64,000 bases of DNA, taken from NCBI RefSeq assembly GCF_023913515.1, contig NZ_CP099391.1, forward strand, positions 2,418,001 to 2,482,000, given 5' to 3'. This DNA comes from Natronococcus sp. CG52. GTDB taxonomy: Archaea; Halobacteriota; Halobacteria; Halobacteriales; Natrialbaceae. Made by a program: the position numbers and the translations under genes. This document shows, one piece after another, positions 1 to 64,000 of the stretch. Each line of letters begins with the position of its first letter. Position 1 is the stretch's first letter. The notes under the pieces are model-generated. The model was not told the DNA's origin, did no database searches, and was given only the letters and a program-made list of their open reading frames with translations.

Positions 1-748
1 ATTCGGCGGCCTGGAAGACGCCGACCCCCGTCCGACCCGCGGCGTGGAAGACGATATCCGCACCCGACTCGTACATCAGGCGGGCCGTCTCCTGACCTCC
101 CCCGGTGTCGTTGAAGTCGCCGACGTAGCTCGAGAGAACCTCCGCGTCCGGGTTGGCGTGTTCGACGCCGGCCTCGAAGCCGGCGTGGAACGACTCGATC
201 AGGGGCGACTCCTCGCCGCCGACGAAGCCGACGGTCGACTCGTCGGGGTTGGTCTCGCCGTCGCCGGCCGCGAACTCGGTGTCCGTCAACAGGCCTGCGA
301 GGGTGCCGACCAGGAACGAACCCGCGGGTTCGTCGAAGACGTAGCTCCGGACGTTGTCCGCCTCGACGACCGTGTCGACGATCATGAAGTTCTGGTCGGA
401 GTACTCCTCGGCGTTCTCGCGGAGCGCGTCCTCCTGGGCGAAGCCGATACAGCTGACCAGATCGTAGTCGCCGGACTCGGCGAAACTCCGCTGTGCGCCG
501 TCGAAATCGCCGACGGAGCCCGGTTCGGCCTCGTCGAACGAGACTCCGAATTCCTCTTCGGCCTGGAGGACGCCCTGTTGTGCCATGTCATTGAACGAGT
601 CGTCGCCCAGCCCGCCGGTCGCGTAGACCATGCCGACGTTGGTATCTTCGCCCTCTCCTTCGTCGCCGAACCCGCCGACGCAACCGGCAAGCGCCGTGAG
701 ACCGGCCACACCCGTGCCGTACAAGAACCGCCGTCTATCACGCACCAT
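1..748 (-). CDS. BMP-family ABC transporter substrate-binding lipoprotein (partial, runs off left edge)
   Basis: Reading the minus strand from ATG at 748 gives a protein that opens with an arginine-rich Tat motif (RRRFLY, residues 5-10) and a lipobox LAGC with Cys23, so it is probably a Tat-exported lipoprotein. The body has features of the basic membrane protein (BMP/PnrA) family: VGMVYATGGLGDDSFN near the mature N-terminus, then GFVGGEESPLIESFHAGF and the GADIVFHAAGRTGVGVFQAA segment. These proteins bind nucleosides or related ligands for an ABC importer. The C-terminal part and any permease or ATPase genes lie outside the window. Family call is firm; ligand unknown. Confidence 0.88.
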   Translation of the reverse strand, partial: MVRDRRRFLYGTGVAGLTALAGCVGGFGDEGEGEDTNVGMVYATGGLGDDSFNDMAQQGVLQAEEEFGVSFDEAEPGSVGDFDGAQRSFAESGDYDLVSCIGFAQEDALRENAEEYSDQNFMIVDTVVEADNVRSYVFDEPAGSFLVGTLAGLLTDTEFAAGDGETNPDESTVGFVGGEESPLIESFHAGFEAGVEHANPDAEVLSSYVGDFNDTGGGQETARLMYESGADIVFHAAGRTGVGVFQAAE

Positions 749-827
749 GATAGTGGGGTAGTGCACGAGAGTGGGTTAAGTGATGCGGATTCGCGGCCTC
801 TGACTGGACGCTCGTGCATTGTGAAGC

Positions 828-850
828 GCCTCGGGATCAAGCCCCGAGGC
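828..850 (-). promoter_or_regulatory. Stem-loop in the 5' leader of the BMP gene
   Basis: A perfect 8-bp inverted repeat (GCCTCGGG at 828-835 and CCCGAGGC at 843-850) with a 7-nt loop sits 80 bases upstream of the BMP start. A TATA-like TTTATTAA on the minus strand (896-903) would start transcription near 870, placing the hairpin inside the leader. It could be a regulatory RNA structure, or a relic of an IS200/IS605-type end, which also carries such hairpins. Confidence 0.4.
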
Positions 851-978
851 ACTCGACCTGTTCCGCCTGTAGAAGCTACCAGCGTTCGTAGTAAGTTAAT
901 AAACGTATCAGGGTGACGGATCGCAAATCCCTCGACCGATCGATGGGGTCACGGCCGAACTTGAGCGGGCTGGTCGAA

Positions 979-2349
979 CTATCGTACCGATTCGATCGAC
1001 CGATCGACGACGGCTCGTCCCTCGGCGACCAGCTCGTCGACCTCGTCGCTCTCGGCGTAGAGCCGAACGTAGGGTTCGGTGCCGCTCGGTCGGACGAGTA
1101 TCCAGGAGGCGTCCTCGAACTCGAGGCGAACGCCGTAATCCGTGTCGACGGTCGCCTCCGGGAACGCGTCGGGGAGGTCGGTCTCGAGAGCGGCCATCGC
1201 GTCGGCCTTGAGCCGGTCGGGACAGTCGATGCTCACCTTCCGATAGGGGCGTTCGGTGACGGGTGCCCGAAGCGTCGCGGTATCGCCGGCGTCGGCGGTG
1301 AGCGCGGCGACGACGGCCGCGCTCGTGACGCCGTCGATCCAGCCGCCGAAAGCGGTGTGAATGTGCTTCCAGGGCTCGGCCGCGAAGGCGACTTCGGTGT
1401 CATCGTCGCCGCGCGCGCGTTCTCGAGCAATACCCTCGTGAAGCGAGCCGAGTCGGACGCGTTCGACGCGCCCGCCGGCCTCCCGAACCCGCTCGTCGAT
1501 TCGGGCCGAGGCGTTCGGGGTGGTGACGACGACGGGGTCGGCGGCCTCGCTGGTCTCGGTGTAGTGGGCCGCGACGAGGGCGAGGACGGTGTCCTCGTGG
1601 ATAACCCCGCCGTCGGGTTCGAGCACGACGAGGCGGTCGGCGTCGCCGTCGTGGGCCAGGCCGAGGTCGAACGATCCCTCGGCGAGGAACGCGCTGAACT
1701 CGGTCAGCGTCTCGGGAGTCGGTTTGCTGGCGCGCCCGGAGAAGTAGCCGTCGACGTTCGCGTTGACGGCGACGACCTCGGCGCCGAGATCGTCGAGGAC
1801 CTGCGGCGTCGCGAGCGCTCCCACCCCGTTGCCGCAGTCGACCGCGACCGACAGCCCCGCCAGCGGATGTGCCCGCTTATCGAATCGAGTGCGAACGTAG
1901 TTCTCGACGGCGTCGCGGTACTGCTCGAGGACGTCGGCGGTGGCCGAGTGGCCCCACTCCTCCCACGACGCGAGTCCGGACGACTCGCCGGCGACCTGTT
2001 CGTCGATCAGGCCCTCGGCCTCGCTGTCGTACTCGACGCCGTCGACGAAGAGTTTGATTCCGTTGTCGCTCGGCGGATTGTGACTCGCGGTGAGCATGAC
2101 GCCTCGACGGCCGCGCGAGGCGAACGCGAGCGCCGGCGTCGGCAGCTGGCCGGCGCGGAGGACGTCGGCGCCCGCGCTCTCGAGGCCGGCCTCCACCGCC
2201 GCCGCGAGCGCCGGCCCCGTCTCTCGGCCGTCGCGTCCGACGACGAACGTCGTCCCCGGTTCGCCGGCGGCCTGGCCGACGGCGAGGGCGAGCGACGGCG
2301 ATACGTCTTCGACTGGGCCGCGAATCCCAGCGGTCCCGAACAGTGTCAT
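979..2349 (-). CDS. glmM: Phosphoglucosamine mutase / phosphomannomutase family protein
   Basis: A 456-aa alpha-D-phosphohexomutase. It starts MTLFGTAGIRG, carries the phosphoserine loop TASHNPP (Ser89), the metal-binding loop DGDADR and the C-terminal phosphate-binding loop RPSGTEPYVRLY. These are the four diagnostic loops of the superfamily, all intact. The family interconverts 1- and 6-phosphosugars, here most likely glucosamine or mannose phosphates feeding glycosylation of surface proteins. It is transcribed alone, toward the BMP gene. Haloarchaea carry several paralogs, so the exact sugar and the gene symbol are tentative. Confidence 0.85.
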   Translation of the reverse strand: MTLFGTAGIRGPVEDVSPSLALAVGQAAGEPGTTFVVGRDGRETGPALAAAVEAGLESAGADVLRAGQLPTPALAFASRGRRGVMLTASHNPPSDNGIKLFVDGVEYDSEAEGLIDEQVAGESSGLASWEEWGHSATADVLEQYRDAVENYVRTRFDKRAHPLAGLSVAVDCGNGVGALATPQVLDDLGAEVVAVNANVDGYFSGRASKPTPETLTEFSAFLAEGSFDLGLAHDGDADRLVVLEPDGGVIHEDTVLALVAAHYTETSEAADPVVVTTPNASARIDERVREAGGRVERVRLGSLHEGIARERARGDDDTEVAFAAEPWKHIHTAFGGWIDGVTSAAVVAALTADAGDTATLRAPVTERPYRKVSIDCPDRLKADAMAALETDLPDAFPEATVDTDYGVRLEFEDASWILVRPSGTEPYVRLYAESDEVDELVAEGRAVVDRSIESVR

Positions 2350-2435
2350 GGTGGCTCGTTCCGCGAGGAACTACTTATAGTGCCTGACGTTTGATCCGCG
2401 CAGCGACGGATGTGCGGGGGTCGGCAACCGCTCCG

Positions 2436-3071
2436 TTACGCCTCGGGCAGGTCGTCGATCAGGACGACGGCCTCGCCGTTGACGACCGTCGCGTCGGCGT
2501 CCTCGTCGCGAACGATCGTCTCGAGCCGGTACTGGTTGTTGCCGAGATCCTCGAGGATCTCGACGCGAGCGGATACTCGATCACCGATGCCGACGGGGCC
2601 GGCGAACTCGAGGTCCTGGGAGAGGTAGATCGTGAGTCCGGGCAGGCGGGCCAGGGCGGCGCTGATGAGCCCGGAGACCAGCGTCCCATGGATGATACGC
2701 TCGCCGAATCGGGTGTCGGCGGCGAACGCGTCGTCGAGGTGAAGACGGTTCGTGTCGCCGCTGATCTCCGCGAACGCACGGACGTCTTCCTCGGAGAGCT
2801 CCTTCTCGAACGTGACGGCGTCGCCGGCGCCGAGGTTCGCCGGATCGTCGACGCTGCGGTCGAACACCCAGTCGGTATCGGAGTACTCGAGCGACGGGAT
2901 CGCTGCGTCCGTCGTCTCGGCGATCGATCTGCCGTTCGTCTCGGTCGAATCCATCGCGGAGACGACGGCGCGGTTCGCTGCGGTCGCGTTCTCGAGGAGG
3001 GCTCGGGTCGTCGCCGACCAGACGTTCGCCAGGGTGGCAAAACCGTTCTCACCGGCGTTCTGGTGTGACAT
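2436..3071 (-). CDS. phaJ: MaoC-family (R)-specific enoyl-CoA hydratase of the PHA locus
   Basis: A 211-aa protein with a hot-dog MaoC hydratase domain from about residue 75 on. The hydratase-2 motif is seen as SGDTNRLHLDDAFA with the expected catalytic Asp106 and His111. It would hydrate trans-2-enoyl-CoA to (R)-3-hydroxyacyl-CoA, supplying monomers to PHA synthase. The first 65 residues are not part of the hydratase fold; residues 10-40 (FATLANVWSATTRALLENAT and onward) look like an amphipathic phasin-like helix. The gene is divergent from phaR and starts about 30 bases from a TATA-like CATAACC, so the transcript is probably leaderless. The haloarchaeal order maoC-phaR-phaP-phaE-phaC supports the role. 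Confidence 0.85.
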   Translation of the reverse strand: MSHQNAGENGFATLANVWSATTRALLENATAANRAVVSAMDSTETNGRSIAETTDAAIPSLEYSDTDWVFDRSVDDPANLGAGDAVTFEKELSEEDVRAFAEISGDTNRLHLDDAFAADTRFGERIIHGTLVSGLISAALARLPGLTIYLSQDLEFAGPVGIGDRVSARVEILEDLGNNQYRLETIVRDEDADATVVNGEAVVLIDDLPEA

Positions 3072-3239
3072 CTCGTGAACGCATAGGTGTGAGGAGGTTA
3101 TGACTCCTTTGAATGGACTAATTCAGAATTACCGCCATTATTCTCGGTAACGGTCGGTTGCGCGGCCCGCTCGAGGGTGTGAGAGCCGTCGATCGGTCGC
3201 GGAATCGGCGGGGCCCGGGTCACAGATACAGTGAACACC
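3072..3239. other. maoC-phaR divergent intergenic region
   Basis: Carries the maoC promoter: TATA-like CATAACC on the minus strand (3096-3102), with TTTGAATG-gact-AATTCAG (3108-3126) just upstream of it. The segment 3140-3230 is GC-rich and seems to hold nothing else. Confidence 0.5.
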
Positions 3240-3281
3240 ATTCAATGACATTCAATGGTATTCAGCGGAAACGCTTATCAA
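3240..3281 (+). promoter_or_regulatory. phaRP promoter with three 10-bp-phased ATTCA repeats
   Basis: ATTCAATG occurs at 3240 and 3250, and ATTCAG at 3260, in exact 10-base register on one DNA face. They end just upstream of a TATA box (TTATCAA, 3275-3281) lying 24-30 bases before the phaR ATG at 3305. Transcription would begin at or next to the ATG. PhaR of Haloferax mediterranei is known to bind its own phaRP promoter, so these repeats are candidate PhaR sites. A related TTTGAATG-gact-AATTCAG lies at 3108-3126 before maoC. Confidence 0.6.
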
Positions 3282-3304
3282 GGATGACGACGTAGAGACT
3301 GGTG

Positions 3305-3613
3305 ATGACGGACGACTCCGACCAATCGCCCTGGTTCCCGCCTGCGATGTTCGCCGAGCAGATGCAGGACGCCGGAGAGCAGGTCGCCGAATCCCAGCAG
3401 GAGATGTTGAAACAGTTGCTGCAGGCGAGTTCCGCGAATCCGCTTCAGAACGCGTCGAACCCTATGAACATGGGAACGGCGACGTTCAAGGCTCGCGTCC
3501 AGAGCGGCGGTCGGATCAGCATTCCCGAACCCGAACGAGACGCCCTCGACATTCAGGAGGGTGACATCGTTCAGACGATCGTCGTCCCCGTCAAACGAAA
3601 CCGCGAGGAGTAA
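3305..3613 (+). CDS. phaR: PhaR, AbrB-type regulator of PHA granule genes
   Basis: A 102-aa protein, taking the ATG at 3305 rather than the GTG one codon upstream because of the TATA spacing. The C-terminal half (about 57-102) is an AbrB/SpoVT swapped-hairpin DNA-binding domain: FKARVQSGGRISIPEPERDA followed by LDIQEGD. The N-terminal half contains a PWFPPAMFAEQMQDAGEQ helix resembling the granule-binding start of PhaE/PhaP. This fits a regulator that binds either the PHA granule or DNA and so matches phasin output to granule surface, as described for Haloferax mediterranei PhaR. It ends 3 bases before phaP and is surely cotranscribed with it. Confidence 0.85.
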   Translation: MTDDSDQSPWFPPAMFAEQMQDAGEQVAESQQEMLKQLLQASSANPLQNASNPMNMGTATFKARVQSGGRISIPEPERDALDIQEGDIVQTIVVPVKRNREE

Positions 3614-3616
3614 CCA

Positions 3617-4102
3617 ATGACACAGAACCCATTCACCGCAGTCTTCGACGCACAGCGCACCGCCATCGAACAGAGCCAGAACTTCACCCACGACGCCCTC
3701 GAGGCGCAGCAGACGTCGTTCCACGCCTTCGTCGACGCCGTCGAGTCCTCGAGCGACGTCGTCGAATCCAACGCCGACCTCACCAAGGGTGCCGCCCACG
3801 CCTACCTCGACGCCGTCGAGGCCTCGCTGCCGGAGGAGAGCGCCGACTTCGAAGCGCTCCGCGAGATGATTGACGAGGGCGTCGACTCCGCGACCGAGGC
3901 CCAGACCGAGTCGCTCGAGTCCATCGCCGACGCGCTCGAGGAGTCCGGGGCCGCCTACGACGAGTTCGCCGCCAGCTACACCAACGTCGTCGACAGCTCC
4001 TTCGACGCCGCACTCGAGGCCCACGAGCAGATCGAGCAGAACGCGTCGGTCGTCGCCGAGAACGTCGAGGACGCCGCCGACGAGTTCGACGTCTCCGCGT
4101 AA
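3617..4102 (+). CDS. phaP: PhaP, PHA granule-associated phasin
   Basis: A 161-aa, very acidic, almost wholly alpha-helical protein with no Cys and no signal peptide. It starts MTQNPFTAVFDAQRTAIEQS and carries repeated heptad-like stretches rich in Ala, Asp, Glu and Ser, as in haloarchaeal phasins that coat PHA granules. It lies between phaR and phaE in the order known from Haloferax and Haloarcula. The assignment rests on this position and composition as well as similarity of the first 20 residues to known archaeal phasins. Expression is probably controlled by PhaR. Confidence 0.85.
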   Translation: MTQNPFTAVFDAQRTAIEQSQNFTHDALEAQQTSFHAFVDAVESSSDVVESNADLTKGAAHAYLDAVEASLPEESADFEALREMIDEGVDSATEAQTESLESIADALEESGAAYDEFAASYTNVVDSSFDAALEAHEQIEQNASVVAENVEDAADEFDVSA

Positions 4103-4144
4103 CCGTCCACAGCCTTTTGTTCACACACCCCAAATTTTCTGCCA

Positions 4145-4690
4145 ATGACAGACTCACCACCCCAGTCACAGAACTGGAACGCATTCGTCGAACAGTGGAA
4201 CGAGCAGTTCCTCGACGCGCTCGAGGACAACATGGAAGCGCAGGCCCGATTCGTCGAAAGCTGGTCCGAGACCGTCGGCGAGATGTCCGAGGATGAGGAG
4301 ATCTCAGAGGGGGTCGAGGGCTACGCTCGGGCCTACGAGACGTGGATGAACGCCTCACAGCAGATGGTCGACCGGATGAACGACACGCTCGAGGGCGAGG
4401 ACGTCGAACTCGAGGAGTTCCGCGACGTCTGGCTCAACACGGCTAACGACGCCTTCAAGGAGGTCATGTCGACGACCGCCTTCGCGAAGATGACCGGCGA
4501 GACCGTCGGCGACGTGCTGGAACTCCAGCAGCAGGCCGACGAGGCCGCCGAGGAGACGCTGCACACGCTCGGATTCGCGACCGAAAGCGACGTCGTCGAG
4601 GTTGGCGATCGACTCGTCGAACTCGAGCGCCGTCAGCACGCCGTCGAGCAAAAACTCGACCGCGTTCTCGACCACCTCGAAGAGCAATGA
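4145..4690 (+). CDS. phaE: PhaE subunit of class III PHA synthase
   Basis: A 181-aa helical protein that starts [20 protein letters not shown] and ends in a leucine-containing coiled coil ([20 protein letters not shown] and on). Archaeal class III PHA synthase needs this non-catalytic subunit together with PhaC. Its stop overlaps the phaC start (ATGA-type overlap at 4687-4690), so the two subunits are translationally coupled. A 42-base gap separates it from phaP; it contains AT-rich sequence, and an internal promoter is possible. Confidence 0.9.
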
Positions 4691-6321
4691 AGAACCCGTA
4701 TACGACCGTCCTGGAGATGCAACGCCAGGCCTGGGAGGGCGCCGCCGGCCTCGCCGAGAAGACGCGGGTCGCTCCGGATCGGACCGAGACCATCGAGAAC
4801 ACCGAGGTTGGACAGACGCCGAGCGAAGTCGTCTACGAGGAGAACAAGCTCAAACTTCTCCACTACGAGGCGAAGACCGAGGAGCAACACGACATCCCCA
4901 TCCTCATCGTCTACGCGCTGATCAACAAGCCGTACATCCTCGACCTCCAGCCCGACCGCTCGGTGGTTCAGACGCTGCTCGAGGCCGGGTTCGACGTCTA
5001 CATGATCGACTGGGGCGAGCCGTCGGCGCTCGACCGCTCGCTCTCGCTCGACGACTACGTCAACCGCTACATCGATAACTGCGTCGACGAGGTCCGCGAG
5101 CGCTCCGGTCAGGACGCGATCAACATCCTCGGCTACTGCATGGGCGGGACGATGTCGGCCATGTACGCCGCCCTCGAACCCGAGAAGGTCGAAAACCTCG
5201 CACTGATGGCGGCCGGTCTCTGTTTCACCGGCGAGGGTGGCGTCCTGGAGCTCTGGGGCGCCGAAGACTACTACGACCCCGAGACGGTCACCGACACCTT
5301 CGGCAACGTCCCGGCGGAGTTCTTAGACGTCGGCTTCGCGCTGATGGATCCCGTCGCGAACAACGTGACGAAGTACGTCCGGTTCTACGACAACATGGAG
5401 GACGAGGACTTCGTCGAGAACTTCGCCCGGATGGAGCGCTGGCTCGACGAGGGAATCGACGTCGCGGGCGTCGCCTACGAGGAGTTCATCGAGGACATCT
5501 ACCAGGAGAACAAGCTGGTCGAGAACGAACTCGAGCTCGGCGGCGAGCGCGTCGACGTCGGCGAGATCGACATGCCCGTCCTCCAGATCGTCGCGGAGTA
5601 CGACCACCTCATCCCGCCGGAAGCGTCCAAACCGTTCAACGAGGCGATCTCCTCCGACGACACCGAGATCATGGAGTTCCCGACGGGACACATCGGCATG
5701 TCCGTCTCCTCGCGGAGCCACGCCGAACTCTGGCCCGACGTTTGTGACTGGTTCGAAGCGCGGTCGGACGGGGAGGGCGAGACGCCTCCGGCGTCTCGTG
5801 AAGGCGGCGAAGCCGTCGGTGCCGAGGCGACCGAACCGGAGACGCCCGCGCCCGAGGAGCCGGACGCCGCTCTCGCCGAAGACGTCGAGGGCAACGAGAC
5901 GGGTCCCGAAGACCTCTCGGAAGAGGGGGGTACGACCGCCGAAACGGCCGAAGCGAATCCCGGTGCCGACGTTGACGCCGAGACGAGCGAGCACCACGGC
6001 GCGGACCGATCGGACGAAGAGATTATCGAGCGCGGCGAGGACGACATCCAGGAGGAATCCGCCGAACCGGGCGAGATGAACGTCGACGAGGACATCGTCG
6101 AGGAGGTCGCCGACGAGACCGCTTCGTCGGCGATCGAGTCCGAAACGGACGACCTCACCGACCTGAACGGCGTCGGACAAGCCTACGCCGACGAGCTCGC
6201 CGCGGCCGGCGTCGAGACGTTCGACCAACTCGCCGCCGTCGACACTGCGGAACTCGCCGCCGAAACGGAAATCCCCCCGAGCCGGATCGAAGACTGGATC
6301 GAACAGGCCCAGCAGCGGTAA
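4687..6321 (+). CDS. phaC: PhaC subunit of class III PHA synthase, with a long C-terminal extension carrying an HhH domain
   Basis: A 544-aa alpha/beta-hydrolase-type polymerase joining (R)-3-hydroxyacyl-CoA units. The lipase-like box GYCMGG supplies Cys151; Asp306 (AEYDHLIPP) and His335 (PTGHIG) complete the triad, with the same 155- and 184-residue spacing as the C162/D317/H346 triad of Haloarcula marismortui PhaC. The catalytic fold ends near residue 360. The remaining 180 residues are a low-complexity acidic linker followed by a helix-hairpin-helix-like module (about 490-544, [20 protein letters not shown]). Haloarchaeal PhaC proteins are known to be longer at this end than bacterial ones; a DNA-binding-type fold there is notable. 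Confidence 0.93.
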
Positions 6322-6453
6322 CGGACTCGCGATACTCCGGTTTCTGCGACCTCACTCCGTGCGCTTCGGGCGGTTGCACGGTTCGAAACGGCCGAGAACG
6401 GCGCCGACCGAAAGTGTTCTTCTCGATAGCGTGTACTGAACCCTAGCAGGTCG

Positions 6454-6460
6454 TTATATA
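6454..6460 (+). promoter_or_regulatory. TATA box of phaB
   Basis: TTATATA lies 28-34 bases before the phaB ATG at 6488, giving a nearly leaderless transcript. ATATTCAG (6476-6483) between the TATA box and the ATG echoes the ATTCA motif of the phaRP promoter. The gene is therefore probably transcribed apart from phaC, which ends 166 bases upstream. Confidence 0.55.
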
Positions 6461-6487
6461 CCGTCGGTCGTCGAATATTCAGTAACG

Positions 6488-7231
6488 ATGTCCATGGACG
6501 GACGCACCTGTGTCATCACAGGATCGGCGCGCGGGATCGGACGCGGGATCGCAGAACATCTCGGCGAGAAGGGGGCAAACGTCGTCATCAACTACCGGTC
6601 ATCCGAGGGGGCAGCACACGAGGCGGTCGAGGCCATCGAAAGCGCCGGTGGAAGTGCCGTCACGGCGCAGGCCGACGTCTCCATCCTCGAGGACGTCGAA
6701 CACATGCGTGAGGTCTGCCACGAGGCGTTCGGCCCGGCCGACGTCCTGGTGAACAACGCCGGCATCACCGCCGACAAGCAGTTCACCGAGATGACCCGCG
6801 AGGAGTGGGACCGCGTGATGGACGTCAACTTAGGCGGGATGTTCAACTGCACCCAGACGTTCTACGACGACATCTGGAACGCCGACGAGGGACGGCTCAT
6901 CAACATCTCGAGCGTGGTCGGCAAACAGGGGAACTTCGGCCAAGCGAACTACGCCACCGCGAAAAGCGGAATGTTCGGGTTCACCCGGACGATCGCGCTC
7001 GAACTCGCCCAGGGCGGTTCGACGGCGAACTGCGTCGCACCGGGTTTTACCCGAACGGACATGGTCGAGAGCGTTCCCGACCACGTGCTCGATCGCATCA
7101 TCGCCGGCATCCCGCTCGAGCGCCTGGCGGAGGTCGAAGACATCGCCGCCGTCGTCTGTTTCCTCGCGGGGCGGAACTCCTCGTACGTCACGGGCGAAGT
7201 GATCGACGTCAACGGCGGGATGGACCTGTAG
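6488..7231 (+). CDS. phaB: Acetoacetyl-CoA reductase (short-chain dehydrogenase)
   Basis: A 247-aa classical SDR. The cofactor loop is TGSARGIG (11-18), followed by NNAG (89-92), the catalytic Ser141/Ser142 (ISSVVG), and Tyr155 and Lys159 in YATAK. The end, YVTGEVIDVNGGMDL, is typical of the FabG/PhaB group. It would reduce acetoacetyl-CoA or longer 3-ketoacyl-CoA with NADPH to the (R)-3-hydroxyacyl-CoA used by PhaEC. FabG and PhaB cannot be separated by motif alone; the position right after phaC favours PhaB. No beta-ketothiolase gene is present in the window. An alternative start is the ATG two codons in (6494). Confidence 0.85.
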   Translation: MSMDGRTCVITGSARGIGRGIAEHLGEKGANVVINYRSSEGAAHEAVEAIESAGGSAVTAQADVSILEDVEHMREVCHEAFGPADVLVNNAGITADKQFTEMTREEWDRVMDVNLGGMFNCTQTFYDDIWNADEGRLINISSVVGKQGNFGQANYATAKSGMFGFTRTIALELAQGGSTANCVAPGFTRTDMVESVPDHVLDRIIAGIPLERLAEVEDIAAVVCFLAGRNSSYVTGEVIDVNGGMDL

Positions 7232-7261
7232 CCGCGAGGAACCGATTTATCGTCGAGTGCG

Positions 7262-7390
7262 ACGGCGCCTCAGTTCTCCGTTCTCGAGCGCGTCGCTAAC
7301 CGCGATCTCGTCTCCCGGTTCGACGTCCTCCGAGAGCAAAAGCGCCGTCCCCGTTCGAGAGCGTCAGCGGCGGGCGTCCGGTCAATCGTC
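7262..7390 (-). pseudogene. Possible frameshifted remnant of a small coding region
   Basis: In the 285-base gap after phaB, the minus strand gives TGRPPLTLSNG in one frame and then LLLSEDVEPGDEIAVSDALE in another. The two would join smoothly if one base were removed around an AACGGGGACGG stretch. Neither frame has a start or is long. It reads like the decayed tail of a gene that I cannot identify. Weak evidence. Confidence 0.25.
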
Positions 7391-7452
7391 GATACGAGCG
7401 TGACTGCTATCCGTCGAATCAGGTCGAACGAGCGGCGGATGAGAGATATTGT

Positions 7453-7478
7453 GTAACTATGTTACTAAAGATATATAA
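7453..7478 (+). promoter_or_regulatory. Promoter and inverted repeat upstream of the subtilase gene
   Basis: ATATATAA (7471-7478) is a good archaeal TATA box about 40 bases before the ATG at 7517. Immediately upstream is a perfect inverted repeat GTAAC-TAT-GTTAC (7453-7465), placed where a regulator could block or assist TBP/TFB binding. Confidence 0.5.
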
Positions 7479-7516
7479 GAAGAGATAAATACAACCGATC
7501 GGATTCATTCGTCGGA

Positions 7517-8689
7517 ATGGATGAAAATAACAACGGACTAGATGACTCGTACGTAAGCCGCCGATCGCTTCTTCGTGCAGGCTCGAGCGCCGTCGCCGGC
7601 GTCGGGCTTACCGGTATCGCCGCCGCGGATTCCGGAGAGAATCTCGAGGTGAACGTCGGATTCGAGAACGAACGCGGTCGGAGTGCGGCAGCAGAGGCGG
7701 CGACGGAGGTCCGCCGCGAGTTCGCTTTCGACGCGATGACGATGACCGTCCCGGAGCAGGCGATCTCGGGACTGCAGCGCAACCCCAACGTTCGCTACGT
7801 CGAAGAGGACGGCGAGATGCAGGCGTTCGACCAGGAGACCCCGTGGGGGATCGAGCGGGTCGACGCGCCGGTAGCTCACGACGCTGGTGAGGACGGAGAC
7901 GGTGCGGATATCGCGATCATCGATACCGGGATCGACTCGACACACGAGGCGTTACAGGGCGTTCTCGGCGAGGGGGCGTCGTTCACCGGCTGCGGCGGGC
8001 TCACCTGTCTCCTCGGCGGAAACGGGAACGACTGCAACGAGTCGTGGGACGACGACAACGACCACGGAACGCACTGTGCGGGGACGGCCGTCGCACCGGA
8101 CGACGGAACCGGCGTCGTCGGCGTCGCGACGCAGGCGACGTTGCACGCCGTCAAAGTCCTCAGTTGCCTCGGAGCCGGCTCCAACTCGGATATCGCCGCC
8201 GGTATCGAACACACGGCCGAGCAGGGCTGGGACGTCGCGAGCCTGAGCCTCGGCGGCGCCCAGTCGGACGTCGTCTCCGACGCCTGCACGTACGCCCACG
8301 ATCGAGGCGTCTTCCTCGTCGCAGCCGCGGGCAACGACGGCTCGTGTTCCGACTGCGTGAGCTATCCCGCCGCAGAGCCGGAAGTGGTCGCCATCAGCGC
8401 GACTACCGAGGACGACGAACTCGCGGGCTTCTCCTCGACCGGTCCGGAAGTCGAACTCGCCGCACCGGGCGAGGACGTCTACTCGACGGTCGCTGGCGGC
8501 TACGATACCTTCTCCGGCACGTCGATGGCGTGTCCGCACGTCGCCGGCGCGGCGGGGCACCTCATGTCCAACGGGTACACCCACGAAGAGGCTCGCGATC
8601 GCCTCTGCGAGACGGCCGAGGATATCGGCCTCGACGACAACGACCAGGGACACGGTCTCCTCGACGTTGCCGCCGCTCTGGACGTATAG
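7517..8689 (+). CDS. Secreted subtilisin-like serine protease (halolysin type, S8)
   Basis: A 390-aa precursor. The N-terminus has a twin-arginine motif (SRRSLLRAG, residues 14-22) and a hydrophobic stretch ending near AAADS. An inhibitor-I9-like propeptide follows (about 40-105). The peptidase S8 domain has all three catalytic residues: Asp136 in IIDTGID, His183 in DHGTHCAGT and Ser336 in SGTSMACPHVAG. Several cysteines (159, 164, 173, 187, 277 and 280 among them) may form disulfides outside the cell. Unlike classical halolysins, which carry a C-terminal extension of roughly 100 residues, this protein ends right after the catalytic domain. It stands alone, convergent with moaC. Confidence 0.92.
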   Translation: MDENNNGLDDSYVSRRSLLRAGSSAVAGVGLTGIAAADSGENLEVNVGFENERGRSAAAEAATEVRREFAFDAMTMTVPEQAISGLQRNPNVRYVEEDGEMQAFDQETPWGIERVDAPVAHDAGEDGDGADIAIIDTGIDSTHEALQGVLGEGASFTGCGGLTCLLGGNGNDCNESWDDDNDHGTHCAGTAVAPDDGTGVVGVATQATLHAVKVLSCLGAGSNSDIAAGIEHTAEQGWDVASLSLGGAQSDVVSDACTYAHDRGVFLVAAAGNDGSCSDCVSYPAAEPEVVAISATTEDDELAGFSSTGPEVELAAPGEDVYSTVAGGYDTFSGTSMACPHVAGAAGHLMSNGYTHEEARDRLCETAEDIGLDDNDQGHGLLDVAAALDV

Positions 8690-8711
8690 ACGAGACGGCC
8701 GTTTCGACTTT

Positions 8712-9236
8712 TCAGCGCGTTCGCTTCTCCTTCTCGAGCACGCGGACGTTCTCGATGCCGGTGTCCGGATACTGGCCCTCGGCGTCCTTCTCGACGGCCT
8801 TGACCATGTCCCAGACGACGTTCAGTCCGGTCGTGACGCCCTCGAGGGCCTCCATCTCGCAGCCGGTCTTGCCGGTCGTCTCGACGGCGACCTCGAGTTC
8901 GATCCGGTCCTCGCGCAGGTCGAACTCGGTGTCGACGTTCGTGATCGGGATCTGGTGACACATCGGGATCGTCTCCCAGGTGTGTTTCACGGCCTGAATC
9001 GCGCCGACGCGGGCCGTCGCGAGCACGTCGCCCTTGCCGACCTCGTTCTCGCCGATCGCCTCGATCGTCGACGGCTGCAGGCGGATCTCACCCGCAGCGA
9101 TCGCCCGGCGCTCGCTGTCCGGTTTGTCGCCGACGTCGACCATCTGGACGTCGCCCTCGTCGGTCGTGTGCGTGAGGTCGTCGGCTGCGGGATCGTCCGC
9201 GGACGGGGTCGCTCCCGTTTTGCGCTCGTCACTCAT
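8712..9236 (-). CDS. moaC: Cyclic pyranopterin monophosphate synthase (MoaC)
   Basis: A 174-aa protein from ATG at 9236 (MSDERKTG). Conserved MoaC segments are intact: MVDVGDKPDSERRAIAAGEI, KGDVLATARVGAIQAVKHT, IPMCHQIPI with the active-site His, and the end portion CEMEALEGVTTGLNVVWDMV with an invariant Glu/Asp-Met pattern. MoaC converts 3',8-cyclo-GTP to cyclic pyranopterin monophosphate in molybdenum cofactor synthesis. The start codon overlaps the stop of the upstream NAD(P)HX repair gene in an ATGAGTGA arrangement, so the two are translationally coupled. Confidence 0.95.
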   Translation of the reverse strand: MSDERKTGATPSADDPAADDLTHTTDEGDVQMVDVGDKPDSERRAIAAGEIRLQPSTIEAIGENEVGKGDVLATARVGAIQAVKHTWETIPMCHQIPITNVDTEFDLREDRIELEVAVETTGKTGCEMEALEGVTTGLNVVWDMVKAVEKDAEGQYPDTGIENVRVLEKEKRTR

Positions 9237-10656
9237 CGGCACCACCCCAGAGCACCGGGGGAATCTCCTCGAGCAGATCCGACGCGAAGTAGCCCTCGCC
9301 CATCGTCTCCGAGGTGCGTTCGCCCGCGACGCCGTTGACGTAGGCGGCTGCAGCGGCGGCGTCGAGCGGGTCGGCGTGCTCGAGCAGCGCGGCGGTGATG
9401 CCGGCCAGAAGGTCGCCGGTGCCGCCGACGGCCATCCCCGGCGTTCCCGAGCGGCTGATCCGAGTGCGCTCGCCGTCGGTCGCGACGTCGTCGACGCCCT
9501 TCGCGAGCACGACGTGACCGAGGTCGGCGGCGAACGATTCGACCGCGTCGGCGTCCTCCTGCAGCGAGTCCGTGTCGGGGCCGCCCATCTCCGCGAGTTC
9601 CCCGCGGTTAGGCGTACAGACGATCGTCGCCTCGGTTTCGATGTCGGGGACGATCGAGAGCGCGTCGGCGTCGACGACCGCAGGGCCGGTGTAGGACTCG
9701 AGGAACTGCCGGGCCGCCTCGAGCGTCTCCTCTGCGGTCCCGAGTCCCGGGCCGAGAACGACCACGTCGTCGTGGCGCTCCGCCGTCTCGACGAGGTCGT
9801 CGACCTGGTCGGGAGTGAGCGCGTCGCTCTCGTAGGGCTGGACGATGAGGTCCTCGGCGTAGCCCTGGATCTCGCCGGCGACAGAGTCGGGTGCGGAGAC
9901 GAACGAAAGCTCCATCCCGGCTCGCAGCGCGGCCTGTGCGGCGAGTGCGGGTGCGCCCGTGTAGGGGCCGCCGCCGATGACGAACGCGCGGCCCGCTCTG
10001 CTCTCGGGTTTGGCGAGCGTGACGTCGCCCGGACCGGCGAACCGCTCGGCCGCGGCCGGGATACCGATGTCGGCGACGGTCACCTCGGCCTCGAGGTCGG
10101 GAAGGCCGGGTTTCTGGTCGTGGAACGTGACGACGCGGTCGGCCTCGACGGCGTCGTCTGCGCGCTCACCGTCGTCGGTGTCGAACCCGGAGGGGACGTC
10201 GACCGCGATCACCGTCGCGTCGCTCGCGTTGATGGCCTGTGCAGCGGTCGCCGCGGGCTCTCGCAACTCGCCGCTGATTCCGGTTCCGAGCATCGCGTCG
10301 ACGACCACGTCGCAGTCGGGAAGCTCGAGGTTTCGGGAGTCCGTCACCTCGCGAGTATCGTAGTCGGCCGCCCGCAGCGCCTCCCAGTTCTCGCGAGCGA
10401 TGTCGGTCCCGATCGTTTCCGCGCGCCCGAGCAGGAGCGTCGTGACGTCGTACTCGTCTAAAAACCGGGCGGTAACGAACGCGTCCCCGCCGTTGTTCCC
10501 GCGACCCGCGACGATGGCGACGCTCGAGCCCGGTTCAGCCACCTCGCGGACCACGCGTGCGACCGCGTGTCCGCTCGACTCCATCAACTGCTTTCGCGGT
10601 ACGCCGAGTGCGTCGGCGTTCTCGTCGACGGCAGCCATTCGCTCGCTTGTGATCAT
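9229..10656 (-). CDS. nnr: Bifunctional NAD(P)H-hydrate epimerase / ADP-dependent NAD(P)H-hydrate dehydratase
   Basis: A 475-aa fusion that repairs hydrated NADH/NADPH. The N-terminal YjeF_N epimerase domain (about 1-215) shows MAAVDENADALG, the GRGNNGGDAFVTAR loop and the VDAMLGTGISG and VDVPSGFDTDDG motifs. The C-terminal ribokinase-like dehydratase domain shows GGPYTGAPALAAQAALRAG, VVLGPGLG and the ATP/ADP motif GGTGDLLAG. The start at 10656 (MITSERMAAVD) is chosen because the family begins there; the open frame upstream is antisense to the neighbour. Coupled to moaC by an 8-base overlap. Confidence 0.95.
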   Translation of the reverse strand: MITSERMAAVDENADALGVPRKQLMESSGHAVARVVREVAEPGSSVAIVAGRGNNGGDAFVTARFLDEYDVTTLLLGRAETIGTDIARENWEALRAADYDTREVTDSRNLELPDCDVVVDAMLGTGISGELREPAATAAQAINASDATVIAVDVPSGFDTDDGERADDAVEADRVVTFHDQKPGLPDLEAEVTVADIGIPAAAERFAGPGDVTLAKPESRAGRAFVIGGGPYTGAPALAAQAALRAGMELSFVSAPDSVAGEIQGYAEDLIVQPYESDALTPDQVDDLVETAERHDDVVVLGPGLGTAEETLEAARQFLESYTGPAVVDADALSIVPDIETEATIVCTPNRGELAEMGGPDTDSLQEDADAVESFAADLGHVVLAKGVDDVATDGERTRISRSGTPGMAVGGTGDLLAGITAALLEHADPLDAAAAAAYVNGVAGERTSETMGEGYFASDLLEEIPPVLWGGADE

Positions 10657-10731
10657 GGTCGTGGGTTCGACGGGGCCGCCGTTGAAGATTGCGGACGAAA
10701 CGCTCAACGGAGTCGGGCGCCTACGACTGCC

Positions 10732-11247
10732 GTGAACGTCTTCTGGCTCGACCAGGATCCGCGGCTGGCAGCCCGCTATCACTGCGACGAGCACGTGAAC
10801 AAACTGCTGCTCGAGGCCGCGCAGGTGCTGTGCACCGCGGCCCGCGAGAACGGATACGACGCCGAGTTCCTCTACGCCTCGACCCACGTCGGCCACCCGG
10901 TCACGCAGTGGGCCGCGGAGTCGCGGGCGAACTGGCTCCGCCTGCGAGACCACGCCGAAGCGCTCAATTCCGAGTTCGTCGAGCGCTACGAGAAGGAGAC
11001 CGACCACGCGAGCTGGCAGGTGATCGAGCGGATCGAGCCGGACGCGATCGAGTTCCCCGCCGACGAGCCGACGCCGCGACCGCAGGCGATGCCCGAGGAG
11101 TACAGACGGCCCGGCGATCCGGTCGCCGCCTACCGGGCCTACTACGCGGGCGAGAAAGCCGACTGGGCCACGTGGGCTCACACCGACGAGCCGGCGTGGC
11201 TCGCCGAGTACCTGTCCGCAAGCGACGACGCTCACGCCGAACGGTAA
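10732..11247 (+). CDS. Conserved hypothetical protein with His/Asp-rich N-terminus (virus-shared family)
   Basis: A 171-aa soluble protein starting at GTG 10732 (VNVFWLDQDPRLAARYHCDE). The N-terminal pattern FxLDxDPxxAAxxHCDxHVNKxxLExAQ followed by HPVTQW and WLRLRDHAEALNSEF is a conserved block that I recognise from uncharacterised proteins of archaea, bacteria and tailed phages. No accepted function is known to me. The clustered His, Cys and Asp suggest a metal site. It is divergent from the nnr gene; 75 bases lie between them. Confidence 0.75.
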   Translation: MNVFWLDQDPRLAARYHCDEHVNKLLLEAAQVLCTAARENGYDAEFLYASTHVGHPVTQWAAESRANWLRLRDHAEALNSEFVERYEKETDHASWQVIERIEPDAIEFPADEPTPRPQAMPEEYRRPGDPVAAYRAYYAGEKADWATWAHTDEPAWLAEYLSASDDAHAER

Positions 11248-11253
11248 GCGAAC

Positions 11254-11532
11254 TCAGTACCGGACCTCGAAGCCGTCCTCGCCCGCTGGCTCCTCGTACT
11301 CGACCGCGACGTCCTCGACCTCGGCCGCGGAACTACCCTCGTGGCAGAACTCGAGCATCGACTCGACGGCGTCTTCCGGCCCCTCGAACACCGCTTCGAC
11401 GCGGCCGTCCTCGAGATTTTTGACCCAGCCGTCGACGCCCTCCTCGCGAGCCGCGTCGCGAGTGGTTGCACGGTAGTAGACGCCCTGTACAGTGCCCGAG
11501 ACGAAGACGCGTGCGCGGGTTCGATCGGCCAT
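11254..11532 (-). CDS. acyP: Acylphosphatase
   Basis: A 92-aa enzyme from ATG at 11532 (MADRTRARVFVSGTVQGVYY). The catalytic Arg lies in GTVQGVYYRATTRDAA and the catalytic Asn in GWVKNLEDGRVEAVFEG, both as in the whole family; the usual length is 90-100 residues. It hydrolyses the carboxyl-phosphate bond of small acyl phosphates such as carbamoyl or 1,3-bisphosphoglycerate. It is convergent with the preceding gene, with only six bases between the two stops. Confidence 0.95.
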   Translation of the reverse strand: MADRTRARVFVSGTVQGVYYRATTRDAAREEGVDGWVKNLEDGRVEAVFEGPEDAVESMLEFCHEGSSAAEVEDVAVEYEEPAGEDGFEVRY

Positions 11533-11732
11533 GTGCGAGCCGTCACCGGCGACCGGCAAAAATCCAGCCGTCTCGTCCCGGACGGTCGTCCACTGATCGG
11601 CGGAAAACCGATAACGGGAGAAGCCTCGAGCCCGAACGTCGACGGTGTTGTGACGGAACGCTGTCGCGGCGGAGGCCGCACTGCCCTCGAGCGGACGAAC
11701 GCCGACGGGATCGACGCGGAGAGGTGTCGCTG

Positions 11733-11981
11733 ATGGGACCCATCGACCGCTTCGAGGAGGAGTTCCTCGACGTCTCGAACGGCCGCGCGACGCTCCGCGA
11801 ACTGCTCGAGTTGCTCGTCGGTTCGATCGTGTTCGTCCTCGCGGCGAGCGCGCTTACGTTCCACCTGCTGGGATCGACGGCCGCGATCTACGTCGCCGGC
11901 GGACTCGCGGTCGTCTTTACGATTACGATCGTTTCACAGGCGTATTGGGGTATTACCGGACGTGCAGATTACGGCGAGTGA
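11733..11981 (+). CDS. Small membrane protein, two transmembrane segments
   Basis: An 82-aa protein from ATG 11733. A hydrophilic N-terminus (MGPIDRFEEEFLDVSNGRAT) is followed by two hydrophobic segments (about 25-47 and 51-72). No recognised motif. It may be a short membrane-associated haloarchaeal protein of unknown role. It ends 30 bases before the convergent DNA glycosylase gene. Confidence 0.7.
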   Translation: MGPIDRFEEEFLDVSNGRATLRELLELLVGSIVFVLAASALTFHLLGSTAAIYVAGGLAVVFTITIVSQAYWGITGRADYGE

Positions 11982-12011
11982 ACCGGTTTCGAGCGAACCG
12001 CGCGGCAGAAA

Positions 12012-12914
12012 TTAGTCCTCGGTTCGCAGGTGGTGGAAAACGTACGTCTGCGCGTAACCGGCGTACTCGCCGCCGAACCGTTCCCGAAGCGCTCGCGAAG
12101 TCGCCGCGTACGAGCCGCAGTCGCAGTCGGGATAGTGGTCCTCGATCGCCGATCTGAGCCACGTGTCGAGCGGGACGGCCTCGTCGAAGCCCAGCGAGAA
12201 CAGCAGGGTGCAGTCGGCTACCTTGTCGCCGACGCCGACGAACCGCGTCAGGTAGTCGCGGGCATCCTCGTACTCCAGGTCGCGAGCCTCGGCAGGGTGG
12301 GCCTCGCCCTCGGCGACCATCTTCGCAGTTCGAACGACGTACGGTGCTCGATAGCCGAGCCCGAGGTCGCGAAGTTCGCCTTCGGTCGCCGTCGCGAGCT
12401 GGGCCGGCGTCGGGAACGCGTGGTAGGTCTCGCCGTCGAACGAAACGGCGTCACCGTACTCGCGAGCCAGCGTCGAGACCATTCCGTGAATGCGGTCGAC
12501 GCGCATCTGAGCCGAACAGATGAACGAGATCAGCGTCCCGAACGGCGGATCGTCGACCAGGCGCATCCCGCGGTGGGCCTCGTAGGCCTCCCGGAGCAGC
12601 GGATCGTCGGGGGCGGCCGCGACGATAGCCTCGAGATCGTCGTCGAGGCGCAACAGCCGGCGAACGAGCGGTTCGGCGTCGATCGTCGATTCCCACTCGA
12701 GTCGTCCGTCCCGGCTGCGAACGCGGACGACGGCGCGGGACGAAGCGGTTTCCGAGCCGTCGACAACGGTGTAGTACCACTCGTCGGATGCCGGCGTACC
12801 GCCGTACATCTCGCCGTCCGTCCGCCGCCAGAGGTAGCTCTGACCGCTCTCGAGCGTGCGGTACAGATCGAATCCGCCGGACAGGTCATCGAGTGCGATT
12901 GCGCCGGTCTCCAT
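12012..12914 (-). CDS. ogg: DNA glycosylase of the OGG1/AlkA superfamily (8-oxoguanine type)
   Basis: A 300-aa protein from ATG at 12914. An OGG1-like N-terminal beta domain (SGGFDLYRTLESGQSYLWRR resembles the start of eukaryotic and archaeal OGG1) precedes the helical HhH-GPD domain. The signature FVGVGDKVADCTLLFSLGFD and AVPLDTW provide the catalytic Lys231 and Asp250 of bifunctional glycosylase/lyases. It should remove 8-oxoguanine or related lesions and nick the strand. Some databases name such genes DNA-3-methyladenine glycosylase 2; the Lys/Asp pair and Q-S-Y-L-W motif favour the OGG branch. Confidence 0.85.
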   Translation of the reverse strand: METGAIALDDLSGGFDLYRTLESGQSYLWRRTDGEMYGGTPASDEWYYTVVDGSETASSRAVVRVRSRDGRLEWESTIDAEPLVRRLLRLDDDLEAIVAAAPDDPLLREAYEAHRGMRLVDDPPFGTLISFICSAQMRVDRIHGMVSTLAREYGDAVSFDGETYHAFPTPAQLATATEGELRDLGLGYRAPYVVRTAKMVAEGEAHPAEARDLEYEDARDYLTRFVGVGDKVADCTLLFSLGFDEAVPLDTWLRSAIEDHYPDCDCGSYAATSRALRERFGGEYAGYAQTYVFHHLRTED

Positions 12915-13036
12915 CTGTGCGAGCCTTCGCGAGCGACGGCTTGGGCCTTTCGAACCGACCACGAACTGGCCCGCCCACGGCGGCCTCTCACGCTTCGGGG
13001 CGAACCTTCATACTGTAGGCGACGGTATGATTTCGT

Positions 13037-13504
13037 ATGCACTGCAGGGTTGTCGTCGAAGCTGCCGTGCCGGTATTCGACGTGGAAACGGAAGACGAGT
13101 CGATCCGTATCGCCATCTCGAAGACGGGCGAGATGTTGAACCCTGATCTGAACTACGTCGAGATCAACATGGGCAAGCGTACCTCGCCGTCGGGCGAGGA
13201 GCTCCCGCCGGCGTTCATCGCAGCTGACGAGGCGCTCGTCGCACTCGAGCTGGAGATGACCGTCTTCAACGTCGAGCGCGAGGAACACGCCTCGCGTATC
13301 GCACGCAAGGAGATCGGTCAGCGCCTCGAGAACATTCCGCTCGAGGTTATCGAAGTCGAAACGATCGAAGACGAGGACGACGAGGACGAAGCCGAGAGCG
13401 AGAGTTCGGAGTCGACGGCGGACGAGGAGACGGCCGACTCCGAGGCGGAATCGGGCGACGAGGACGACGAAATCCTGCCGGAGTTCGAGGATCTGGTCGA
13501 GTAG
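13037..13504 (+). CDS. UPF0212/DUF555 family protein with acidic tail
   Basis: A 155-aa protein. The first 110 residues (MHCRVVVEAAVPVFDVETED, then ISKTGEMLNPDLNYVEIN and AFIAADEALVALELEMTVFN) match the small archaeal UPF0212 family, whose function is unknown. The last 45 residues are an Asp/Glu/Ser tail that bacterial or methanogen versions lack, a usual halophilic adaptation. Single gene with its own short upstream region. Confidence 0.85.
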   Translation: MHCRVVVEAAVPVFDVETEDESIRIAISKTGEMLNPDLNYVEINMGKRTSPSGEELPPAFIAADEALVALELEMTVFNVEREEHASRIARKEIGQRLENIPLEVIEVETIEDEDDEDEAESESSESTADEETADSEAESGDEDDEILPEFEDLVE

Positions 13505-13624
13505 TTCGATACGTTTCGTCCAGTTCGATTCAGTTCAGGAGCTCGGCGTCCGTCGTGAACTGGAGAATACCGAGATCTAGTCTCGCCAGTGCCCAGGTAA
13601 CGATCGAAGGAGACTTCGTGACGA

Positions 13625-13867
13625 TTAGTCTGCGGTAGCGGCGACGGCTTCCTGCTCGTCCTCGCGCATGTTCGTCGTGATTCCGCCGGCGAGCGCGAAC
13701 ACGGCAGCCTTGTGATCAGTCTTCGATTTGTGGATCGATGTCGGTCGAATACCACGCGACTCGTACTCTTCAAGATCAATCTGACAACCGTTCCACTCCG
13801 CACACTGATTCGATACCTCGGCGAGAAGGCCGTGAAGGTGAATGAGCTCCTGCTTCTTCATAACCAT
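13625..13867 (-). CDS. UPF0058 family small protein
   Basis: A 78- or 80-aa protein. The conserved start MKKQELIHLHGLLAEVSNQ begins at 13861; an in-frame ATG two codons upstream (13867) is also possible. It matches the archaeal UPF0058 family, short helical proteins of unknown function widely present in Halobacteria and methanogens. It contains GIRPTSIHKSKTDHKAAVFA, the family's central block. Stands alone. Confidence 0.85.
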   Translation of the reverse strand: MVMKKQELIHLHGLLAEVSNQCAEWNGCQIDLEEYESRGIRPTSIHKSKTDHKAAVFALAGGITTNMREDEQEAVAATAD

Positions 13868-14142
13868 CCATTCCTATCCACTGCAGGGTTATATTATTAT
13901 CTTGAGTCGCGCTAGCACGGAACCCCTGTCGAATCAAGTGCCTGTCACCATTCCGATTGAATCGAAGGGGCTGCTTACACGGCTGAAATCACTCGACTGT
14001 GCCGGTGATAACGATTCGTTTCGGTTCTAATCCGGGGTTTCTATCCAGCTTGTGACATACAAATTCAGGGTAGTTAAAACGTCGTTATTACGTGAACTAT
14101 CCGGAACGAAACCGGCGACCGAAAAAGGCGGTAGCGAACCGT
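13868..14142. other. Intergenic region with no recognised gene
   Basis: 275 bases between the UPF0058 and zinc-ribbon genes. AT-rich parts near 13880-13905 (TTATATTATTATC) would be the UPF0058 promoter; the rest is plain. Confidence 0.4.
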
Positions 14143-14322
14143 TTATCCGAGTTGTTTCAGCGTCTGGAGATCGCGGTCGGTCCGCGTGAACTCCGCGGTC
14201 CGACGAGAGGCGTGACAGTTCGGGCAGTGAAACATTTCGGCGGCGGCGGGAAGTTCACCAGGAGAAACCTGCCAATCTTTCGCACACTCAGGACACAACA
14301 GTTGAACGGTCGTTTCGTCCAT
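14143..14322 (-). CDS. Small double-CxxC zinc-ribbon protein
   Basis: A 59-aa protein from ATG at 14322 (MDETTVQLLCPECAKDWQ). Cys10/Cys13 (CPEC) and a second CPNC pair about 20 residues later form a compact zinc ribbon. A helical basic tail follows (RTDRDLQTLKQLG). Haloarchaea have many such mini zinc fingers, mostly uncharacterised. It lies just downstream of the TFB gene in the same direction with a 98-base gap, so it may share its transcript. Confidence 0.75.
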   Translation of the reverse strand: MDETTVQLLCPECAKDWQVSPGELPAAAEMFHCPNCHASRRTAEFTRTDRDLQTLKQLG

Positions 14323-14420
14323 GCTACACTGTTTCACACAGGAGTTGAAAAACTTTGTCGCAGTCGTATTCCAGGTAGCGTAAAAAGGCGGCTCGAATCC
14401 CCGAGTACCCAACCGCTTCG

Positions 14421-15395
14421 TTACGCCGGCGCTGCCGAGTCGGAAGCCTCGAGCAGTTCCTTGTAGCGGTTTCGGATGGTGACCTCGGAGATGCTGGCGA
14501 CCTCGCTGACGTCGTTCTGAGTGACCTTCTCGTTGGTCAGCAGTGCGGCCGCGTAGACGGCGGCAGCGGCGAGGCCGACCGGGGACTTGCCGCTGTGGAC
14601 ACCCTCCTCGCGGGCCGAGTCGAGCAGATCGCGAGCCATACGCTCGGTCTCGTCGGAGAGGTCGAGGTCGCTGACGAACCGCGGGACGTAGTTCTCGGGA
14701 TCCGCGGGCTGGACCTCGAGACCGAGTTCCCGGATGATGTACCGGTAGGTTCGGGTCAGCTCCATCTTGTCGACGCGGCTGACGGCCGAGATTTCGTCGA
14801 GGCTGCGCGGCGTGCCGGCCTGACGGGCGGCCGCGTACAGCGACGAGGTCGCGACGCCTTCGATCGAGCGACCCGGGAGCAGGTCCTCCTCGAGGGCGCG
14901 GCGGTAGATGACCGACGCGGTTTCGCGGACGTTCTCGGGGAGGCCCAGCGCGCTGGCCATCCGGTCGATCTCGCCGAGAGCCTGCTTCAGGTTGCGCTCT
15001 TTGGAGTCGCGGGTGCGGAACCGCTCGTTCCAGGTGCGAAGCCGCTGCATCTTCTGGCGCTGGCGACTCGAGAGGGACTTGCCGTAGGCGTCCTTGTCCT
15101 GCCAGCCGATGTTCGTCGAGAGCCCCTGGTCGTGCATCATGTTGGTCGTCGGGGCGCCGACGCGGGACTTCTCGTCCTTCTCGGCGGCGTCGAACGCTCG
15201 CCACTCGGGACCGCGATCGATCTCGTCCTCTTCGACGACGAGACCGCAGTCCTCACAGACCGTCTCGGCGTGCTCGGCGTCGGAGATGACCCGACCACCG
15301 CACTCCGGACACTGCTCTCGCTCTTCCGTCTGCGAGGTTGTCTCTTCCTCTTCCTCGTTCTCTCTGGTGTACGTTCGGATGTTCGAGTCTGTCAT
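14421..15395 (-). CDS. tfb: Transcription initiation factor TFB
   Basis: A 324-aa archaeal TFIIB homologue that recruits RNA polymerase to TBP-bound promoters. A 28-residue acidic N-terminus precedes the zinc ribbon (Cys29, Cys32, Cys47, Cys50). The B-reader region (GPEWRAFDAAEKDEKSRVG) follows, then two cyclin repeats starting near 125 and 222; the second ends with the helix-turn-helix KVTQNDVSEVASISEVTIRN that reads the BRE. All parts are complete. Haloarchaea encode several TFB paralogs, so this is one of a set. A TATA-like TTTATAAA on the minus strand (15505-15512) suggests a leader of about 85 bases. Confidence 0.96.
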   Translation of the reverse strand: MTDSNIRTYTRENEEEEETTSQTEEREQCPECGGRVISDAEHAETVCEDCGLVVEEDEIDRGPEWRAFDAAEKDEKSRVGAPTTNMMHDQGLSTNIGWQDKDAYGKSLSSRQRQKMQRLRTWNERFRTRDSKERNLKQALGEIDRMASALGLPENVRETASVIYRRALEEDLLPGRSIEGVATSSLYAAARQAGTPRSLDEISAVSRVDKMELTRTYRYIIRELGLEVQPADPENYVPRFVSDLDLSDETERMARDLLDSAREEGVHSGKSPVGLAAAAVYAAALLTNEKVTQNDVSEVASISEVTIRNRYKELLEASDSAAPA

Positions 15396-15504
15396 GGTGT
15401 ATTGGGATGGTTACTCGGGGCTCCCGGGTGGGGTAACCAGAAGAAACCCGGTCGCCTCGGCTAACATATAGTTAGACCGTAATCCATATAAAGATTTCGC
15501 CTAC

Positions 15505-15512
15505 TTTATAAA
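15505..15512 (-). promoter_or_regulatory. Candidate TATA box of the TFB gene
   Basis: TTTATAAA is self-complementary and lies 110-117 bases upstream of the TFB start; a second TATA-like CTTTATATGG is at 15483-15492. The surrounding 15465-15560 stretch is markedly AT-rich for this genome. Confidence 0.4.
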
Positions 15513-15585
15513 CTAACCGGCATTCCTGTTATATATGTTCCGGTTACATAGTGATTAATCGTGATCGTGAGAAGTGTCGATCGAT

Positions 15586-15873
15586 CTACGCGACCGTAAA
15601 CAGGTGGCCCTCGGTCGGAACGTCGAAGAGACCGACGCGAGCACCCGCGTCGAGCCACGCGTGACCGTACGAAAACGACGCGAGCGCGTTGACGAGGTCG
15701 TCCCGTTCGCGAAAGTGCCGTCCGTCCTCGAGATACGACGCCGCCATCTCGTAGCAGTCGTCCGCCGCGTCGGCCATCGGCGTTCCTGCCGGTGGAGCGA
15801 CCGACGCCGCCTCGAGCGCCTCCGCGAGCAACTCGCCGTACCGATCCGTCTTCTCCTCGAGATCCGCAGCCAT
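15586..15873 (-). CDS. DUF357 family protein
   Basis: A 95-aa protein from ATG at 15873 (MAADLEEKTDRYGELLAEAL). The block DDCYEMAASYLEDGRHFRER and DLVNALASFSYGHAWLDAG is the core of the archaeal DUF357 family, short helical proteins of unknown function with a fixed length near 90 residues. It is divergent from the DUF389 gene, with about 100 bases between the starts. Confidence 0.88.
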   Translation of the reverse strand: MAADLEEKTDRYGELLAEALEAASVAPPAGTPMADAADDCYEMAASYLEDGRHFRERDDLVNALASFSYGHAWLDAGARVGLFDVPTEGHLFTVA

Positions 15874-15976
15874 ACCCGACTCTTGTCGGTCGCAACCGTA
15901 AGTGCGTCGTCGAACGGCGAACAGTATCGGGAGAACAACAGCACACATTTCAGGATGGGTGGGAGACACTCGTAAG

Positions 15977-17317
15977 ATGCGATTGCTCCAGGTGCTCGTT
16001 CCCGGCGAGAAACGGGACGAAGCACTGCGAGTGCTCGACGACGAGCAACTCGACTACGTCCGGACCAACGAGTGCAGCAACGAGGCCGACGCCGAACTCA
16101 TCACGATCCCGGTTCCGACCCAGGCCGTCGAACACGTGCTGACGTCGCTTCGAGAGACCGGTATCGAAGACGAGTTCATCGTCGTCTCGTCGATCGAAAC
16201 CGCACGTACGCCGCGGATCGCGGAACTCGAAGAGCGGTTCGTCAACGGCCGCGAGGAAGACGATAGCATCTCTCGTGCAGAGATCCGGAGCAAGGCGTTG
16301 AATATGACTCCAGGACGGGTCACCTACTACGTGATGACCCTGCTGAGCGCGATCGTGGCGACGGCGGGGCTGTTGCTCGATTCGCCCGCGATCGTCGTCG
16401 GATCGATGGTTATCGCGCCACAGATCAGCGCGGCGCTGACCGGGACCGTCGGCCTCGTTCTCGACGATCGCCGGATGTTCTTCGACGGCGTCTTCTCGAT
16501 GGTCGCCGGACTCGTCGTCGCCATGCTCGGCGCGTTCGCGTTCGCCTGGTTGGTTCGGTCGGGCGGGTTCGTTCCGGGCATCATCGACATTACGGCGATC
16601 GAACAGGTGCAAAACCGGATTTCACCGGGGCTGCTCGCACTCCTTGTCGGCGTCTGTGCCGGCGCTGCGGGCGCGTTCGGTCTCGCGACGGCGATCCCGG
16701 TCTCGCTGGTCGGCGTGATGATCGCCGCCGCGCTCATTCCGGCGGCTGCGGCGGTCGGTATCGGCATCGCCTGGGGAGACGTCGGCGTCACACTCGGCGC
16801 GTTCGTCCTAGTCGCGGTCAACGCCACGTCGATCCTGCTCGCCGGCCTCGCCGTCTTCTGGTATCTCGGCTACCGACCCAAGGAGTGGAACCCCGGAAAC
16901 CTCCGGGCGAATCTTACCAAGGACCGACTCGGCGCGGTCGCCGTCATGATCCTCGTCAGTGTGGTCGTCCTGGCCGGCGCCGGACTCGTCCTCGGACAGC
17001 ACGTCGCCTTCGAGAACGAGGTCAACGACGAGGTCAGGTCGGTGCTCGACGACGACACCCACGAGGAGATCGAGCTGGTCGAACTCCAGACGGAGTTCTA
17101 CGACGGCGGACTGGTCGCCGACGAAACGAAGGTAACGATAGTCGTTCGCCGCCCGGCAGACGCGCCGTATCCGGAGCTCGCCTCGATCCTGGAGCGGTCC
17201 ATCGAGGACCGGACCGGCCACGACGTTACCGTCTCCCTCGAGTTCGTTGAGGGGGCGGCTGCGGACGAACAGACGGCGCTGTACGCCCGACCGGTGTCGA
17301 GAACGCAAGGGGTTTAG
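15977..17317 (+). CDS. DUF389 (TIGR00341-type) integral membrane protein
   Basis: A 446-aa protein from ATG 15977. A soluble N-terminal domain of about 100 residues (MRLLQVLVPGEKRDEALRVL) is followed by a membrane domain with around eight hydrophobic segments between residues 110 and 340. The diagnostic DUF389 signature DSPAIVVGSMVIAPQISAAL is present. The C-terminal 90 residues are soluble again and probably face outside or form a BON-like fold. The family is widespread in haloarchaea; function unknown, possibly transport. Confidence 0.9.
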   Translation: MRLLQVLVPGEKRDEALRVLDDEQLDYVRTNECSNEADAELITIPVPTQAVEHVLTSLRETGIEDEFIVVSSIETARTPRIAELEERFVNGREEDDSISRAEIRSKALNMTPGRVTYYVMTLLSAIVATAGLLLDSPAIVVGSMVIAPQISAALTGTVGLVLDDRRMFFDGVFSMVAGLVVAMLGAFAFAWLVRSGGFVPGIIDITAIEQVQNRISPGLLALLVGVCAGAAGAFGLATAIPVSLVGVMIAAALIPAAAAVGIGIAWGDVGVTLGAFVLVAVNATSILLAGLAVFWYLGYRPKEWNPGNLRANLTKDRLGAVAVMILVSVVVLAGAGLVLGQHVAFENEVNDEVRSVLDDDTHEEIELVELQTEFYDGGLVADETKVTIVVRRPADAPYPELASILERSIEDRTGHDVTVSLEFVEGAAADEQTALYARPVSRTQGV

Positions 17318-17340
17318 GCGCAGTTTCCTAACAAAGGGGT

Positions 17341-18711
17341 ATGAGCGAACAGCCCCGCGTCGAGATCTATACCAAGGAGGAGTGCCCCTATTGTGAGAAA
17401 GCGAAGGACCTCTTCGACAACAAAGGGGTTGCATACGAGACGTACAACGTAACCGGCGACGACGACCTGTTCGAGGAGATGATCGAGCGGGCCGACGGCC
17501 GCAAGACCGCTCCCGAGGTGTTCATCGACGACGAACTGATCGGCGGCTGGGACGACACCAGCGCGCTCGAGGAAACGGGCGAACTCGACGAGAGGCTGGG
17601 CATCGCCACCGACGGCGGCGAGGAGGTCGAACACCGGAAGCTGATCATCGCCGGCACCGGTATCGCCGGGCTTACCGCGGCGATCTACGCCGGCCGCGGT
17701 GACAACGAGCCGCTGGTCATCGAGGGCGACGAACCCGGCGGCCAGTTGACGCTGACGACCGACGTCGCGAACTACCCCGGCTTCCCCGAGGGGATCAGCG
17801 GTCCCGAACTCGTAAACAACATGAAAGAGCAGGCCAAGCAGTTCGGGGCCGAACTCGAGAACGGTATCGTCGACTCCGTCGAGCGCGTCGACCCAGGCTC
17901 GACCGCAACCCGGAACCCGACGGGTTCGGGTGACGCCGACTCCCACCTGTTCCGCGTCGAACTGACGAACGGCGACGTCTACACCGCCGACGCCATCATC
18001 GCCGCCTCGGGCGCGAGCGCCCGCACGCTCGGCATCCCCGGCGAGGACGAGCTGATGGGCTACGGGCTCTCGACGTGTGCGACCTGTGACGGCGCGTTCT
18101 TCCGCGACGAGGACATGCTCGTCGTCGGCGGCGGCGACGCCGCCATGGAGGAGGCGACCTTCCTCACGAAGTTCGCCGACACCGTCTACATCGCCCACCG
18201 GCGCGAGGAGTTCCGCGCCGAACAGTACTGGATCGACCGCGTCCACGAGAAGGTCGAAGCGGGCGAGATCGAGATCATGAAGAACACCGAACTGACCGAG
18301 ATCCACGGCTCCCAGGCGGAGGGCGTCGACCACGTCACGCTGGTCGAGAACGATCAGGGCCACCCCACCGACCGGCTCGACGACCCCGAGACCAACGAGT
18401 TCGAGTTCGACGTCGGCGCCGTCTTCTTCGCCATCGGCCACACGCCGAACACCGACTACCTCGAGGGCACCGGCGTCACGATGGACGCCGAGGGCTACCT
18501 CCGCACCCAGGGCGGCGACGGCGGCGGCCAGACCGAGACCGACGTCCCCGGCATCTTCGGCGCCGGCGACGTCGTCGACTACCACTACCAGCAAGCCGTC
18601 ACGGCCGCCGGGATGGGGTCGAAGGCCGCCCTCGACGTCGACGAGTACCTCGAGGATCTGGAGCGAGCCGACTCGAGCGCCGAAACCGAGGCGGCCGCGG
18701 CGGACGACTAA
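17341..18711 (+). CDS. Glutaredoxin - thioredoxin reductase fusion protein
   Basis: A 456-aa two-domain oxidoreductase. Residues 1-80 are a glutaredoxin with the redox pair Cys15/Cys18 in CPYC and the TAPEVFIDDELIGGWDD cis-Pro segment. Residues 95-440 are an FAD/NAD(P)H thioredoxin reductase with IIAGTGIAGLTAAIYAGRG, the redox pair Cys246/Cys249 in CATC, VVGGGDAAMEEA and GIFGAGDVVD. The fusion would let electrons pass from NAD(P)H through FAD and CATC to an attached CPYC acceptor. A linker insertion near residues 195-205 is Gly/Thr/Asn-rich. It starts 23 bases after the DUF389 gene and may be cotranscribed. Confidence 0.93.
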   Translation: MSEQPRVEIYTKEECPYCEKAKDLFDNKGVAYETYNVTGDDDLFEEMIERADGRKTAPEVFIDDELIGGWDDTSALEETGELDERLGIATDGGEEVEHRKLIIAGTGIAGLTAAIYAGRGDNEPLVIEGDEPGGQLTLTTDVANYPGFPEGISGPELVNNMKEQAKQFGAELENGIVDSVERVDPGSTATRNPTGSGDADSHLFRVELTNGDVYTADAIIAASGASARTLGIPGEDELMGYGLSTCATCDGAFFRDEDMLVVGGGDAAMEEATFLTKFADTVYIAHRREEFRAEQYWIDRVHEKVEAGEIEIMKNTELTEIHGSQAEGVDHVTLVENDQGHPTDRLDDPETNEFEFDVGAVFFAIGHTPNTDYLEGTGVTMDAEGYLRTQGGDGGGQTETDVPGIFGAGDVVDYHYQQAVTAAGMGSKAALDVDEYLEDLERADSSAETEAAAADD

Positions 18712-18742
18712 CCGTTCTACAGGCGGAGCAGGCCGAGGCGGT

Positions 18743-18922
18743 TCACTGCGCTCGTTCTTCCCAGCGATTGGCGACCAGCGCCGCGATCACGACGCCGAAC
18801 GTGAGTCCCGACGACGCGCCGAGAAAGAGGTCGTCGAAAATCGCGACGAAGCCGACGGCGATCACGATCCCGCAGGCGAAGCCGATCGCGAGCGCTTTCG
18901 CGGTTCGTTCCCGGTCCGTCAT
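18743..18922 (-). CDS. Small two-helix membrane protein (59 aa)
   Basis: From ATG at 18922 the minus strand encodes MTDRERTAKALAIGFACGIV and continues through two hydrophobic segments (about 9-28 and 31-49) to a charged end NRWEERAQ. It is shorter than usual gene-finding limits, but base composition and clean halophile-type termini support it. It is convergent with the reductase gene and about 100 bases downstream of the HTTM gene. Function unknown. Confidence 0.65.
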   Translation of the reverse strand: MTDRERTAKALAIGFACGIVIAVGFVAIFDDLFLGASSGLTFGVVIAALVANRWEERAQ

Positions 18923-19022
18923 CGCGGTTTCGCTCCGTTGATCGGCGCGTTCTTCATCGTCGTCACGTGATCAGCGCGACGGCTTCAACTGTTCGGCTCG
19001 CGACTCGAGTTCGCGAACCGAG

Positions 19023-20591
19023 TCAACAGTCTCGCTCGATGACCGTGTAGTGATTCGGATCGTCCTCGTACTCGCCATCGATCGGGCTAGACTGGATGAG
19101 CCGGTACACCGTCACCTGCTCGACCTGCCCGTCGTGCTCCGCGTTGGCTTGCACGCACGCCCAGTCGGCGTACTCCTCGGCGACGATGTCGAGGGTGTCC
19201 TCCCGTCCGGAATCACGGACCAGGCTCATGTACTTGCGGTGGCGGAAGGTGTCGTACTCCTGGGACGCGTCCGGGGGCCGGTCCATGGTCACGTTTCCGC
19301 CCCGAAACGCGTCGACCGACTCTCCGGTTTCTAACTCGGCTTCGACGACGTACCAGCCGTACGATTCGGACGGATCCGGTGCGTACAGTCCCCACTTTTG
19401 CTGGTCGACGTGGGTGTGATCGATCTCGTCGGGAACGTCCACGCCGGCCGCGTAGCTTGCGCTGAACAAAACGATCCAGACGATAGCGAGGACGCCAGCG
19501 ACCGTCACGAGCGATCGACCGAACTCGACGGTAAACGAAGCGAGCGACTCGTAGCCGTTCCTCTGGAGGCGATCGAGCGCGCGACGTTCGACGGGGGGCC
19601 GGCCGAGCGGACCGAGCTGTGCCGCCGTCGGACGACGATCGAGCCACCGAGACGGGATCGGCCGCGCGAGCGCGTCCCAGAACGGCGCCGTGAGATACGG
19701 GATCACCGACGCGGTCAGCACGAACGGAAACAGGCCGACGGATAACGACACCAGCATCCCCGCGAACGAACCGATGTAGACGAGCGCGAAGAACGCGCGT
19801 GTCCGTCCGTCGGTCAGCAGAAGAAACGCGATCGATCCGGTCAGCAGGAGTATCCACGCCCAGTTGAACGCTTCCAGGAGCGACGGATAGGCGCTGAGGT
19901 GGTTCCCGAGGTAGACCGTCATCACGTCGTTGGCGAGCGCAATCCGGACCGCCTCTCCGGCGTACCAGGATTCACCCCCGTGTTTGAGATAGGCGTTCGA
20001 CGCGAACACGGCGAGGGGCTGGGCGAGAAGCGCGACGGTTCCGAAGCTGACCACGCTGGTTCGAGCCGAGCCGCGACGAAGGGCATCGATCGACCACCGC
20101 TCTCCTAACGGAGTCAAAAGCGCGACCAACAGCAGGACTCGCAGCAACCGGTCGCCACCGTTGAGAAGCGCCGGGTTTCGCGCGTGTAGCGAGAACACCA
20201 GTACGAGCGAGACGAATCCCACCAGCCGGGTCCGATAGCCCAGGATCAGCGCGAGGGCGAACAGTCCGGCGAGCGCGAACATGAACTGCTGAAACCACAG
20301 TTCGCCAGACGCTGCGTGGAGCGAGAGGCCGGTGTACTGACTGTACGTCGTCTCGTACGCGGCCACCGAGTGGACGCCGTTGTCGGTGTAGAACACATCG
20401 ATGTACGCTGCCCGCTGGAGCAGGTCGAACAGGATGATCGAGCCGAGCGCGATGCGGAGGGCGGCGAGGGCTCGCGTATCGATCGTGAACCGCGACCGAA
20501 CGCGCTTGCGCGCCGGCTCGAGGGCGTCCCAGAGCCGGCGGCAGCTGTCGGCGAGCGGCTGTATCCGACCGTCTCGTTGTTGCGTATCCAT
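19023..20591 (-). CDS. HTTM-domain integral membrane protein
   Basis: A 522-aa membrane protein. The N-terminal half has the HTTM (horizontally transferred transmembrane) pattern related to vitamin-K-dependent gamma-carboxylase: RIALGSIILFDLLQRA, YTDNGVHS, then ILGYRTRLVGFVSLVLVFSL followed by HARNPALLNGGDRLLRVLLL, which is the hallmark motif. Five to seven transmembrane helices are visible, then one more near residue 365, and an external C-terminal domain of about 140 residues (GLYAPDPSESYGWYVVEAEL). Catalytic activity in archaea is unproven. Confidence 0.88.
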   Translation of the reverse strand: MDTQQRDGRIQPLADSCRRLWDALEPARKRVRSRFTIDTRALAALRIALGSIILFDLLQRAAYIDVFYTDNGVHSVAAYETTYSQYTGLSLHAASGELWFQQFMFALAGLFALALILGYRTRLVGFVSLVLVFSLHARNPALLNGGDRLLRVLLLVALLTPLGERWSIDALRRGSARTSVVSFGTVALLAQPLAVFASNAYLKHGGESWYAGEAVRIALANDVMTVYLGNHLSAYPSLLEAFNWAWILLLTGSIAFLLLTDGRTRAFFALVYIGSFAGMLVSLSVGLFPFVLTASVIPYLTAPFWDALARPIPSRWLDRRPTAAQLGPLGRPPVERRALDRLQRNGYESLASFTVEFGRSLVTVAGVLAIVWIVLFSASYAAGVDVPDEIDHTHVDQQKWGLYAPDPSESYGWYVVEAELETGESVDAFRGGNVTMDRPPDASQEYDTFRHRKYMSLVRDSGREDTLDIVAEEYADWACVQANAEHDGQVEQVTVYRLIQSSPIDGEYEDDPNHYTVIERDC

Positions 20592-21052
20592 GGTTCTCGC
20601 GTCCGCCTCGGCTAGAGCGACCGGTGCCGGATCGCGCGCATCCGCGGCCCGGTTGACTCCGCGTTACGTTGCTGGAGGGCGACGTGATAGTCTGTGTGAA
20701 TTTCACCAGTATAAGTTTTCTGTACTGATACGTTGGGTAGACCTCGGGTGTGAACTAGTGAGGAACGTGTCGTACTCGTTCGACGCTCGAACCGCTTCGG
20801 GAGGGAACGTCTCCGACGGGCGATCGCCACCAGCTCGACGTGGACTCGTGTTCGGCGGCTCGTCGTGGCGGGAACGCCGTCGCTCGGTGAGGTCCATCGT
20901 TGTACAATGCGTTTCACGAACGCGCCGTCAGCTACGGTCTCGAGGCTGTGTAAGCGCTTCGAGAACAGCGACTGCTGTCGCTGGCGGCGTAGCGTCCGAA
21001 AGAAAGGCGAAATGTCGCAAGAGCCGGACGAAGTCCGGTAGTTAGTTACCGT
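20592..21052. other. Intergenic region between HTTM and S-layer genes, with HTTM promoter
   Basis: 461 bases without a convincing gene. Toward the HTTM gene it holds a TATA-like CTTATAC on the minus strand (20709-20715) and, directly downstream of it, an inverted repeat GTGAA-T-TTCAC (20696-20706), a candidate operator. Expected leader about 90 bases. The part 20750-21050 is the 3' flank of the S-layer gene; I see no gene in it. Confidence 0.5.
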
Positions 21053-23389
21053 TTAGTTCTGGCGGCGGAGCGCCAGCATGGCGGCGGCGAGCAGCGCGAC
21101 GAGTGCGACAGCGACACCGAAGCCGGGCGTGGAGTCGTCGTCCTCGCCGTCGTCCTCGGTACCGTCGTCTTCAGCTTCGTCGTCTTCAGCGTCGTCGTCT
21201 TCAACGCCGTCGTCCTCGACGCCGTCGTCCTCGACGCCGTCATCTTCTTCGCCGTCGTCTTCAACGCCGTCATCCTCAGCCTCGACGGTCAGCGTGCCGG
21301 AGTCCGAGGCGTCGTCAACGGTAGCCGTCCACTCGATGTCACCTTCTTCGCTAGTGTCGAAGTCGTAGCTGAAGGTCTCGGACTCACCGCCCTCGAGTTC
21401 GAGATCTTCGCTGTATTCTTCGTCACCGACAGTGACTTCGAGCGTCGCGTTACCCGCTTCGTCACCGTCGTTCGTGACGGTCACGTCGAGCGTAGCGTCC
21501 TCGTCAACGTCGACTTCAGACGGTGCGTCACCGACGACGTCGAGGGCTGCTTCGCCGTCGTCAGCTTCACTGACGGCACCAGTGGCTTCAGCATCGTCAG
21601 CGTCGCCGCCAACGTCCGAGGCCGTCAGATCGAATTCGACGCCATCTTCGAGGTGGGAGAAGTCGAACGTAGCGGTCCAGTCACCGTTCTCGTCGACTTC
21701 AGCAGTCTTCTGGCTGAAGAAGGCGTGATCGCCACCCGTCTGGGCAGTCACATCGACTTCAGCACCGGATGCGAAGTTCGAGGTACCGGAGATTTCCTGG
21801 CCCTCGTCGTTCTCGAGTTCGTATTCATCTTCCGTGAACTCCACAGTACGCTCGTTCACGGTGAATGCGGTTTCGAGGTCCGCGTCTTCACTCAGGAAGT
21901 CGTTCTTGTCAGAGTCGACTTCGAACGTGAAAGTGAACTCTTCACCGTCATCAATGCGGTCATCATCGAGCAGGTTGCTCGTGTCGATGACATAGTAGAC
22001 CTGGTCGCTGTCCTGGTCGTAGATCGTGTCGTCAGGAGTGAGCTCGACTGGGTCCTGGTTCATACCAGGTTCAGTCTGCTCGAGGGTGACGTCGATACCC
22101 TGGTTGGACAGATCGTAGCCGTAGATACCGCTTGCTGCAACTTCGATCACTGCGAGGTCGCCTTCAGCAACCTCACTGTCGTCGTTGAGGTACTCGCGAA
22201 GTTCCTCAGCGTCTTCGTAGTCAGCGCCACCGTTGGCCTTCTCGACCGTTGCGCTGTCAACCGAACCTTCCTGCAGGTTCAGCGTACCACGGTCCTTCTG
22301 ATCGCCCTGCACTTCGAGGCTCGTGTCGTAGGAGCCCGTTGCGAGGACATCAGTCAGGCTTTCGTGGGTGTCAACGTCAACGACGTTGTTACCGTTGGCG
22401 GAGAGGACATCCGTATCGTCGCCAACGTCAGTTTCGTCACCGGCTGCAGCGGTGTTGAAGTAGACGGTAACCTCACCGTCGTCTTCTTCATCGTAGACAG
22501 TTGCGTTGATCATCCAACCTTCGTCCTCACCGCCGATAGTGAGGTCAGCCTCGTCCGTGTTCTCAAGGTTGATCGTGATCGCAGCAACGTCACCGAGGGT
22601 CTCGGAGACAGAGTTGTCATCGAACTGCGCGTCAACGTCACCAGCGTCGACAATTTCGATGTCATCAGATGCAGAGACACCGGTGTCTGCGCTCGTGAAG
22701 GTGAACGTGTATTCACCAGTGTCGACGTCAGTGAAGTTGCCGTTCAGGGTCTGGTCGTTTGCAACGTTCGAGATGAGGACCGTGTCATCATCGTGCTTCG
22801 TGACATCCTCTTCATCGAAGAGATCGACAAGGTCGTCACCGTTGAGGTTGTCGGCTTCAACGAGGAGGTCCTGGGTACCACGGTCGTCATCAACGTTGAT
22901 GTCGACCTCCGAACTCATGTCGGTGGCGGTGTCAGCCTGGAATTCAACGCTCAGGTCCTGTTGGAGGAGCGTGAAGGATGCGTTAGTGGCGGTGTCCGTT
23001 CCGGTTTCGGCACCGGTCGCATCGAAGGTGACCCACTTGTTGTTGTTGTTCTGAATCGCGAAGCGGTCGTACTCGTCAGCGTCCAGACTGGACGTGTCGA
23101 GGGTCGCCTCGCCGTCACGGATGTTGATCTGGGTTTCGAAGCTCGTGTCCTCGTCACCCTCAACACCGTAGACGTTCCAAGTCGCGTTCAGGCTCTGGTT
23201 AGTGGTAGTGAAGTCTAGTTCTTGTCCTGCCCAGTACGTCTGTCCGCTATCGAGGTTTTCAGTTTCGTCCTCGTGATCGGCAACAGCAGTGCCCGGAAGG
23301 GCAGCTGCCATCGCGAAAACCGAGAGGACCATAAGCGCGGCCAGGAACACTGCGCGTCCCTTTTCGCGGAATGAAGTTTCGCTTGTCAT
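21053..23389 (-). CDS. csg: S-layer-type surface glycoprotein with PGF-CTERM anchor
   Basis: A 778-aa exported protein. The Sec signal (REKGRAVFLAALMVLSVFAM, cleavage near AVA-DHED) is the haloarchaeal S-layer form. The mature part is acidic and full of beta-strand repeats, with N-glycosylation sequons such as NQS, NAT and NAS early on. A CARDB-like module (about 620-706) is followed by ten 5-residue acidic repeats of the DDGVE type, then the PGF-CTERM sorting signal from about 753 (TPGFGVAVALVALLAAAMLA) and RRQN end, where archaeosortase would cut and lipid be added. The gene probably encodes the main cell-wall protein; the gene symbol follows usage for such proteins. Confidence 0.88.
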   Translation of the reverse strand: MTSETSFREKGRAVFLAALMVLSVFAMAAALPGTAVADHEDETENLDSGQTYWAGQELDFTTTNQSLNATWNVYGVEGDEDTSFETQINIRDGEATLDTSSLDADEYDRFAIQNNNNKWVTFDATGAETGTDTATNASFTLLQQDLSVEFQADTATDMSSEVDINVDDDRGTQDLLVEADNLNGDDLVDLFDEEDVTKHDDDTVLISNVANDQTLNGNFTDVDTGEYTFTFTSADTGVSASDDIEIVDAGDVDAQFDDNSVSETLGDVAAITINLENTDEADLTIGGEDEGWMINATVYDEEDDGEVTVYFNTAAAGDETDVGDDTDVLSANGNNVVDVDTHESLTDVLATGSYDTSLEVQGDQKDRGTLNLQEGSVDSATVEKANGGADYEDAEELREYLNDDSEVAEGDLAVIEVAASGIYGYDLSNQGIDVTLEQTEPGMNQDPVELTPDDTIYDQDSDQVYYVIDTSNLLDDDRIDDGEEFTFTFEVDSDKNDFLSEDADLETAFTVNERTVEFTEDEYELENDEGQEISGTSNFASGAEVDVTAQTGGDHAFFSQKTAEVDENGDWTATFDFSHLEDGVEFDLTASDVGGDADDAEATGAVSEADDGEAALDVVGDAPSEVDVDEDATLDVTVTNDGDEAGNATLEVTVGDEEYSEDLELEGGESETFSYDFDTSEEGDIEWTATVDDASDSGTLTVEAEDDGVEDDGEEDDGVEDDGVEDDGVEDDDAEDDEAEDDGTEDDGEDDDSTPGFGVAVALVALLAAAMLALRRQN
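21136..21279 (-). repeat. 15-bp tandem repeats coding for DDGVE-type pentapeptides
   Basis: Inside the S-layer gene, about nine to ten imperfect 15-base units encode DDGVE, DDGEE, DDAE-like and related pentapeptides just before the PGF-CTERM signal. Several adjacent units are identical or differ by one or two bases. The stretch likely forms the extended spacer through the region next to the membrane. It is a coding repeat, not a CRISPR. Confidence 0.8.
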
Positions 23390-23823
23390 TTATTGTTGTC
23401 TTGTCGTTGGTTTGGTTGGTTTGCGTGCGATTCGGGTGGAAAGCGAATCAGCCATATGCCGTGTCGCAGCCGACTCGCCCCGGGTAGGGGTAACCGCTTC
23501 TTTTTGCAAGTGTGTAATAAGCTTTCTGTCTTATACCTCTCATTCTCTATAGGTAGTCAGTACCACTATCACCGCGTTTGAGCGATTCTACGCGCTGATC
23601 TACAGGTCAGTCACTGAACTTCGGAAGGTACGAATTTACTGAGTATACCGTCTCCAAATACGTATTTTTGAGAAGGAACTCGATTCTACAATCAATGAAA
23701 GAGGTCGGACATAGTTGATTCAATCCTTCACCCTTCGAAGCACAAGACAGTATCACGTCCTGACCTGACGCACGAGCGATCGAACCAGAAGAGACTTTAT
23801 TCAGTTCTTCGAACAGGTCGAAG
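23390..23823. other. Long divergent regulatory region, S-layer leader and promoter
   Basis: 434 AT-rich bases without a gene. For the S-layer gene, a TATA-like GTATAAG on the minus strand (23530-23536) would start transcription near 23504, giving a leader of about 115 bases, as is usual for highly expressed S-layer genes. Pyrimidine-rich and G/T-rich stretches (TTGGTTTGGTTGG near 23410) lie inside that leader. The part 23590-23820 serves the divergent lipoprotein gene; no clear TATA box was singled out. Confidence 0.45.
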
Positions 23824-24894
23824 ATGACACTGCACCGACGGAACCTGCTCAAGCTCACCGGCGCGACGGCAGCGGCCGCGGTCGGCACGACCGCGGGCTG
23901 TCTCGAGACGGTCGGCCTCGAGGACGGCGGCGAGGTGCCCGCCTACGCGAACTGGCTTCACCTGGACGCGGACGGAGACGTCGTCTTCGCGTACGTCGAC
24001 CGGGGGGCGCTCGAGTCGCTGGACGAACCGGACCCGGAGGAGGACGAGGACCCGGACGACTGGGGCGACGACGAGGACGCGATGATCGCCTACCCGATGC
24101 TCGGCGCGTTCGTCGGCATCATGGGCGCCGGCTTCGGCCTCTGGGGAACCGGCCTGATGGGCCTCGTACAGTCGGAGGGCGATGACGCGGACGACGAAGA
24201 CGGATCCACCGCCGGCGACTTCGAGACGAACGTCGCGGAGATCCTCTGGGTGAACGACGCGATCGTCCTCGCCGGCGAAATCGACACCGAAGAGATCGAC
24301 GCCGAACTGACCACCGTGCCGGACGACGACTTCTTCGCGAGCGAGTACGAGCGGACCGGCGAGATCGGCGACTTCGAGCGCTACGAGCCGAGCGACGAGG
24401 ACGCGATGGGCCCCGCCGTGATCGCCGTCAGCGAGGACGCGATCGTCTTCGCGGGCGACGACGAGGACGTCGACACCGAGGAGCTGATTCGCGGACCGAT
24501 CGAGGCCCGCGAGGGCGACACCGCAGCCGACGCGGAGCCCGACGTCGAGTGGCTGCTCGAGGAAGCGGGCCACGGCCAGCTCGTCTTCGGCGGCTACGTA
24601 AGCGACGGAGATGACGCCGATAACGCGAACGATCCGGCCGACGACGAGGAGGCCGCGGACGACGCGGAGTTCGACCAGTTCGAGCGGGCGACCGGCATCT
24701 GTAGCTCGCTCGACCTCGAGGACGACGGCGCCACCGGCGCGTTCGCCGCGCTCGGCGACGATCTGACGGCCGACGAGTCCGAACTCGAGGGCGCACTCGG
24801 CTCCTCGGCCGCCGAGGCGACGATCGACGTCGACGACGACCGGATCACCGCGTCCGCGACCTGGGAAGAGGACGTGACCGACGAGCAGGCCTGA
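23824..24894 (+). CDS. Tat-exported lipoprotein of unknown function
   Basis: A 356-aa protein. The N-terminus HRRNLLKLTGATAAAAVGTT followed by AGC is a twin-arginine signal with a lipobox (Cys29), so it should be lipid-anchored outside the membrane. The mature part is very acidic, with long Asp/Glu runs (about 60-80, 115-130 and 255-280) and a weakly hydrophobic AYPMLGAFVGIMGAGFGLWG segment near 90-115. No catalytic motif was recognised. Two halves (FAYVDRGALESL and LVFGGYVSDGDDA contexts) may be related folds. Divergent from the S-layer gene. Confidence 0.75.
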   Translation: MTLHRRNLLKLTGATAAAAVGTTAGCLETVGLEDGGEVPAYANWLHLDADGDVVFAYVDRGALESLDEPDPEEDEDPDDWGDDEDAMIAYPMLGAFVGIMGAGFGLWGTGLMGLVQSEGDDADDEDGSTAGDFETNVAEILWVNDAIVLAGEIDTEEIDAELTTVPDDDFFASEYERTGEIGDFERYEPSDEDAMGPAVIAVSEDAIVFAGDDEDVDTEELIRGPIEAREGDTAADAEPDVEWLLEEAGHGQLVFGGYVSDGDDADNANDPADDEEAADDAEFDQFERATGICSSLDLEDDGATGAFAALGDDLTADESELEGALGSSAAEATIDVDDDRITASATWEEDVTDEQA

Positions 24895-25028
24895 CGGACC
24901 GTTTTCGCCTCCACCTCGATTCATCTCGAGTTCGTGCTCGAGTCAGCAGTTTCGGTCCTCGTCGTGACTAGCCGCAGTCGACGGCTCGCTAGCGAGGAGG
25001 TACTGGAGAGGTGCGGAGGAGTTCGAAA

Positions 25029-25544
25029 TTACTCGAGCGCCGACGAACCCTCGACCTCGTCGCGACGGTACCGATCGATTCCCCAGACGAGCACCGCGAG
25101 AGCTCCTGCGAGGAGCGCCGGCCACCGGTCGCTGCTCAGGTAGAGCCCGCCCGCGGGCGGCCGATAGTCGGTGAACGGCCAGAAGACCGCGTAGGCCCGC
25201 CCGGTCGGGCTCATGAGCGTGAGATCCAGGACGTGGTGCGAGGCGGCGCCGATCGCGACCAGCGCGAGCGCGTGCCAGCGGTACTCCGGAGCAACCAGAA
25301 GCGAGACGAGGAGCACGGCGACGATCGTCCCGCCGAGCGTGTGCAGCGGCGACCAGGAGAACGGAACGCCGAGCAGCGACCGGACGACCCAGTCCGAGAC
25401 GAACAGGTCGGCCTTCGCGAAGTCCGGCGAGAGCGCGCCGAGCATGACCAGCGTGACGTGGGCCGGTCGCATCCGCTCGTACCTGAACGAGAGCACCATC
25501 CCGATCACGTAGCCCACGATAACGTGGGTGAGGACGTCAGCCAC
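25029..25544 (-). CDS. YdjM/DUF457-type membrane protein (annotated as metal-dependent hydrolase)
   Basis: A 171-aa membrane protein, taking GTG at 25544 (VADVLTHVIVGYVIGMVLSF) because that start overlaps the upstream stop in a GTGGCTGA junction. It shows the family residues DVLTHVIVGY, LGALSPDFAKADLF, PLHTLGGTIVAVLL and ASHHVLDLTLMS, whose His and Asp residues are typical of the membrane-bound YdjM group. Four to five hydrophobic segments. The biochemical activity is not established. It is translationally coupled to the gene upstream. Confidence 0.85.
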   Translation of the reverse strand: MADVLTHVIVGYVIGMVLSFRYERMRPAHVTLVMLGALSPDFAKADLFVSDWVVRSLLGVPFSWSPLHTLGGTIVAVLLVSLLVAPEYRWHALALVAIGAASHHVLDLTLMSPTGRAYAVFWPFTDYRPPAGGLYLSSDRWPALLAGALAVLVWGIDRYRRDEVEGSSALE

Positions 25545-26172
25545 GACGCTCACCCCCGCTCGAGCGGGCGCTTCCCTGGGTCGCGGAAACGGGTTCATCG
25601 CGCGCTCGCGCGTCGGAGGCCGAATCGAACGATCGTTCACGGTCGGTCCCGTCGGTATCGTCACGCGAGCGCGCCCGGTCGCGCGGAACGAACGCGAGTC
25701 GCTGGAGGTCGAACCGCCAGTCGCGGACGAGTCGGCCGGCGACCCAGAGGCCGCCGAGCAGCGAGACGAGGACCATGTACCGCGTCTCGGAGGGCTGCTG
25801 GACCGTCGCCCGTTCGACGACGAGCGTCGACTCGTCCTCGAGCGTCCCGTAGGCCGACATGTGGTCGCCGGTCTCGAGCGGCTCGTCGGTGTTCTGGACG
25901 TGCTCGTCGGCGTCGACCAGGGTGAACCGGCCGTCGCCGCTCGCCCACGTCGCGAGCACGACGGGGTCGGTGTCGACGACGAAGCCGCCGAGGACCACCT
26001 GCTCGCCGACGTAGGCCTCGCGATCGGGCGTGACCTCGACCTCGTTCGGCACCTCGCTCTCCAGGGGGGTGACGGGTGACGCGCCCGTCCAGACCAGGAG
26101 TCCGACGAGGGCCGCGAGGAGGAGGCCGGCCGCGACGGCGCGACCGAGCTGACCGAACGGTTCCCGTGTCAT
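25537..26172 (-). CDS. Membrane-anchored protein with OB-fold-like external domain
   Basis: A 211-aa protein. An N-terminal signal anchor (about 10-27, LGRAVAAGLLLAALVGLLVW) leads to an outside domain of about 95 residues (EVTPDREAYVGEQVVLGGFV, then DHMSAYGTLEDES) with an OB-fold-like strand pattern. A second transmembrane helix (about 130-150) is followed by a basic cytoplasmic tail. Function unknown; it forms a two-gene operon with the YdjM-type gene. Confidence 0.7.
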   Translation of the reverse strand: MTREPFGQLGRAVAAGLLLAALVGLLVWTGASPVTPLESEVPNEVEVTPDREAYVGEQVVLGGFVVDTDPVVLATWASGDGRFTLVDADEHVQNTDEPLETGDHMSAYGTLEDESTLVVERATVQQPSETRYMVLVSLLGGLWVAGRLVRDWRFDLQRLAFVPRDRARSRDDTDGTDRERSFDSASDARARDEPVSATQGSARSSGGERRG

Positions 26173-26444
26173 CCTCTCGAGGGAAGGCCAAGCTCGTCAA
26201 AGGTTTTCTGTTTCGGAGGGATGCAACGCGTTCGGCGTGGAAAATCGGTGTCGATCGCGTGGCGTCTGGTTCGAGTACGGCCTCAAGGAACCCGGCCCGC
26301 GTTGTTCGTGGATCCGCAGTTCCCCCTCGCCATCGTCAGCGAGACGAGGCAGTCGCGTTCTCGGCAACTCGCGAACCGTGCCGACGTGATCGTTCGTGGT
26401 GAGACAGCAAACGGCGTCAGCCGTGAGCGAATAAGGGAAGGAGT

Positions 26445-27326
26445 TCAGCCCTGTCGACGGAGTGTCAGCATGGCGGCGGCGAGCAGCGCGACGACTGCGA
26501 CGCTGACACCGAAGCCGGGCATACTATCTCCCTCGTCGTCCTCACCGGCGGCGTCTTCCTCGGCAGCATCATCTTCGTCCGCATCCTCCTCGTCGGTGAC
26601 GTTATCATCGGACTCTTCTTCGTCACCCTCGTCGTCGGCGACGTCATCGTCAGCATCCTCTTCGTCGGTGGCATTATCGTCGGCCTCTTCGTCCGCGTGC
26701 TCTTCATCATCGTTTTCCTCGTCACCATGCTCTTCACCGGCGTACTCCTCGTCGGCGTCTTCCTCGTCAGCGGAGTCATCGTCACCGGCGTCATCGTCAG
26801 TGTCTTCCTCGTCAGCATCCGATTCGTCTGTGTCTTCGTCATCAGCGACGTCATCGCCCGTCTCATCGGATTCTTCCTCGTCAGTCTCTTCGTCCGCGTC
26901 CTCCTCGTCGGCATCGTCGGTAACGGTGAGGACACCGGAGGCTTCCTCGTCACCGGCGGTGATCGTCCAGTCGTATTCGCCCTCGTCGAAGGCGTATCCT
27001 TCGGCAGTGAAGGTGATGGACTCCGTGTCGTCCGAGCCGACAGTGACCTCCTCACTGACCACTTCACCGCGGATTTCGAAGACGACGTCAGTCGTGACCT
27101 CCTCGTCACCGGAGTTGGTCACGGTAGCGTCGAACACAGCCGATCCGTTGGTGTCAACCGAGTCCGTCCCGTCGACCGACAGTTCGAGTCCGTCGTTCGC
27201 AGACGCATCATTCTGTGCGGTTACCGCGCCTGCAGCCACTACCGACATAGCGACCATCGACACGATCAAAAGTGCGGCGACGACCACTGTACGACTCTTT
27301 TCGCGGTACGATGTTTGGGTTTCCAT
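26445..27326 (-). CDS. PGF-CTERM surface protein sharing the S-layer C-terminal module
   Basis: A 293-aa exported protein from ATG at 27326. Its signal peptide (SYREKSRTVVVAALLIVSMV) closely parallels that of the S-layer protein. One CARDB-like beta domain (about 39-133, SVDTNGSAVFDATVTNSGDE) is followed by about 130 residues of nearly pure Asp/Glu/Ala with a few sequons (NAT, NVT), then the PGF-CTERM signal (MPGFGVSVAVVALLAAAMLT). The layout equals the last 160 residues of the S-layer gene 3 kb away, suggesting descent by duplication. Probably a small surface-anchored spacer protein; role unknown. Confidence 0.8.
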   Translation of the reverse strand: METQTSYREKSRTVVVAALLIVSMVAMSVVAAGAVTAQNDASANDGLELSVDGTDSVDTNGSAVFDATVTNSGDEEVTTDVVFEIRGEVVSEEVTVGSDDTESITFTAEGYAFDEGEYDWTITAGDEEASGVLTVTDDADEEDADEETDEEESDETGDDVADDEDTDESDADEEDTDDDAGDDDSADEEDADEEYAGEEHGDEENDDEEHADEEADDNATDEEDADDDVADDEGDEEESDDNVTDEEDADEDDAAEEDAAGEDDEGDSMPGFGVSVAVVALLAAAMLTLRRQG

Positions 27327-27872
27327 GTGTTTTAGGTAGGTATTTCGGTTGGGGAAGCGATCCACCGACGAGTTACTGCCGACTCATCAGCGTCAACCTG
27401 CGGCGACACGTCTTCAGCCTCGAGAGCGGTATCGAGCGCGTACTGCCGGCCAGCAACGGGGGAATAGCGGACGCCGGTCGCGGTTGCTCTCGTCCGCAGA
27501 CCATCCGGGTGTACACGTGATTCATTCTCATTTTCGGATCGCTTGCTATCGGTTCGATGCTGGCTCTTTCCCGGTGAATTCGTGGCGGTGAGCGGGGGTG
27601 GTACCCGTTATGTCTGGTTTCGTTGACTGACGCTCCGCCCTGAAGGACACAGGTATTTATCATAGATTCTTTCCTTGCAAATGCCCCTCGAAGATCGACG
27701 CGAAGTTCGAGACCTGGACATTCGACGACCTCAAGATGGATTCGTGGACCTTCGGCGAGGTTGTCTCGTTGGGGATCGACGAGAAAGTTAAGGCCGTACT
27801 CGCTGGTGAGGAGGTGGGACGGGAAGCCTCAGCGTCCACGCTGGAGAATGTCACGTTCCGGACGGGCCGGAG
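27327..27872. other. 546-base intergenic stretch with a possible gene remnant
   Basis: Mostly empty. From about 27678 to 27870 the plus strand reads in one frame as CPSKIDAKFETWTFDDLKMD and then SWTFGEVVSLGIDEKVKAVL, coding-like in composition but without a start and running into the DUF1616 stop. I take it as a probable gene fragment of unknown origin. The part next to 27327 should contain the promoter of the PGF-CTERM gene; I cannot single out the TATA box. Confidence 0.3.
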
Positions 27873-28988
27873 TCAAGCGTCATCCTCATCGACGTCCACC
27901 CAGAGATGAACGTGGTACTCAGTATCGTCAATCGACGGCTCGTCAGGGACCTCTTCGTCGGGATACAACAGCCACACGATGCGAATGTCGTCGCCGACCA
28001 TCGTCGGCTCGAGTTCGTGGGTGTGGTGCCACGATTCGTTGTGTGCGAGCGTCGTCTCGAACCGGTCGAGCTCTCGCTGGTCGGTCACGACCGTTTCGTT
28101 GACCGGCGTGTCGTTCCCGGCGGTCTCGTTCCCGTCGGCGGGTGGCCCGGTGGCGCTCTCGTTGACCACCGTCTCGGTCTCCTGCTCGAGGACGACGACG
28201 GTGTAGTCGGTCGTCTGGTGCTCGTTGTTGTCGATCCCGAGAACGATCTCCTCGCTGTCGCCCTGCGTGAACTCGGTCGGGTAGCCGTCGGCGACGAGTT
28301 CGCCGTCGTCGTCCTCGGTGAGGATGTAGATCGCGGAGAACTGTTCGCCCTGCGGCGGGGAGACGACGGCAAAGCCGACGACGCCGACCGCGAGGACGAT
28401 CGAGCACACCAGCAGGACGTTCAGGGCGCCGTCGAGCCGGGTTTCGGGCTCGAGCAGCTCCGTCCGCCCGGCCGCGTACCACTCGCGGTAGGGCACCTGA
28501 AATCGCTCCTCGGCGGGAAGCTCCCACCGGCGGTGGGCCGCGACGGCCGTCGCGGCGACCGTGAATCCGGTCAGCGAAACCATGATCGGCGTCAGCCGGA
28601 TCCCCCACGGCGTGAAGTTCAGCACGAGGCCGATCAGGGGGACGATGGCGATGCTCAGGCCGAAGGCGAGCGCGACGCGTTCGATGCCGTCGATCCCCGA
28701 GCGGAACGGCGCGTCCGCGAACAGCCCGTCGTCGTCCGGATCGTCGGCGAGCTGGTCGGCCGTCGGGGACTCCCCGGCCTCGGGAAAGAGTGCGGCGACG
28801 AAGACGTAGCCGGGGACGAACAGCGCGAACGCGAGCCCGAGCGGCACGCGAAGCGGCGTTTCGCGAATCAGGGGCGCGAAGACGGCGACGTTGACGAGAG
28901 CGGTCACCGCGATCATCGCCACGAGATCGGCGGGTAGCCTCCGCAATGGGCGGGGGAGCAATAACCGGAGGGACCGTCGGTCGTCCAT
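27873..28988 (-). CDS. DUF1616 membrane protein
   Basis: A 371-aa protein. Four transmembrane helices occupy residues 20-165 (VTALVNVAVFAPLIRETPLR, LALFVPGYVFVAALFPE, ALAFGLSIAIVPLIGLVLNF, IMVSLTGFTVAATAV), a fifth lies near 195-215. The C-terminal external domain (215-371) ends DDTEYHVHLWVDVDEDDA. This is the full DUF1616 layout, found in many archaea next to DUF58/MoxR or glycosylation genes; function unknown. A truncated homologue of its C-terminus sits at the right edge of the window (63838-63957). Same strand as the DUF4129 gene 50 bases upstream. Confidence 0.88.
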   Translation of the reverse strand: MDDRRSLRLLLPRPLRRLPADLVAMIAVTALVNVAVFAPLIRETPLRVPLGLAFALFVPGYVFVAALFPEAGESPTADQLADDPDDDGLFADAPFRSGIDGIERVALAFGLSIAIVPLIGLVLNFTPWGIRLTPIMVSLTGFTVAATAVAAHRRWELPAEERFQVPYREWYAAGRTELLEPETRLDGALNVLLVCSIVLAVGVVGFAVVSPPQGEQFSAIYILTEDDDGELVADGYPTEFTQGDSEEIVLGIDNNEHQTTDYTVVVLEQETETVVNESATGPPADGNETAGNDTPVNETVVTDQRELDRFETTLAHNESWHHTHELEPTMVGDDIRIVWLLYPDEEVPDEPSIDDTEYHVHLWVDVDEDDA

Positions 28989-29038
28989 TCACTACTGCAT
29001 CAGCGGGACGGTAATAAAAGTCGGTCGATCGATGTCGC

Positions 29039-31246
29039 TTAGTCGTCGCTCGGATGCGTTGACTCCGAGACTGGCGATCGCGTCGCTTTCCCGTCGGTCT
29101 CGCACAGTTGTCGTGTCCGCTCGAGGACGTGCCGCGCCGCCGACTCCGAGATCGAGTCGGGCGTGAACGCGGCCCGCTCGTAGGCCTCGACGATCTCGCG
29201 GAGCGAGTCAGCCTCTGCGCCCGAAGCGGCGCCTGCATCCGCCTGCTGCCGGTAGAACTCCCAGTGGGTGAGCGCGCCGGTGCCACCGAGCGTCGCTCCG
29301 TGGACGTGCCGAACGGCCGCGTAGCAGGACCGCACCGCGGAATCCGCGCGACCGTCTGCGAGCTGTTCGGCCGCCCGCGAGACCAGCGAGTCGGCGACGG
29401 CTCGAGACGGCGCCGACGACTCCGCTGCGCGGTCGCTAGTGGACGAGCCCGCGTCATCCGAGGGTTCACGCGGTAGCTGGCCGGCTTCCGACTGTCGGCG
29501 ATGCCACCAGCCGATCGCGGTGAGAGTCACAATCGCGAGCAGTGCGCCGAGGACGGCCAGCAGCGAGGACGGCACACCGTCGAGGAGCCCGCCCTCGCCA
29601 CCAGGTACTGGCACCGCCGCCTCGGTCGTGGCTGCCGCCAGACTCGTTCCCGTCCCCTCGTACGTCGCAGTGACGGTCACGTCTTCACCCCCTGCTGTCG
29701 ACGGAAGGGTAACGGTGTCGGCGAACTCGCCGTCCGCATCGGTTGTGACCGTCTCGGTCGTGTCGTCGATCTGCAACTGTACCGGCTGTCCCTCGAGGCC
29801 TTCACCGCCGGCGGTTTCGAGTGAGCCCTCGACGGCGAGTTCGTCCTCGCCGATCGCCGTCGCCTCGACCGCCAGTTCGGTCTCCGTTTCGGCGACCGTT
29901 ACTGGCACCTCGGCCGTCGTGGCGGCGAGCGCCTGGTCCTCGAACGGAAGTGACACGCGCACCGTCTGGTCGCCGTCGGAGACGTTCGCGGGAACGGGAC
30001 CCGACCCCGAAAACGTTCCGTCGGAGACGTTGAGGGTTCCAAAACTCTCACCGTCGACCGTCACGGCGAGTGGCACGTCGTCGACCGGAACCCCGTCGAC
30101 GGCCAGTTCGCCGCTGACCTGCAGCGTCTCGCCGTAGGCGACCTCGTCGGTCGCCTCCAGGTCGGTGATCGTCGGCTCCTCCTGCTCGAGGTCGACGTCG
30201 AGTTCCGCCTCGCTGCCGAGATACGTCGACGCATCGTCGGGGACGTACTCGACGGTAATCGCCTCCGACTCGAGGTCGAGCGTCGTCGGCCGGTACTCGA
30301 GTTCGAACCCGCCGTCGGCGTCCTCGGACCACCACTCGCCGCTCTCGCTGTCGACGGTAACCGGCTCGCCCTCGACCAGCAACTGAATCTCCTCGTCCTC
30401 GACCGACGATCCGTCGGCCGTCCGGATCTCGCCGTGCACGACGAGCGGATCGCTGAACGATGCCGTCTCGTCGTCGGTCTCGAGATGGAGTTCGGTTTCG
30501 ACGAACTGCTGTTCGCGAACGACGGTCTGTTCGTCCGCGATCTCGTCTCGCGTCTCGTTGACGGCACCGGCCGCCTCCGAGAGGTCCGCGTCGGTTTCGT
30601 TCGTGAGGACCTCGTAGCTGGTGACGGCGTTGCCGCCAGCCTCGTCGATCTCCGCGTACAGTTCCTCGAGTTCTCGGGCGAGTTCGTGAGCCCGTTCGTC
30701 GTCCCCGGCCTCGAGCGCGGCCTCGTACTCGGCTTTGGTCTCGCGGTACTCCTCGACGTTGTCGGCCAGTCGCTCCTGTTCCGCGGCGGCTTGCTCGTAG
30801 GCCTCGTCCGGCTCGGTCGGCTCGCCGTCCTCGTCACCAGCGCTCGTCGACTCCGTCTCGCCGGTCACTTCGACGTACTGACCGAGCCGGTCCTGGTACT
30901 CCTCGTCGACGTACTCGCGCGCCAGGTCGTACTCGCCCTCGCTCAGCGCGATCGTGCTGTCCTGGAGCTGCGAAGAGAGCTGGTTCGACAGCCACGACTC
31001 GAGTTGTGCATCGTCACCCTCGGCGTCGTACTCGTCGGGGTTCTGGTGGCGGACCGTGTCGTTCTCCGCATCCGCGTCGTCGGTCGTCGCGAGCGCTCCG
31101 AGGACCTGATTCGACTGGGGAGACTCGGGAGCGGCCGGCGCCCCCGCTCCCGCGAGCGCCGTTCCGGAAAGGCTGCAGACCAGCAACGTGGCCACAAACA
31201 TGCTGACGACCGCGTCGTTCACGACCCGTGATTTGTCGCTCGACAC
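29039..31246 (-). CDS. Exported DUF4129 protein with transmembrane anchor
   Basis: A 735-aa protein, taking GTG at 31246 so that the signal peptide (AVVSMFVATLLVCSLSGTAL) is near the N-terminus. A long coiled-coil-prone region (about 120-240) and several Ig-like beta domains (about 250-570) face outside. One transmembrane helix (SLLAVLGALLAIVTLTAIGW, near 590) precedes a cytoplasmic DUF4129 domain (AVRHVHGATLGGTGALTHWE, AFTPDSISESAARHVLE). DUF4129 proteins are commonly found with MoxR ATPases and DUF58 proteins, as here. Divergent from the DUF58 gene. Confidence 0.85.
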   Translation of the reverse strand: MSSDKSRVVNDAVVSMFVATLLVCSLSGTALAGAGAPAAPESPQSNQVLGALATTDDADAENDTVRHQNPDEYDAEGDDAQLESWLSNQLSSQLQDSTIALSEGEYDLAREYVDEEYQDRLGQYVEVTGETESTSAGDEDGEPTEPDEAYEQAAAEQERLADNVEEYRETKAEYEAALEAGDDERAHELARELEELYAEIDEAGGNAVTSYEVLTNETDADLSEAAGAVNETRDEIADEQTVVREQQFVETELHLETDDETASFSDPLVVHGEIRTADGSSVEDEEIQLLVEGEPVTVDSESGEWWSEDADGGFELEYRPTTLDLESEAITVEYVPDDASTYLGSEAELDVDLEQEEPTITDLEATDEVAYGETLQVSGELAVDGVPVDDVPLAVTVDGESFGTLNVSDGTFSGSGPVPANVSDGDQTVRVSLPFEDQALAATTAEVPVTVAETETELAVEATAIGEDELAVEGSLETAGGEGLEGQPVQLQIDDTTETVTTDADGEFADTVTLPSTAGGEDVTVTATYEGTGTSLAAATTEAAVPVPGGEGGLLDGVPSSLLAVLGALLAIVTLTAIGWWHRRQSEAGQLPREPSDDAGSSTSDRAAESSAPSRAVADSLVSRAAEQLADGRADSAVRSCYAAVRHVHGATLGGTGALTHWEFYRQQADAGAASGAEADSLREIVEAYERAAFTPDSISESAARHVLERTRQLCETDGKATRSPVSESTHPSDD

Positions 31247-31326
31247 AAAAAGTTGTCCGGTCGAGCTCGCTGAACCTAACCGGCAACCAGTAGGTTCAAC
31301 ATGGCACCGGAAAACCACTGCTGTAT

Positions 31327-32760
31327 ATGCGTCCGACGCGTCAGGTGTGGGGAGTCGCGGTTCTCGCGGCTCTTCTCGCCGGCCTCGCCGCCGTCTTCGC
31401 TCGCCCGCTGTTACTCGCAGCGACGGTGCTGCTCGGCGCGTGGTTCCTCGGCCAGCAGTACCGCTTTCTCACAGCCCTCCGCGAGACGACCGCGTCGCTG
31501 ACGGTCGCTCAGGCCCCCGTCGCGAGCGCGGTCCGGACCGACGAGTCGACGCCCGTCACGCTCCAGGCGAGCCTCGAGGGGCCGAGTTCGCTCTTTCTGA
31601 CCGCAGTCGCCGGCGTTCCGACGGCTGGCGTCGTCGACGAACCACCACGCGTGTCGCTCGAGCCGGGCGAGACGATCGCTCGGCACACAACGGCGGTGAA
31701 CTGGCCGGTCGCGGGACGCCATCTCTTCGACCAGGCGACGCTCACTGCGACCGACGGCCGCTTCGAAACGACGCTGTCGGTCGGTCCGACGCCCGAGATG
31801 ACGGTCGAACCCCGGGGTCCGCGGTCCGTTCACGTCGGGAAAGGCGGCGACCGGACGGCGATCGCGCCCGGGGAACACGAAACGGGGTGGTTCGGATCGG
31901 GCACCGAGCCCGCCGAGCTCCGCGAGTACGTCCCCGGCGATACGGCCGACCGGATCGACTGGAAAACCACCGCGCGCCACGACGGCCTCTACGTTCGCGA
32001 GTACGAGGCCGAGACCAACCGGCCGACGATGGTAATCGTCGACCACCGGCGCGCGCTCGGCGGCGACTCGCCGACAGCGTCGAAACTCAGTTACCTCCGA
32101 GAAGCCGCGCTCGCGGCGGTCGCGAGCGCCCGGAACCTCGACGATCCGGTCGGGCTGGTGACGGTCGGCGACGAGGGGCTCACGTCGCGGCTCGAGCCGG
32201 CGACGGGGCCGACTCACTACCTCTCGATTCGCCGACAGCTGCTCGACCTCGAGCCGACCGAGACGTCCAAGCGAACCCCGACGCCGTCGACCGGTTCGGC
32301 GGTCCGCACCCGCGGTTCCCCGTCCGGCCTCGAGCACGCCCCCGACACGTTCGCGCGCACGCTCGACCCGTTCTACGCGACCCGGGGGTACGATACGCGT
32401 CTCGAATCGGATCCGTTGCTCGGAGCCGTCCGATACGCGGTGAGAGAACGGTACGAACGAATCTGGACGGTGATCTGTACGGACGACTCGAACCCCGAGG
32501 CGCTCTACGAGGCGGTCCTGCTCGCCCGCCAGAACGACAACGAGGTCCTGGTCCTGCTCACGCCGACGCCCCTCTTTTCGTCGGGCGGACTGGCCGACGT
32601 CGAGCGAGCCTACGATCGGTACCGCGACTTCGACGCTTTCCGGCAGAAACTCGATCGCATGGAGAAGGTCACGGCACTCGAGGTTGCACCCGACGACCGG
32701 CTGTCGACCGTCCTCAGCGCGGGCCGCAAGCGCGCGCAAGCGCGAGGTGAGCGGCGATGA
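31327..32760 (+). CDS. DUF58 domain membrane protein
   Basis: A 477-aa protein. Two N-terminal transmembrane helices (about 6-45) are followed by a beta domain and the DUF58 signature: ELREYVPGDTADRIDWKTTA then RHDGLYVREYEAE (near 195-230), after which a von Willebrand A-like fold with VIVDHRR begins. DUF58 proteins are usual partners of MoxR AAA+ ATPases in metal insertion or envelope assembly. It overlaps the next gene by four bases (ATGA). Confidence 0.9.
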   Translation: MRPTRQVWGVAVLAALLAGLAAVFARPLLLAATVLLGAWFLGQQYRFLTALRETTASLTVAQAPVASAVRTDESTPVTLQASLEGPSSLFLTAVAGVPTAGVVDEPPRVSLEPGETIARHTTAVNWPVAGRHLFDQATLTATDGRFETTLSVGPTPEMTVEPRGPRSVHVGKGGDRTAIAPGEHETGWFGSGTEPAELREYVPGDTADRIDWKTTARHDGLYVREYEAETNRPTMVIVDHRRALGGDSPTASKLSYLREAALAAVASARNLDDPVGLVTVGDEGLTSRLEPATGPTHYLSIRRQLLDLEPTETSKRTPTPSTGSAVRTRGSPSGLEHAPDTFARTLDPFYATRGYDTRLESDPLLGAVRYAVRERYERIWTVICTDDSNPEALYEAVLLARQNDNEVLVLLTPTPLFSSGGLADVERAYDRYRDFDAFRQKLDRMEKVTALEVAPDDRLSTVLSAGRKRAQARGERR

Positions 32761-33290
32761 TCGACGGAACGCTGTTCGCGGACGTGCGTGTCGGATCGCG
32801 GTTCGGTGCCCGCAACCAGGTTAGTTCGCGGTGGTCGGCGGTCGTCGTGATGCTCTCCCTCGTCGCCGCGTTCGGACTCGCCGGCGGCCCGCTCGGTGTT
32901 CTCGCGGGAGCGACGACCGCCCTCGTCTGGTACGTCGTCGGCACTCCGTACGCGATCGCCGTCGGACACGTCCTGCTCGTCGCGGTGTTCCCCAGTGGTA
33001 TCGATCCGACCGCGTTCGCGGTCGTCGAAGCCGGTTTCCTCGTGATGGTGCTCGAGCCGACGATCCGTTCCGAGGCGCCGGGTCGCGTCGGCGCGGTGAC
33101 GCTCGGCGCCGTCCTCGCGCTGGGCGGGCTCGCCTGGCTCGTCGTTCGCTCGCAGTCGCTGTGGCTCGCCGCGGCGGTCACGAGCGGCGGTCTCGCGCTC
33201 GCGAGTTACGGGTGCTATCGCTACGGACTGGTCACGCTCGGGCTCGTCGAGGATCCAGAAGTGCCACAGAACGATGGTGACGACGAATGA
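32757..33290 (+). CDS. Small integral membrane protein of the DUF58 cluster
   Basis: A 177-aa protein with five or six hydrophobic segments from residue 25 to 160 (VVVMLSLVAAFGLAGGPLGV to SYGCYRYGLVTLGLV) and a short acidic tail (PEVPQNDGDDE). No recognised motif. It is joined by ATGA overlaps to the DUF58 gene before it and the gene after it, so the three are a translationally coupled operon. Probably a structural partner of the DUF58 protein. Confidence 0.75.
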   Translation: MIDGTLFADVRVGSRFGARNQVSSRWSAVVVMLSLVAAFGLAGGPLGVLAGATTALVWYVVGTPYAIAVGHVLLVAVFPSGIDPTAFAVVEAGFLVMVLEPTIRSEAPGRVGAVTLGAVLALGGLAWLVVRSQSLWLAAAVTSGGLALASYGCYRYGLVTLGLVEDPEVPQNDGDDE

Positions 33291-34189
33291 GTACGAACGA
33301 TTTCGAATTCAACGACCGTACAGAAACGGAGACAGCCGACGATGACGGGAACGCAGATACTGCGACACCGCGCGAGCAGGCTGCAGCGCGTGCGGAACTG
33401 CTCACCGAGGAGAATCGCCGGCTCCGGGCGGAGTACGCCCGCGCCCGCCAGTCGCAGTATCGGCGGACGGCGATCGGTCTGGGCGCGATCGGCCTGGTGG
33501 CGGTCGTCGCCGGCGTGGCCTTTCCCGGGAATCGCGAGGTTCTCCTCGCGCTCGGTGCCACCGGGCTGTTCGGCGGGCTCCTAACTTACTATCTGACGCC
33601 CGGTCAGTTCGTCGCCGCCTCGGTCGGCGAGCGCGTCTACGCCGCCTGGGCCGAAAACGGCGCGGCCATCGCGTCCGAACTCGGCCTTCGCGACGAGCGC
33701 GTCTACCTGCCGGGGGCCGGTTCGGAGACCGGCCGGCTGTACGTCCCGCTCCACGCTACCTACGAGCCGCCGACGGACCACGGCGGCCCGATCGTCCTCG
33801 AAGGGGACGAACGCGGGCTCGTACTCACGCCGACCGGTGCCACGCTGTTCGAGGAGTTTCGGCGCGTGCTCCCCGGCGAACTCGCGACCGCGGCGACGCC
33901 GCTGGCCACGCAGCTCTGTGACGGACTCGTCGAGCAGTTCGAACTGGCCGACAGCGCCGATGCCGACGCGGACGCCGCAGACGGGCGCGTCACGGTCGCG
34001 ATCTCGAACAGCGCGTTCGGCGCCGTCGACCGGTTCGATCACCCGATCGGCTCGTTCGTCGCCGTCGGCCTGGCAACCGGGCTCGAGCGTCCCGTCACGC
34101 TCGAGGTCGAGCCCGGTGACGAGCGTGCGGACTGGCTGGTGACGTGTCGGTTCGAGACCGCAGACGGCGGCTCCGAGAGCGGCGCCTGA
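33287..34189 (+). CDS. Membrane-anchored protein of the DUF58 cluster
   Basis: A 300-aa protein. An acidic N-terminus leads into a coiled coil (about 28-60, TEENRRLRAEYARARQSQYR), two transmembrane helices (about 63-102), and a 190-residue soluble domain (FVAASVGERVYAAWAENGAA, IVLEGDERGLVLTPTGATLF). Third gene of the coupled operon. I do not recognise the soluble domain beyond its recurrence beside haloarchaeal DUF58 genes. It is convergent with the MoxR gene. Confidence 0.75.
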   Translation: MSTNDFEFNDRTETETADDDGNADTATPREQAAARAELLTEENRRLRAEYARARQSQYRRTAIGLGAIGLVAVVAGVAFPGNREVLLALGATGLFGGLLTYYLTPGQFVAASVGERVYAAWAENGAAIASELGLRDERVYLPGAGSETGRLYVPLHATYEPPTDHGGPIVLEGDERGLVLTPTGATLFEEFRRVLPGELATAATPLATQLCDGLVEQFELADSADADADAADGRVTVAISNSAFGAVDRFDHPIGSFVAVGLATGLERPVTLEVEPGDERADWLVTCRFETADGGSESGA

Positions 34190-34234
34190 GTCGCGGTCAA
34201 AACTCGTTCTCGATTCGGCTCGGGCTGGTCGTTC

Positions 34235-35242
34235 TCAGTTCAGTTCGGGCTGTTCGACTTCGGTGACGTCCGTATCCGGCATCGTGGTGGTGTCGACGAT
34301 GTCCGCGACGACGTCGACCGGTCGGACGTCGCCAAGTTCGGCCTCGGTGTTCAACACGAGGCGGTGGGCCAGAATCGATTCGGCGAGGGTCTTGACGTCG
34401 TCCGGAATGGCGTAGCTGCGGCCGTGAATCGCCGCCCGTGCCTTCGCCCCGTTGAGAAACGCGAGCGACGCCCGCGGGGAGGCGCCGTGGTCGACGTCCG
34501 GGTGGTCCCGGGTCGCCGTGACGAGATCGAGGACGTACTCCTTGACGGGGTCGGCGACGTGAACGTCCGTCACCGTTTTCCGGGCCGAGCGAATGCTCTC
34601 GGCGCTGACGGCCTGGCCGATCTCGTCGGGATCGAGCGTCGGGTCGGCGTCGAAACGATCGAGCAGTTCGGCCTCCTCGTCGCGCGCCGGCAGGTCGACC
34701 GTGAGCTTGAACATGAAGCGATCGCGCTGGGCTTCCGGCAGCTCGAAGACGCCCTCCATCTCGATGGGGTTCTGCGTCGCGACGACCGTGAACGGCTTCG
34801 GCAGCGCGAGCGTCTCGCCCTCGATCGTGACCGTCCGCTCCTGCATCGCCTCGAGCAGGGCGCTCTGAGTCTTCGGCGTCGCCCGGTTGATCTCGTCGGC
34901 GACGACCAGGTTCGCGAAGACCGGCCCGCGCTGGAGTGTGAACTCGCCGGTGGGTTCCCGGTAGACGTGCGTGCCGGTGATGTCGGCGGGGAGGACGTCG
35001 GGCGTCATCTGGATGCGCTGGTACTCCAGCCCGGTCGCCCGCGCCACGAGGTTCGCGATCGTCGTCTTGGCGACGCCGGGAACGCCCTCGAGCAGGAGAT
35101 GGCCGCGGGACAGCAGCGCGATCGTGAGGTGCTCGATCGCGTCGTCGTTTCCGATCAGGACGCGCTCGGTTTCGGCTCGGATCTCGTCGTAGACCGCCTG
35201 CGGGTCACCCGCGAAGAATTCGGTGCCATCGGTCTCGCTCAT
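34235..35242 (-). CDS. MoxR-family AAA+ ATPase
   Basis: A 335-aa ATPase. Walker A is GVPGVAKTT (about 55-63), Walker B VADEIN (near 115), sensor 1 VATQNP, and the C-terminal lid carries HGASPRASLAFLNGAKARAA, typical of MoxR. Such ATPases act with DUF58/VWA partners to remodel or load client complexes. Its start overlaps the DUF4350 stop by one base (ATGA). The DUF58 gene is convergent to it 1.5 kb away, not in the same operon. Confidence 0.95.
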   Translation of the reverse strand: MSETDGTEFFAGDPQAVYDEIRAETERVLIGNDDAIEHLTIALLSRGHLLLEGVPGVAKTTIANLVARATGLEYQRIQMTPDVLPADITGTHVYREPTGEFTLQRGPVFANLVVADEINRATPKTQSALLEAMQERTVTIEGETLALPKPFTVVATQNPIEMEGVFELPEAQRDRFMFKLTVDLPARDEEAELLDRFDADPTLDPDEIGQAVSAESIRSARKTVTDVHVADPVKEYVLDLVTATRDHPDVDHGASPRASLAFLNGAKARAAIHGRSYAIPDDVKTLAESILAHRLVLNTEAELGDVRPVDVVADIVDTTTMPDTDVTEVEQPELN

Positions 35243-36354
35243 CAGTCGTCCCGTTTCTGCCGGGATCGGTTAAGCGCTGTTATCATTCGCTGGATGTGCT
35301 CCTCGTCCCAGTCGGGATGTCGCTCGCGGAGGTAGGCGGCCCGTTCCTCGTCGGAGAGCCCTGCCTGCTCGGCGGACGGCAGGGCACTCGTATCCTGCGA
35401 GCGAGACACGCGGGTTCGAACCGCCTCGAGCGTGGGACCGAGCGGCCGCCGTACACCACCGGCGACGGCCGCGACGGCCAGCAGCCCGAGCAGCGCCTGT
35501 AGCGCGGGCAGGTCGCGAACCGTCAGGACCGCGCCCGTGAGCGGCGGCACCTCGCCCGTGTGCGTGACGTCGAAGAGGACCCGCTCTTCGTCGGCGTACT
35601 GGCGCTGCAGGAAGGCGGCGTTCTCGGGTTCGTCGTACATCGCGTTGATGGCGATGCTCGGATCGCCGACGACGACCACCTCGCCGTCGCCGACGTCTTC
35701 GACGGTCGCGACGGGATACGAGTCGAGTTCCGCCTCGTCGTCGAGTTCGGCGTCGGCCGAGTCGCCGAGGTACGCGTAATCGCTCGTCTCGACGAGCACC
35801 GTCGCGCCGTTCGGCTCGACCGCCGTCGCGTGGTTGAGCGTGAGCTGGTCGACGCCGGCGGTCCGCGAGTGGTTCTGGACACCTGTAGCGACGGGCATCG
35901 CCGGCCCGCGGTCGTAGTGGCGCTCGTCGAGTATCAGGCGCCCGTCGGTACGAGCGTCGGCGCCGACGTCGGCGAGCAGGGCGTCGGCATCCGGCCCGAA
36001 GTTCTCGAGGACGATCAGCGTCCCGCCGTCCTCGACGAACCGCTGGACGCGGGCGGCCTCCTCGGGGTCGTAGGGTTCTTCGGGCGCGATGACGATCGAT
36101 GCCGTTCCGTTGGCCGGCACCTCCTCGTAGCGGTCGGTCTCGCGGACCAGCTCGCCCTCGACGCCGTCGTCGGTTTCGATCACCGCGCGGAAGTCGTCGG
36201 TGCCGTCCCACGACGGGTTGTAGGGGCCGAACGCCGCCGTCGACGTGCTGGCCGCGATCAGGATCGCACCACAGACGACGACCGCGAGCGCGAGCAGCAG
36301 GGCGGCCGGCCAGTCGACGCCGTCGCCGTCGCGGAGCCACTCGCGCGGGTTCAC
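35242..36354 (-). CDS. DUF4350 membrane protein
   Basis: A 370-aa protein. A transmembrane helix (about 15-38, WPAALLLALAVVVCGAILIA) opens into an extracytoplasmic domain with GATase-like features (VQRFVEDGGTLIVLENFGPD, GEVVVVGDPSIAINAM), then a second helix (about 285-305) and a cytoplasmic tail ending in RQKRDD. This is the DUF4350 layout seen next to MoxR/DUF58 genes in many archaea. Translationally coupled to MoxR. Confidence 0.88.
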   Translation of the reverse strand: MNPREWLRDGDGVDWPAALLLALAVVVCGAILIAASTSTAAFGPYNPSWDGTDDFRAVIETDDGVEGELVRETDRYEEVPANGTASIVIAPEEPYDPEEAARVQRFVEDGGTLIVLENFGPDADALLADVGADARTDGRLILDERHYDRGPAMPVATGVQNHSRTAGVDQLTLNHATAVEPNGATVLVETSDYAYLGDSADAELDDEAELDSYPVATVEDVGDGEVVVVGDPSIAINAMYDEPENAAFLQRQYADEERVLFDVTHTGEVPPLTGAVLTVRDLPALQALLGLLAVAAVAGGVRRPLGPTLEAVRTRVSRSQDTSALPSAEQAGLSDEERAAYLRERHPDWDEEHIQRMITALNRSRQKRDD

Positions 36355-36388
36355 GACCCCACCTCCTGGCAGCGAAACGTGAACGGCA

Positions 36389-36670
36389 CTACCACGGGAG
36401 CACCTCCGGCGGCAGGATCTCGAGGATCCGCCTGACGACGATAACTGCGAAGCCGACCAGGCCGAGCGCGATTAGCCACAGCAGGCGTCGGCGCCAGGCC
36501 GGCGCGATGTTAACCGGCGCCGTCAGCTCCGTGACGATCAACAGGCCGATCAGCGAGAGGACGAAGAACAGCTCGTAGGAGAGCGCGCCGAGCAGCGTCA
36601 ACGCCACGATGGTCGCGACCATCCAGGCGAGCTGTCCGTGGACGAATTGCATTCGGCGCTGCGTCGGCAT
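36389..36670 (-). CDS. Small membrane protein heading the DUF4350-MoxR operon
   Basis: A 93-aa protein with three hydrophobic segments (about 14-32, 33-50 and 61-80; VATIVALTLLGALSYELFFV) and a short C-terminal external end. It lies 34 bases upstream of the DUF4350 gene on the same strand, so it is probably the first gene of that operon. No motif recognised. The start could also be the Met seven residues in. Confidence 0.7.
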   Translation of the reverse strand: MPTQRRMQFVHGQLAWMVATIVALTLLGALSYELFFVLSLIGLLIVTELTAPVNIAPAWRRRLLWLIALGLVGFAVIVVRRILEILPPEVLPW

Positions 36671-36772
36671 CTATTCGAGTGAGCGTGAGGCGAGACCGTA
36701 AAAGTCCCGTTCGAGCGCGCGCCTCGGTAGCCGGATTCGCATCGCTCGAACGATACGCGCCGCCACGTACTG

Positions 36773-37186
36773 CTATTCCCGGGCGAACACGCGAACGCGG
36801 CCGGCGTCGTCGACTCGCACGCAATAGTCGAGCGCAAGGAATTCGACCGTCACGGTTCCGAACCCGTCGCCGGTGCCGACGAGTTGATCGAGCGCCTTCG
36901 GATCGACCCAGTCGTTCAGCGTGACGCCGAATTCGGTCGCGAACTCGATCGGATCCGTGTCCTCGAGCGCGGCGACCGCTCCGATGACGGCGACGCTCGC
37001 CGGCGTTTCCGCGCCGTACCGGCGCTCGAGCAGCGGTGAGTCGCGAGAACCGTTCGTCCCGCCGTCACTGATGTACATCTCGGATGATGGTTCGTTACAC
37101 CGTGGCACACTATAGCCGTACTGTATTTCCTCATCCGAATTTAGTTCAACCGAAGTGAATAATTGCGTTCGCCGAGACGTCGACAT
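36773..37186 (-). CDS. HalOD1 domain protein
   Basis: Up to 137 aa. Residues from about 58 on (ASVAVIGAVAALEDTDPIEF, then WVDPKALDQLVGTG and TVEFLALDYCVRVDDAGRVR) form the haloarchaeal output domain HalOD1, a small alpha/beta domain found alone or at the end of signalling proteins. Its role is unknown, though it is thought to be an output module. The start is uncertain: ATG at 37186 leaves only 46 bases to the divergent permease start, and a TATA-like GATAAAT at that point suggests a shorter protein beginning at GTG near 37111 or ATG near 37080. Confidence 0.8.
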   Translation of the reverse strand: MSTSRRTQLFTSVELNSDEEIQYGYSVPRCNEPSSEMYISDGGTNGSRDSPLLERRYGAETPASVAVIGAVAALEDTDPIEFATEFGVTLNDWVDPKALDQLVGTGDGFGTVTVEFLALDYCVRVDDAGRVRVFARE

Positions 37187-37232
37187 TTATCTACCCCGAA
37201 GACGGTCTTCCGAAGCGTACACTCTCGAGTCC

Positions 37233-40200
37233 ATGACCTACCTCCGCGTCCTCGTCGGTCGCTGGTCGCGCCGCGACCGGCTGGCAGTGCTCGTCATCGC
37301 GCTCACGGTGGCGCTGCTGGTCGGCGCCACGCTGCTGGTCGTCGCCGCGGGCGATCAGACGAGTAACCTCGCCGCCGAGTACGACGCCAACGCCTCCGTC
37401 GCCGCCTACGACTCCGTCGACGCCGCCCAAGAGGCGGCGGGATCCGATGCGGTCGTCCTGCCGATGGCGACGGCGGTCGGCCCCGACGGGGAGCGCCACC
37501 GCGTCGCCGCGGTTCCGGACGACTCGGCCGGCCTCGACCTGCCCGCCCAGCCGAACGCTACCGTCGGTCCCACCGCCGAATCGGCCGAGTGGCGACTCGA
37601 GGGAGCGGACGGCTCGCAGACCGAAACGATCGAGCCGGCTGGGACGGCGTCGTCAGGGCTCCTGCCGCCGACGTGGCTCCGGACGACGCCCGAGACGCTC
37701 GAGGCGGTCGGGCCGACGGACGCGCTGGTCGTCTCACCGGCGAGCAGCGACGCCGGCGCTGGGGACGGGAGTCCGCTCGTCGGCACGCTGGCGTTTTTCG
37801 TCGAGGGGACCGACGACGTCCTCGAGATCGTCTGGACCGGCGTCGCTGCGGCCGGCGTGATCATCGCGGTGACGCTCTCGAGCGTCGTCCGGATGACGAT
37901 CCGGGACCGCGCGCCGACGATCCGCGTGATCAGGGCGACGGGCGCGCCGCCGCGTCGAGTTCGGGCTGCGCTCGCAGCGCGAGCCGGCTTGCTCGCGGCC
38001 GCGGGCGGCGTCCTCGGCTACGCGATCGGGGTGATCGTGACGAACGCCGCGGTTACCGTCGCAGTGGTCGTCGGCCTCCCGACGACGCTCTCGGTTCAGG
38101 TCACCCCGCGGATCGCCCTGGGCATCCTCGCAATCCTCGCGGTGCTCACGACCGTCGGCCTAGTTACCGGCTACCTTACGGCGCGCATCGCGACGGCGAA
38201 ACCGCCCGCCCACGTGGGTCGCGACGGTCAGCCGTCCGACTCGAGCGAGTCCCACTCGAAGCTTCCTCACGGAGTCGTTCCGCTGCGCCGCCTCACCCCG
38301 ACGGTGCTCGCCGCGCGAACGATCGTTCCGACGACGGCGACGCTGTCGACGTTCGCCGTGGTCGTCCTGCTGGTCGCCTCGCTGGGCACGATCGGCGCCT
38401 CGGTCTCGACGGACGGGGCAACCATTTCGGATCCCGAGGCTACTCACCCCGTCAACAGCCAGGTACCGTCAGGGTACGCCGAGACGCTCTCGGACCGCAA
38501 CATCGCGGCCAGCCCCGAGATTCTGCTGTTCACGAGCTACGAGGAGCAGCCGTATCTCGCCCGCGGGGTCGACTACGAGTCGTTCGCCGACGTCACCGAT
38601 GCGCGCATCGTCGACGGCGCTCCTCCCGAGACGAACGGCGAGGCCGTCGTCGGCGTCGAGTTGGCTCGAACGCTGGCCCTCGAGCCCGGCGACGAACTGG
38701 TCGTCGGCGGCAGCACCGAGGAGGCGCTGACGCAGGTGACCGTCGTCGGCACGTACGAGACCGGCGGGCTGGAAGACCACCAGCTGCTCGTCTCGCTGCC
38801 GACGGCCCGGCACCTCTCGACGGTCGAACCGGGACAGGTGAACCAGATTCGGACGGACGCGACCGATCAGCCGCTCGCGTCGGCGGCAAACGCGACCGTC
38901 GTGGAGATCGACGCTTCCTCTCACGCACAGCCCGGCGAGACGGTCTCGATCGAGACGACCGTCTGGAATCCGACGGACGACCGCGTCGACCAGGAGCTTT
39001 CGGCCACGCTCGGTGACTCGCAGACGACTCGAACGGTCGACCTCGAGGCCCACGAGCGCCGGACGGTCAACCTCGAACTCGAAGCACCGTCAGCGGGCGA
39101 GTACGAACTCACGGTCGGCGAGCTCAGCCGGTCGGTGACCGTCGCCGACGCACCGCCGCTCGAGCTGGTCACGCTCCCCGACGCCGCACCGACCGGCGAG
39201 TCGCTACAGGTCCACGTTCAGGATACGACCGGCGAGCCGGTCGAAGGCGCAACGGTGGCGATCGACGATCGGACGGTCGAGACCGACGCGGAGGGGACGG
39301 CGTGGCTCGAGCTTCCGACGACCGCCGACACGTACGACGTGACGGTGGACGCGGACGACCGCGAGCTGAACGAGTCGCTTCAGGTCGCCGACGACGTCGA
39401 GCCGAGCCCCGCCGCGGACGTCTCGCTGTCTCCGGACTCGCCGTCCATCCACACGGAACCGACCGCCGAGGTCCGGCTCACGAACCCGTGGAACCGCACC
39501 GTCGAAGCCCCGATCGAGATCGAGGGGCCCGCGACGAGCCACCGCGAGCAGGTGAGCCTCGAGCCCACCGAGACGACGACGGTGACGACGACGCTGGCCC
39601 AGCAGCCACCGGGCGAGTACCGCGTTCACGTGACGTCCGCCAGTCGGGCGCTCGCGACGACCGAGTACGAGGTCGCCGGCGACGATCGCCTGGTGAGCGC
39701 CCTCGCCGCGAGCGGCCACTATCGGGACGGCGGCGGGCTCGGGACCGCGATCGATTACGCGATGGGGAACCTCCACGTCCTGCTCGGCGCGCTCACCGGC
39801 CTCGCCGCCGTGACGGTCGTCGGCGCGACGAGCGCCGTCCTCGCGCGTGCCGTCCGCGCCCGCCGACGGACCCTCGCCATCTACCGGGCGACGGGCGCGT
39901 CGCCGCGTCGCATCCTCGGGCTCGTCCTCGCCGACGCGGCACGCATCGGAACCGTGGCTGCCGCAGCCGCGGTCGTCGTCGCCGTCGGCGCGCTCGAGAC
40001 CCTCGCTGTCGCCGGCCGGCTGACCGCCTTCGGGATCGCACTCGAGGCCCGACCGACGGCCGCGGTCGCGCTCGGCGTCTTCGGTGGCGGGCTCGCGCTG
40101 ACGCTCGTCGCGGCACTCGTCGCGACCGTCCCGCTGCTTCGCGCGTCGCCCGCGTCGCTGCTGTCGCCGTCGCGAGCGAGACCGGCCGATCGGGACGACG

Positions 40201-40262
40201 ACCCTGCGACGACCGACCGAGCCGACGAGCCGGAGGCGCACTCGAGCGAACCGCCGCTCTGA
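37233..40262 (+). CDS. FtsX-like ABC transporter permease with CARDB-like insert
   Basis: A 1009-aa permease from ATG 37233. A first helix (about 17-39) precedes an external domain, then FtsX block 1 (about 200-330, with RVIRATGAPPRRVRAALAAR). A second external part begins after a helix near 375-398: a MacB-like periplasmic fold followed by two CARDB-type beta domains (about 560-830). FtsX block 2 ends the protein (about 845-980, with IYRATGASPRRILGLVLADA). The duplicated RATGAxPRRI coupling helices would contact a LolD/MacB-type ATPase, which is encoded at 41799. These complexes usually work by mechanotransmission across the membrane rather than classical import. Confidence 0.9.
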   Translation: MTYLRVLVGRWSRRDRLAVLVIALTVALLVGATLLVVAAGDQTSNLAAEYDANASVAAYDSVDAAQEAAGSDAVVLPMATAVGPDGERHRVAAVPDDSAGLDLPAQPNATVGPTAESAEWRLEGADGSQTETIEPAGTASSGLLPPTWLRTTPETLEAVGPTDALVVSPASSDAGAGDGSPLVGTLAFFVEGTDDVLEIVWTGVAAAGVIIAVTLSSVVRMTIRDRAPTIRVIRATGAPPRRVRAALAARAGLLAAAGGVLGYAIGVIVTNAAVTVAVVVGLPTTLSVQVTPRIALGILAILAVLTTVGLVTGYLTARIATAKPPAHVGRDGQPSDSSESHSKLPHGVVPLRRLTPTVLAARTIVPTTATLSTFAVVVLLVASLGTIGASVSTDGATISDPEATHPVNSQVPSGYAETLSDRNIAASPEILLFTSYEEQPYLARGVDYESFADVTDARIVDGAPPETNGEAVVGVELARTLALEPGDELVVGGSTEEALTQVTVVGTYETGGLEDHQLLVSLPTARHLSTVEPGQVNQIRTDATDQPLASAANATVVEIDASSHAQPGETVSIETTVWNPTDDRVDQELSATLGDSQTTRTVDLEAHERRTVNLELEAPSAGEYELTVGELSRSVTVADAPPLELVTLPDAAPTGESLQVHVQDTTGEPVEGATVAIDDRTVETDAEGTAWLELPTTADTYDVTVDADDRELNESLQVADDVEPSPAADVSLSPDSPSIHTEPTAEVRLTNPWNRTVEAPIEIEGPATSHREQVSLEPTETTTVTTTLAQQPPGEYRVHVTSASRALATTEYEVAGDDRLVSALAASGHYRDGGGLGTAIDYAMGNLHVLLGALTGLAAVTVVGATSAVLARAVRARRRTLAIYRATGASPRRILGLVLADAARIGTVAAAAAVVVAVGALETLAVAGRLTAFGIALEARPTAAVALGVFGGGLALTLVAALVATVPLLRASPASLLSPSRARPADRDDDPATTDRADEPEAHSSEPPL

Positions 40263-40348
40263 GAGTCCCATCACAATAGCGATTGGCGCCGTATTCAATT
40301 TCTGAACAGTCTGAGAATCATTAACAACCTCTCATCGAACTAGTCAGT

Positions 40349-41695
40349 GTGCCACGAAATCACGAAACACGGCGAAACGTACTGCGGACGATCGGTGCAT
40401 CGGGCCTTTCTCTCTCGTTCGCGGGGCTCGCGTCGGCGAGCGACGGACGGGCGCGCTACGTCGCGAAGACGACGGGGGACGCAGCCGCGTCGATCGAGGC
40501 GGCCGGCTTCGACGTCCTCGCGGAGCTGGCCGACGGGGAAGTCGTGCTCGCCAAGGGGCCTGCGGACGCGGCCGGCGATCTCGCTGCCGTCAGCGGCGTC
40601 TCGAGAGCCGTTCCGGACTTCGAGGTCGAACTCGGCGGGCCGGTGTCGGCCGGTACCGACGTACAGAACGCGGCGGCCGAGAGCGCTGCCGACGACGTCG
40701 ACGCCGAGGACGTCTACGACGAGTACCTGTGGGACAAGCAACTCCAGGAGGTCGAGGCGGCCCACGAGTACGCCACCGGTGACGGACGGACGGTCGCCGT
40801 GCTCGATACCGGGGTCGACGCGAGCCATCCCGACCTGAACGTCGATGCGGACCGCAGCGTCGTCATCACCGACGGCCAGCCTGAGCCCGAAGTGGGCGAC
40901 TCCGGCTTCCACGGGACCCACGTCGCGGGGACGATCGCCGGCACGGGCGACGTCGCGATGGTCGGGACCGCACCCGACGCGACGATCGTCTCGGTGCGCA
41001 TTCTCGGTCCCGGCACGGGGACGTGGGGAGACATCCTCGCCGGGATGGCGTACGCCGCCGAGATCGGCGCCGACGCCGCCAACATGAGCATCGGGACGGC
41101 GCCGATCCCGCCGGAGGCCCACCGCGACGGCTACAATCGACTGCTCCAGTCGGTCGCCAACGCCGTAACCCGCGACGGCACGCTGCTGGTCGGCAGCGCC
41201 GGCAACTCCGACGCGAACCTCCAGCAGGAGGGGTACTTCACGCTCCCGAACAGTCTGTCGGGGGTCCTCTCGATCAGCGCGACGACGCCGACCGACCTGA
41301 AGACCTACTACTCCAACTACGGCACCAACGAGATCGGCGTCGGCGCCCCCGGGGGTGCCTACGAGACCGCCGAGAAGACCCTCGAGGCCGACGACGTCGA
41401 GTACCCGTGGCCATTGAACGCGGTCTTCTCGACCGTGCCGGAGACGGGACTCCTCCCCGCACCGTACCAGGATACGACGATCGACGGCACGCCCTACGCC
41501 TGGCTCATGGGGACGTCGATGGCGGCTCCGCAGGTGTCGGGGCTGGCCGCGCTCGTCCGCGAGCGCGATCCGTCGGCGGGGACGCGCCGAGTCGAGAGCG
41601 CGATCGCCCACGGCGCCGAGAGCACGAACGGCCGCGGCGACTACGAACTCGGCGCGGGTCGGATCAACGCGTTGCGGACGGTCGAAGACCTGTAA
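40349..41695 (+). CDS. Secreted subtilisin-like serine protease (S8)
   Basis: A 448-aa precursor from GTG 40349. Twin-arginine motif ETRRNVLRTIGASGL (residues 6-20), then a short propeptide. The S8 domain has Asp153 (VLDTGVD), His188 (FHGTHVAGT), the oxyanion Asn286 (SAGNSD) and Ser390 (MGTSMAAPQVSG). It lacks cysteines in the catalytic region, unlike the halolysin at 7.5 kb, and belongs to a different S8 branch. It lies 86 bases after the permease and 103 before the ATPase gene, all in one direction, with no terminator visible, so the three may act together. Confidence 0.92.
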   Translation: MPRNHETRRNVLRTIGASGLSLSFAGLASASDGRARYVAKTTGDAAASIEAAGFDVLAELADGEVVLAKGPADAAGDLAAVSGVSRAVPDFEVELGGPVSAGTDVQNAAAESAADDVDAEDVYDEYLWDKQLQEVEAAHEYATGDGRTVAVLDTGVDASHPDLNVDADRSVVITDGQPEPEVGDSGFHGTHVAGTIAGTGDVAMVGTAPDATIVSVRILGPGTGTWGDILAGMAYAAEIGADAANMSIGTAPIPPEAHRDGYNRLLQSVANAVTRDGTLLVGSAGNSDANLQQEGYFTLPNSLSGVLSISATTPTDLKTYYSNYGTNEIGVGAPGGAYETAEKTLEADDVEYPWPLNAVFSTVPETGLLPAPYQDTTIDGTPYAWLMGTSMAAPQVSGLAALVRERDPSAGTRRVESAIAHGAESTNGRGDYELGAGRINALRTVEDL

Positions 41696-41798
41696 GGCGT
41701 CGGGGTTCGCCCCCGCGGCACTCGGCCCGTTTTTCGTCGAGCCCAGCCTGGAAACGAGACGTACAGGTATTTAACGGCTGGCGGACAATTACGCCGCT

Positions 41799-42467
41799 GT
41801 GAACGCTGCCGACCCCGTTCTCGCTGCGGACGCCGTCTCGGTTCGACGCGGCGGTCAGCCGATCCTCGAGGAGCTCTCGCTGTCGATCCCGGCTGGCTCG
41901 CGGACGCTCGTGCGCGGCCCGAGCGGCGCCGGAAAGACGACGCTGTTCTCGGTGCTGGGGCTGCTCGAGACGCCCGATGCGGGCCAGCTCCGCGTGGACG
42001 GCACCGACGCCAGTTCGCTCTCCGAGCGCCGCCGCGCCCGACTGCGCCGGGACGCCATCGGCTTCGTCTTTCAGGACTTCCAGCTGGTGCCGGACCTGAC
42101 CGCCCGCGAAAACGCCCTGTTACCCCAGAGCCACGGCGGCGAGCGCGATCCGGACTGGATCGACGAACTGCTCGAGACGCTGGCGGTCGCCGACCGCGCG
42201 GATCGGTATCCGGCGACGCTCAGCGGCGGCGAGAAACAGCGGGTGGCGATCGCACGCGCGCTGGCGAACCGGCCCGACGTCGTGCTCGCCGACGAGCCGA
42301 CCGGCCAGCTCGATCCCGAGACGACCGAGCGCGTGACGGGGCTGTTACTCGACGTCCACGACTCCGCCGACACCGCGCTCCTCACGATCAGCCACGATCC
42401 GTCGCTCGCGTCGCTGTTCGACCGGACCGTCACACTCCGTAACGGCCAGCTATCCGAGTTGGAGTAG
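41799..42467 (+). CDS. ABC transporter ATP-binding protein, LolD/MacB type
   Basis: A 222-aa ATPase from GTG 41799. Walker A GPSGAGKTT (about 41-49), Q-loop VFQDFQLVPDLTA, signature LSGGEKQRVAIARAL, Walker B VVLADEPTGQLD and the switch His in ISHDP are all intact. The LVPDLTARENALLP and DEPTGQLD forms place it in the LolD/FtsE/MacB group that pairs with FtsX-like permeases. The only such permease in the window is at 37233, separated by the protease gene. Confidence 0.95.
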   Translation: MNAADPVLAADAVSVRRGGQPILEELSLSIPAGSRTLVRGPSGAGKTTLFSVLGLLETPDAGQLRVDGTDASSLSERRRARLRRDAIGFVFQDFQLVPDLTARENALLPQSHGGERDPDWIDELLETLAVADRADRYPATLSGGEKQRVAIARALANRPDVVLADEPTGQLDPETTERVTGLLLDVHDSADTALLTISHDPSLASLFDRTVTLRNGQLSELE

Positions 42468-42523
42468 TCGGTGTTCAGTATCGCACTTCGTACCGATCCG
42501 CAGAATGGGGGTCGTTTCCAGCG

Positions 42524-43249
42524 TCAGTTTGTCGTCGACAGCTCGTACTCCCTGCCGGCGACTGTGAACGCGTCGTAGTAGGTGTCGATGGTCGAGGGAT
42601 CCATCGTCGGCGTGCCGTGGCCGAGACCGGCGGCCCGCACGCTCGTGTTCGCGTCGAAGTCGGCGAGCAGGTCCTCCTCGAGGTGTTCGACGTTGCTGCC
42701 GTCCATCGCCGTGGCGTTTTTGCGGGTCAGGTGGATCCGCTTCCAGGGCTGGTCGCTGCCGGGGCAGTCGCTGTCGCCGGTGAGTTCGGTCGTCACGTCG
42801 CGCGTATACCACTCACCCTCTCGCTCGTCGTCTTTCGTCCGGAAGACGAAGTCCAACCCGCTCTCACGGCCGGTGAGTACGAGACAGATCTCGTTGGGCG
42901 CCATGCTGGTGTTGGCTTCAGTGGCGTAGTAGTCGTATCTCAGGCCGTCGCTGACGAGGTCCGCGAGCGTCAGGTCCGCGAACGCGAGGTTCTGGAGCGA
43001 GATCGCGTAGTCTCTCGTCGCCGTCCCCTGCGAGGTCGCCTGCAGCACCGACCCCCGTTCGCCCGCGGGGTCGTCCGCCGCCGCGAACTGAACGTGGTCA
43101 GTGCCGTCATCGTCGATGTCGTACGAACGCGACAGCGCCGATGAAACCGGTTTTTCGAAAAGGTCTGTTCCGTTGCCGACTGCTGCGCTACCGAGTGCTG
43201 CGACAGCACTGCTTCGGAGAAGCGATCTTCGTGTTATCTGTGAAGACAT
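42524..43249 (-). CDS. Tat-exported protein of unknown function
   Basis: A 241-aa protein with a twin-arginine signal (ITRRSLLRSSAVAALGSAAV). The mature part is a beta-rich acidic domain (DHVQFAAADDPAGERGSVLQ; RYDYYATEANTSMAPNEICL; YDAFTVAGREYELSTTN) that resembles a lectin-like or carbohydrate-binding jelly roll, though I cannot assign a family. Two cysteines (about 129 and 168) may pair. It converges on the ATPase gene with 56 bases between. Confidence 0.72.
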   Translation of the reverse strand: MSSQITRRSLLRSSAVAALGSAAVGNGTDLFEKPVSSALSRSYDIDDDGTDHVQFAAADDPAGERGSVLQATSQGTATRDYAISLQNLAFADLTLADLVSDGLRYDYYATEANTSMAPNEICLVLTGRESGLDFVFRTKDDEREGEWYTRDVTTELTGDSDCPGSDQPWKRIHLTRKNATAMDGSNVEHLEEDLLADFDANTSVRAAGLGHGTPTMDPSTIDTYYDAFTVAGREYELSTTN

Positions 43250-43597
43250 TCATGCCATCGTTATTTTCTCTCTAATTAAGTATTTCTATAGCGAACGTAA
43301 TTGTTAATAATATGACTTCTATAGGATAAGACAATATTCTGAACGATCAAGGGAAGAGAATGTGAACCGGACATCTTTGGAGCGAGCGCTAACGCTGCCG
43401 TTCAAACAATTGCTGGGGATCCACGGAGAACAGGGACAACGGCGCGTCGTTGGCGGTAAGTGAGTTAGTAAGTGAATTGCTTCTGAGTTCGGTTCAAGGG
43501 GAGTGGCCGGTCGTGGGAACGACGATCGTCACGGATCAGGTCCCGACGTCGTATAATCGTGTACTGGCTCGTGACCGTGAAGAGGCGATGGCCGCTC
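43250..43597. other. AT-rich intergenic region
   Basis: 348 bases, the first 100 strongly AT-rich (43255-43340) and likely to hold the promoter of the Tat protein gene. No convincing gene. A plus-strand frame from about 43415 to 43611 (with EWPVVGTTIVTDQVPTSYN) is open but has no start or recognisable match and overlaps the end of the Lrp gene. Confidence 0.4.
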
Positions 43598-44110
43598 TTA
43601 TTCTTCTGTGAGCCCATTGCCGGCAAGTAACGTTTTTTCGTCGTAGTCTCGGAGTAACCCTGCGCTGATATCTTCCTTGATCGTCGAGATTGCGAACTTT
43701 GAACTCGTGCGGCGAATTTCCTCGATTGACTCGTAATCTTCGACGAGTCGTTCAACCATATCTCGTGAAGTGAGTCGGGAGATGACAATAAAGTCGGTGT
43801 CACCCATCGTGAAGTAGACCTGGTTGACACCCTCGATCTCAGCGAGCTTTCGCCCGATTTCTTCGTGGTATCCTTCGCCGAACTCGGCCCAAACTTCCGA
43901 GATAACGGTAATCTCCAGCCCGAGTTTCTCTCGGTCGAGTTCGAACAAATCGTTCGTGATAACGTCGTTTTCTTTCAGGTTCTGGATTCGATAGTGGACT
44001 GTCGACTTTGGAATGTCTGTCGCCTCGTGGACCGTTTCGGTGCTAAATGATTCGCACTCCGCGATTGCGCATAGAATCTCGAAATCTCGTTCGTCTAGTG
44101 TTTCGCTCAT
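43598..44110 (-). CDS. Lrp/AsnC-family transcriptional regulator (left copy)
   Basis: A 170-aa regulator from ATG at 44110 (MSETLDERDFEILCAIAECE). The winged helix-turn-helix (about 5-60, with TDIPKSTVHYRIQNLKENDV) is followed by a ligand-binding RAM domain (EGVNQVYFTMGDTDFIVISR). It differs from the copy at 57716 mainly at the ends; the central 120 residues are very similar, including VITNDL, VISEVWAEF, GVNQV and RRTSSKF. The two border a block of amine and peptide catabolism genes and probably sense a substrate or product of it. Confidence 0.9.
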   Translation of the reverse strand: MSETLDERDFEILCAIAECESFSTETVHEATDIPKSTVHYRIQNLKENDVITNDLFELDREKLGLEITVISEVWAEFGEGYHEEIGRKLAEIEGVNQVYFTMGDTDFIVISRLTSRDMVERLVEDYESIEEIRRTSSKFAISTIKEDISAGLLRDYDEKTLLAGNGLTEE

Positions 44111-44393
44111 CAATGTTTGCCCTCGTGACGTAATCACTTGGTTGTAGCTATTAATGATACAGTTGATTGATTGTGACTCCTACCAATTGCCGGACGCGAC
44201 TCCAGTAAATCCCTTCCTTCTGCGAAATCGGACAGTTTCCCCGCGAATGCCCTGTCTATATATTCCTTACAAGTCCGTACATCTAGAACCTGATGTGTGT
44301 AAAACCATTTTTCGCTGCAGTCTCCTCGGGAGATGGAGAAAGCGGGCTCGTTGACTGTTCCCTCTGCACTTGAGTCACAAGGGGTACGGCGAC
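44111..44393. other. Intergenic region upstream of the left Lrp gene
   Basis: About 280 bases, AT-richer than the surroundings. It contains the Lrp promoter side (GATACAGTTGATTGATTGTG near 44155-44175) and TATA-like CTATATATTCC (44252-44262). No gene recognised. Confidence 0.35.
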
Positions 44394-44570
44394 TCAGTTG
44401 GCGGTGCCAAGGTAGTCGACGATGCTGTGGGCGATCGTCGCTGGTCCATTTCTCGAGGCTGTGGGTCGCGACGGTCGCGCTCTCGAACGCCTCGCTCGTG
44501 GACGTCCCCTGATACGAAAGGGCCTCGAACCCGTAAATGTCAGTGGTAATGACGCGAGCGCGCAGCAACA
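44394..44570 (-). pseudogene. Frameshifted tail of a hydrolase gene (possibly M20 family)
   Basis: On the minus strand, one frame gives DIYGFEALSYQGTSTSEAFE and on to SLEKW, then another frame takes over with PATIAHSIVDYLGTAN and a stop at 44394. The last block strongly resembles M20-peptidase C-termini in this window (TATTIAHTIVNY at the end of the 54.8-kb gene). One or more frameshifts separate the two parts and no start is present. A decayed gene end, left over near the MFS transporter. Confidence 0.35.
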
Positions 44571-44681
44571 GCGCAGAATCGGGAGGCCGACGATGACGAC
44601 CCATCGGAGGCAACTGTTCTCATACGTCGCAAATCGCTGACTCTTGAAAGTACTGTGACAGACACAGAGGGAGCGGATCCG

Positions 44682-45941
44682 CTACTCTCGCGGGACTCCG
44701 TACCGCAATAGGGCCAGCGAGAGCGCGGCCCCGACGATTGGGAACACGGCCAAGCCGAGGAAGGTTCTCTCCACGCCGCCAGCGGAGAGGAGGTAGCCGG
44801 CAATCACCGCCCCACCCGCGCCGATGCCGAAACTCCCCAGATAGGTGTATCCGTACGAGAGCCCCCGGTCACCGGGTGGGCTGTACTCGGCGATGGTCGC
44901 CTGGTACAACGGCTGGAGGGCGAACAGGAGGAACCCGAGCAGTGCGCTCACGACCAGCAGCGGCACGACGCCGGTTTCAGCAGCCGGAACGAACGCGATT
45001 GCGACGATGGTCAATGACCCGATCACGACCGCGAGACCGATCTCCGTCCGGACACGGTCGGTCAGCTTGCCGCCAACGTACTGGCCAGCGATCCCTACCA
45101 TCAGCAGTCCGGCGTAGAGGTAGGAGGCGGGATCGAACTCCTCGGCCATCGGGCTCTCCGGGTCGAACAGTTGCAGCTGGTCGACGACGTTCGGGAGGAA
45201 GCTGCTCAGGACGTCGGGCAGAAACGTGAGCATCCCTCGATAGAAGAGGCCGTTCATCATCACCAGAAAAAAGGCGATGGTGAACCCCACGGTAAACAGC
45301 GACCGACTGTCGGCGACGAACTGCCGCCACGTCATCCCGTGGGTGTCGGACGCCGGGGTGCCACCGTCCGCCTGCGCCTGGGCGGCGGCGGTCTCGTCGA
45401 ACTCGACCGACAGCGCGTAGAGCACCGCGACAGCCGCCGGCGCGATTAGGAGCGCGGTCACGAGCCGCCACTCGAAAAACAACAGCAGCACCGCCGTCAG
45501 GAGCGGCCCGAGGGCGATCCCCAGATTGCCCGCCATGCCGTGGTAGGCAAAGCCGGTCCCGCGCTCCTCAACGCCCTTGCTGATCAGCGACAGCCCGGCA
45601 GGGTGGTATACGCTCGCGGCGAGCCCCCAGATACACAGCGCTACCATAATCATGAGGACGTTTGGGGCGATGCTTAACACCAGGAAGGACGCGCCCATTC
45701 CCACAAGACACGCGGTCACGAGTTCCTGCGAGCCGAAGCGGTCGACGAGGATCCCCCCTGGCAGGGCCCCGACGCCGAACAGCCCGTAACCGACCGCGAC
45801 GACGACCCCCAAGAGAGCGGTACTCACCGAGAACTCGGAGAGCCAAAGCACCATCAAGATCGGGATCGAGAGTTCGTACGTATGGACGATCGCGTGGGAG
45901 ACCATCACGAACCCAATGATTGATCTATCATTGCTATTCAT
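44682..45941 (-). CDS. Major facilitator superfamily transporter
   Basis: A 419-aa membrane protein with twelve predicted helices. The family loop between helices 2 and 3 is seen as PGGILVDRFGSQELVTACLV, and a matching loop in the second half as VGGKLTDRVRTEIGLAVVIG. A cytoplasmic loop of about 30 residues (EFDETAAAQAQADGGTPASD) joins the halves. Substrate unknown; the catabolic neighbourhood suggests an organic anion, amine or peptide. Its start overlaps the stop of a truncated nitrilase frame by four bases. Confidence 0.9.
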   Translation of the reverse strand: MNSNDRSIIGFVMVSHAIVHTYELSIPILMVLWLSEFSVSTALLGVVVAVGYGLFGVGALPGGILVDRFGSQELVTACLVGMGASFLVLSIAPNVLMIMVALCIWGLAASVYHPAGLSLISKGVEERGTGFAYHGMAGNLGIALGPLLTAVLLLFFEWRLVTALLIAPAAVAVLYALSVEFDETAAAQAQADGGTPASDTHGMTWRQFVADSRSLFTVGFTIAFFLVMMNGLFYRGMLTFLPDVLSSFLPNVVDQLQLFDPESPMAEEFDPASYLYAGLLMVGIAGQYVGGKLTDRVRTEIGLAVVIGSLTIVAIAFVPAAETGVVPLLVVSALLGFLLFALQPLYQATIAEYSPPGDRGLSYGYTYLGSFGIGAGGAVIAGYLLSAGGVERTFLGLAVFPIVGAALSLALLRYGVPRE

Positions 45942-46261
45942 CCGTCCACATCCTCCAACGATTCATACATACACTGACAGATATTGCCCTCCGCCGGGAG
46001 CGGCGCACCGACGACGACTGCTAGTCCCGACGTCTCGAGTGCGAGTCGATCGAGTGCGTCACGGGCGGTGCGAGCGACGGCGCTGTTCGTCGATGCGGTC
46101 CGGTCGATCCGGTAGCCGCTCAGGAACAGTTCGGGGAAGACCAGCAGGTCAACCCTGTCCGCTCGGGTCCGCTCGATCTCGTCTCGAGCCCGCCCGGTGT
46201 TTCGCGCGACGTCTCCCAGAACCGAATCGCTCTGGACGACTCGAACGGTAATTTCGCTCAC
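45938..46261 (-). pseudogene. Truncated carbon-nitrogen hydrolase (nitrilase/amidase family)
   Basis: A 107-aa open frame. Residues 1-95 match the N-terminal third of the nitrilase superfamily, with the first catalytic residue Glu in LLVFPELFLSGY and the TSGLAVVVGAPLP strand. The frame then leaves the family pattern and stops, so the catalytic Lys and Cys are missing; complete members have 260-280 residues. It was presumably cut by a deletion that joined it to the MFS gene, with which it now shares an ATGA overlap. It cannot be an active hydrolase. Confidence 0.75.
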
Positions 46262-46311
46262 GGTCGAGTACTCCCTCCGTGGCCTCGAGAGCGAAAGAAC
46301 ATCGTGGCTCG

Positions 46312-47151
46312 CTACTCTTCGTAGGTCGCGATCCGTTCGACGTGAGTGAGCGTTACGGCGAGCAACACGATGGTAACGGCGACGATGATGAAGACGACGC
46401 TGATGACGTTCACTTCGGGCGTCGCGTGCTGTCGGAGTTCGTCCCAGAGATACGTCGGCAGCGTGTTCGTCACCGTGTCCTTCACGAAGTAGGTGTAGAC
46501 GAACTCGTTGAACGAGATCGTAAAGGCGAGGAGTCCGCCGGCGACGATACCCGGGAAGATGTTTGGGAGCGTGATCCGGACGAACGTCTGTAACTCATCC
46601 GCACCGAGGTCCTTCGACGCCTCCTCGAGGCGGTAATCGAACGCGACGAACGTCGGGAGGATGATGAGCGTCGCGAACGGAAGGATCCGGATGACGTGTG
46701 CGATGACGACCGACCAGTAGCCCGACGGGAAGTTGACGATTCCCAGGAAGATCGCGAGCGCCACACCGACGACCACTAGCGGCACGACGATGGGCAGGGT
46801 AGCGAGCAACTGCAGCGTGTTGTTTCCGACGAAATCGTAGCGATCGACGGAGTAAGATATCAACAGCGCGAGGACGACCGCGATCGGCGTCGCCACGAGG
46901 CTCACTTTCAGCGAGGTCAACACCGAGGAGATCGCCTGATCGTTGTTGAGGAACACGACGTACCAGTCGGTCGTGAAACTCTGTGGTGGGAACGTCAACA
47001 CTTCGTGTTTGGCGAACGACATGATCACGAGGACGAAGATCGGCGTCCACAGGAACACGATCGCGAACAGGATCGTCGCGTACCCGAACCTGCGGCCGTG
47101 CATGTGAACGACCCGCTCGAGGCGGCCGAATGCGGATCCGAGAAGGCTCAT
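46312..47151 (-). CDS. potC: ABC transporter permease, PotC type
   Basis: A 279-aa permease of the spermidine/putrescine (type I importer) family. Six helices, starting with FGYATILFAIVFLWTPIFVL. The EAA coupling loop lies near residue 190 (LEEASKDLGADELQTFVRIT followed by LPNIFPGIVAG). Its start overlaps the PotB stop by four bases. Last gene of a potD-potA-potB-potC operon. Polyamine specificity is inferred from family resemblance; related systems carry other cationic or organic substrates. Confidence 0.88.
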   Translation of the reverse strand: MSLLGSAFGRLERVVHMHGRRFGYATILFAIVFLWTPIFVLVIMSFAKHEVLTFPPQSFTTDWYVVFLNNDQAISSVLTSLKVSLVATPIAVVLALLISYSVDRYDFVGNNTLQLLATLPIVVPLVVVGVALAIFLGIVNFPSGYWSVVIAHVIRILPFATLIILPTFVAFDYRLEEASKDLGADELQTFVRITLPNIFPGIVAGGLLAFTISFNEFVYTYFVKDTVTNTLPTYLWDELRQHATPEVNVISVVFIIVAVTIVLLAVTLTHVERIATYEE

Positions 47152-48068
47152 GCGTTCTCACCCCGGTCGAGCACGTTGCCGCCACTGGCCACGCTGACCA
47201 CCAGCGCGGCGATGACGAGTATCGTGACGATCACGCTGATCGCGGCACCGAACGGCCAGTTGAACGCCTGGGTGAACTGCTGTTCGATCACCATCCCGAT
47301 CATGACGTTTCCGGTGCCGCCCAGCAGCGTCGGGGTGATGAACGCGCCGAAAACGGGGATGGCAACCAGGATGACGCCGACCATGATGCCGCTTTTGGTC
47401 ATCGGTAACGTCACGGTGACGAACGTCTTGATCGGCCCCGCCCCGAGGTCCTTGGCGGCGTCGATGAGATCGGTGTTCATCCCGCTGAGCGAGGCGTAGA
47501 ACGGGAGCGTCGCGAGCGGGAGATAGACGTAGACGAAGCCGATGATAACGGCTTCGTGACTGTACAACAGCCCGATGGGTTCGTTGATGAGTCCCGTCGT
47601 CAGTAACACGGTGTCGAGCAGTCCGTTCGACTGGAGGATGTTGATCCACGCGTACATGCGGATGATGTAGTTGGTCCAGAACGGCAGGATGACGAGCAAC
47701 AACAGGAGCGTCGCCCGCTTGGAGAAGCGAACGATACTGTACGCGAGCGCGTAGCCGAGCGCAACGGCGACGACCGTCGTCTGGACCGTGATGACGGTCG
47801 TTCGCCAGAGCACGGTCATATAGGTGTCCGAACTGACGAAGCGCATGTAGTTCTCGAGGGTCGTCGGCGCCGGCGGCATCCCGTCGAGAAACGACAGCCA
47901 GACCATGACTATGAGTGGTGCGACGAAGAAGACGAACAGGACGCCGAACGGAATCCCGATCAGGACGAACTTCTTGAGCCGGGGGTGGTTCCTGAAGAAG
48001 GTAACGACCTCTCTGAGGTTGTCTTGGACGCGGTCGAACGTAACGCTCGAAACGGTCTTCGAACTCAT
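47148..48068 (-). CDS. potB: ABC transporter permease, PotB type
   Basis: A 306-aa permease from ATG at 48068 (MSSKTVSSVTFDRVQDNLRE). Six helices; the EAA loop is LIDAAKDLGAGPIKTFVTVT followed by LPMTKSGIMVG. The first 30 residues are soluble. Both neighbours overlap it by four bases (ATGA), so the operon is translationally coupled throughout. Partner of PotC in the membrane complex. Confidence 0.9.
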   Translation of the reverse strand: MSSKTVSSVTFDRVQDNLREVVTFFRNHPRLKKFVLIGIPFGVLFVFFVAPLIVMVWLSFLDGMPPAPTTLENYMRFVSSDTYMTVLWRTTVITVQTTVVAVALGYALAYSIVRFSKRATLLLLLVILPFWTNYIIRMYAWINILQSNGLLDTVLLTTGLINEPIGLLYSHEAVIIGFVYVYLPLATLPFYASLSGMNTDLIDAAKDLGAGPIKTFVTVTLPMTKSGIMVGVILVAIPVFGAFITPTLLGGTGNVMIGMVIEQQFTQAFNWPFGAAISVIVTILVIAALVVSVASGGNVLDRGENA

Positions 48069-49159
48069 GCGCTCTCTTTCTCCGCCGGGAACACCTGTGC
48101 ATCTGCGTGTGACCACGTAACGTAGACGTCGTCGTCGACCGAGAACTGGTCGTCCGACCCCTGAATGACGAACGTTCCCAGTGACGTACTGATGCGATAC
48201 GAGACGTTCTCACCCTGGTAAATGCGGTTTTCGACCGTTCCTGTGAGGGTGTGGGGCTCCGAGGGGGGGTCCCCGTGAAGCTCGAGCTGGTGTGGACGGA
48301 TACAGAGGTCGATCGTCGATCCGTTGGCCCCGGTGATGTCGGCGAGTTCGCCGACGAGGGTGGCGTCGTCGACGCGAACGGTTTGCTCGTCGAGACGCAA
48401 CGCCGCGTCGGTTTCGTTGACGTGTTCGACCGATGCCGGGATCACGTTGACGTCCCCGATGAAGTCCGCGACGAACTTGCTACTCGGTTCGACGTAGAGC
48501 TCCTCGGCAGTGCCGACCTGCTCGATCTGTCCCTCGTTGAGGAGAACGAGCTTGTCGGAGACGGCCATCGCGACCTCCTGGTCGTGGGTCACGTACAGAA
48601 ACGAGATGCCGGTCTCTCGCTGAATCCGCTGGAGTTCGACCTGCATGTGTTGGCGGAGTTTCCGGTCGAGCGAGGCGAGCGGTTCGTCGAACAGGACGAG
48701 TTCCGGCTCGTTGACGATCGCCCGGGCCAGCGCGACGCGCTGTTGCTCGCCACCCGACAGCTCGTCCGGTTTCCGGTCTTCGTACCCCGACAGGTGAACG
48801 ACGTCGAGCATCTCCGTGACCCGCTGTTCTCGTTTCTCTTTGGGGACGCCGCTTTGTTTGAGGCCGTACTCGATGTTTCCTGCCACGGTGAGGTGGGGGA
48901 ACAGCGCCAGTCCCTGGAACATCATGTTGACGTTCCGCTCGAACGGTGGCTGTCCGACCATGTCCTCGCCGTTGAGCAGGATTTCTCCCGACGTGGGAGA
49001 TTCGAAGCCGGCGACCATCCGCAGAATCGTGGATTTGCCCGATCCACTCGGTCCGAGAATCGAGACGAACTCGCCGTTGTCGACATCGAACGAGACGTCG
49101 TTGACGGCCAGTACGGAGCCAAAGTCTTTCGTGAGGTTGTTAATTTCGAGTAAAGACAT
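48065..49159 (-). CDS. potA: ABC transporter ATP-binding protein, PotA type
   Basis: A 364-aa ATPase. Walker A GPSGSGKST (about 36-44), Q-loop MFQGLALFPHLTV, signature LSGGEQQRVALARAI, Walker B ELVLFDEPLASLD and the switch His in YVTHDQ are intact. The C-terminal 120 residues form the TOBE regulatory domain (IRPHQLELHGDPPSEPHTLT, then YQGENVSYRI), as in PotA/MalK-type importers. It energises the PotB/PotC permeases. Confidence 0.93.
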   Translation of the reverse strand: MSLLEINNLTKDFGSVLAVNDVSFDVDNGEFVSILGPSGSGKSTILRMVAGFESPTSGEILLNGEDMVGQPPFERNVNMMFQGLALFPHLTVAGNIEYGLKQSGVPKEKREQRVTEMLDVVHLSGYEDRKPDELSGGEQQRVALARAIVNEPELVLFDEPLASLDRKLRQHMQVELQRIQRETGISFLYVTHDQEVAMAVSDKLVLLNEGQIEQVGTAEELYVEPSSKFVADFIGDVNVIPASVEHVNETDAALRLDEQTVRVDDATLVGELADITGANGSTIDLCIRPHQLELHGDPPSEPHTLTGTVENRIYQGENVSYRISTSLGTFVIQGSDDQFSVDDDVYVTWSHADAQVFPAEKESA

Positions 49160-49183
49160 GTATGTGTTCGTTCAATCGCGTTG

Positions 49184-50332
49184 TTATGCACTCTTGACTT
49201 CGGTCCAGATCTCGTCGAACGTTTCCAGAACGTCGTCGTCGAGCGGCCGTTCGAAGTAGAGTCGATCGTCCCACTCCTCCGGCCACATGTGGAACTCGAT
49301 CCGTTCTTCGGTGAGGGTGCCGTCCTCCAACTCCGGTTCGTACAGCGCCATGAGATCGTCGTCGTCGACCGGCGGACGGTAGCCGAGTTCGGTCAGCATG
49401 TGTTTGATATTTTCCGGCCGGGAGACCCAGTCGATGAACAGCAGCGCCGCTCGCGGGTTGGGGGCATTCGACGGCAGCACGAAGTCGTTCATCCCGTAGA
49501 GGGTGCCCTCCTCGGGCACCGTGTAGTCGACGGGTGCCTCGTCGTCGTACTTGGCGATGTACGTCTGCCCGTCGAGCAGGGGGCCGACGACGACGTCCTC
49601 GTTGAGGAACATCCCGCGGGCGTGGTTGAACTCGGACCAGTACGTGACGTTCAGATCGCGCTGCTGTATCAACACTTCTCGGATCTCGTCCATGTCGTCC
49701 GGATCGAACGGATCCTGGCCCGTGTACAGCGCTGCGATCTGACACGCGTAGTAGGATCGGTCCCACATGAACATCTCGTCGGCGAACTCGTCGTCCCAGA
49801 GGACGCCCCACGACTCCGGCGGACTGTCAAAGACTTCCGTGTTGTACGTCAGCGACGGGTTGATACTGAGCGCCTGTGGCAGCGCGTACACGTCACCGTC
49901 CGTCGTGTGATACTCGTCTAAGATCTCCTTCAGCGAGTCGGGAACCTCCTCCCAGGCGGGCATCATATCGACAGGGAGCGGCTCCAGGTACTCGTTGTTC
50001 ATCGCGCGGTCGGTCCAGTCGATGCCCGAGCCGATGCTGTCGATCTCCCCGTTCCCACCCTCGAGCTGGGAGTACCACTCCGACGGATCCGAGTAGGCGC
50101 CGGTGTTTACCTCGAGGTCGTACTCGTCGGCGAACGTCTCGGCCGCCCAATCGCGGAAGTCGAAGTACCAGTTCCAGACGTTGAGTGAGTCCTCGTAGTC
50201 CTCGGGAGGCCACTCCTCGAGATCCATCGGCCGGAAACCGTCGTCCGAACCCCCGCCACCCATACACCCCGCAAGTGCAGCCGCAGCGACCGCACCGGTT
50301 CCCTTCAAAACCGAGCGGCGTCTACGATTCAT
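49184..50332 (-). CDS. potD: ABC transporter substrate-binding lipoprotein, PotD type
   Basis: A 382-aa protein from ATG at 50332 (MNRRRRSVLKGTGAVAAAAL). A Tat-like arginine motif and lipobox AGC (Cys23) imply a lipid-anchored receptor; an ATG five codons further upstream (50347) is possible but less likely. Mature motifs fit the spermidine/putrescine-binding cluster: LNVWNWYFDFRDWAAETFAD, GDVYALPQALSINPSLTYNT and PNPRAALLFIDWVSRPENIK. First gene of the transporter operon. Divergent from an M20 hydrolase gene. Confidence 0.88.
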   Translation of the reverse strand: MNRRRRSVLKGTGAVAAAALAGCMGGGGSDDGFRPMDLEEWPPEDYEDSLNVWNWYFDFRDWAAETFADEYDLEVNTGAYSDPSEWYSQLEGGNGEIDSIGSGIDWTDRAMNNEYLEPLPVDMMPAWEEVPDSLKEILDEYHTTDGDVYALPQALSINPSLTYNTEVFDSPPESWGVLWDDEFADEMFMWDRSYYACQIAALYTGQDPFDPDDMDEIREVLIQQRDLNVTYWSEFNHARGMFLNEDVVVGPLLDGQTYIAKYDDEAPVDYTVPEEGTLYGMNDFVLPSNAPNPRAALLFIDWVSRPENIKHMLTELGYRPPVDDDDLMALYEPELEDGTLTEERIEFHMWPEEWDDRLYFERPLDDDVLETFDEIWTEVKSA

Positions 50333-50502
50333 GTTATCTTGAACCATACAGGTCTCTGGTATCGCGCCCCATATATAATAGTTTGGTATACATCCAGATT
50401 TTTGGCCAGTATTTTGAATGCAGATGTCATATATTCTTTATTGCTAGATTGTATTCGGCCCGCCCGCCAGTTTTACAATATCGGTTCGCCTCTACTCACG
50501 GG
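50333..50502. promoter_or_regulatory. Divergent promoter region between potD and M20 gene
   Basis: 170 AT-rich bases. For potD a TATA-like TTATATATG is on the minus strand (about 50371-50380), some 40 bases before its start. For the M20 gene on the plus strand I see AT-rich candidates near 50425-50450 and 50470-50480 but cannot choose. The palindromic GTATAC at 50387-50392 could be part of a regulator site. Confidence 0.45.
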
Positions 50503-51801
50503 ATGGATGCCGATCGATCTAGACGGGCGGTCGTCGATCACATCGCGAACAGTCGCGACGAACTGGTCGACCTGTTGTGCGAACTCGTCGCACAGCCCTC
50601 CGTGGCGGGCGACGAACGAGCCGTACAGGAGACTATCGCAGCGAAACTAGACGCGCTCGGACTCGAGCCGGACGTCTGGGAACCCGACGACGAGGCTCTC
50701 CGTGATCACCCGGGCTTTTTCGAGACGACCTCCTACCAGCGACAGGGGTACGAGGGCCGGCCGAACGTCGCCGCGCGCATCGACGGTGGCGACGGTCGGT
50801 CGCTCGGACTCAGCGGCCACGTCGACGTCGTGCCGGTCGAGGCGGAGTCGTGGACAACCGATCCCTGGGAGCCGACGGTGATCGACGGACGCGTGTACGG
50901 TCGCGGAACGATGGACATGAAAGGCGGCATCGCCGCCGCCCTCACGGCGGTCCGGGCGCTCGTCGAACGGGACGTCTCCCTTGGCGGCGACCTCCTCTTG
51001 CAGACGACGATCGAGGAGGAAGAGGGGGGCTGCGGCGGCGTTCTCTCCGCGCTCGAGCGGGGGTATCGACCGGACGCGGCGATCATCCCCGAACCCTACG
51101 GCGTGCCGAACGTCGGGATCGCCAGCGCCGGCGTCCTGTACTTCCGGCTCACGGTTCACGGGAAGGCCTCACACGCCGCGCGCGGCTACGAGGGCGTTAA
51201 CGCGTTCGAGAAGGCGACGAAACTTTCCGGAGCGCTCGCGGAACTCGATCGAGAACGGAAAGCGCGCATCTCGTACCCGCCGGCCGCACGGAGCGATCCC
51301 GCCGCCGAAGGGAGCGTCACGAACCTGAACGTCGGCATCGTCCGCTCCGGCGACTGGGTCTCGACGGTCCCCTCCAGGGCCGTCCTCGAGTGTCGCATCG
51401 GCTGGCCGCCGGGGGAGAGCCGCGACGACGTTCGACGGCAGGTTCGGGAGGCCGTCGACGGCGTCGTCGAAAACGACGAGTGGCTCGCGGAACACCCGCC
51501 GGGCCTCGAGTGGTTCGGGTGGAGCGCCGAGCCACACGAAGTGCCGAGAGACGCCGAGATCCTGTCGATAGCGAAACGCCGCGCCGAGGAAGTAACTGGC
51601 GACACGACCGAGTACGTCGGCGGACTCGCCGGGATGGACGAGCGATTTTACAACAACTACTACGACATCCCCTGCGTCACGGTCGGGCCCTCCGGAGAGA
51701 ACGGACACGGCGCGGACGAGTCCGTCGAGATCGAATCGCTGGTTGAAACCGCCCAGACCATCGCGCTGTCGGCGATGGACTGGTGCGGAATCGACGAGTA
51801 G
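50503..51801 (+). CDS. M20-family metallopeptidase/deacylase (ArgE/DapE type), copy 1
   Basis: A 432-aa enzyme from ATG 50503 (MDADRSRRAVVDHIANSRDE). The M20 metal site is complete: His in SGHVDVVP, bridging Asp in RGTMDMKGG, catalytic Glu pair in TIEEEEGG, Glu in IIPEPYG, and the distal His in NGHGADE. A dimerisation lid domain occupies the middle (GKASHAARGYEGVNAFEKAT). Such enzymes cleave N-acyl groups or C-terminal amino acids; the exact substrate is unknown. Much of it matches the gene at 54775 (shared EPDVWEPDDEALR and GYEGRPNVAARI), so they are paralogs of different specificity. Confidence 0.9.
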   Translation: MDADRSRRAVVDHIANSRDELVDLLCELVAQPSVAGDERAVQETIAAKLDALGLEPDVWEPDDEALRDHPGFFETTSYQRQGYEGRPNVAARIDGGDGRSLGLSGHVDVVPVEAESWTTDPWEPTVIDGRVYGRGTMDMKGGIAAALTAVRALVERDVSLGGDLLLQTTIEEEEGGCGGVLSALERGYRPDAAIIPEPYGVPNVGIASAGVLYFRLTVHGKASHAARGYEGVNAFEKATKLSGALAELDRERKARISYPPAARSDPAAEGSVTNLNVGIVRSGDWVSTVPSRAVLECRIGWPPGESRDDVRRQVREAVDGVVENDEWLAEHPPGLEWFGWSAEPHEVPRDAEILSIAKRRAEEVTGDTTEYVGGLAGMDERFYNNYYDIPCVTVGPSGENGHGADESVEIESLVETAQTIALSAMDWCGIDE

Positions 51802-51814
51802 CGCCTGCGCCGTC

Positions 51815-53506
51815 TCACTCGTCGCGGACGCGAACGTCGAGCACCGACGGGCCGGACTGCTCGAGTGTGCGCTCGAGTGCGGGGCCCAGAGCGTTGGGAT
51901 CGTCGACGCGTTCGGCGTGGGCACCGTGGCTTTTGGCGTTCGCGACGAAGTCGATCGGCGGATCGAAGTCCATCCCGTCGTACTCGTGGTCTTCCGCGTC
52001 GCCGCCGAACAGGCGGGTCGCGTTCTGTTTCAGTACCCGGTAGTTCCGGTTGTTAGGGATGACAATCGTGAGGTCGAGGTCGTACCGAACCGCGGTGTAG
52101 ATCGCCTGCGGGTAGTACAGGTACGAGCCGTCTCCGACGACGCCGACGACCGGACGCGAATCCGATGCCATCGTCATCGCGACCGCCGACCCGACCGTGG
52201 CGGGCGTGCCGTAGCCGAGTCCGCCGCTCTTGTTCGAGATCATCCCCTCGGATTCGAAGTTCCACTCGTTGCGGATGTAACGCGCCGTCGTGATAGCCTC
52301 GTTGACGAGATAGGCGTTCGGAGCGACCCGCTGTAGCTCCGCGATCAGTTCGCGTTTCGAGAGGACGTCGGCGTTGACGGACTCCTGGCCGCCGTCCTCG
52401 CGCTCGAGGCGGCGCTCTATTGTGGCGATCGCCCGCTCTCGTCTGGCCGCCGTCTCCGAGCCGAGTTCGTCCTCGACCGCCTCGGCGACAGCGTCCATCG
52501 TCTGCCCGACGTCGCCGAGCACCGCGACGTCCGCCGGGTGGTTCTTCCCCAGTTGCCAGGCGTCGTCGCTGAGATGGAGGAGGGTCGCATCCGGATCGAT
52601 CAGCGGCTGGTCCGGTTTAAGGTCGGGAATGTGCGTCGAACAGCCGACGAACGCGAGCGCGTCACCGTCCATCCACTCGGCGTACGATTCTGTCGAAGGG
52701 GCGACGGTGCCGACCCACTGGTCGTGGTCCGTCGGGAAGTTGACCTCGCCCATGAGGATCTCCCCGTGAACGCGCGCACCGCACGCCTCGGCTAGTCGAA
52801 CCGCGGCGTCGATCGCGTTGGTTCCGGCGCGGGCGACGCCGTCGCCGACGACCAACACCGGATCCTCCGCGTCGATCAGGCGGTCAGCCGCGCTGGCGAT
52901 CTGTCCGGCGTCACCGCCGCCGGCGTTCGGAATCGCGCCCAGCTGTTCGGGCTCGGCGGTCGTCTCGGCGGTCATCACGTCGACCGGCAGACCGAGGAAG
53001 ACGGGACCGGTTGGCGGCGTGAGCGCGATCCGAAACGCGCGCCGCAACATCGCCGGCAGCGCGTCGACGTGTTTCACTTCGGCGCTCCACTTGGTGAACT
53101 GCCGAGCCATCCGCTCTATGTCCCCGTGCAGGATCGGCTCCGTGTGTTGATGATCGGTCGAATGATTGCCGGCGGTGACGACAAGGGGAACGCCGGCGAA
53201 CATCGCCCCCTGGATGTTCGCCAGTCCGTGTGCGAGCCCCGGTGCGACGTGGAGGTTGACGACGCCGACGGGACAGGTGTCCGGCGGCCGGTAGCTGTCG
53301 TGGCGGAGCGTGCCCGCGTAGCCGGCGGCCGCTCCGACCGCGACGTCCTCGTGAAGCCCGAGGACATAATCGAGTTGACTCCCACTGAGTGCGTTCATGA
53401 CGGGCAACTCCGTCGTCCCCGGATTCCCGAATACGTGCTCTACACCGTACTCGAGAAGCGTCTCTACGAACAGATCCGCGCCGGTACGTGCCGCTCTCTC
53501 GGACAT
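51815..53506 (-). CDS. Thiamine diphosphate-dependent enzyme (acetolactate synthase / benzoylformate decarboxylase type)
   Basis: A 563-aa protein. The N-terminal PYR domain has the catalytic Glu in GLHEDVAVGAAAGYA, the middle domain a plain NAD-like fold, and the C-terminal PP domain the ThDP motif GDGSYLYYPQAIYTAVRYDL ending in NN. It is more like benzoylformate decarboxylase or oxalyl/phenylpyruvate-type decarboxylases than biosynthetic acetolactate synthase (FGNPGTTELPVMNAL start). It probably decarboxylates a 2-keto acid from the catabolic pathway of this region. Convergent with the M20 gene before it. Confidence 0.85.
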   Translation of the reverse strand: MSERAARTGADLFVETLLEYGVEHVFGNPGTTELPVMNALSGSQLDYVLGLHEDVAVGAAAGYAGTLRHDSYRPPDTCPVGVVNLHVAPGLAHGLANIQGAMFAGVPLVVTAGNHSTDHQHTEPILHGDIERMARQFTKWSAEVKHVDALPAMLRRAFRIALTPPTGPVFLGLPVDVMTAETTAEPEQLGAIPNAGGGDAGQIASAADRLIDAEDPVLVVGDGVARAGTNAIDAAVRLAEACGARVHGEILMGEVNFPTDHDQWVGTVAPSTESYAEWMDGDALAFVGCSTHIPDLKPDQPLIDPDATLLHLSDDAWQLGKNHPADVAVLGDVGQTMDAVAEAVEDELGSETAARRERAIATIERRLEREDGGQESVNADVLSKRELIAELQRVAPNAYLVNEAITTARYIRNEWNFESEGMISNKSGGLGYGTPATVGSAVAMTMASDSRPVVGVVGDGSYLYYPQAIYTAVRYDLDLTIVIPNNRNYRVLKQNATRLFGGDAEDHEYDGMDFDPPIDFVANAKSHGAHAERVDDPNALGPALERTLEQSGPSVLDVRVRDE

Positions 53507-53615
53507 ACCGTCACCCTACTGAAAGCGACCCAATAAGCATTTGGGATGTTGATTTCAGTTCAGAAAAAGACGCTCTCGTTGTCTTCAGTTTGAAGAGTGG
53601 CGTCGGTCGGCCGGA

Positions 53616-54782
53616 TTACGACTCCTCGAGCGGCCAGTACGTCTCGTGGTGGGAAACGGCCGCGTCGATCCACCTCGGGAGGTGGCCAGACGATTCGTCG
53701 ACCCACGCGAACGGGTCGTCAACACCGTATTCGGGGAGTTCGACCGCCGACCCGGTCGCGCCCTCGAGGACGCCGAGCGTGGCGAACGGGAGGTGGCTGA
53801 TCTGATAGCCGCCCTCCTGGACGATCGCGAGCCGACCGTCGCTCGCCTTGGCCGCGAGCGTCTGCGCCCGACGCCCCAACTCCCGGAATCCGCCGCGGGT
53901 CACGACGTTTCGGCCCAGCGGATCCGCCGTCCCGGGATCTTGTCCCGCACTCACCAGCACCAGATCCGGATCGTACGCTGTCACGACGGGTTTGACGAGG
54001 CGGTCGAAGACGTCCGCGTACCCCCGATCGCCGATGCCCAGCGGCGTCGGGACGTTGACGGTGTACCCCTCGCCCGCGCCGGTTCCGGTCTCCTCGAGCG
54101 AGCCCTCCTGGGGGTGGTACTGCGGGTCCCACGCGCCATGGTCGTGGTGGACGCTGACGTAGAGCACGTCGTCCCGGTCGTAAAAACACTCCTGCGTGCC
54201 GTTCCCGTGATGGACGTCCCAGTCGACGATGGCCACGCGCTCCGCTCCCGCTTCCAGCGCTGCCTCCGCGGCGATGGCGGCGTTGTTGAAAAAGCAGAAT
54301 CCGTCGGGCTGGCCGGGCTGTGCGTGGTGCCCGCTCGGTCGGGCGAGAGCGTAGGGAACCGCCTCGTCGTCGCTCAGCGCGGCCTCCGCGGCGGCGATAG
54401 CGGTCCCGGCGGCGTACCGCGCCGCGTCGTACGTCGCCTCGTTCGCCCCGGTCGTCGTTCCGTCGATCCGGCCGCCGCCGTCCGCGCTGAACTCCCGGAG
54501 CCAGTCGACGTACGATCCGTCGTGTACACGGAGAAGCGCCTCTCGACTGGCGGGCGACGCGGATTCGAACTGCGCCCGATCGCCGAACCCCGACTCGAGC
54601 ATCGCTTTGATGTTTTCCACGCGGGCCGGCTGATCCGGATGCGGTTCGTCAACCGCCAGGAAGGGCGCACTCGGGAGTTTGAACGACCCTGCCGGCGGCT
54701 CGTGTGCGATGGTCTTCCGGTGCCAGTAGACCGTCAGCGGCATCGTCTCCGCGCTCCCGTCGGCCGGTCTTGTGTCAGTCAT
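53616..54782 (-). CDS. HDAC-superfamily deacetylase (acetylpolyamine amidohydrolase-like)
   Basis: A 388-aa zinc enzyme from ATG at 54782. The His-His pair (RPSGHHAQPGQPDGFCFFNN), zinc ligands in VAIVDWDVHHGNGTQECFYD, the third Asp in VSAGQDPGTADPLG and the catalytic Tyr in QEGGY are all present. Bacterial and archaeal members remove acetyl groups from polyamines, acetylated amines or proteins; there is no sign of histone binding here. It overlaps the M20 gene upstream by eight bases (ATGACTGA). Coupling to an M20 deacylase and nearness to a PotABCD importer support a small acyl-amine substrate. Confidence 0.87.
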   Translation of the reverse strand: MTDTRPADGSAETMPLTVYWHRKTIAHEPPAGSFKLPSAPFLAVDEPHPDQPARVENIKAMLESGFGDRAQFESASPASREALLRVHDGSYVDWLREFSADGGGRIDGTTTGANEATYDAARYAAGTAIAAAEAALSDDEAVPYALARPSGHHAQPGQPDGFCFFNNAAIAAEAALEAGAERVAIVDWDVHHGNGTQECFYDRDDVLYVSVHHDHGAWDPQYHPQEGSLEETGTGAGEGYTVNVPTPLGIGDRGYADVFDRLVKPVVTAYDPDLVLVSAGQDPGTADPLGRNVVTRGGFRELGRRAQTLAAKASDGRLAIVQEGGYQISHLPFATLGVLEGATGSAVELPEYGVDDPFAWVDESSGHLPRWIDAAVSHHETYWPLEES

Positions 54783-56058
54783 CGGCTTCCTGATAATTGA
54801 CGATCGTGTGCGCGATCGTCGTCGCGGTCTCGAGCAGCGAGTCGACGGTCGTGTGTTCGTCGGCACCGTGGAGGTTGTGGCCGACCGGGCCGACCGACAC
54901 CGCGTCGACGTCGTAGTACCGCACGAAGAACCGCTCGTCGAGGCCAGCGTTGCCGCCGACGAACTGCCCGGCGGCTCCCGTCACCGCCTCGGCGTTCGAC
55001 TTCGCGACCCGTACAATCTTCGAGTCCGTCGCTGTTTCGTGGGGCGCGGCCTGCCAGCCGAACCACTCGATGGTCGGCGGATTCGCCGCGAGCCACTCGT
55101 CGTCCTCGGCGACGGCCGCGATGGTCTCATCGATCTGCGTTCGGACCTCGGCGCGACTCTCGCCCGGCGGCCAGCCGACCCGCCCCTGCAGGACCGCCTC
55201 GCTCGGGACGGTCGAGGGCCAGTCGCCCGCCTCGATCGTCCCCAAGTTGAGGTTCGTGACGTTACCCTCGAGTTTCGGATCGGCAGCGTGAGCGGGCGGA
55301 TACTCGATCCGCTCTTTCCGCTCGGCGTCGAGCTCCTCGAGCGCTGCGTACAGTTTCGCCGCCTTCCCGATCGCATTGACGCCCTCGTGACCCCACGCCG
55401 CGTGGACGCTCTTGCCGGGGACCTCGATTCGAAAGTACATCACGCCGGCGCTGGCCACGCCGATGTTCGGCACGTCGAACGGTTCGGCGATGACCGCGGC
55501 GTCCGGGACGTACCCCCGCTCGAGCGCGGAGAGCGCCCCGCCGACGCCGCCGTCCTCCTCCTCGATCGTGCTCTGGAAGAGGAGGTCGCCGCCGAGTTCG
55601 ACTCCCTCCTCGAGAAGCGCCTCGATCGCGATCAGCACGGCTGCGAGTCCGCCTTTCATGTCCGCGACGCCGCGGCCGTACAGCGTGTCGTCCTCCCTCG
55701 TCATCGACCAGGGGTCGCGGTCCCACTCGGATTCGGTCACGTCGACGACGTCGATGTGGCCGCCGACCGTGAGGGTCGGCCCGTCGCCACCCTCGATGCG
55801 CGCGGCGACGTTCGGCCGGCCCTCGTAGCCGACGTCCGCGAACGAGGAGGTCTCGAAAAAGCCATCGTGGCCGCGGAGAGCCTCGTCGTCGGGTTCCCAG
55901 ACGTCCGGCTCGAGCCCGAGGGTCTCGAGTGCGTCAACGATGACCTCCTGACCCGGCCCCTCGTTCCCGGTGACGGTTTTCGTCTCGACGAGCGCCGAGA
56001 CGAGTTCGAGCAGTCGCTCCTCTCGCCGTTCGATCGCTTCCGTCAAGGCTGCCTTCAT
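54775..56058 (-). CDS. M20-family metallopeptidase/deacylase (ArgE/DapE type), copy 2
   Basis: A 427-aa enzyme from ATG at 56058 (MKAALTEAIERREERLLELV). The metal site is complete: GGHIDVVD, GRGVADMKGG, TIEEEDGGVGG, VIAEPFD and NLHGADE. Paralogous to copy 1, though with a different substrate pocket (HAAWGHEGVNAIGKAAKLYA). First gene of a two-gene operon with the deacetylase; both would cleave amide bonds. Confidence 0.9.
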   Translation of the reverse strand: MKAALTEAIERREERLLELVSALVETKTVTGNEGPGQEVIVDALETLGLEPDVWEPDDEALRGHDGFFETSSFADVGYEGRPNVAARIEGGDGPTLTVGGHIDVVDVTESEWDRDPWSMTREDDTLYGRGVADMKGGLAAVLIAIEALLEEGVELGGDLLFQSTIEEEDGGVGGALSALERGYVPDAAVIAEPFDVPNIGVASAGVMYFRIEVPGKSVHAAWGHEGVNAIGKAAKLYAALEELDAERKERIEYPPAHAADPKLEGNVTNLNLGTIEAGDWPSTVPSEAVLQGRVGWPPGESRAEVRTQIDETIAAVAEDDEWLAANPPTIEWFGWQAAPHETATDSKIVRVAKSNAEAVTGAAGQFVGGNAGLDERFFVRYYDVDAVSVGPVGHNLHGADEHTTVDSLLETATTIAHTIVNYQEADD

Positions 56059-56406
56059 GCTTGACGCCACCCGATCGGTCGGTCGTGTGGATGCGGTTCG
56101 ACGCTGCCAGCGCCGTTCGGATCGATACGGATCGGACGTGTCGTCGCTGTCGATATCATGAGCGTGTCGGGTTCTGAGAGAGCCGCGTGACGTGGCGTAC
56201 GGGTTCGGTGACGCCGTTCTCGCCGGCCTACGGCTCGTCCTATCCGATGGGCTCATTCGAGCGAGAGATTAAATAGCTTCCCGTGACCGCAGACTATTTT
56301 AGACAAACTCCGGAAATAGATGACATGGTTAGTTCGGATTCAATATCTTCTGGAAGAGTTGTACAGTACCGAAACACTTAGCAACCGCTCTGCGGTATTC
56401 CGTCGC
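56059..56406. other. Divergent regulatory region between M20 copy 2 and the carbamoylase gene
   Basis: 348 bases. AT-rich patches at 56266-56300 (TTAAATAGC, CTATTTTAGAC) and 56330-56395 are likely promoters. I see no gene. Confidence 0.4.
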
Positions 56407-57633
56407 ATGATATCTATCGACGAGGGTCGGTTTCGCGAGACGTTCGAACGATACGCCGACATCGGGCGGACCGAGAACGGGGGGATCCATCGTCTCGCGC
56501 TGACGGAAACCGACGGGCGCGTCCGCGATCAGTTCGTGAGCGACCTCGAGGCGCTCGGTCTCGATGTCAGGATCGACGAAGTCGGTAACATCTTCGGCCG
56601 CCGCGAGGGAACGGAGCCGGACGCAGCGCCGGTGGTCGTCGGCTCGCACCTGGATTCCCAGCCCTACGGCGGGCGATTCGATGGCCAACTCGGCGTCCTG
56701 ACCGCCCTCGAGACCGTGCGAACGTTCGTCGACGAGGGAGTCGACCACCGTCGCCCGATCGAGGTCGTAAACTGGACGAACGAGGAGGGGTCGCGGTTCA
56801 AACCGGCGCTGATGGGTAGCGGGACGTTCACCGGCGAGTTCGATGTCGACGAGACGCTCGAGCGGACGGACGACGACGGGACGAGCGTCGAGGAAGCGCT
56901 CGAGGAGATCGGCTACCGGGGCGAGGTGCCGTGTCGACCCGGCGAGGACGTCCACTCCTACCTCGAACTACACGTCGAACAGGGACCGGTCCTCGAAGAA
57001 CGCGATGTCGCCGTCGGCGTCGTCGAGGGCATCCTCGGGATGGTGTGGCTCGACGCGACGATCCGCGGCGAGGCCGATCACGCCGGCCCGTCACCGATGC
57101 ACACGAGACAGGACGCGCTCGTCGCCGCAACCGACGTGGTCCAGGCCGTGCGGCGGCTGTCGAACCGGATAGCCGACGACGTCGTCACGACCGTCGGCGA
57201 ACTGGACGTCTCGCCGAACTCGATCAACGTTATCCCCTCGACGGTCTCGTTTACCGTCGACGCCCGAAGCTACGACGACGACGTGGTCGCCGAACTCGCC
57301 GAGCGAATCGAACGGGAGATCGACCAGGCCTGTCGACGCGAGGGGACGACGTACGACCTCGAGGAGATCTGGCGGATCCCCCACACCGAGTTCTCGCCGA
57401 CCGTTCGGGATACCGCGTTCGAGGCGGCGTCGGCGACCGACACCTCGACCCGGGAGATGGTCGGCGGCGCGGGCCACGACGCCTCTTATCTCAACGACAT
57501 CACCGACGCCGGACTGCTGTTCGTCCCGAGCGTCGACGGGAAGACCCACAACGAAGCCGAGTACACCGAGTGGAGCGACGCCGTCGCGGGGGCGACTGTG
57601 TTCGCCGAAACGACCAGGAGACTCGCGCGATGA
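56407..57633 (+). CDS. M20 Zn-dependent hydrolase, hydantoinase/carbamoylase type
   Basis: A 408-aa enzyme from ATG 56407 (MISIDEGRFRETFERYADIG). Signatures of the N-carbamoyl amino acid amidohydrolase group are intact: GSHLDSQPYGGRFDGQLGVL, WTNEEGSRFKP, ELHVEQGPVLEE, GEADHAGPSPM and GKTHNEAEYT. It would hydrolyse N-carbamoyl or ureido groups, as in ring-opened hydantoin or purine breakdown, but no hydantoinase or allantoinase is nearby. Transcribed toward the right Lrp copy. Confidence 0.9.
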   Translation: MISIDEGRFRETFERYADIGRTENGGIHRLALTETDGRVRDQFVSDLEALGLDVRIDEVGNIFGRREGTEPDAAPVVVGSHLDSQPYGGRFDGQLGVLTALETVRTFVDEGVDHRRPIEVVNWTNEEGSRFKPALMGSGTFTGEFDVDETLERTDDDGTSVEEALEEIGYRGEVPCRPGEDVHSYLELHVEQGPVLEERDVAVGVVEGILGMVWLDATIRGEADHAGPSPMHTRQDALVAATDVVQAVRRLSNRIADDVVTTVGELDVSPNSINVIPSTVSFTVDARSYDDDVVAELAERIEREIDQACRREGTTYDLEEIWRIPHTEFSPTVRDTAFEAASATDTSTREMVGGAGHDASYLNDITDAGLLFVPSVDGKTHNEAEYTEWSDAVAGATVFAETTRRLAR

Positions 57634-57715
57634 CCGACCTCAAGTACCGGTCTCGGGTTGGCCGAATCAGTTCCGATCCCCACGGAACGATCAGAGATAT
57701 GCCCTTTCCATCCAA

Positions 57716-58240
57716 ATGACCGCCGACATCGACGAGCGAGACGTCGAAATCCTGCTCGCGATCGCCGAAGAGAAGACCCGGAGTACCGAAACGATCCACG
57801 AGGTCACCGGAATTCCGAAGTCGACGGTCCACTACCGGATCAAATCCCTCGAGGAAGCGGACGTAATCACGAACGACCTGCTCGAACTGGACCTGGCGAA
57901 GATCGGGCTCGAACTGACGGTCATCTCGGAGGTCTGGGCCGAGTTCGACGAAGGCTACCACGACGAGGTCGGACGGAAACTGAGCGACATCGAGGGCGTC
58001 AACCAGGTCTTTTTTACGATGGGGGATACGGATTTCGTCGCCATCGCGCGGCTCTCTTCACGGGACACGGTCGTCGACCTCGTCGAGAAGTACGAAACCA
58101 TCGACGAAATTCAGCGAACAAGTTCGAAGTTCGTCATCACGACGATCAAAGAACACAGCGGCATCGGCCTCCTGAGCAACTACGAGGAAGCGACGTTGCT
58201 CGAGGCACACGACCTGGACGAGGACGCGTCGAGCGAGTGA
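57716..58240 (+). CDS. Lrp/AsnC-family transcriptional regulator (right copy)
   Basis: A 174-aa regulator with the same layout as the left copy: winged helix (GIPKSTVHYRIKSLEEADVI), then a RAM domain (DIEGVNQVFFTMGDTDFVAI) and a C-terminal stretch (TSSKFVITTIKEH). About two thirds of positions match the 43.6-kb copy by eye. It follows the carbamoylase gene by 82 bases in the same direction and probably governs the intervening catabolic genes. Confidence 0.9.
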   Translation: MTADIDERDVEILLAIAEEKTRSTETIHEVTGIPKSTVHYRIKSLEEADVITNDLLELDLAKIGLELTVISEVWAEFDEGYHDEVGRKLSDIEGVNQVFFTMGDTDFVAIARLSSRDTVVDLVEKYETIDEIQRTSSKFVITTIKEHSGIGLLSNYEEATLLEAHDLDEDASSE

Positions 58241-58264
58241 CGCCGGTCACGGCTGGCGAGTCTG

Positions 58265-58343
58265 GACGGGGTGGGGTGACATCCTCCCCGCCGTGAACGG
58301 CGGGGCTTCCCACAACAGTGGGATTCCGGCTGTGCCGTAGGTT
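58265..58343 (-). ncRNA. Candidate omega/re RNA at the tnpB 3' end
   Basis: In IS200/IS605 elements the transcript reading through the tnpB 3' end into the right-end hairpins becomes the guide RNA scaffold. Here the two strong hairpins at 58286-58323 follow the tnpB stop (58344) in the expected place. The guide segment would be the flanking 15-20 bases to the left of about 58265, that is the spacer after the Lrp gene. The exact 3' boundary was not determined. Confidence 0.5.
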
Positions 58344-59576
58344 TCAGTCCTGGTAAGCCGCGAGCGTCATCTGCGAGGATTTCTCGCTCGTCTCGCGGTG
58401 GACTGTGGCGCTGTCACTGGCGCTCCCATTCCGTGGCGAGTCATCGCGTTCCGGTTCCCAAGGAACGCTCTCTCCCCACGGATCTACGCGACCGGCGATG
58501 TTCGCCGCCGCGTTGATATCTGCTTGGAACTCCGTTACGTGGCAGTCGTCGTTGGTACACTTGAACTCCGCTTGCGACCCACGAGATCCGATGTGACCGC
58601 AGGCGTGGCACGTTTGGGATGTGTAGCGCGGGTTCACGCACTCGACCGGAATGCCGGCCTCGGTGGCCTTGTCTTCGATACGGCCCTGAAGCCGTGCGAA
58701 GGCCCACGCGTGGAGCCGTCGGTTCATGTACTTGCCGTAGTCCAAGTTCTCACGGATGTACGACAGGTCCTCGAGTACGATCACCGGATCCTCAAAGGAC
58801 TTGGCGTACTCGACGGCTTCTCGAGACGCCTTCTCGACGATATCCGTGAGTAAATTCTGGTAGTGGTCGAAACGTTCGTCGATCCGCCACTCGGCGGCAT
58901 CCCGTTCTTGCAGGCGCTGGAGTGTCGTGAACATCTCCTTGCGGAGGTGTCGCGCCCGACTGCCGCTTTCGAGCATCGGCTTCGTCGGCGTGTTGCGCTT
59001 GAGGGCACAGCCCGTAATCAACGCGGATTCGCCGATATCGAACCCGATGAACGTCTCGTCACCATCCCTCTCGGATTCTTCGACCGAGTACGTGACGGTG
59101 ACGTGTAACACCCAATTACTCCGGTTCTGCTGAAGTCGGATCTGCCCGGCCTTGGCATCCTCGTTGAGGAGGTCATGCCAGAGGTCTTCTTGTTCCGGAT
59201 TGATCCGAAGCGGAATCCAGAAGTTCGTTCCACGGCCGGGTTGCGGGACGTTCCAACAAATCTCGTGGTGACGAGATTCCTCACGATCGAACTTCGCAGC
59301 TTGGTTCGTAAGGCGGAGCGGGTGTTCGTCGTCCAACTTGCGGGCGTTGTACGTCGTTCGAAGCTTCTTAACGTAGCTACACAGCGCAGCCTTCGCCTGA
59401 TACGGAAGATCGTATGGAGTAACGATATTGCTGACTCCACCAAGCGTATCCGCACCAGAGTCGAATGCCTCGTGCAACGCCTCGCAGTAGGTGGAGAGGA
59501 GACGCTGGAGGCGAACCTCTTTGCCCTGTGTCGGTGGAGCAAATGTCGCCTCGAGTGTCTTCGCCTCCTCAACCAT
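58344..59576 (-). CDS. tnpB: TnpB, RNA-guided nuclease of an IS1341-type element
   Basis: A 410-aa protein. A helical N-terminal half is followed by a split RuvC domain with the catalytic Asp180 (IGFDIGES), Glu269 (VLEDLS) and Asp353 (QADINAA), and a zinc ribbon Cys323/Cys326/Cys340/Cys345. All key residues are intact, so it should be an active RNA-guided nuclease that retains or homes the element. The C-terminal 45 residues (PWEPERDDSPRNG and on) are a polar tail. Its start codon touches a 7-bp palindrome that likely controls it together with the divergent small gene. Confidence 0.93.
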   Translation of the reverse strand: MVEEAKTLEATFAPPTQGKEVRLQRLLSTYCEALHEAFDSGADTLGGVSNIVTPYDLPYQAKAALCSYVKKLRTTYNARKLDDEHPLRLTNQAAKFDREESRHHEICWNVPQPGRGTNFWIPLRINPEQEDLWHDLLNEDAKAGQIRLQQNRSNWVLHVTVTYSVEESERDGDETFIGFDIGESALITGCALKRNTPTKPMLESGSRARHLRKEMFTTLQRLQERDAAEWRIDERFDHYQNLLTDIVEKASREAVEYAKSFEDPVIVLEDLSYIRENLDYGKYMNRRLHAWAFARLQGRIEDKATEAGIPVECVNPRYTSQTCHACGHIGSRGSQAEFKCTNDDCHVTEFQADINAAANIAGRVDPWGESVPWEPERDDSPRNGSASDSATVHRETSEKSSQMTLAAYQD

Positions 59577-59591
59577 GTGTATTTATACACA
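59576..59591. promoter_or_regulatory. Palindromic operator candidate at the tnpB start codon
   Basis: TGTGTAT-TT-ATACACA is a perfect 7-bp inverted repeat that begins at the first base of the tnpB start codon. A TATA-like TTATACA (59602-59608) lies about 25 bases from both the tnpB ATG and the divergent gene's ATG at 59632, so both could be leaderless and share one promoter zone. The palindrome would cover the tnpB transcription start. Confidence 0.6.
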
Positions 59592-59631
59592 CCCGCCACA
59601 CTTATACATTTTAGGGTTGTATCGTAGCGTG

Positions 59632-59757
59632 ATGGAACGCAAGCAGATAACGATCCGAGAGGATCAGGTCGAATGGATCGACGAGAACCACATCAACCTA
59701 TCCAGCCTCGTGAGAGGCTGTATCGACGAACGGATGGAATCCGACTCAGCCGATTAA
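59632..59757 (+). CDS. 41-aa ribbon-helix-helix-like protein divergent from tnpB
   Basis: MERKQITIREDQVEWIDENH starts a strand-turn-helix pattern (QITIRE as the DNA-contacting strand, then two helices VEWIDENH and LSSLVRGCIDERM), matching the CopG/Arc ribbon-helix-helix fold in minimal form. It is inside the element and reads away from tnpB with 55 bases between the starts. It probably binds the palindrome there and represses tnpB or itself. Known family members from haloarchaeal elements are usually left unannotated because of size. Confidence 0.65.
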   Translation: MERKQITIREDQVEWIDENHINLSSLVRGCIDERMESDSAD

Positions 59758-59870
59758 CGGCAACTACGTAGTCGAGTGACGCGATTCACGCCCGCCCTAA
59801 AGGGCAGGATTCTCTCGCTGTTTGAAGATAGGACGATCTGCGTCAGTCGCGCGGTTCGGTGACGACAGCC

Positions 59871-61103
59871 TCAGACGACATCTTCTGCCTCGAGCGCATC
59901 TATTTCGTCCGCCCGATAGCCGAGTTCGGCGAGCACGTCCGCCGTGTGCTCGCCCAGCTCCGGCGGGTGGCGACGGATTTCGGTTGCCGACCTCGAGAAG
60001 TGCATCGGACTTCCCGCCATCTCGATCGGGCCGACCGTCGGGTGGTCGACGGTCTCGCGCATCCCGCGGGCCTCGGTCTGTGGATGCTCGAACACGGCCT
60101 CCATGTCGTGAACCGCGCGAGCGGGAACACCTGCTGCGTCGAGCAGGTCGACGATCTCGTCCGTCTCGTACGACGACAGCTCTGCCGCGAGTTCGGCCTC
60201 GAGCGTATCGCGGTGGTCGACCCGATCTGCGTTCTCGGCAAACCGGTCGTCCGCGAGGAGATCCGAACGCTCGAGCGCCTCACAGAGGCGTCGCCACAGT
60301 TTCTCCGAGGCGGCGGCGACGACGACGTGGCCGTCCCGCGTGGGAAACGCCTGGTAGGGAACGATTGTGGGGTGTCTGCTCCCCATCTGTTCGGGCGACT
60401 CGCCCGTCGCGAAGTAGTTGCTGGCCATGTAGGACATCCAGGCGACCTGACCGTCGAAGAGGCTGACGTCGATCTTTTGGCCGCCGTCGTCGCCGAACTC
60501 GCGCCGAAAGAGCGCCGCGAGGATCGCCTGCGTGGCGTACATCCCCGCACCGATGTCGGCGACTGCGACGCCGACCCGGACCGGCGACCCGTCGGCCTCG
60601 CCGGTGATGCTCATCAGCCCGCCCTCGGCCTGCATGATGAGGTCGTAAGCCGGCTTCTCGGCGTAGGGGCCCCACTCGCCGTACCCCGACAGCGAACAGT
60701 AGACGAGGTCGGGATTAGTCGTTCCGAGGGCGTCGTAGCCCAGTCCCCACTCCTCAAGCGTGCCGACCCGGAAGTTCTCCACGAAGACGTCGGCGTCTTC
60801 GGCCAGCAACCGCAGGATTTCTCGGCCGCGTTCGCGTTTGAGGTTGAGCGTCATCGACCGCTTGTTTCGGTTGACGCTCGCGTAGTAGGCGCTCACGCCG
60901 TTGTCGCCCTCGCCGAACTGCGGCGGGTGCCACCCTCGGGTCTGGTCGCCGCTGCCCGGTCGCTCGACCTTGATCACGTCCGCCCCAAGATCCGCCAGCT
61001 GCATCGTACAGAACGGGCCGACGAGGACCTGCGAGGCGTCGACCACGGTGACGCCCTCGAGCGGGCCGGTCTCGGCGTCGGGGTCGCGTGCTTCTCCGAC
61101 CAT
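59871..61103 (-). CDS. Class III CoA-transferase (CaiB/BaiF family), probably glutarate-type
   Basis: A 410-aa enzyme. The N-terminal block (GPLEGVTVVDASQVLVGPFC, ADLGADVIKVERPGSGDQTR) and the aspartate that forms the acyl intermediate (PAYDLIMQAEGGLMSITGE, Asp154) are typical. It shares the motif pattern of the succinyl-CoA:glutarate CoA-transferase branch and follows a glutaryl-CoA dehydrogenase gene by 26 bases, so it probably activates glutarate. Last gene of a three-gene operon. Confidence 0.87.
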   Translation of the reverse strand: MVGEARDPDAETGPLEGVTVVDASQVLVGPFCTMQLADLGADVIKVERPGSGDQTRGWHPPQFGEGDNGVSAYYASVNRNKRSMTLNLKRERGREILRLLAEDADVFVENFRVGTLEEWGLGYDALGTTNPDLVYCSLSGYGEWGPYAEKPAYDLIMQAEGGLMSITGEADGSPVRVGVAVADIGAGMYATQAILAALFRREFGDDGGQKIDVSLFDGQVAWMSYMASNYFATGESPEQMGSRHPTIVPYQAFPTRDGHVVVAAASEKLWRRLCEALERSDLLADDRFAENADRVDHRDTLEAELAAELSSYETDEIVDLLDAAGVPARAVHDMEAVFEHPQTEARGMRETVDHPTVGPIEMAGSPMHFSRSATEIRRHPPELGEHTADVLAELGYRADEIDALEAEDVV

Positions 61104-61129
61104 GTGTTATCGTGTTTCGTGCCCGCTCA

Positions 61130-62296
61130 TTACTTGTAGGCCGGAATACCGATCAGTTCCTCGCCGAGGACGAGCGTGTGGATGTCGTGGGTTCCCTCGT
61201 AGGTGTAAACGGTCTCCATGTTCGCCATGTGACGCATCGGCGAGTAGTCGGTGGTGATGCCGTTGCCGCCGAGCACCTCGCGGGCGACCTTCGACTGCTC
61301 GCGGGCCATCCGGACGTTGTTTCGTTTGGCCATCGAGACGTGCTGGGGTCGCATCTCGCCCCGCTCCTTGAGTTCGGCGAGCCGATAGGCTAGCAGCTGT
61401 GCGAGCGTGATCTGGGTCGCCATCTCCGCGAGTTTGCGCTGTTGAAGCTGAAACCGGCCGATCGGCCCGCCGAACTGCTCGCGATCCGTGGCGTACTGCC
61501 GTGCTTCCTCGAAGCAGTCCCGCGCGGCGCCGACGGCTCCCCAGGCGATGCCGTATCGTGCTTGAGTGAGACACGACAGCGGCCCCTTCATCCCCGAAAC
61601 GCCTGGCAGGACGTTCTCCTCAGGAACCGAGACGTCGTTGAGGCCAATCTCGCCGGTGATCGACGCGCGCAAGGAGAGTTTCTCGGTGATCTTGTTTGTC
61701 GAAACCCCGTCGCGGTCGGTCTCGACCAAGAATCCGCGAACCGGATTCTTGTCGGTCGAGTGATCGCGGGCCCAGACGACGGCGACGTCCGCGATCGGCG
61801 AATTCGTGATCCAGGTCTTCGAGCCGTTGAGCACGTAGCCCTCGTCGGTACGTTCGGCGTCGGTCTCCATCCCAGAGGGGTTCGAGCCGTGCTCGGGTTC
61901 CGTGAGTCCGAAACAGCCCACCGCCTCACCTTCGCCGAGTTTCGGCAGCCACTCCTCTTTCTGTTTCTCGCTCCCGTAGGCGTGGATCGGGTACATCACG
62001 AGCGCCCCCTGGACGGAGGCCATCGAGCGAAGCCCCGAGTCACCCGCTTCGAGTTCCTGCATCAGCAGTCCGTAGGCAGTCTCCGAGACGTTCGGCGAAC
62101 CGTACCCCTCAAGATTGGGCGCGTAAAACCCGAGATCGCCCATCTCCGAGATTAATTCCTCGGGGAACGTCCCGCTCTCGAAGTGCTCCCCGATGTCGGG
62201 TTTGACACGGTCCTCGACGAACTCTCGGGCCGTATCCCGGATCAATTGCTCCTCCTGCTCTAAATCCGCCTCGAGACCCACGAAATCGAGCGTCAT
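61130..62296 (-). CDS. gcdH: Acyl-CoA dehydrogenase, glutaryl-CoA dehydrogenase type
   Basis: A 388-aa flavoenzyme. The FAD-binding segments CFGLTEPEHGSNPSGMET and WITNSPIADVAVVWARD are present, and the catalytic Glu lies in TYEGTHDIHTLVLGEE. The YEGTHDIH form and the GGNGITTDYSPMRHMANMET stretch are those of glutaryl-CoA dehydrogenases, which oxidise and decarboxylate glutaryl-CoA to crotonyl-CoA. Its start overlaps the aminotransferase stop by four bases (ATGA). Confidence 0.88.
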   Translation of the reverse strand: MTLDFVGLEADLEQEEQLIRDTAREFVEDRVKPDIGEHFESGTFPEELISEMGDLGFYAPNLEGYGSPNVSETAYGLLMQELEAGDSGLRSMASVQGALVMYPIHAYGSEKQKEEWLPKLGEGEAVGCFGLTEPEHGSNPSGMETDAERTDEGYVLNGSKTWITNSPIADVAVVWARDHSTDKNPVRGFLVETDRDGVSTNKITEKLSLRASITGEIGLNDVSVPEENVLPGVSGMKGPLSCLTQARYGIAWGAVGAARDCFEEARQYATDREQFGGPIGRFQLQQRKLAEMATQITLAQLLAYRLAELKERGEMRPQHVSMAKRNNVRMAREQSKVAREVLGGNGITTDYSPMRHMANMETVYTYEGTHDIHTLVLGEELIGIPAYK

Positions 62297-63648
62297 TGCC
62301 CCTCGTTGACCGCCGCACGGATCGCGTCACAGATGATATCCATCCCGACGGCCGCCTGGCGGTCGGTGAGCACGAGCGGGGGAATCAGGCGGAGCACGTT
62401 GCCGTGCCGGCCCGCACTCCAGACGAGAACGCCGTTCTCGTAGCACCGTCGCTGGACGTCGAGGACGAGTTCTTTGGCCGGCCCGTCCTCGTCGGCGAAC
62501 TCGACGCCGACGAACAGTCCCTTGCCGCGGACGTCGACGATCTCCGGAACGTCATCGGCGACCTCCTGGAACCGATCGCGGATCTCGTCGCCGAGTCGTC
62601 GGGCGTTCGCGAGGAGGTCGTGTTCCTCGATGTACTCGATCGCACGGAGGCCGCCGACCATCGCCGGCACGTTGCCGCGGAAGGTGCCGACGTGACCGCC
62701 CGGCCCCCACGTGTCCAGTTCCTCACGGAACAGCATCGCCCCGATCGGCAACCCGGTGCCGCCGAGCGCTTTCGCCATCGTGATCGCGTCGGGCGTCACG
62801 TCGAAGTGATCGCTGGCGAACCACTCGCCGGTTCGCCCGAGCCCGGTCTGGATCTCGTCGGCGATCAGGAGCGCGTCGTTGTCGTCGGCGATGTCGCGAA
62901 GGCCGCAGAGGAAGTCCTTCGGTGGGACAACGACGCCACCCTCGCCCTGGATCGGCTCGACCCAGATACCAGCCGGCGACTGGTGGCCACCGTAGGGGTT
63001 CTCGAACTTCCGCTTGACCGCGTCGAGCGCCCGCTCGCTGTCGACGCCGAGCGACGGCGACGGGAACGGAACGTGGACGGCGTCGGCGAGCAACGGCCCG
63101 TACCCCTCCTTGTACTTCTTGCCGGCGGTGAGGCTGAGCGCACCGGCCGTGGTCCCGTGGTACGACCCCTCGAAAGCGAGGGTGCCGTGGCGGCCGGTGT
63201 TGTGTTTCGCGAGCTTGATCGAACCCTCGATGGCGTCGCTCCCGCTCGGCCCGCCGAAGATCACCGTACTGTTTCCGCTGAGGTCGCCGGGGGCAATCTC
63301 GTCGAGTTTCTCGATGAGGTCGAGCCGGGCCTCAGTGGGGAAATCGATAGTGTGCGTGTAGCGCTCGAGTTGCTCCTGGACGCCCTCGAGCACGTACGGA
63401 TTCGAGTGGCCGACGTTCAACACGCCGATTCCCGCGAAGAAGTCGAGGAACGTGTTGCCGTCGACATCGCGGACGGTCGCACCTTTCGCCTCGTCAAGCG
63501 CGATAGGGATGCGCTTCGGATAGGCGACGGCGTTACTGTCGACGTCTCGCTGGCGCTCGAGCAGGACTTCGGAGTTGGGGCCCGGAACGTCGTCGACGTC
63601 CGGCTCCTCGGAAAAGTGTAGCTCGTCGGTCGTGAGACTGATTGCCAT
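62293..63648 (-). CDS. Class III (omega) aminotransferase, 4-aminobutyrate/5-aminovalerate type
   Basis: A 451-aa PLP enzyme from ATG at 63648 (MAISLTTDELHFSEEPDVDD). Landmarks include VIFGGPSGSDAIEGSIKLAK, GYHG-like EGSYHGTTAGALSLTAGKK, WVEPIQGEGGVVVPPKDFL, LIADEIQTGLGRTGEWFA and the PLP-lysine in TMAKALGGTGLPIGAML. It would move the omega-amino group of GABA, 5-aminovalerate or a related diamine product to 2-oxoglutarate. First in the operon with gcdH and the CoA-transferase; 5-aminovalerate to glutarate semialdehyde fits best. An ACATATATG TATA box (63671-63680) gives a leaderless transcript. Confidence 0.85.
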   Translation of the reverse strand: MAISLTTDELHFSEEPDVDDVPGPNSEVLLERQRDVDSNAVAYPKRIPIALDEAKGATVRDVDGNTFLDFFAGIGVLNVGHSNPYVLEGVQEQLERYTHTIDFPTEARLDLIEKLDEIAPGDLSGNSTVIFGGPSGSDAIEGSIKLAKHNTGRHGTLAFEGSYHGTTAGALSLTAGKKYKEGYGPLLADAVHVPFPSPSLGVDSERALDAVKRKFENPYGGHQSPAGIWVEPIQGEGGVVVPPKDFLCGLRDIADDNDALLIADEIQTGLGRTGEWFASDHFDVTPDAITMAKALGGTGLPIGAMLFREELDTWGPGGHVGTFRGNVPAMVGGLRAIEYIEEHDLLANARRLGDEIRDRFQEVADDVPEIVDVRGKGLFVGVEFADEDGPAKELVLDVQRRCYENGVLVWSAGRHGNVLRLIPPLVLTDRQAAVGMDIICDAIRAAVNEGQ

Positions 63649-63837
63649 GCCGTACGATTTGCAGCATCGCACATATATGTTGTTATACGTCTCAATTAAC
63701 GACCTCAAGTTGGATTCAGTCCAAAATATCTGGCCGCACTTTCGACGACGGTTACGAACCAGTACGGTGCCGTTCCGGTCAACACTCGAAAGCGAAAAAT
63801 TGCCTCGAGGAGACGGTGATCGGGACCGGAAAGCGGG
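63649..63837. other. Promoter region of the aminotransferase operon
   Basis: About 190 bases holding the TATA box at 63671-63680 and AT-rich sequence up to 63735. The rest (63740-63837) has no gene that I can recognise. Confidence 0.4.
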
Positions 63838-63957
63838 TTACGCTCCGAATTCTTCGACCGACACCCAGAGGTAAACGTGATACTCGGTGTCGTCAATCAA
63901 TGGCTCCTCTGAGGTCTCACCGTCGGGGAACAGCAACCAGACGAGACGAATGTCATT
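63838..63957 (-). pseudogene. C-terminal fragment of a DUF1616 protein
   Basis: The minus strand reads HNDIRLVWLLFPDGETSEEP and then LIDDTEYHVYLWVSVEEFGA before a stop at 63838. This matches the last 40 residues of the DUF1616 protein at 27873 (DDIRIVWLLYPDE and IDDTEYHVHLWVDVDEDDA). Upstream of NDIR the similarity ends abruptly and the frame meets a stop at the window edge, so only the tail remains. It marks a duplication or recombination break. Confidence 0.8.
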
Positions 63958-64000
63958 ATGAGAAGTATATGTTCTGTTCGATAGGTTTATGTTTAATCAA

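Follow-up and report, generated by a model that had tools for sequence, protein, structure and literature searches.

A TATA-phased 10-bp half-site lattice upstream of phaRP as the probable operator of the AbrB-like repressor PhaR in haloarchaea

Introduction

The 64,000-nucleotide stretch of the Natronococcus sp. CG52 genome analysed here (the window) contains a group of short repeats directly upstream of the BRE/TATA of phaRP. Three questions are raised by this locus, namely which part of the repeats carries the signal, which protein reads it and which other genes are under the same control. The genes in the window are arranged as a divergent maoC, the operon phaR-phaP-phaE-phaC and then a phaB-like reductase (Table 1), and the order of phaR and phaP matches that annotated in Haloferax larsenii. 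The operon downstream, the divergent maoC and the repeats directly upstream of the BRE together correspond to the layout of a haloarchaeal phaRP operator. The phaR transcript is likely leaderless.

PhaR of Haloferax mediterranei represses phaRP, and four tandem repeats in the phaRP promoter are thought to be the PhaR site (Cai et al. 2015, as covered in passages of the reviews PMC9049629, PMC6085418 and PMC7137286). The same review passages place a semi-palindromic negative element just upstream of the phaRP BRE in Haloferax. As far as these passages describe the H. mediterranei system, its autorepression, its tandem or semi-palindromic repeats directly upstream of the BRE and the AbrB-like C-terminal domain of its PhaR are all likenesses to the locus described here, and the tandem repeats and PhaR autorepression are already published (Cai et al. 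2015). What appears to be new is the consensus, the phasing of the lattice to the TATA box with half-sites in either orientation, and the regulon of dispersed phasin genes; neither these nor the exact 10-bp spacing, the class-wide conservation or the unlinked phasin targets were found in the literature searched, in which Cai et al. 2015 is represented by reviews.

Table 1. Coordinates of the features discussed (window positions unless a genome coordinate is given)
Feature	Position	Strand	Remarks
maoC/phaJ	2436..3071	-	divergent; own CCAAAGGAGTCATAAC-like promoter element at about 3093-3115; no lattice
Operator lattice CCATTCAATGACATTCAATGGTATTCAGCGG	3238..3268	+	half-site slots every 10 bp; ungapped conservation in 60 phaR promoters
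Lattice slots	CCA 3238, TGA 3246, TGG 3256, CGG 3266	+	ATYNR spacers between
Three ATTCA words	3240..3264	+	spacer part of the lattice; 10-bp register
phaRP BRE/TATA, AAACG CTTATCAA	3269..3281	+	TATA core CTTAT 3274-3278
phaR	3305..3613	+	AbrB-like DNA-binding protein; start ATG 3305 or GTG 3302
phaP	3617..4102	+	haloarchaeal phasin; same operon as phaR
phaB-like reductase	6488..7231	+	own promoter CAGGTCGTTATATACC; no lattice
phasin2	G000:C1:3084201-3085040 (L070:4202-5041)		279-aa phasin-like gene; 0.66 Mb from phaRP; own lattice

Results and Discussion

Repeats upstream of phaRP in the window

The window reads ATTCAATGAC at 3240, ATTCAATGGT at 3250 and ATTCAGCGGA at 3260, followed by AACGCTTATCAA, inside which TTATCAA lies at 3275-3281, downstream of the ATTCA triplet. 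The letters thus bear out the preliminary description, which had noted three ATTCA words in exact 10-bp register before the phaRP BRE/TATA. The pattern ATTCAN5ATTCAN5ATTCA occurs a single time in the whole 4.74 Mb genome (zero for the reversed-pattern control), and 20,000 dinucleotide shuffles of the intergenic region between maoC and phaR yielded no ATTCA triple at 10-bp spacing.

Conserved unit and its phase

We compared the promoters of 60 haloarchaeal loci with PhaR relatives (43 to 92% identical) without gaps, anchored on the TATA core, and this comparison replaced a gapped MAFFT alignment. The TATA-anchored profile of the phaR promoters shows a 10-bp wave of conservation, with CCAT at -36, ATGSYAT from -29 to -23, RATGGTAT from -20 to -13 and RGTGGAAA running into the BRE, followed by CTTAT; GGAAAnnCTTAT at the phaRP BRE/TATA is nearly invariant. 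In the 61 phaR upstream regions, 70 TGG-TGG pairs lie exactly 10 bp apart against 2.0 expected from shuffles, while distances of 9 and 11 gave 0 and 1 pairs, respectively. Pairs of the longer words at 10 bp are similarly in excess over shuffles (31 vs 0.3 for ATGG and 20 vs 0.1 for CCAT). ATTCA as the motif was rejected, with just 3 ATTCA-ATTCA pairs at this distance in the 61 promoters against the 70 of TGG.

The lattice slots are found at a fixed phase from the TATA core, at -6, -16, -26, -36 and sometimes -46. TGG or its complement CCA occupies 133 of the 180 slots and a further 27 hold a half-site one base off (the +1 register), which may reflect the choice of the TATA anchor; the remaining eight registers contain 0-4 half-sites each. 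The orientation of the half-sites is interchangeable, slot -26 having TGG in 25 promoters and CCA in 19. Since TGG/CCA dominates the slots and ATTCA pairs are rare, ATTCA represents one form of a variable spacer, ATYNR, and what is conserved is the TGG/CCA half-site that recurs every 10 bp. The suggested conservation of phased ATTCA words therefore stands in part: a helix-phased element upstream of the phaRP BRE/TATA is kept in relatives, and ATTCA is not its conserved word. In the window itself, the slot at 3246 and the proximal slot at 3266 are degenerate. The final slot of the lattice abuts or overlaps the phaRP BRE, and the H. larsenii phaRP promoter carries the same lattice (CCATCTAATACCATCTGTTGCCATCAAATGG).

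maoC and phaB promoters

It had also been proposed that related ATTCA motifs unite maoC, phaRP and phaB into a small regulon, and the window does hold ATTCA words close to each of these promoters. In relatives, the word is kept at none of them. On the maoC side it partly overlaps a conserved maoC promoter element, CCAAAGRAGTCATAAY, where relatives read CAGCCAAAG; on the phaB side it is found close to the predicted start site of phaB and is not kept either, and the phaB promoter carries its own conserved CAGGTCGTTATWTACC. The maoC element (window about 3093-3115) is strongly conserved across Natrialbaceae.

A 24-bp array consensus is matched with at most 3 mismatches in 48 of the 61 phaR promoters. 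Its best match in the window has 8 mismatches on both the maoC and the phaB side, and among the upstream regions of relatives (45 for maoC, 44 for phaB) no match was found within 5 mismatches, the best having 6. The comparison of haloarchaeal upstream regions thus retains 10-bp phasing at phaR and finds no 10-bp array at maoC or phaB. These results contradict an ATTCA-based regulon of these three genes, which is very improbable; the idea of a small regulon survives with other members, as a PhaR regulon probably exists in which unlinked phasin-like genes take the place of maoC and phaB.

Unlinked phasin-like genes with the same lattice

When the own genome was scanned with a 31-bp consensus at up to 3 mismatches, only phaRP was matched. 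The two-unit consensus at up to 1 mismatch gave phaRP and a second site, G000:C1:3084114, which reads ACCATTCAAT ACCATTTAGA ACCATACAGA GGTATGCAAG and is followed by CCTTATACC and a 279-aa gene, phasin2 (Table 1). The phasin2 product is 24% identical to PhaP over 139 aa (pairwise E=9e-11), a similarity that qualifies it as phasin-like, and it ends in a HHH domain like the C-terminal end of PhaC. Judging from its sequence, phasin2 would function at PHA granules. Next to it, in divergent orientation, lies a gene whose product is a carbonic-anhydrase-like hexapeptide protein.

The phasin2 orthologues of other genera (L073-L078) keep the array before TGCAAGCCCGCCACTTAT. In two genomes from the same genus as the window, the phasin2 promoters (L079 and L080) show no clear array although PhaR is present, which possibly reflects loss of control. 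Scanning of 61 family genomes revealed further unlinked sites before PhaP-like genes, among them a second family, phasin3, of about 335 aa. All phasin3 orthologues that were fetched have TGG/CCA half-sites in register upstream of CTTAT, some of them with fewer slots. The unlinked phasin promoters keep the phase of phaR (modulo 10 from the TATA core) for 31 of 37 TGG and 48 of 56 CCA half-sites; these counts include orthologues repeatedly, and the distinct promoters are those of phaR, phasin2, phasin3 and other phasins. The phasin2 array is situated exactly one turn further upstream than that of the phaR promoters.

PhaC (window 4687-6321) has a C-terminal extension that ends in an HHH_5 domain similar to the HHH of phasin2 and phasin3, possibly a common granule-associated module. 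An open frame of 680 aa that includes a long acidic stretch terminates in a third phasin-like segment with an HHH domain (L166; G000:C1:2389116-2389619, minus strand), and the genome scans gave no lattice match there.

Class-wide distribution and co-occurrence with PhaR

Among 145 haloarchaeal genomes, PhaR was found in 78, in one of them (G119) by a short AbrB-only match. Sites with at most 2 mismatches are present in 37 of the 78 genomes with PhaR and in none of the 67 genomes that lack it (Fisher p=6e-13, an indicative value as the genomes are not phylogenetically independent). Five of the six unlinked sites precede phasin-like genes, the one in G014 having already been found by the family scan. 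The sixth is located between archease-like and phosphoglycerate-mutase-like genes. It is a perfect array, ACCATCTGATGCCATTCAATGCCAT, seen in one genome (L214 about 1543; G170:C1:2527842), and it is possible that it marks an extra PhaR target.

The same data bear on whether the repeats are due to chance or are generic A+T-rich promoter repeats devoid of regulatory meaning. The single words are short, and some matches with 3 mismatches elsewhere are clearly chance; unlinked sites with exactly 3 mismatches fall mostly within coding DNA and were likewise regarded as chance. However, a chance origin is difficult to reconcile with the 70 pairs (2 expected) spaced at exactly 10 bp, with background DNA flanking the loci that holds no match within 4 mismatches and with the complete absence of sites from genomes devoid of PhaR, and we regard it as extremely improbable.

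PhaR and related repressors

PhaR is AbrB-like. All 15 members examined match TIGR01439, the window protein with 22.8 bits, which is under the curated cut-off of 28.3, and the profile of PDB 2glw is matched with E=1e-7. From these profile matches, PhaR is predicted to have an AbrB/SpoVT/MazE-type domain, the swapped-hairpin DNA-binding fold. The AlphaFold model of PhaR from 15 sequences (mean pLDDT 57, pTM 0.21) was too poor for a fold search.

The boxes of E. coli MraZ are TGGG direct repeats with a 10-bp period, and each MraZ chain carries two AbrB folds; MraZ is known to use direct repeats only. In contrast, PhaR has one domain and its half-sites flip orientation (25 TGG vs 19 CCA at slot -26), so that the phaRP lattice is not made of same-strand direct repeats only. 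The likeness to MraZ is a convergent resemblance and not membership. It lies in an autorepressor acting on its own promoter through tandem repeats, as described for MraZ of the AbrB superfamily (dcw/mraZ; PMC8475190). The bacterial PhaR of the Cupriavidus necator type is, like the haloarchaeal one, a polymer-sensing repressor of phasin genes and can control several targets. However, it is an unrelated protein with PHB_acc domains, for which no Pfam match was obtained in haloarchaeal PhaR, and its phaP and phaR have separate promoters.

Proposed operator and regulon

An operator for a repressor of the AbrB type is the best explanation of the repeats. The lattice, its conservation, its phase, its distribution and its co-occurrence with PhaR are observed directly, and it is very likely that PhaR uses the repeats as its operator at an autoregulated phaRP and that the same lattice before dispersed phasin-like genes serves PhaR as well. 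PspR, which is reported to bind the H. mediterranei phaRP promoter, is the main rival to PhaR. The lattice might be bound by a PspR-like protein, or by a general bendable-DNA or nucleoid protein, with PhaR acting elsewhere. PspR is enriched at the H. mediterranei phaRP promoter and shifts it weakly, and the lattice co-occurs with the pha cluster just as it does with PhaR; a different regulator that always accompanies this cluster would show the same co-occurrence. However, the binding of PspR is described as weak, and searches of the text of the PspR paper returned no repeat motif. The lattice is moreover specific to phaR and phasin genes, and it is located in PhaR's own promoter by the BRE, where, according to the review passages, the PhaR-dependent negative element lies. 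Another regulator of this kind is therefore improbable.

With PhaR as the reader, the mechanism may be pictured as follows. The half-sites, TGG on either strand, would be presented on one face of the helix by their 10-bp spacing with ATYNR spacers, and the proximal slot would merge with the BRE. PhaR would dock by its C-terminal AbrB-like domain, its dimers lined up next to one another on the lattice, and thereby block the access of TFB/TBP, keeping phaR and phaP off when polymer is scarce. Once PHA granules form, PhaR would be titrated onto them and the promoter would open. From the same phased lattice before dispersed phasin-like genes, one of them in the own genome, we infer that the supply of granule-coat proteins is under coordinated control by PhaR. 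Direct binding of PhaR, the packing of its dimers and the occlusion of TFB are inferred, as is its control over the unlinked phasins.

It is likely, with somewhat more reserve than for the operator itself, that a class-wide PhaR regulon exists, made up of phaRP and two or more dispersed phasin-like families. It would be read via the 10-bp lattice with free half-site orientation and a fixed TATA phase at the promoters of different genes, placing the regulator on a single face of the helix with respect to TBP/TFB.

Conclusions

Sequence comparison suggests that one repressor, PhaR, very probably controls the coat proteins of bioplastic granules, including those whose genes are located far off in the genome. 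A repressor of a single promoter in one model organism would thus become a predictable regulon across haloarchaea, with phasin2 and phasin3 as new granule-coat candidates in organisms that attract interest as bioplastic producers. The lattice would also offer a clear example from nature of an operator in archaea that keeps phase with the basal promoter, in which the packing of AbrB-type proteins on DNA and the blocking of TFB become testable through shifts of single repeats.
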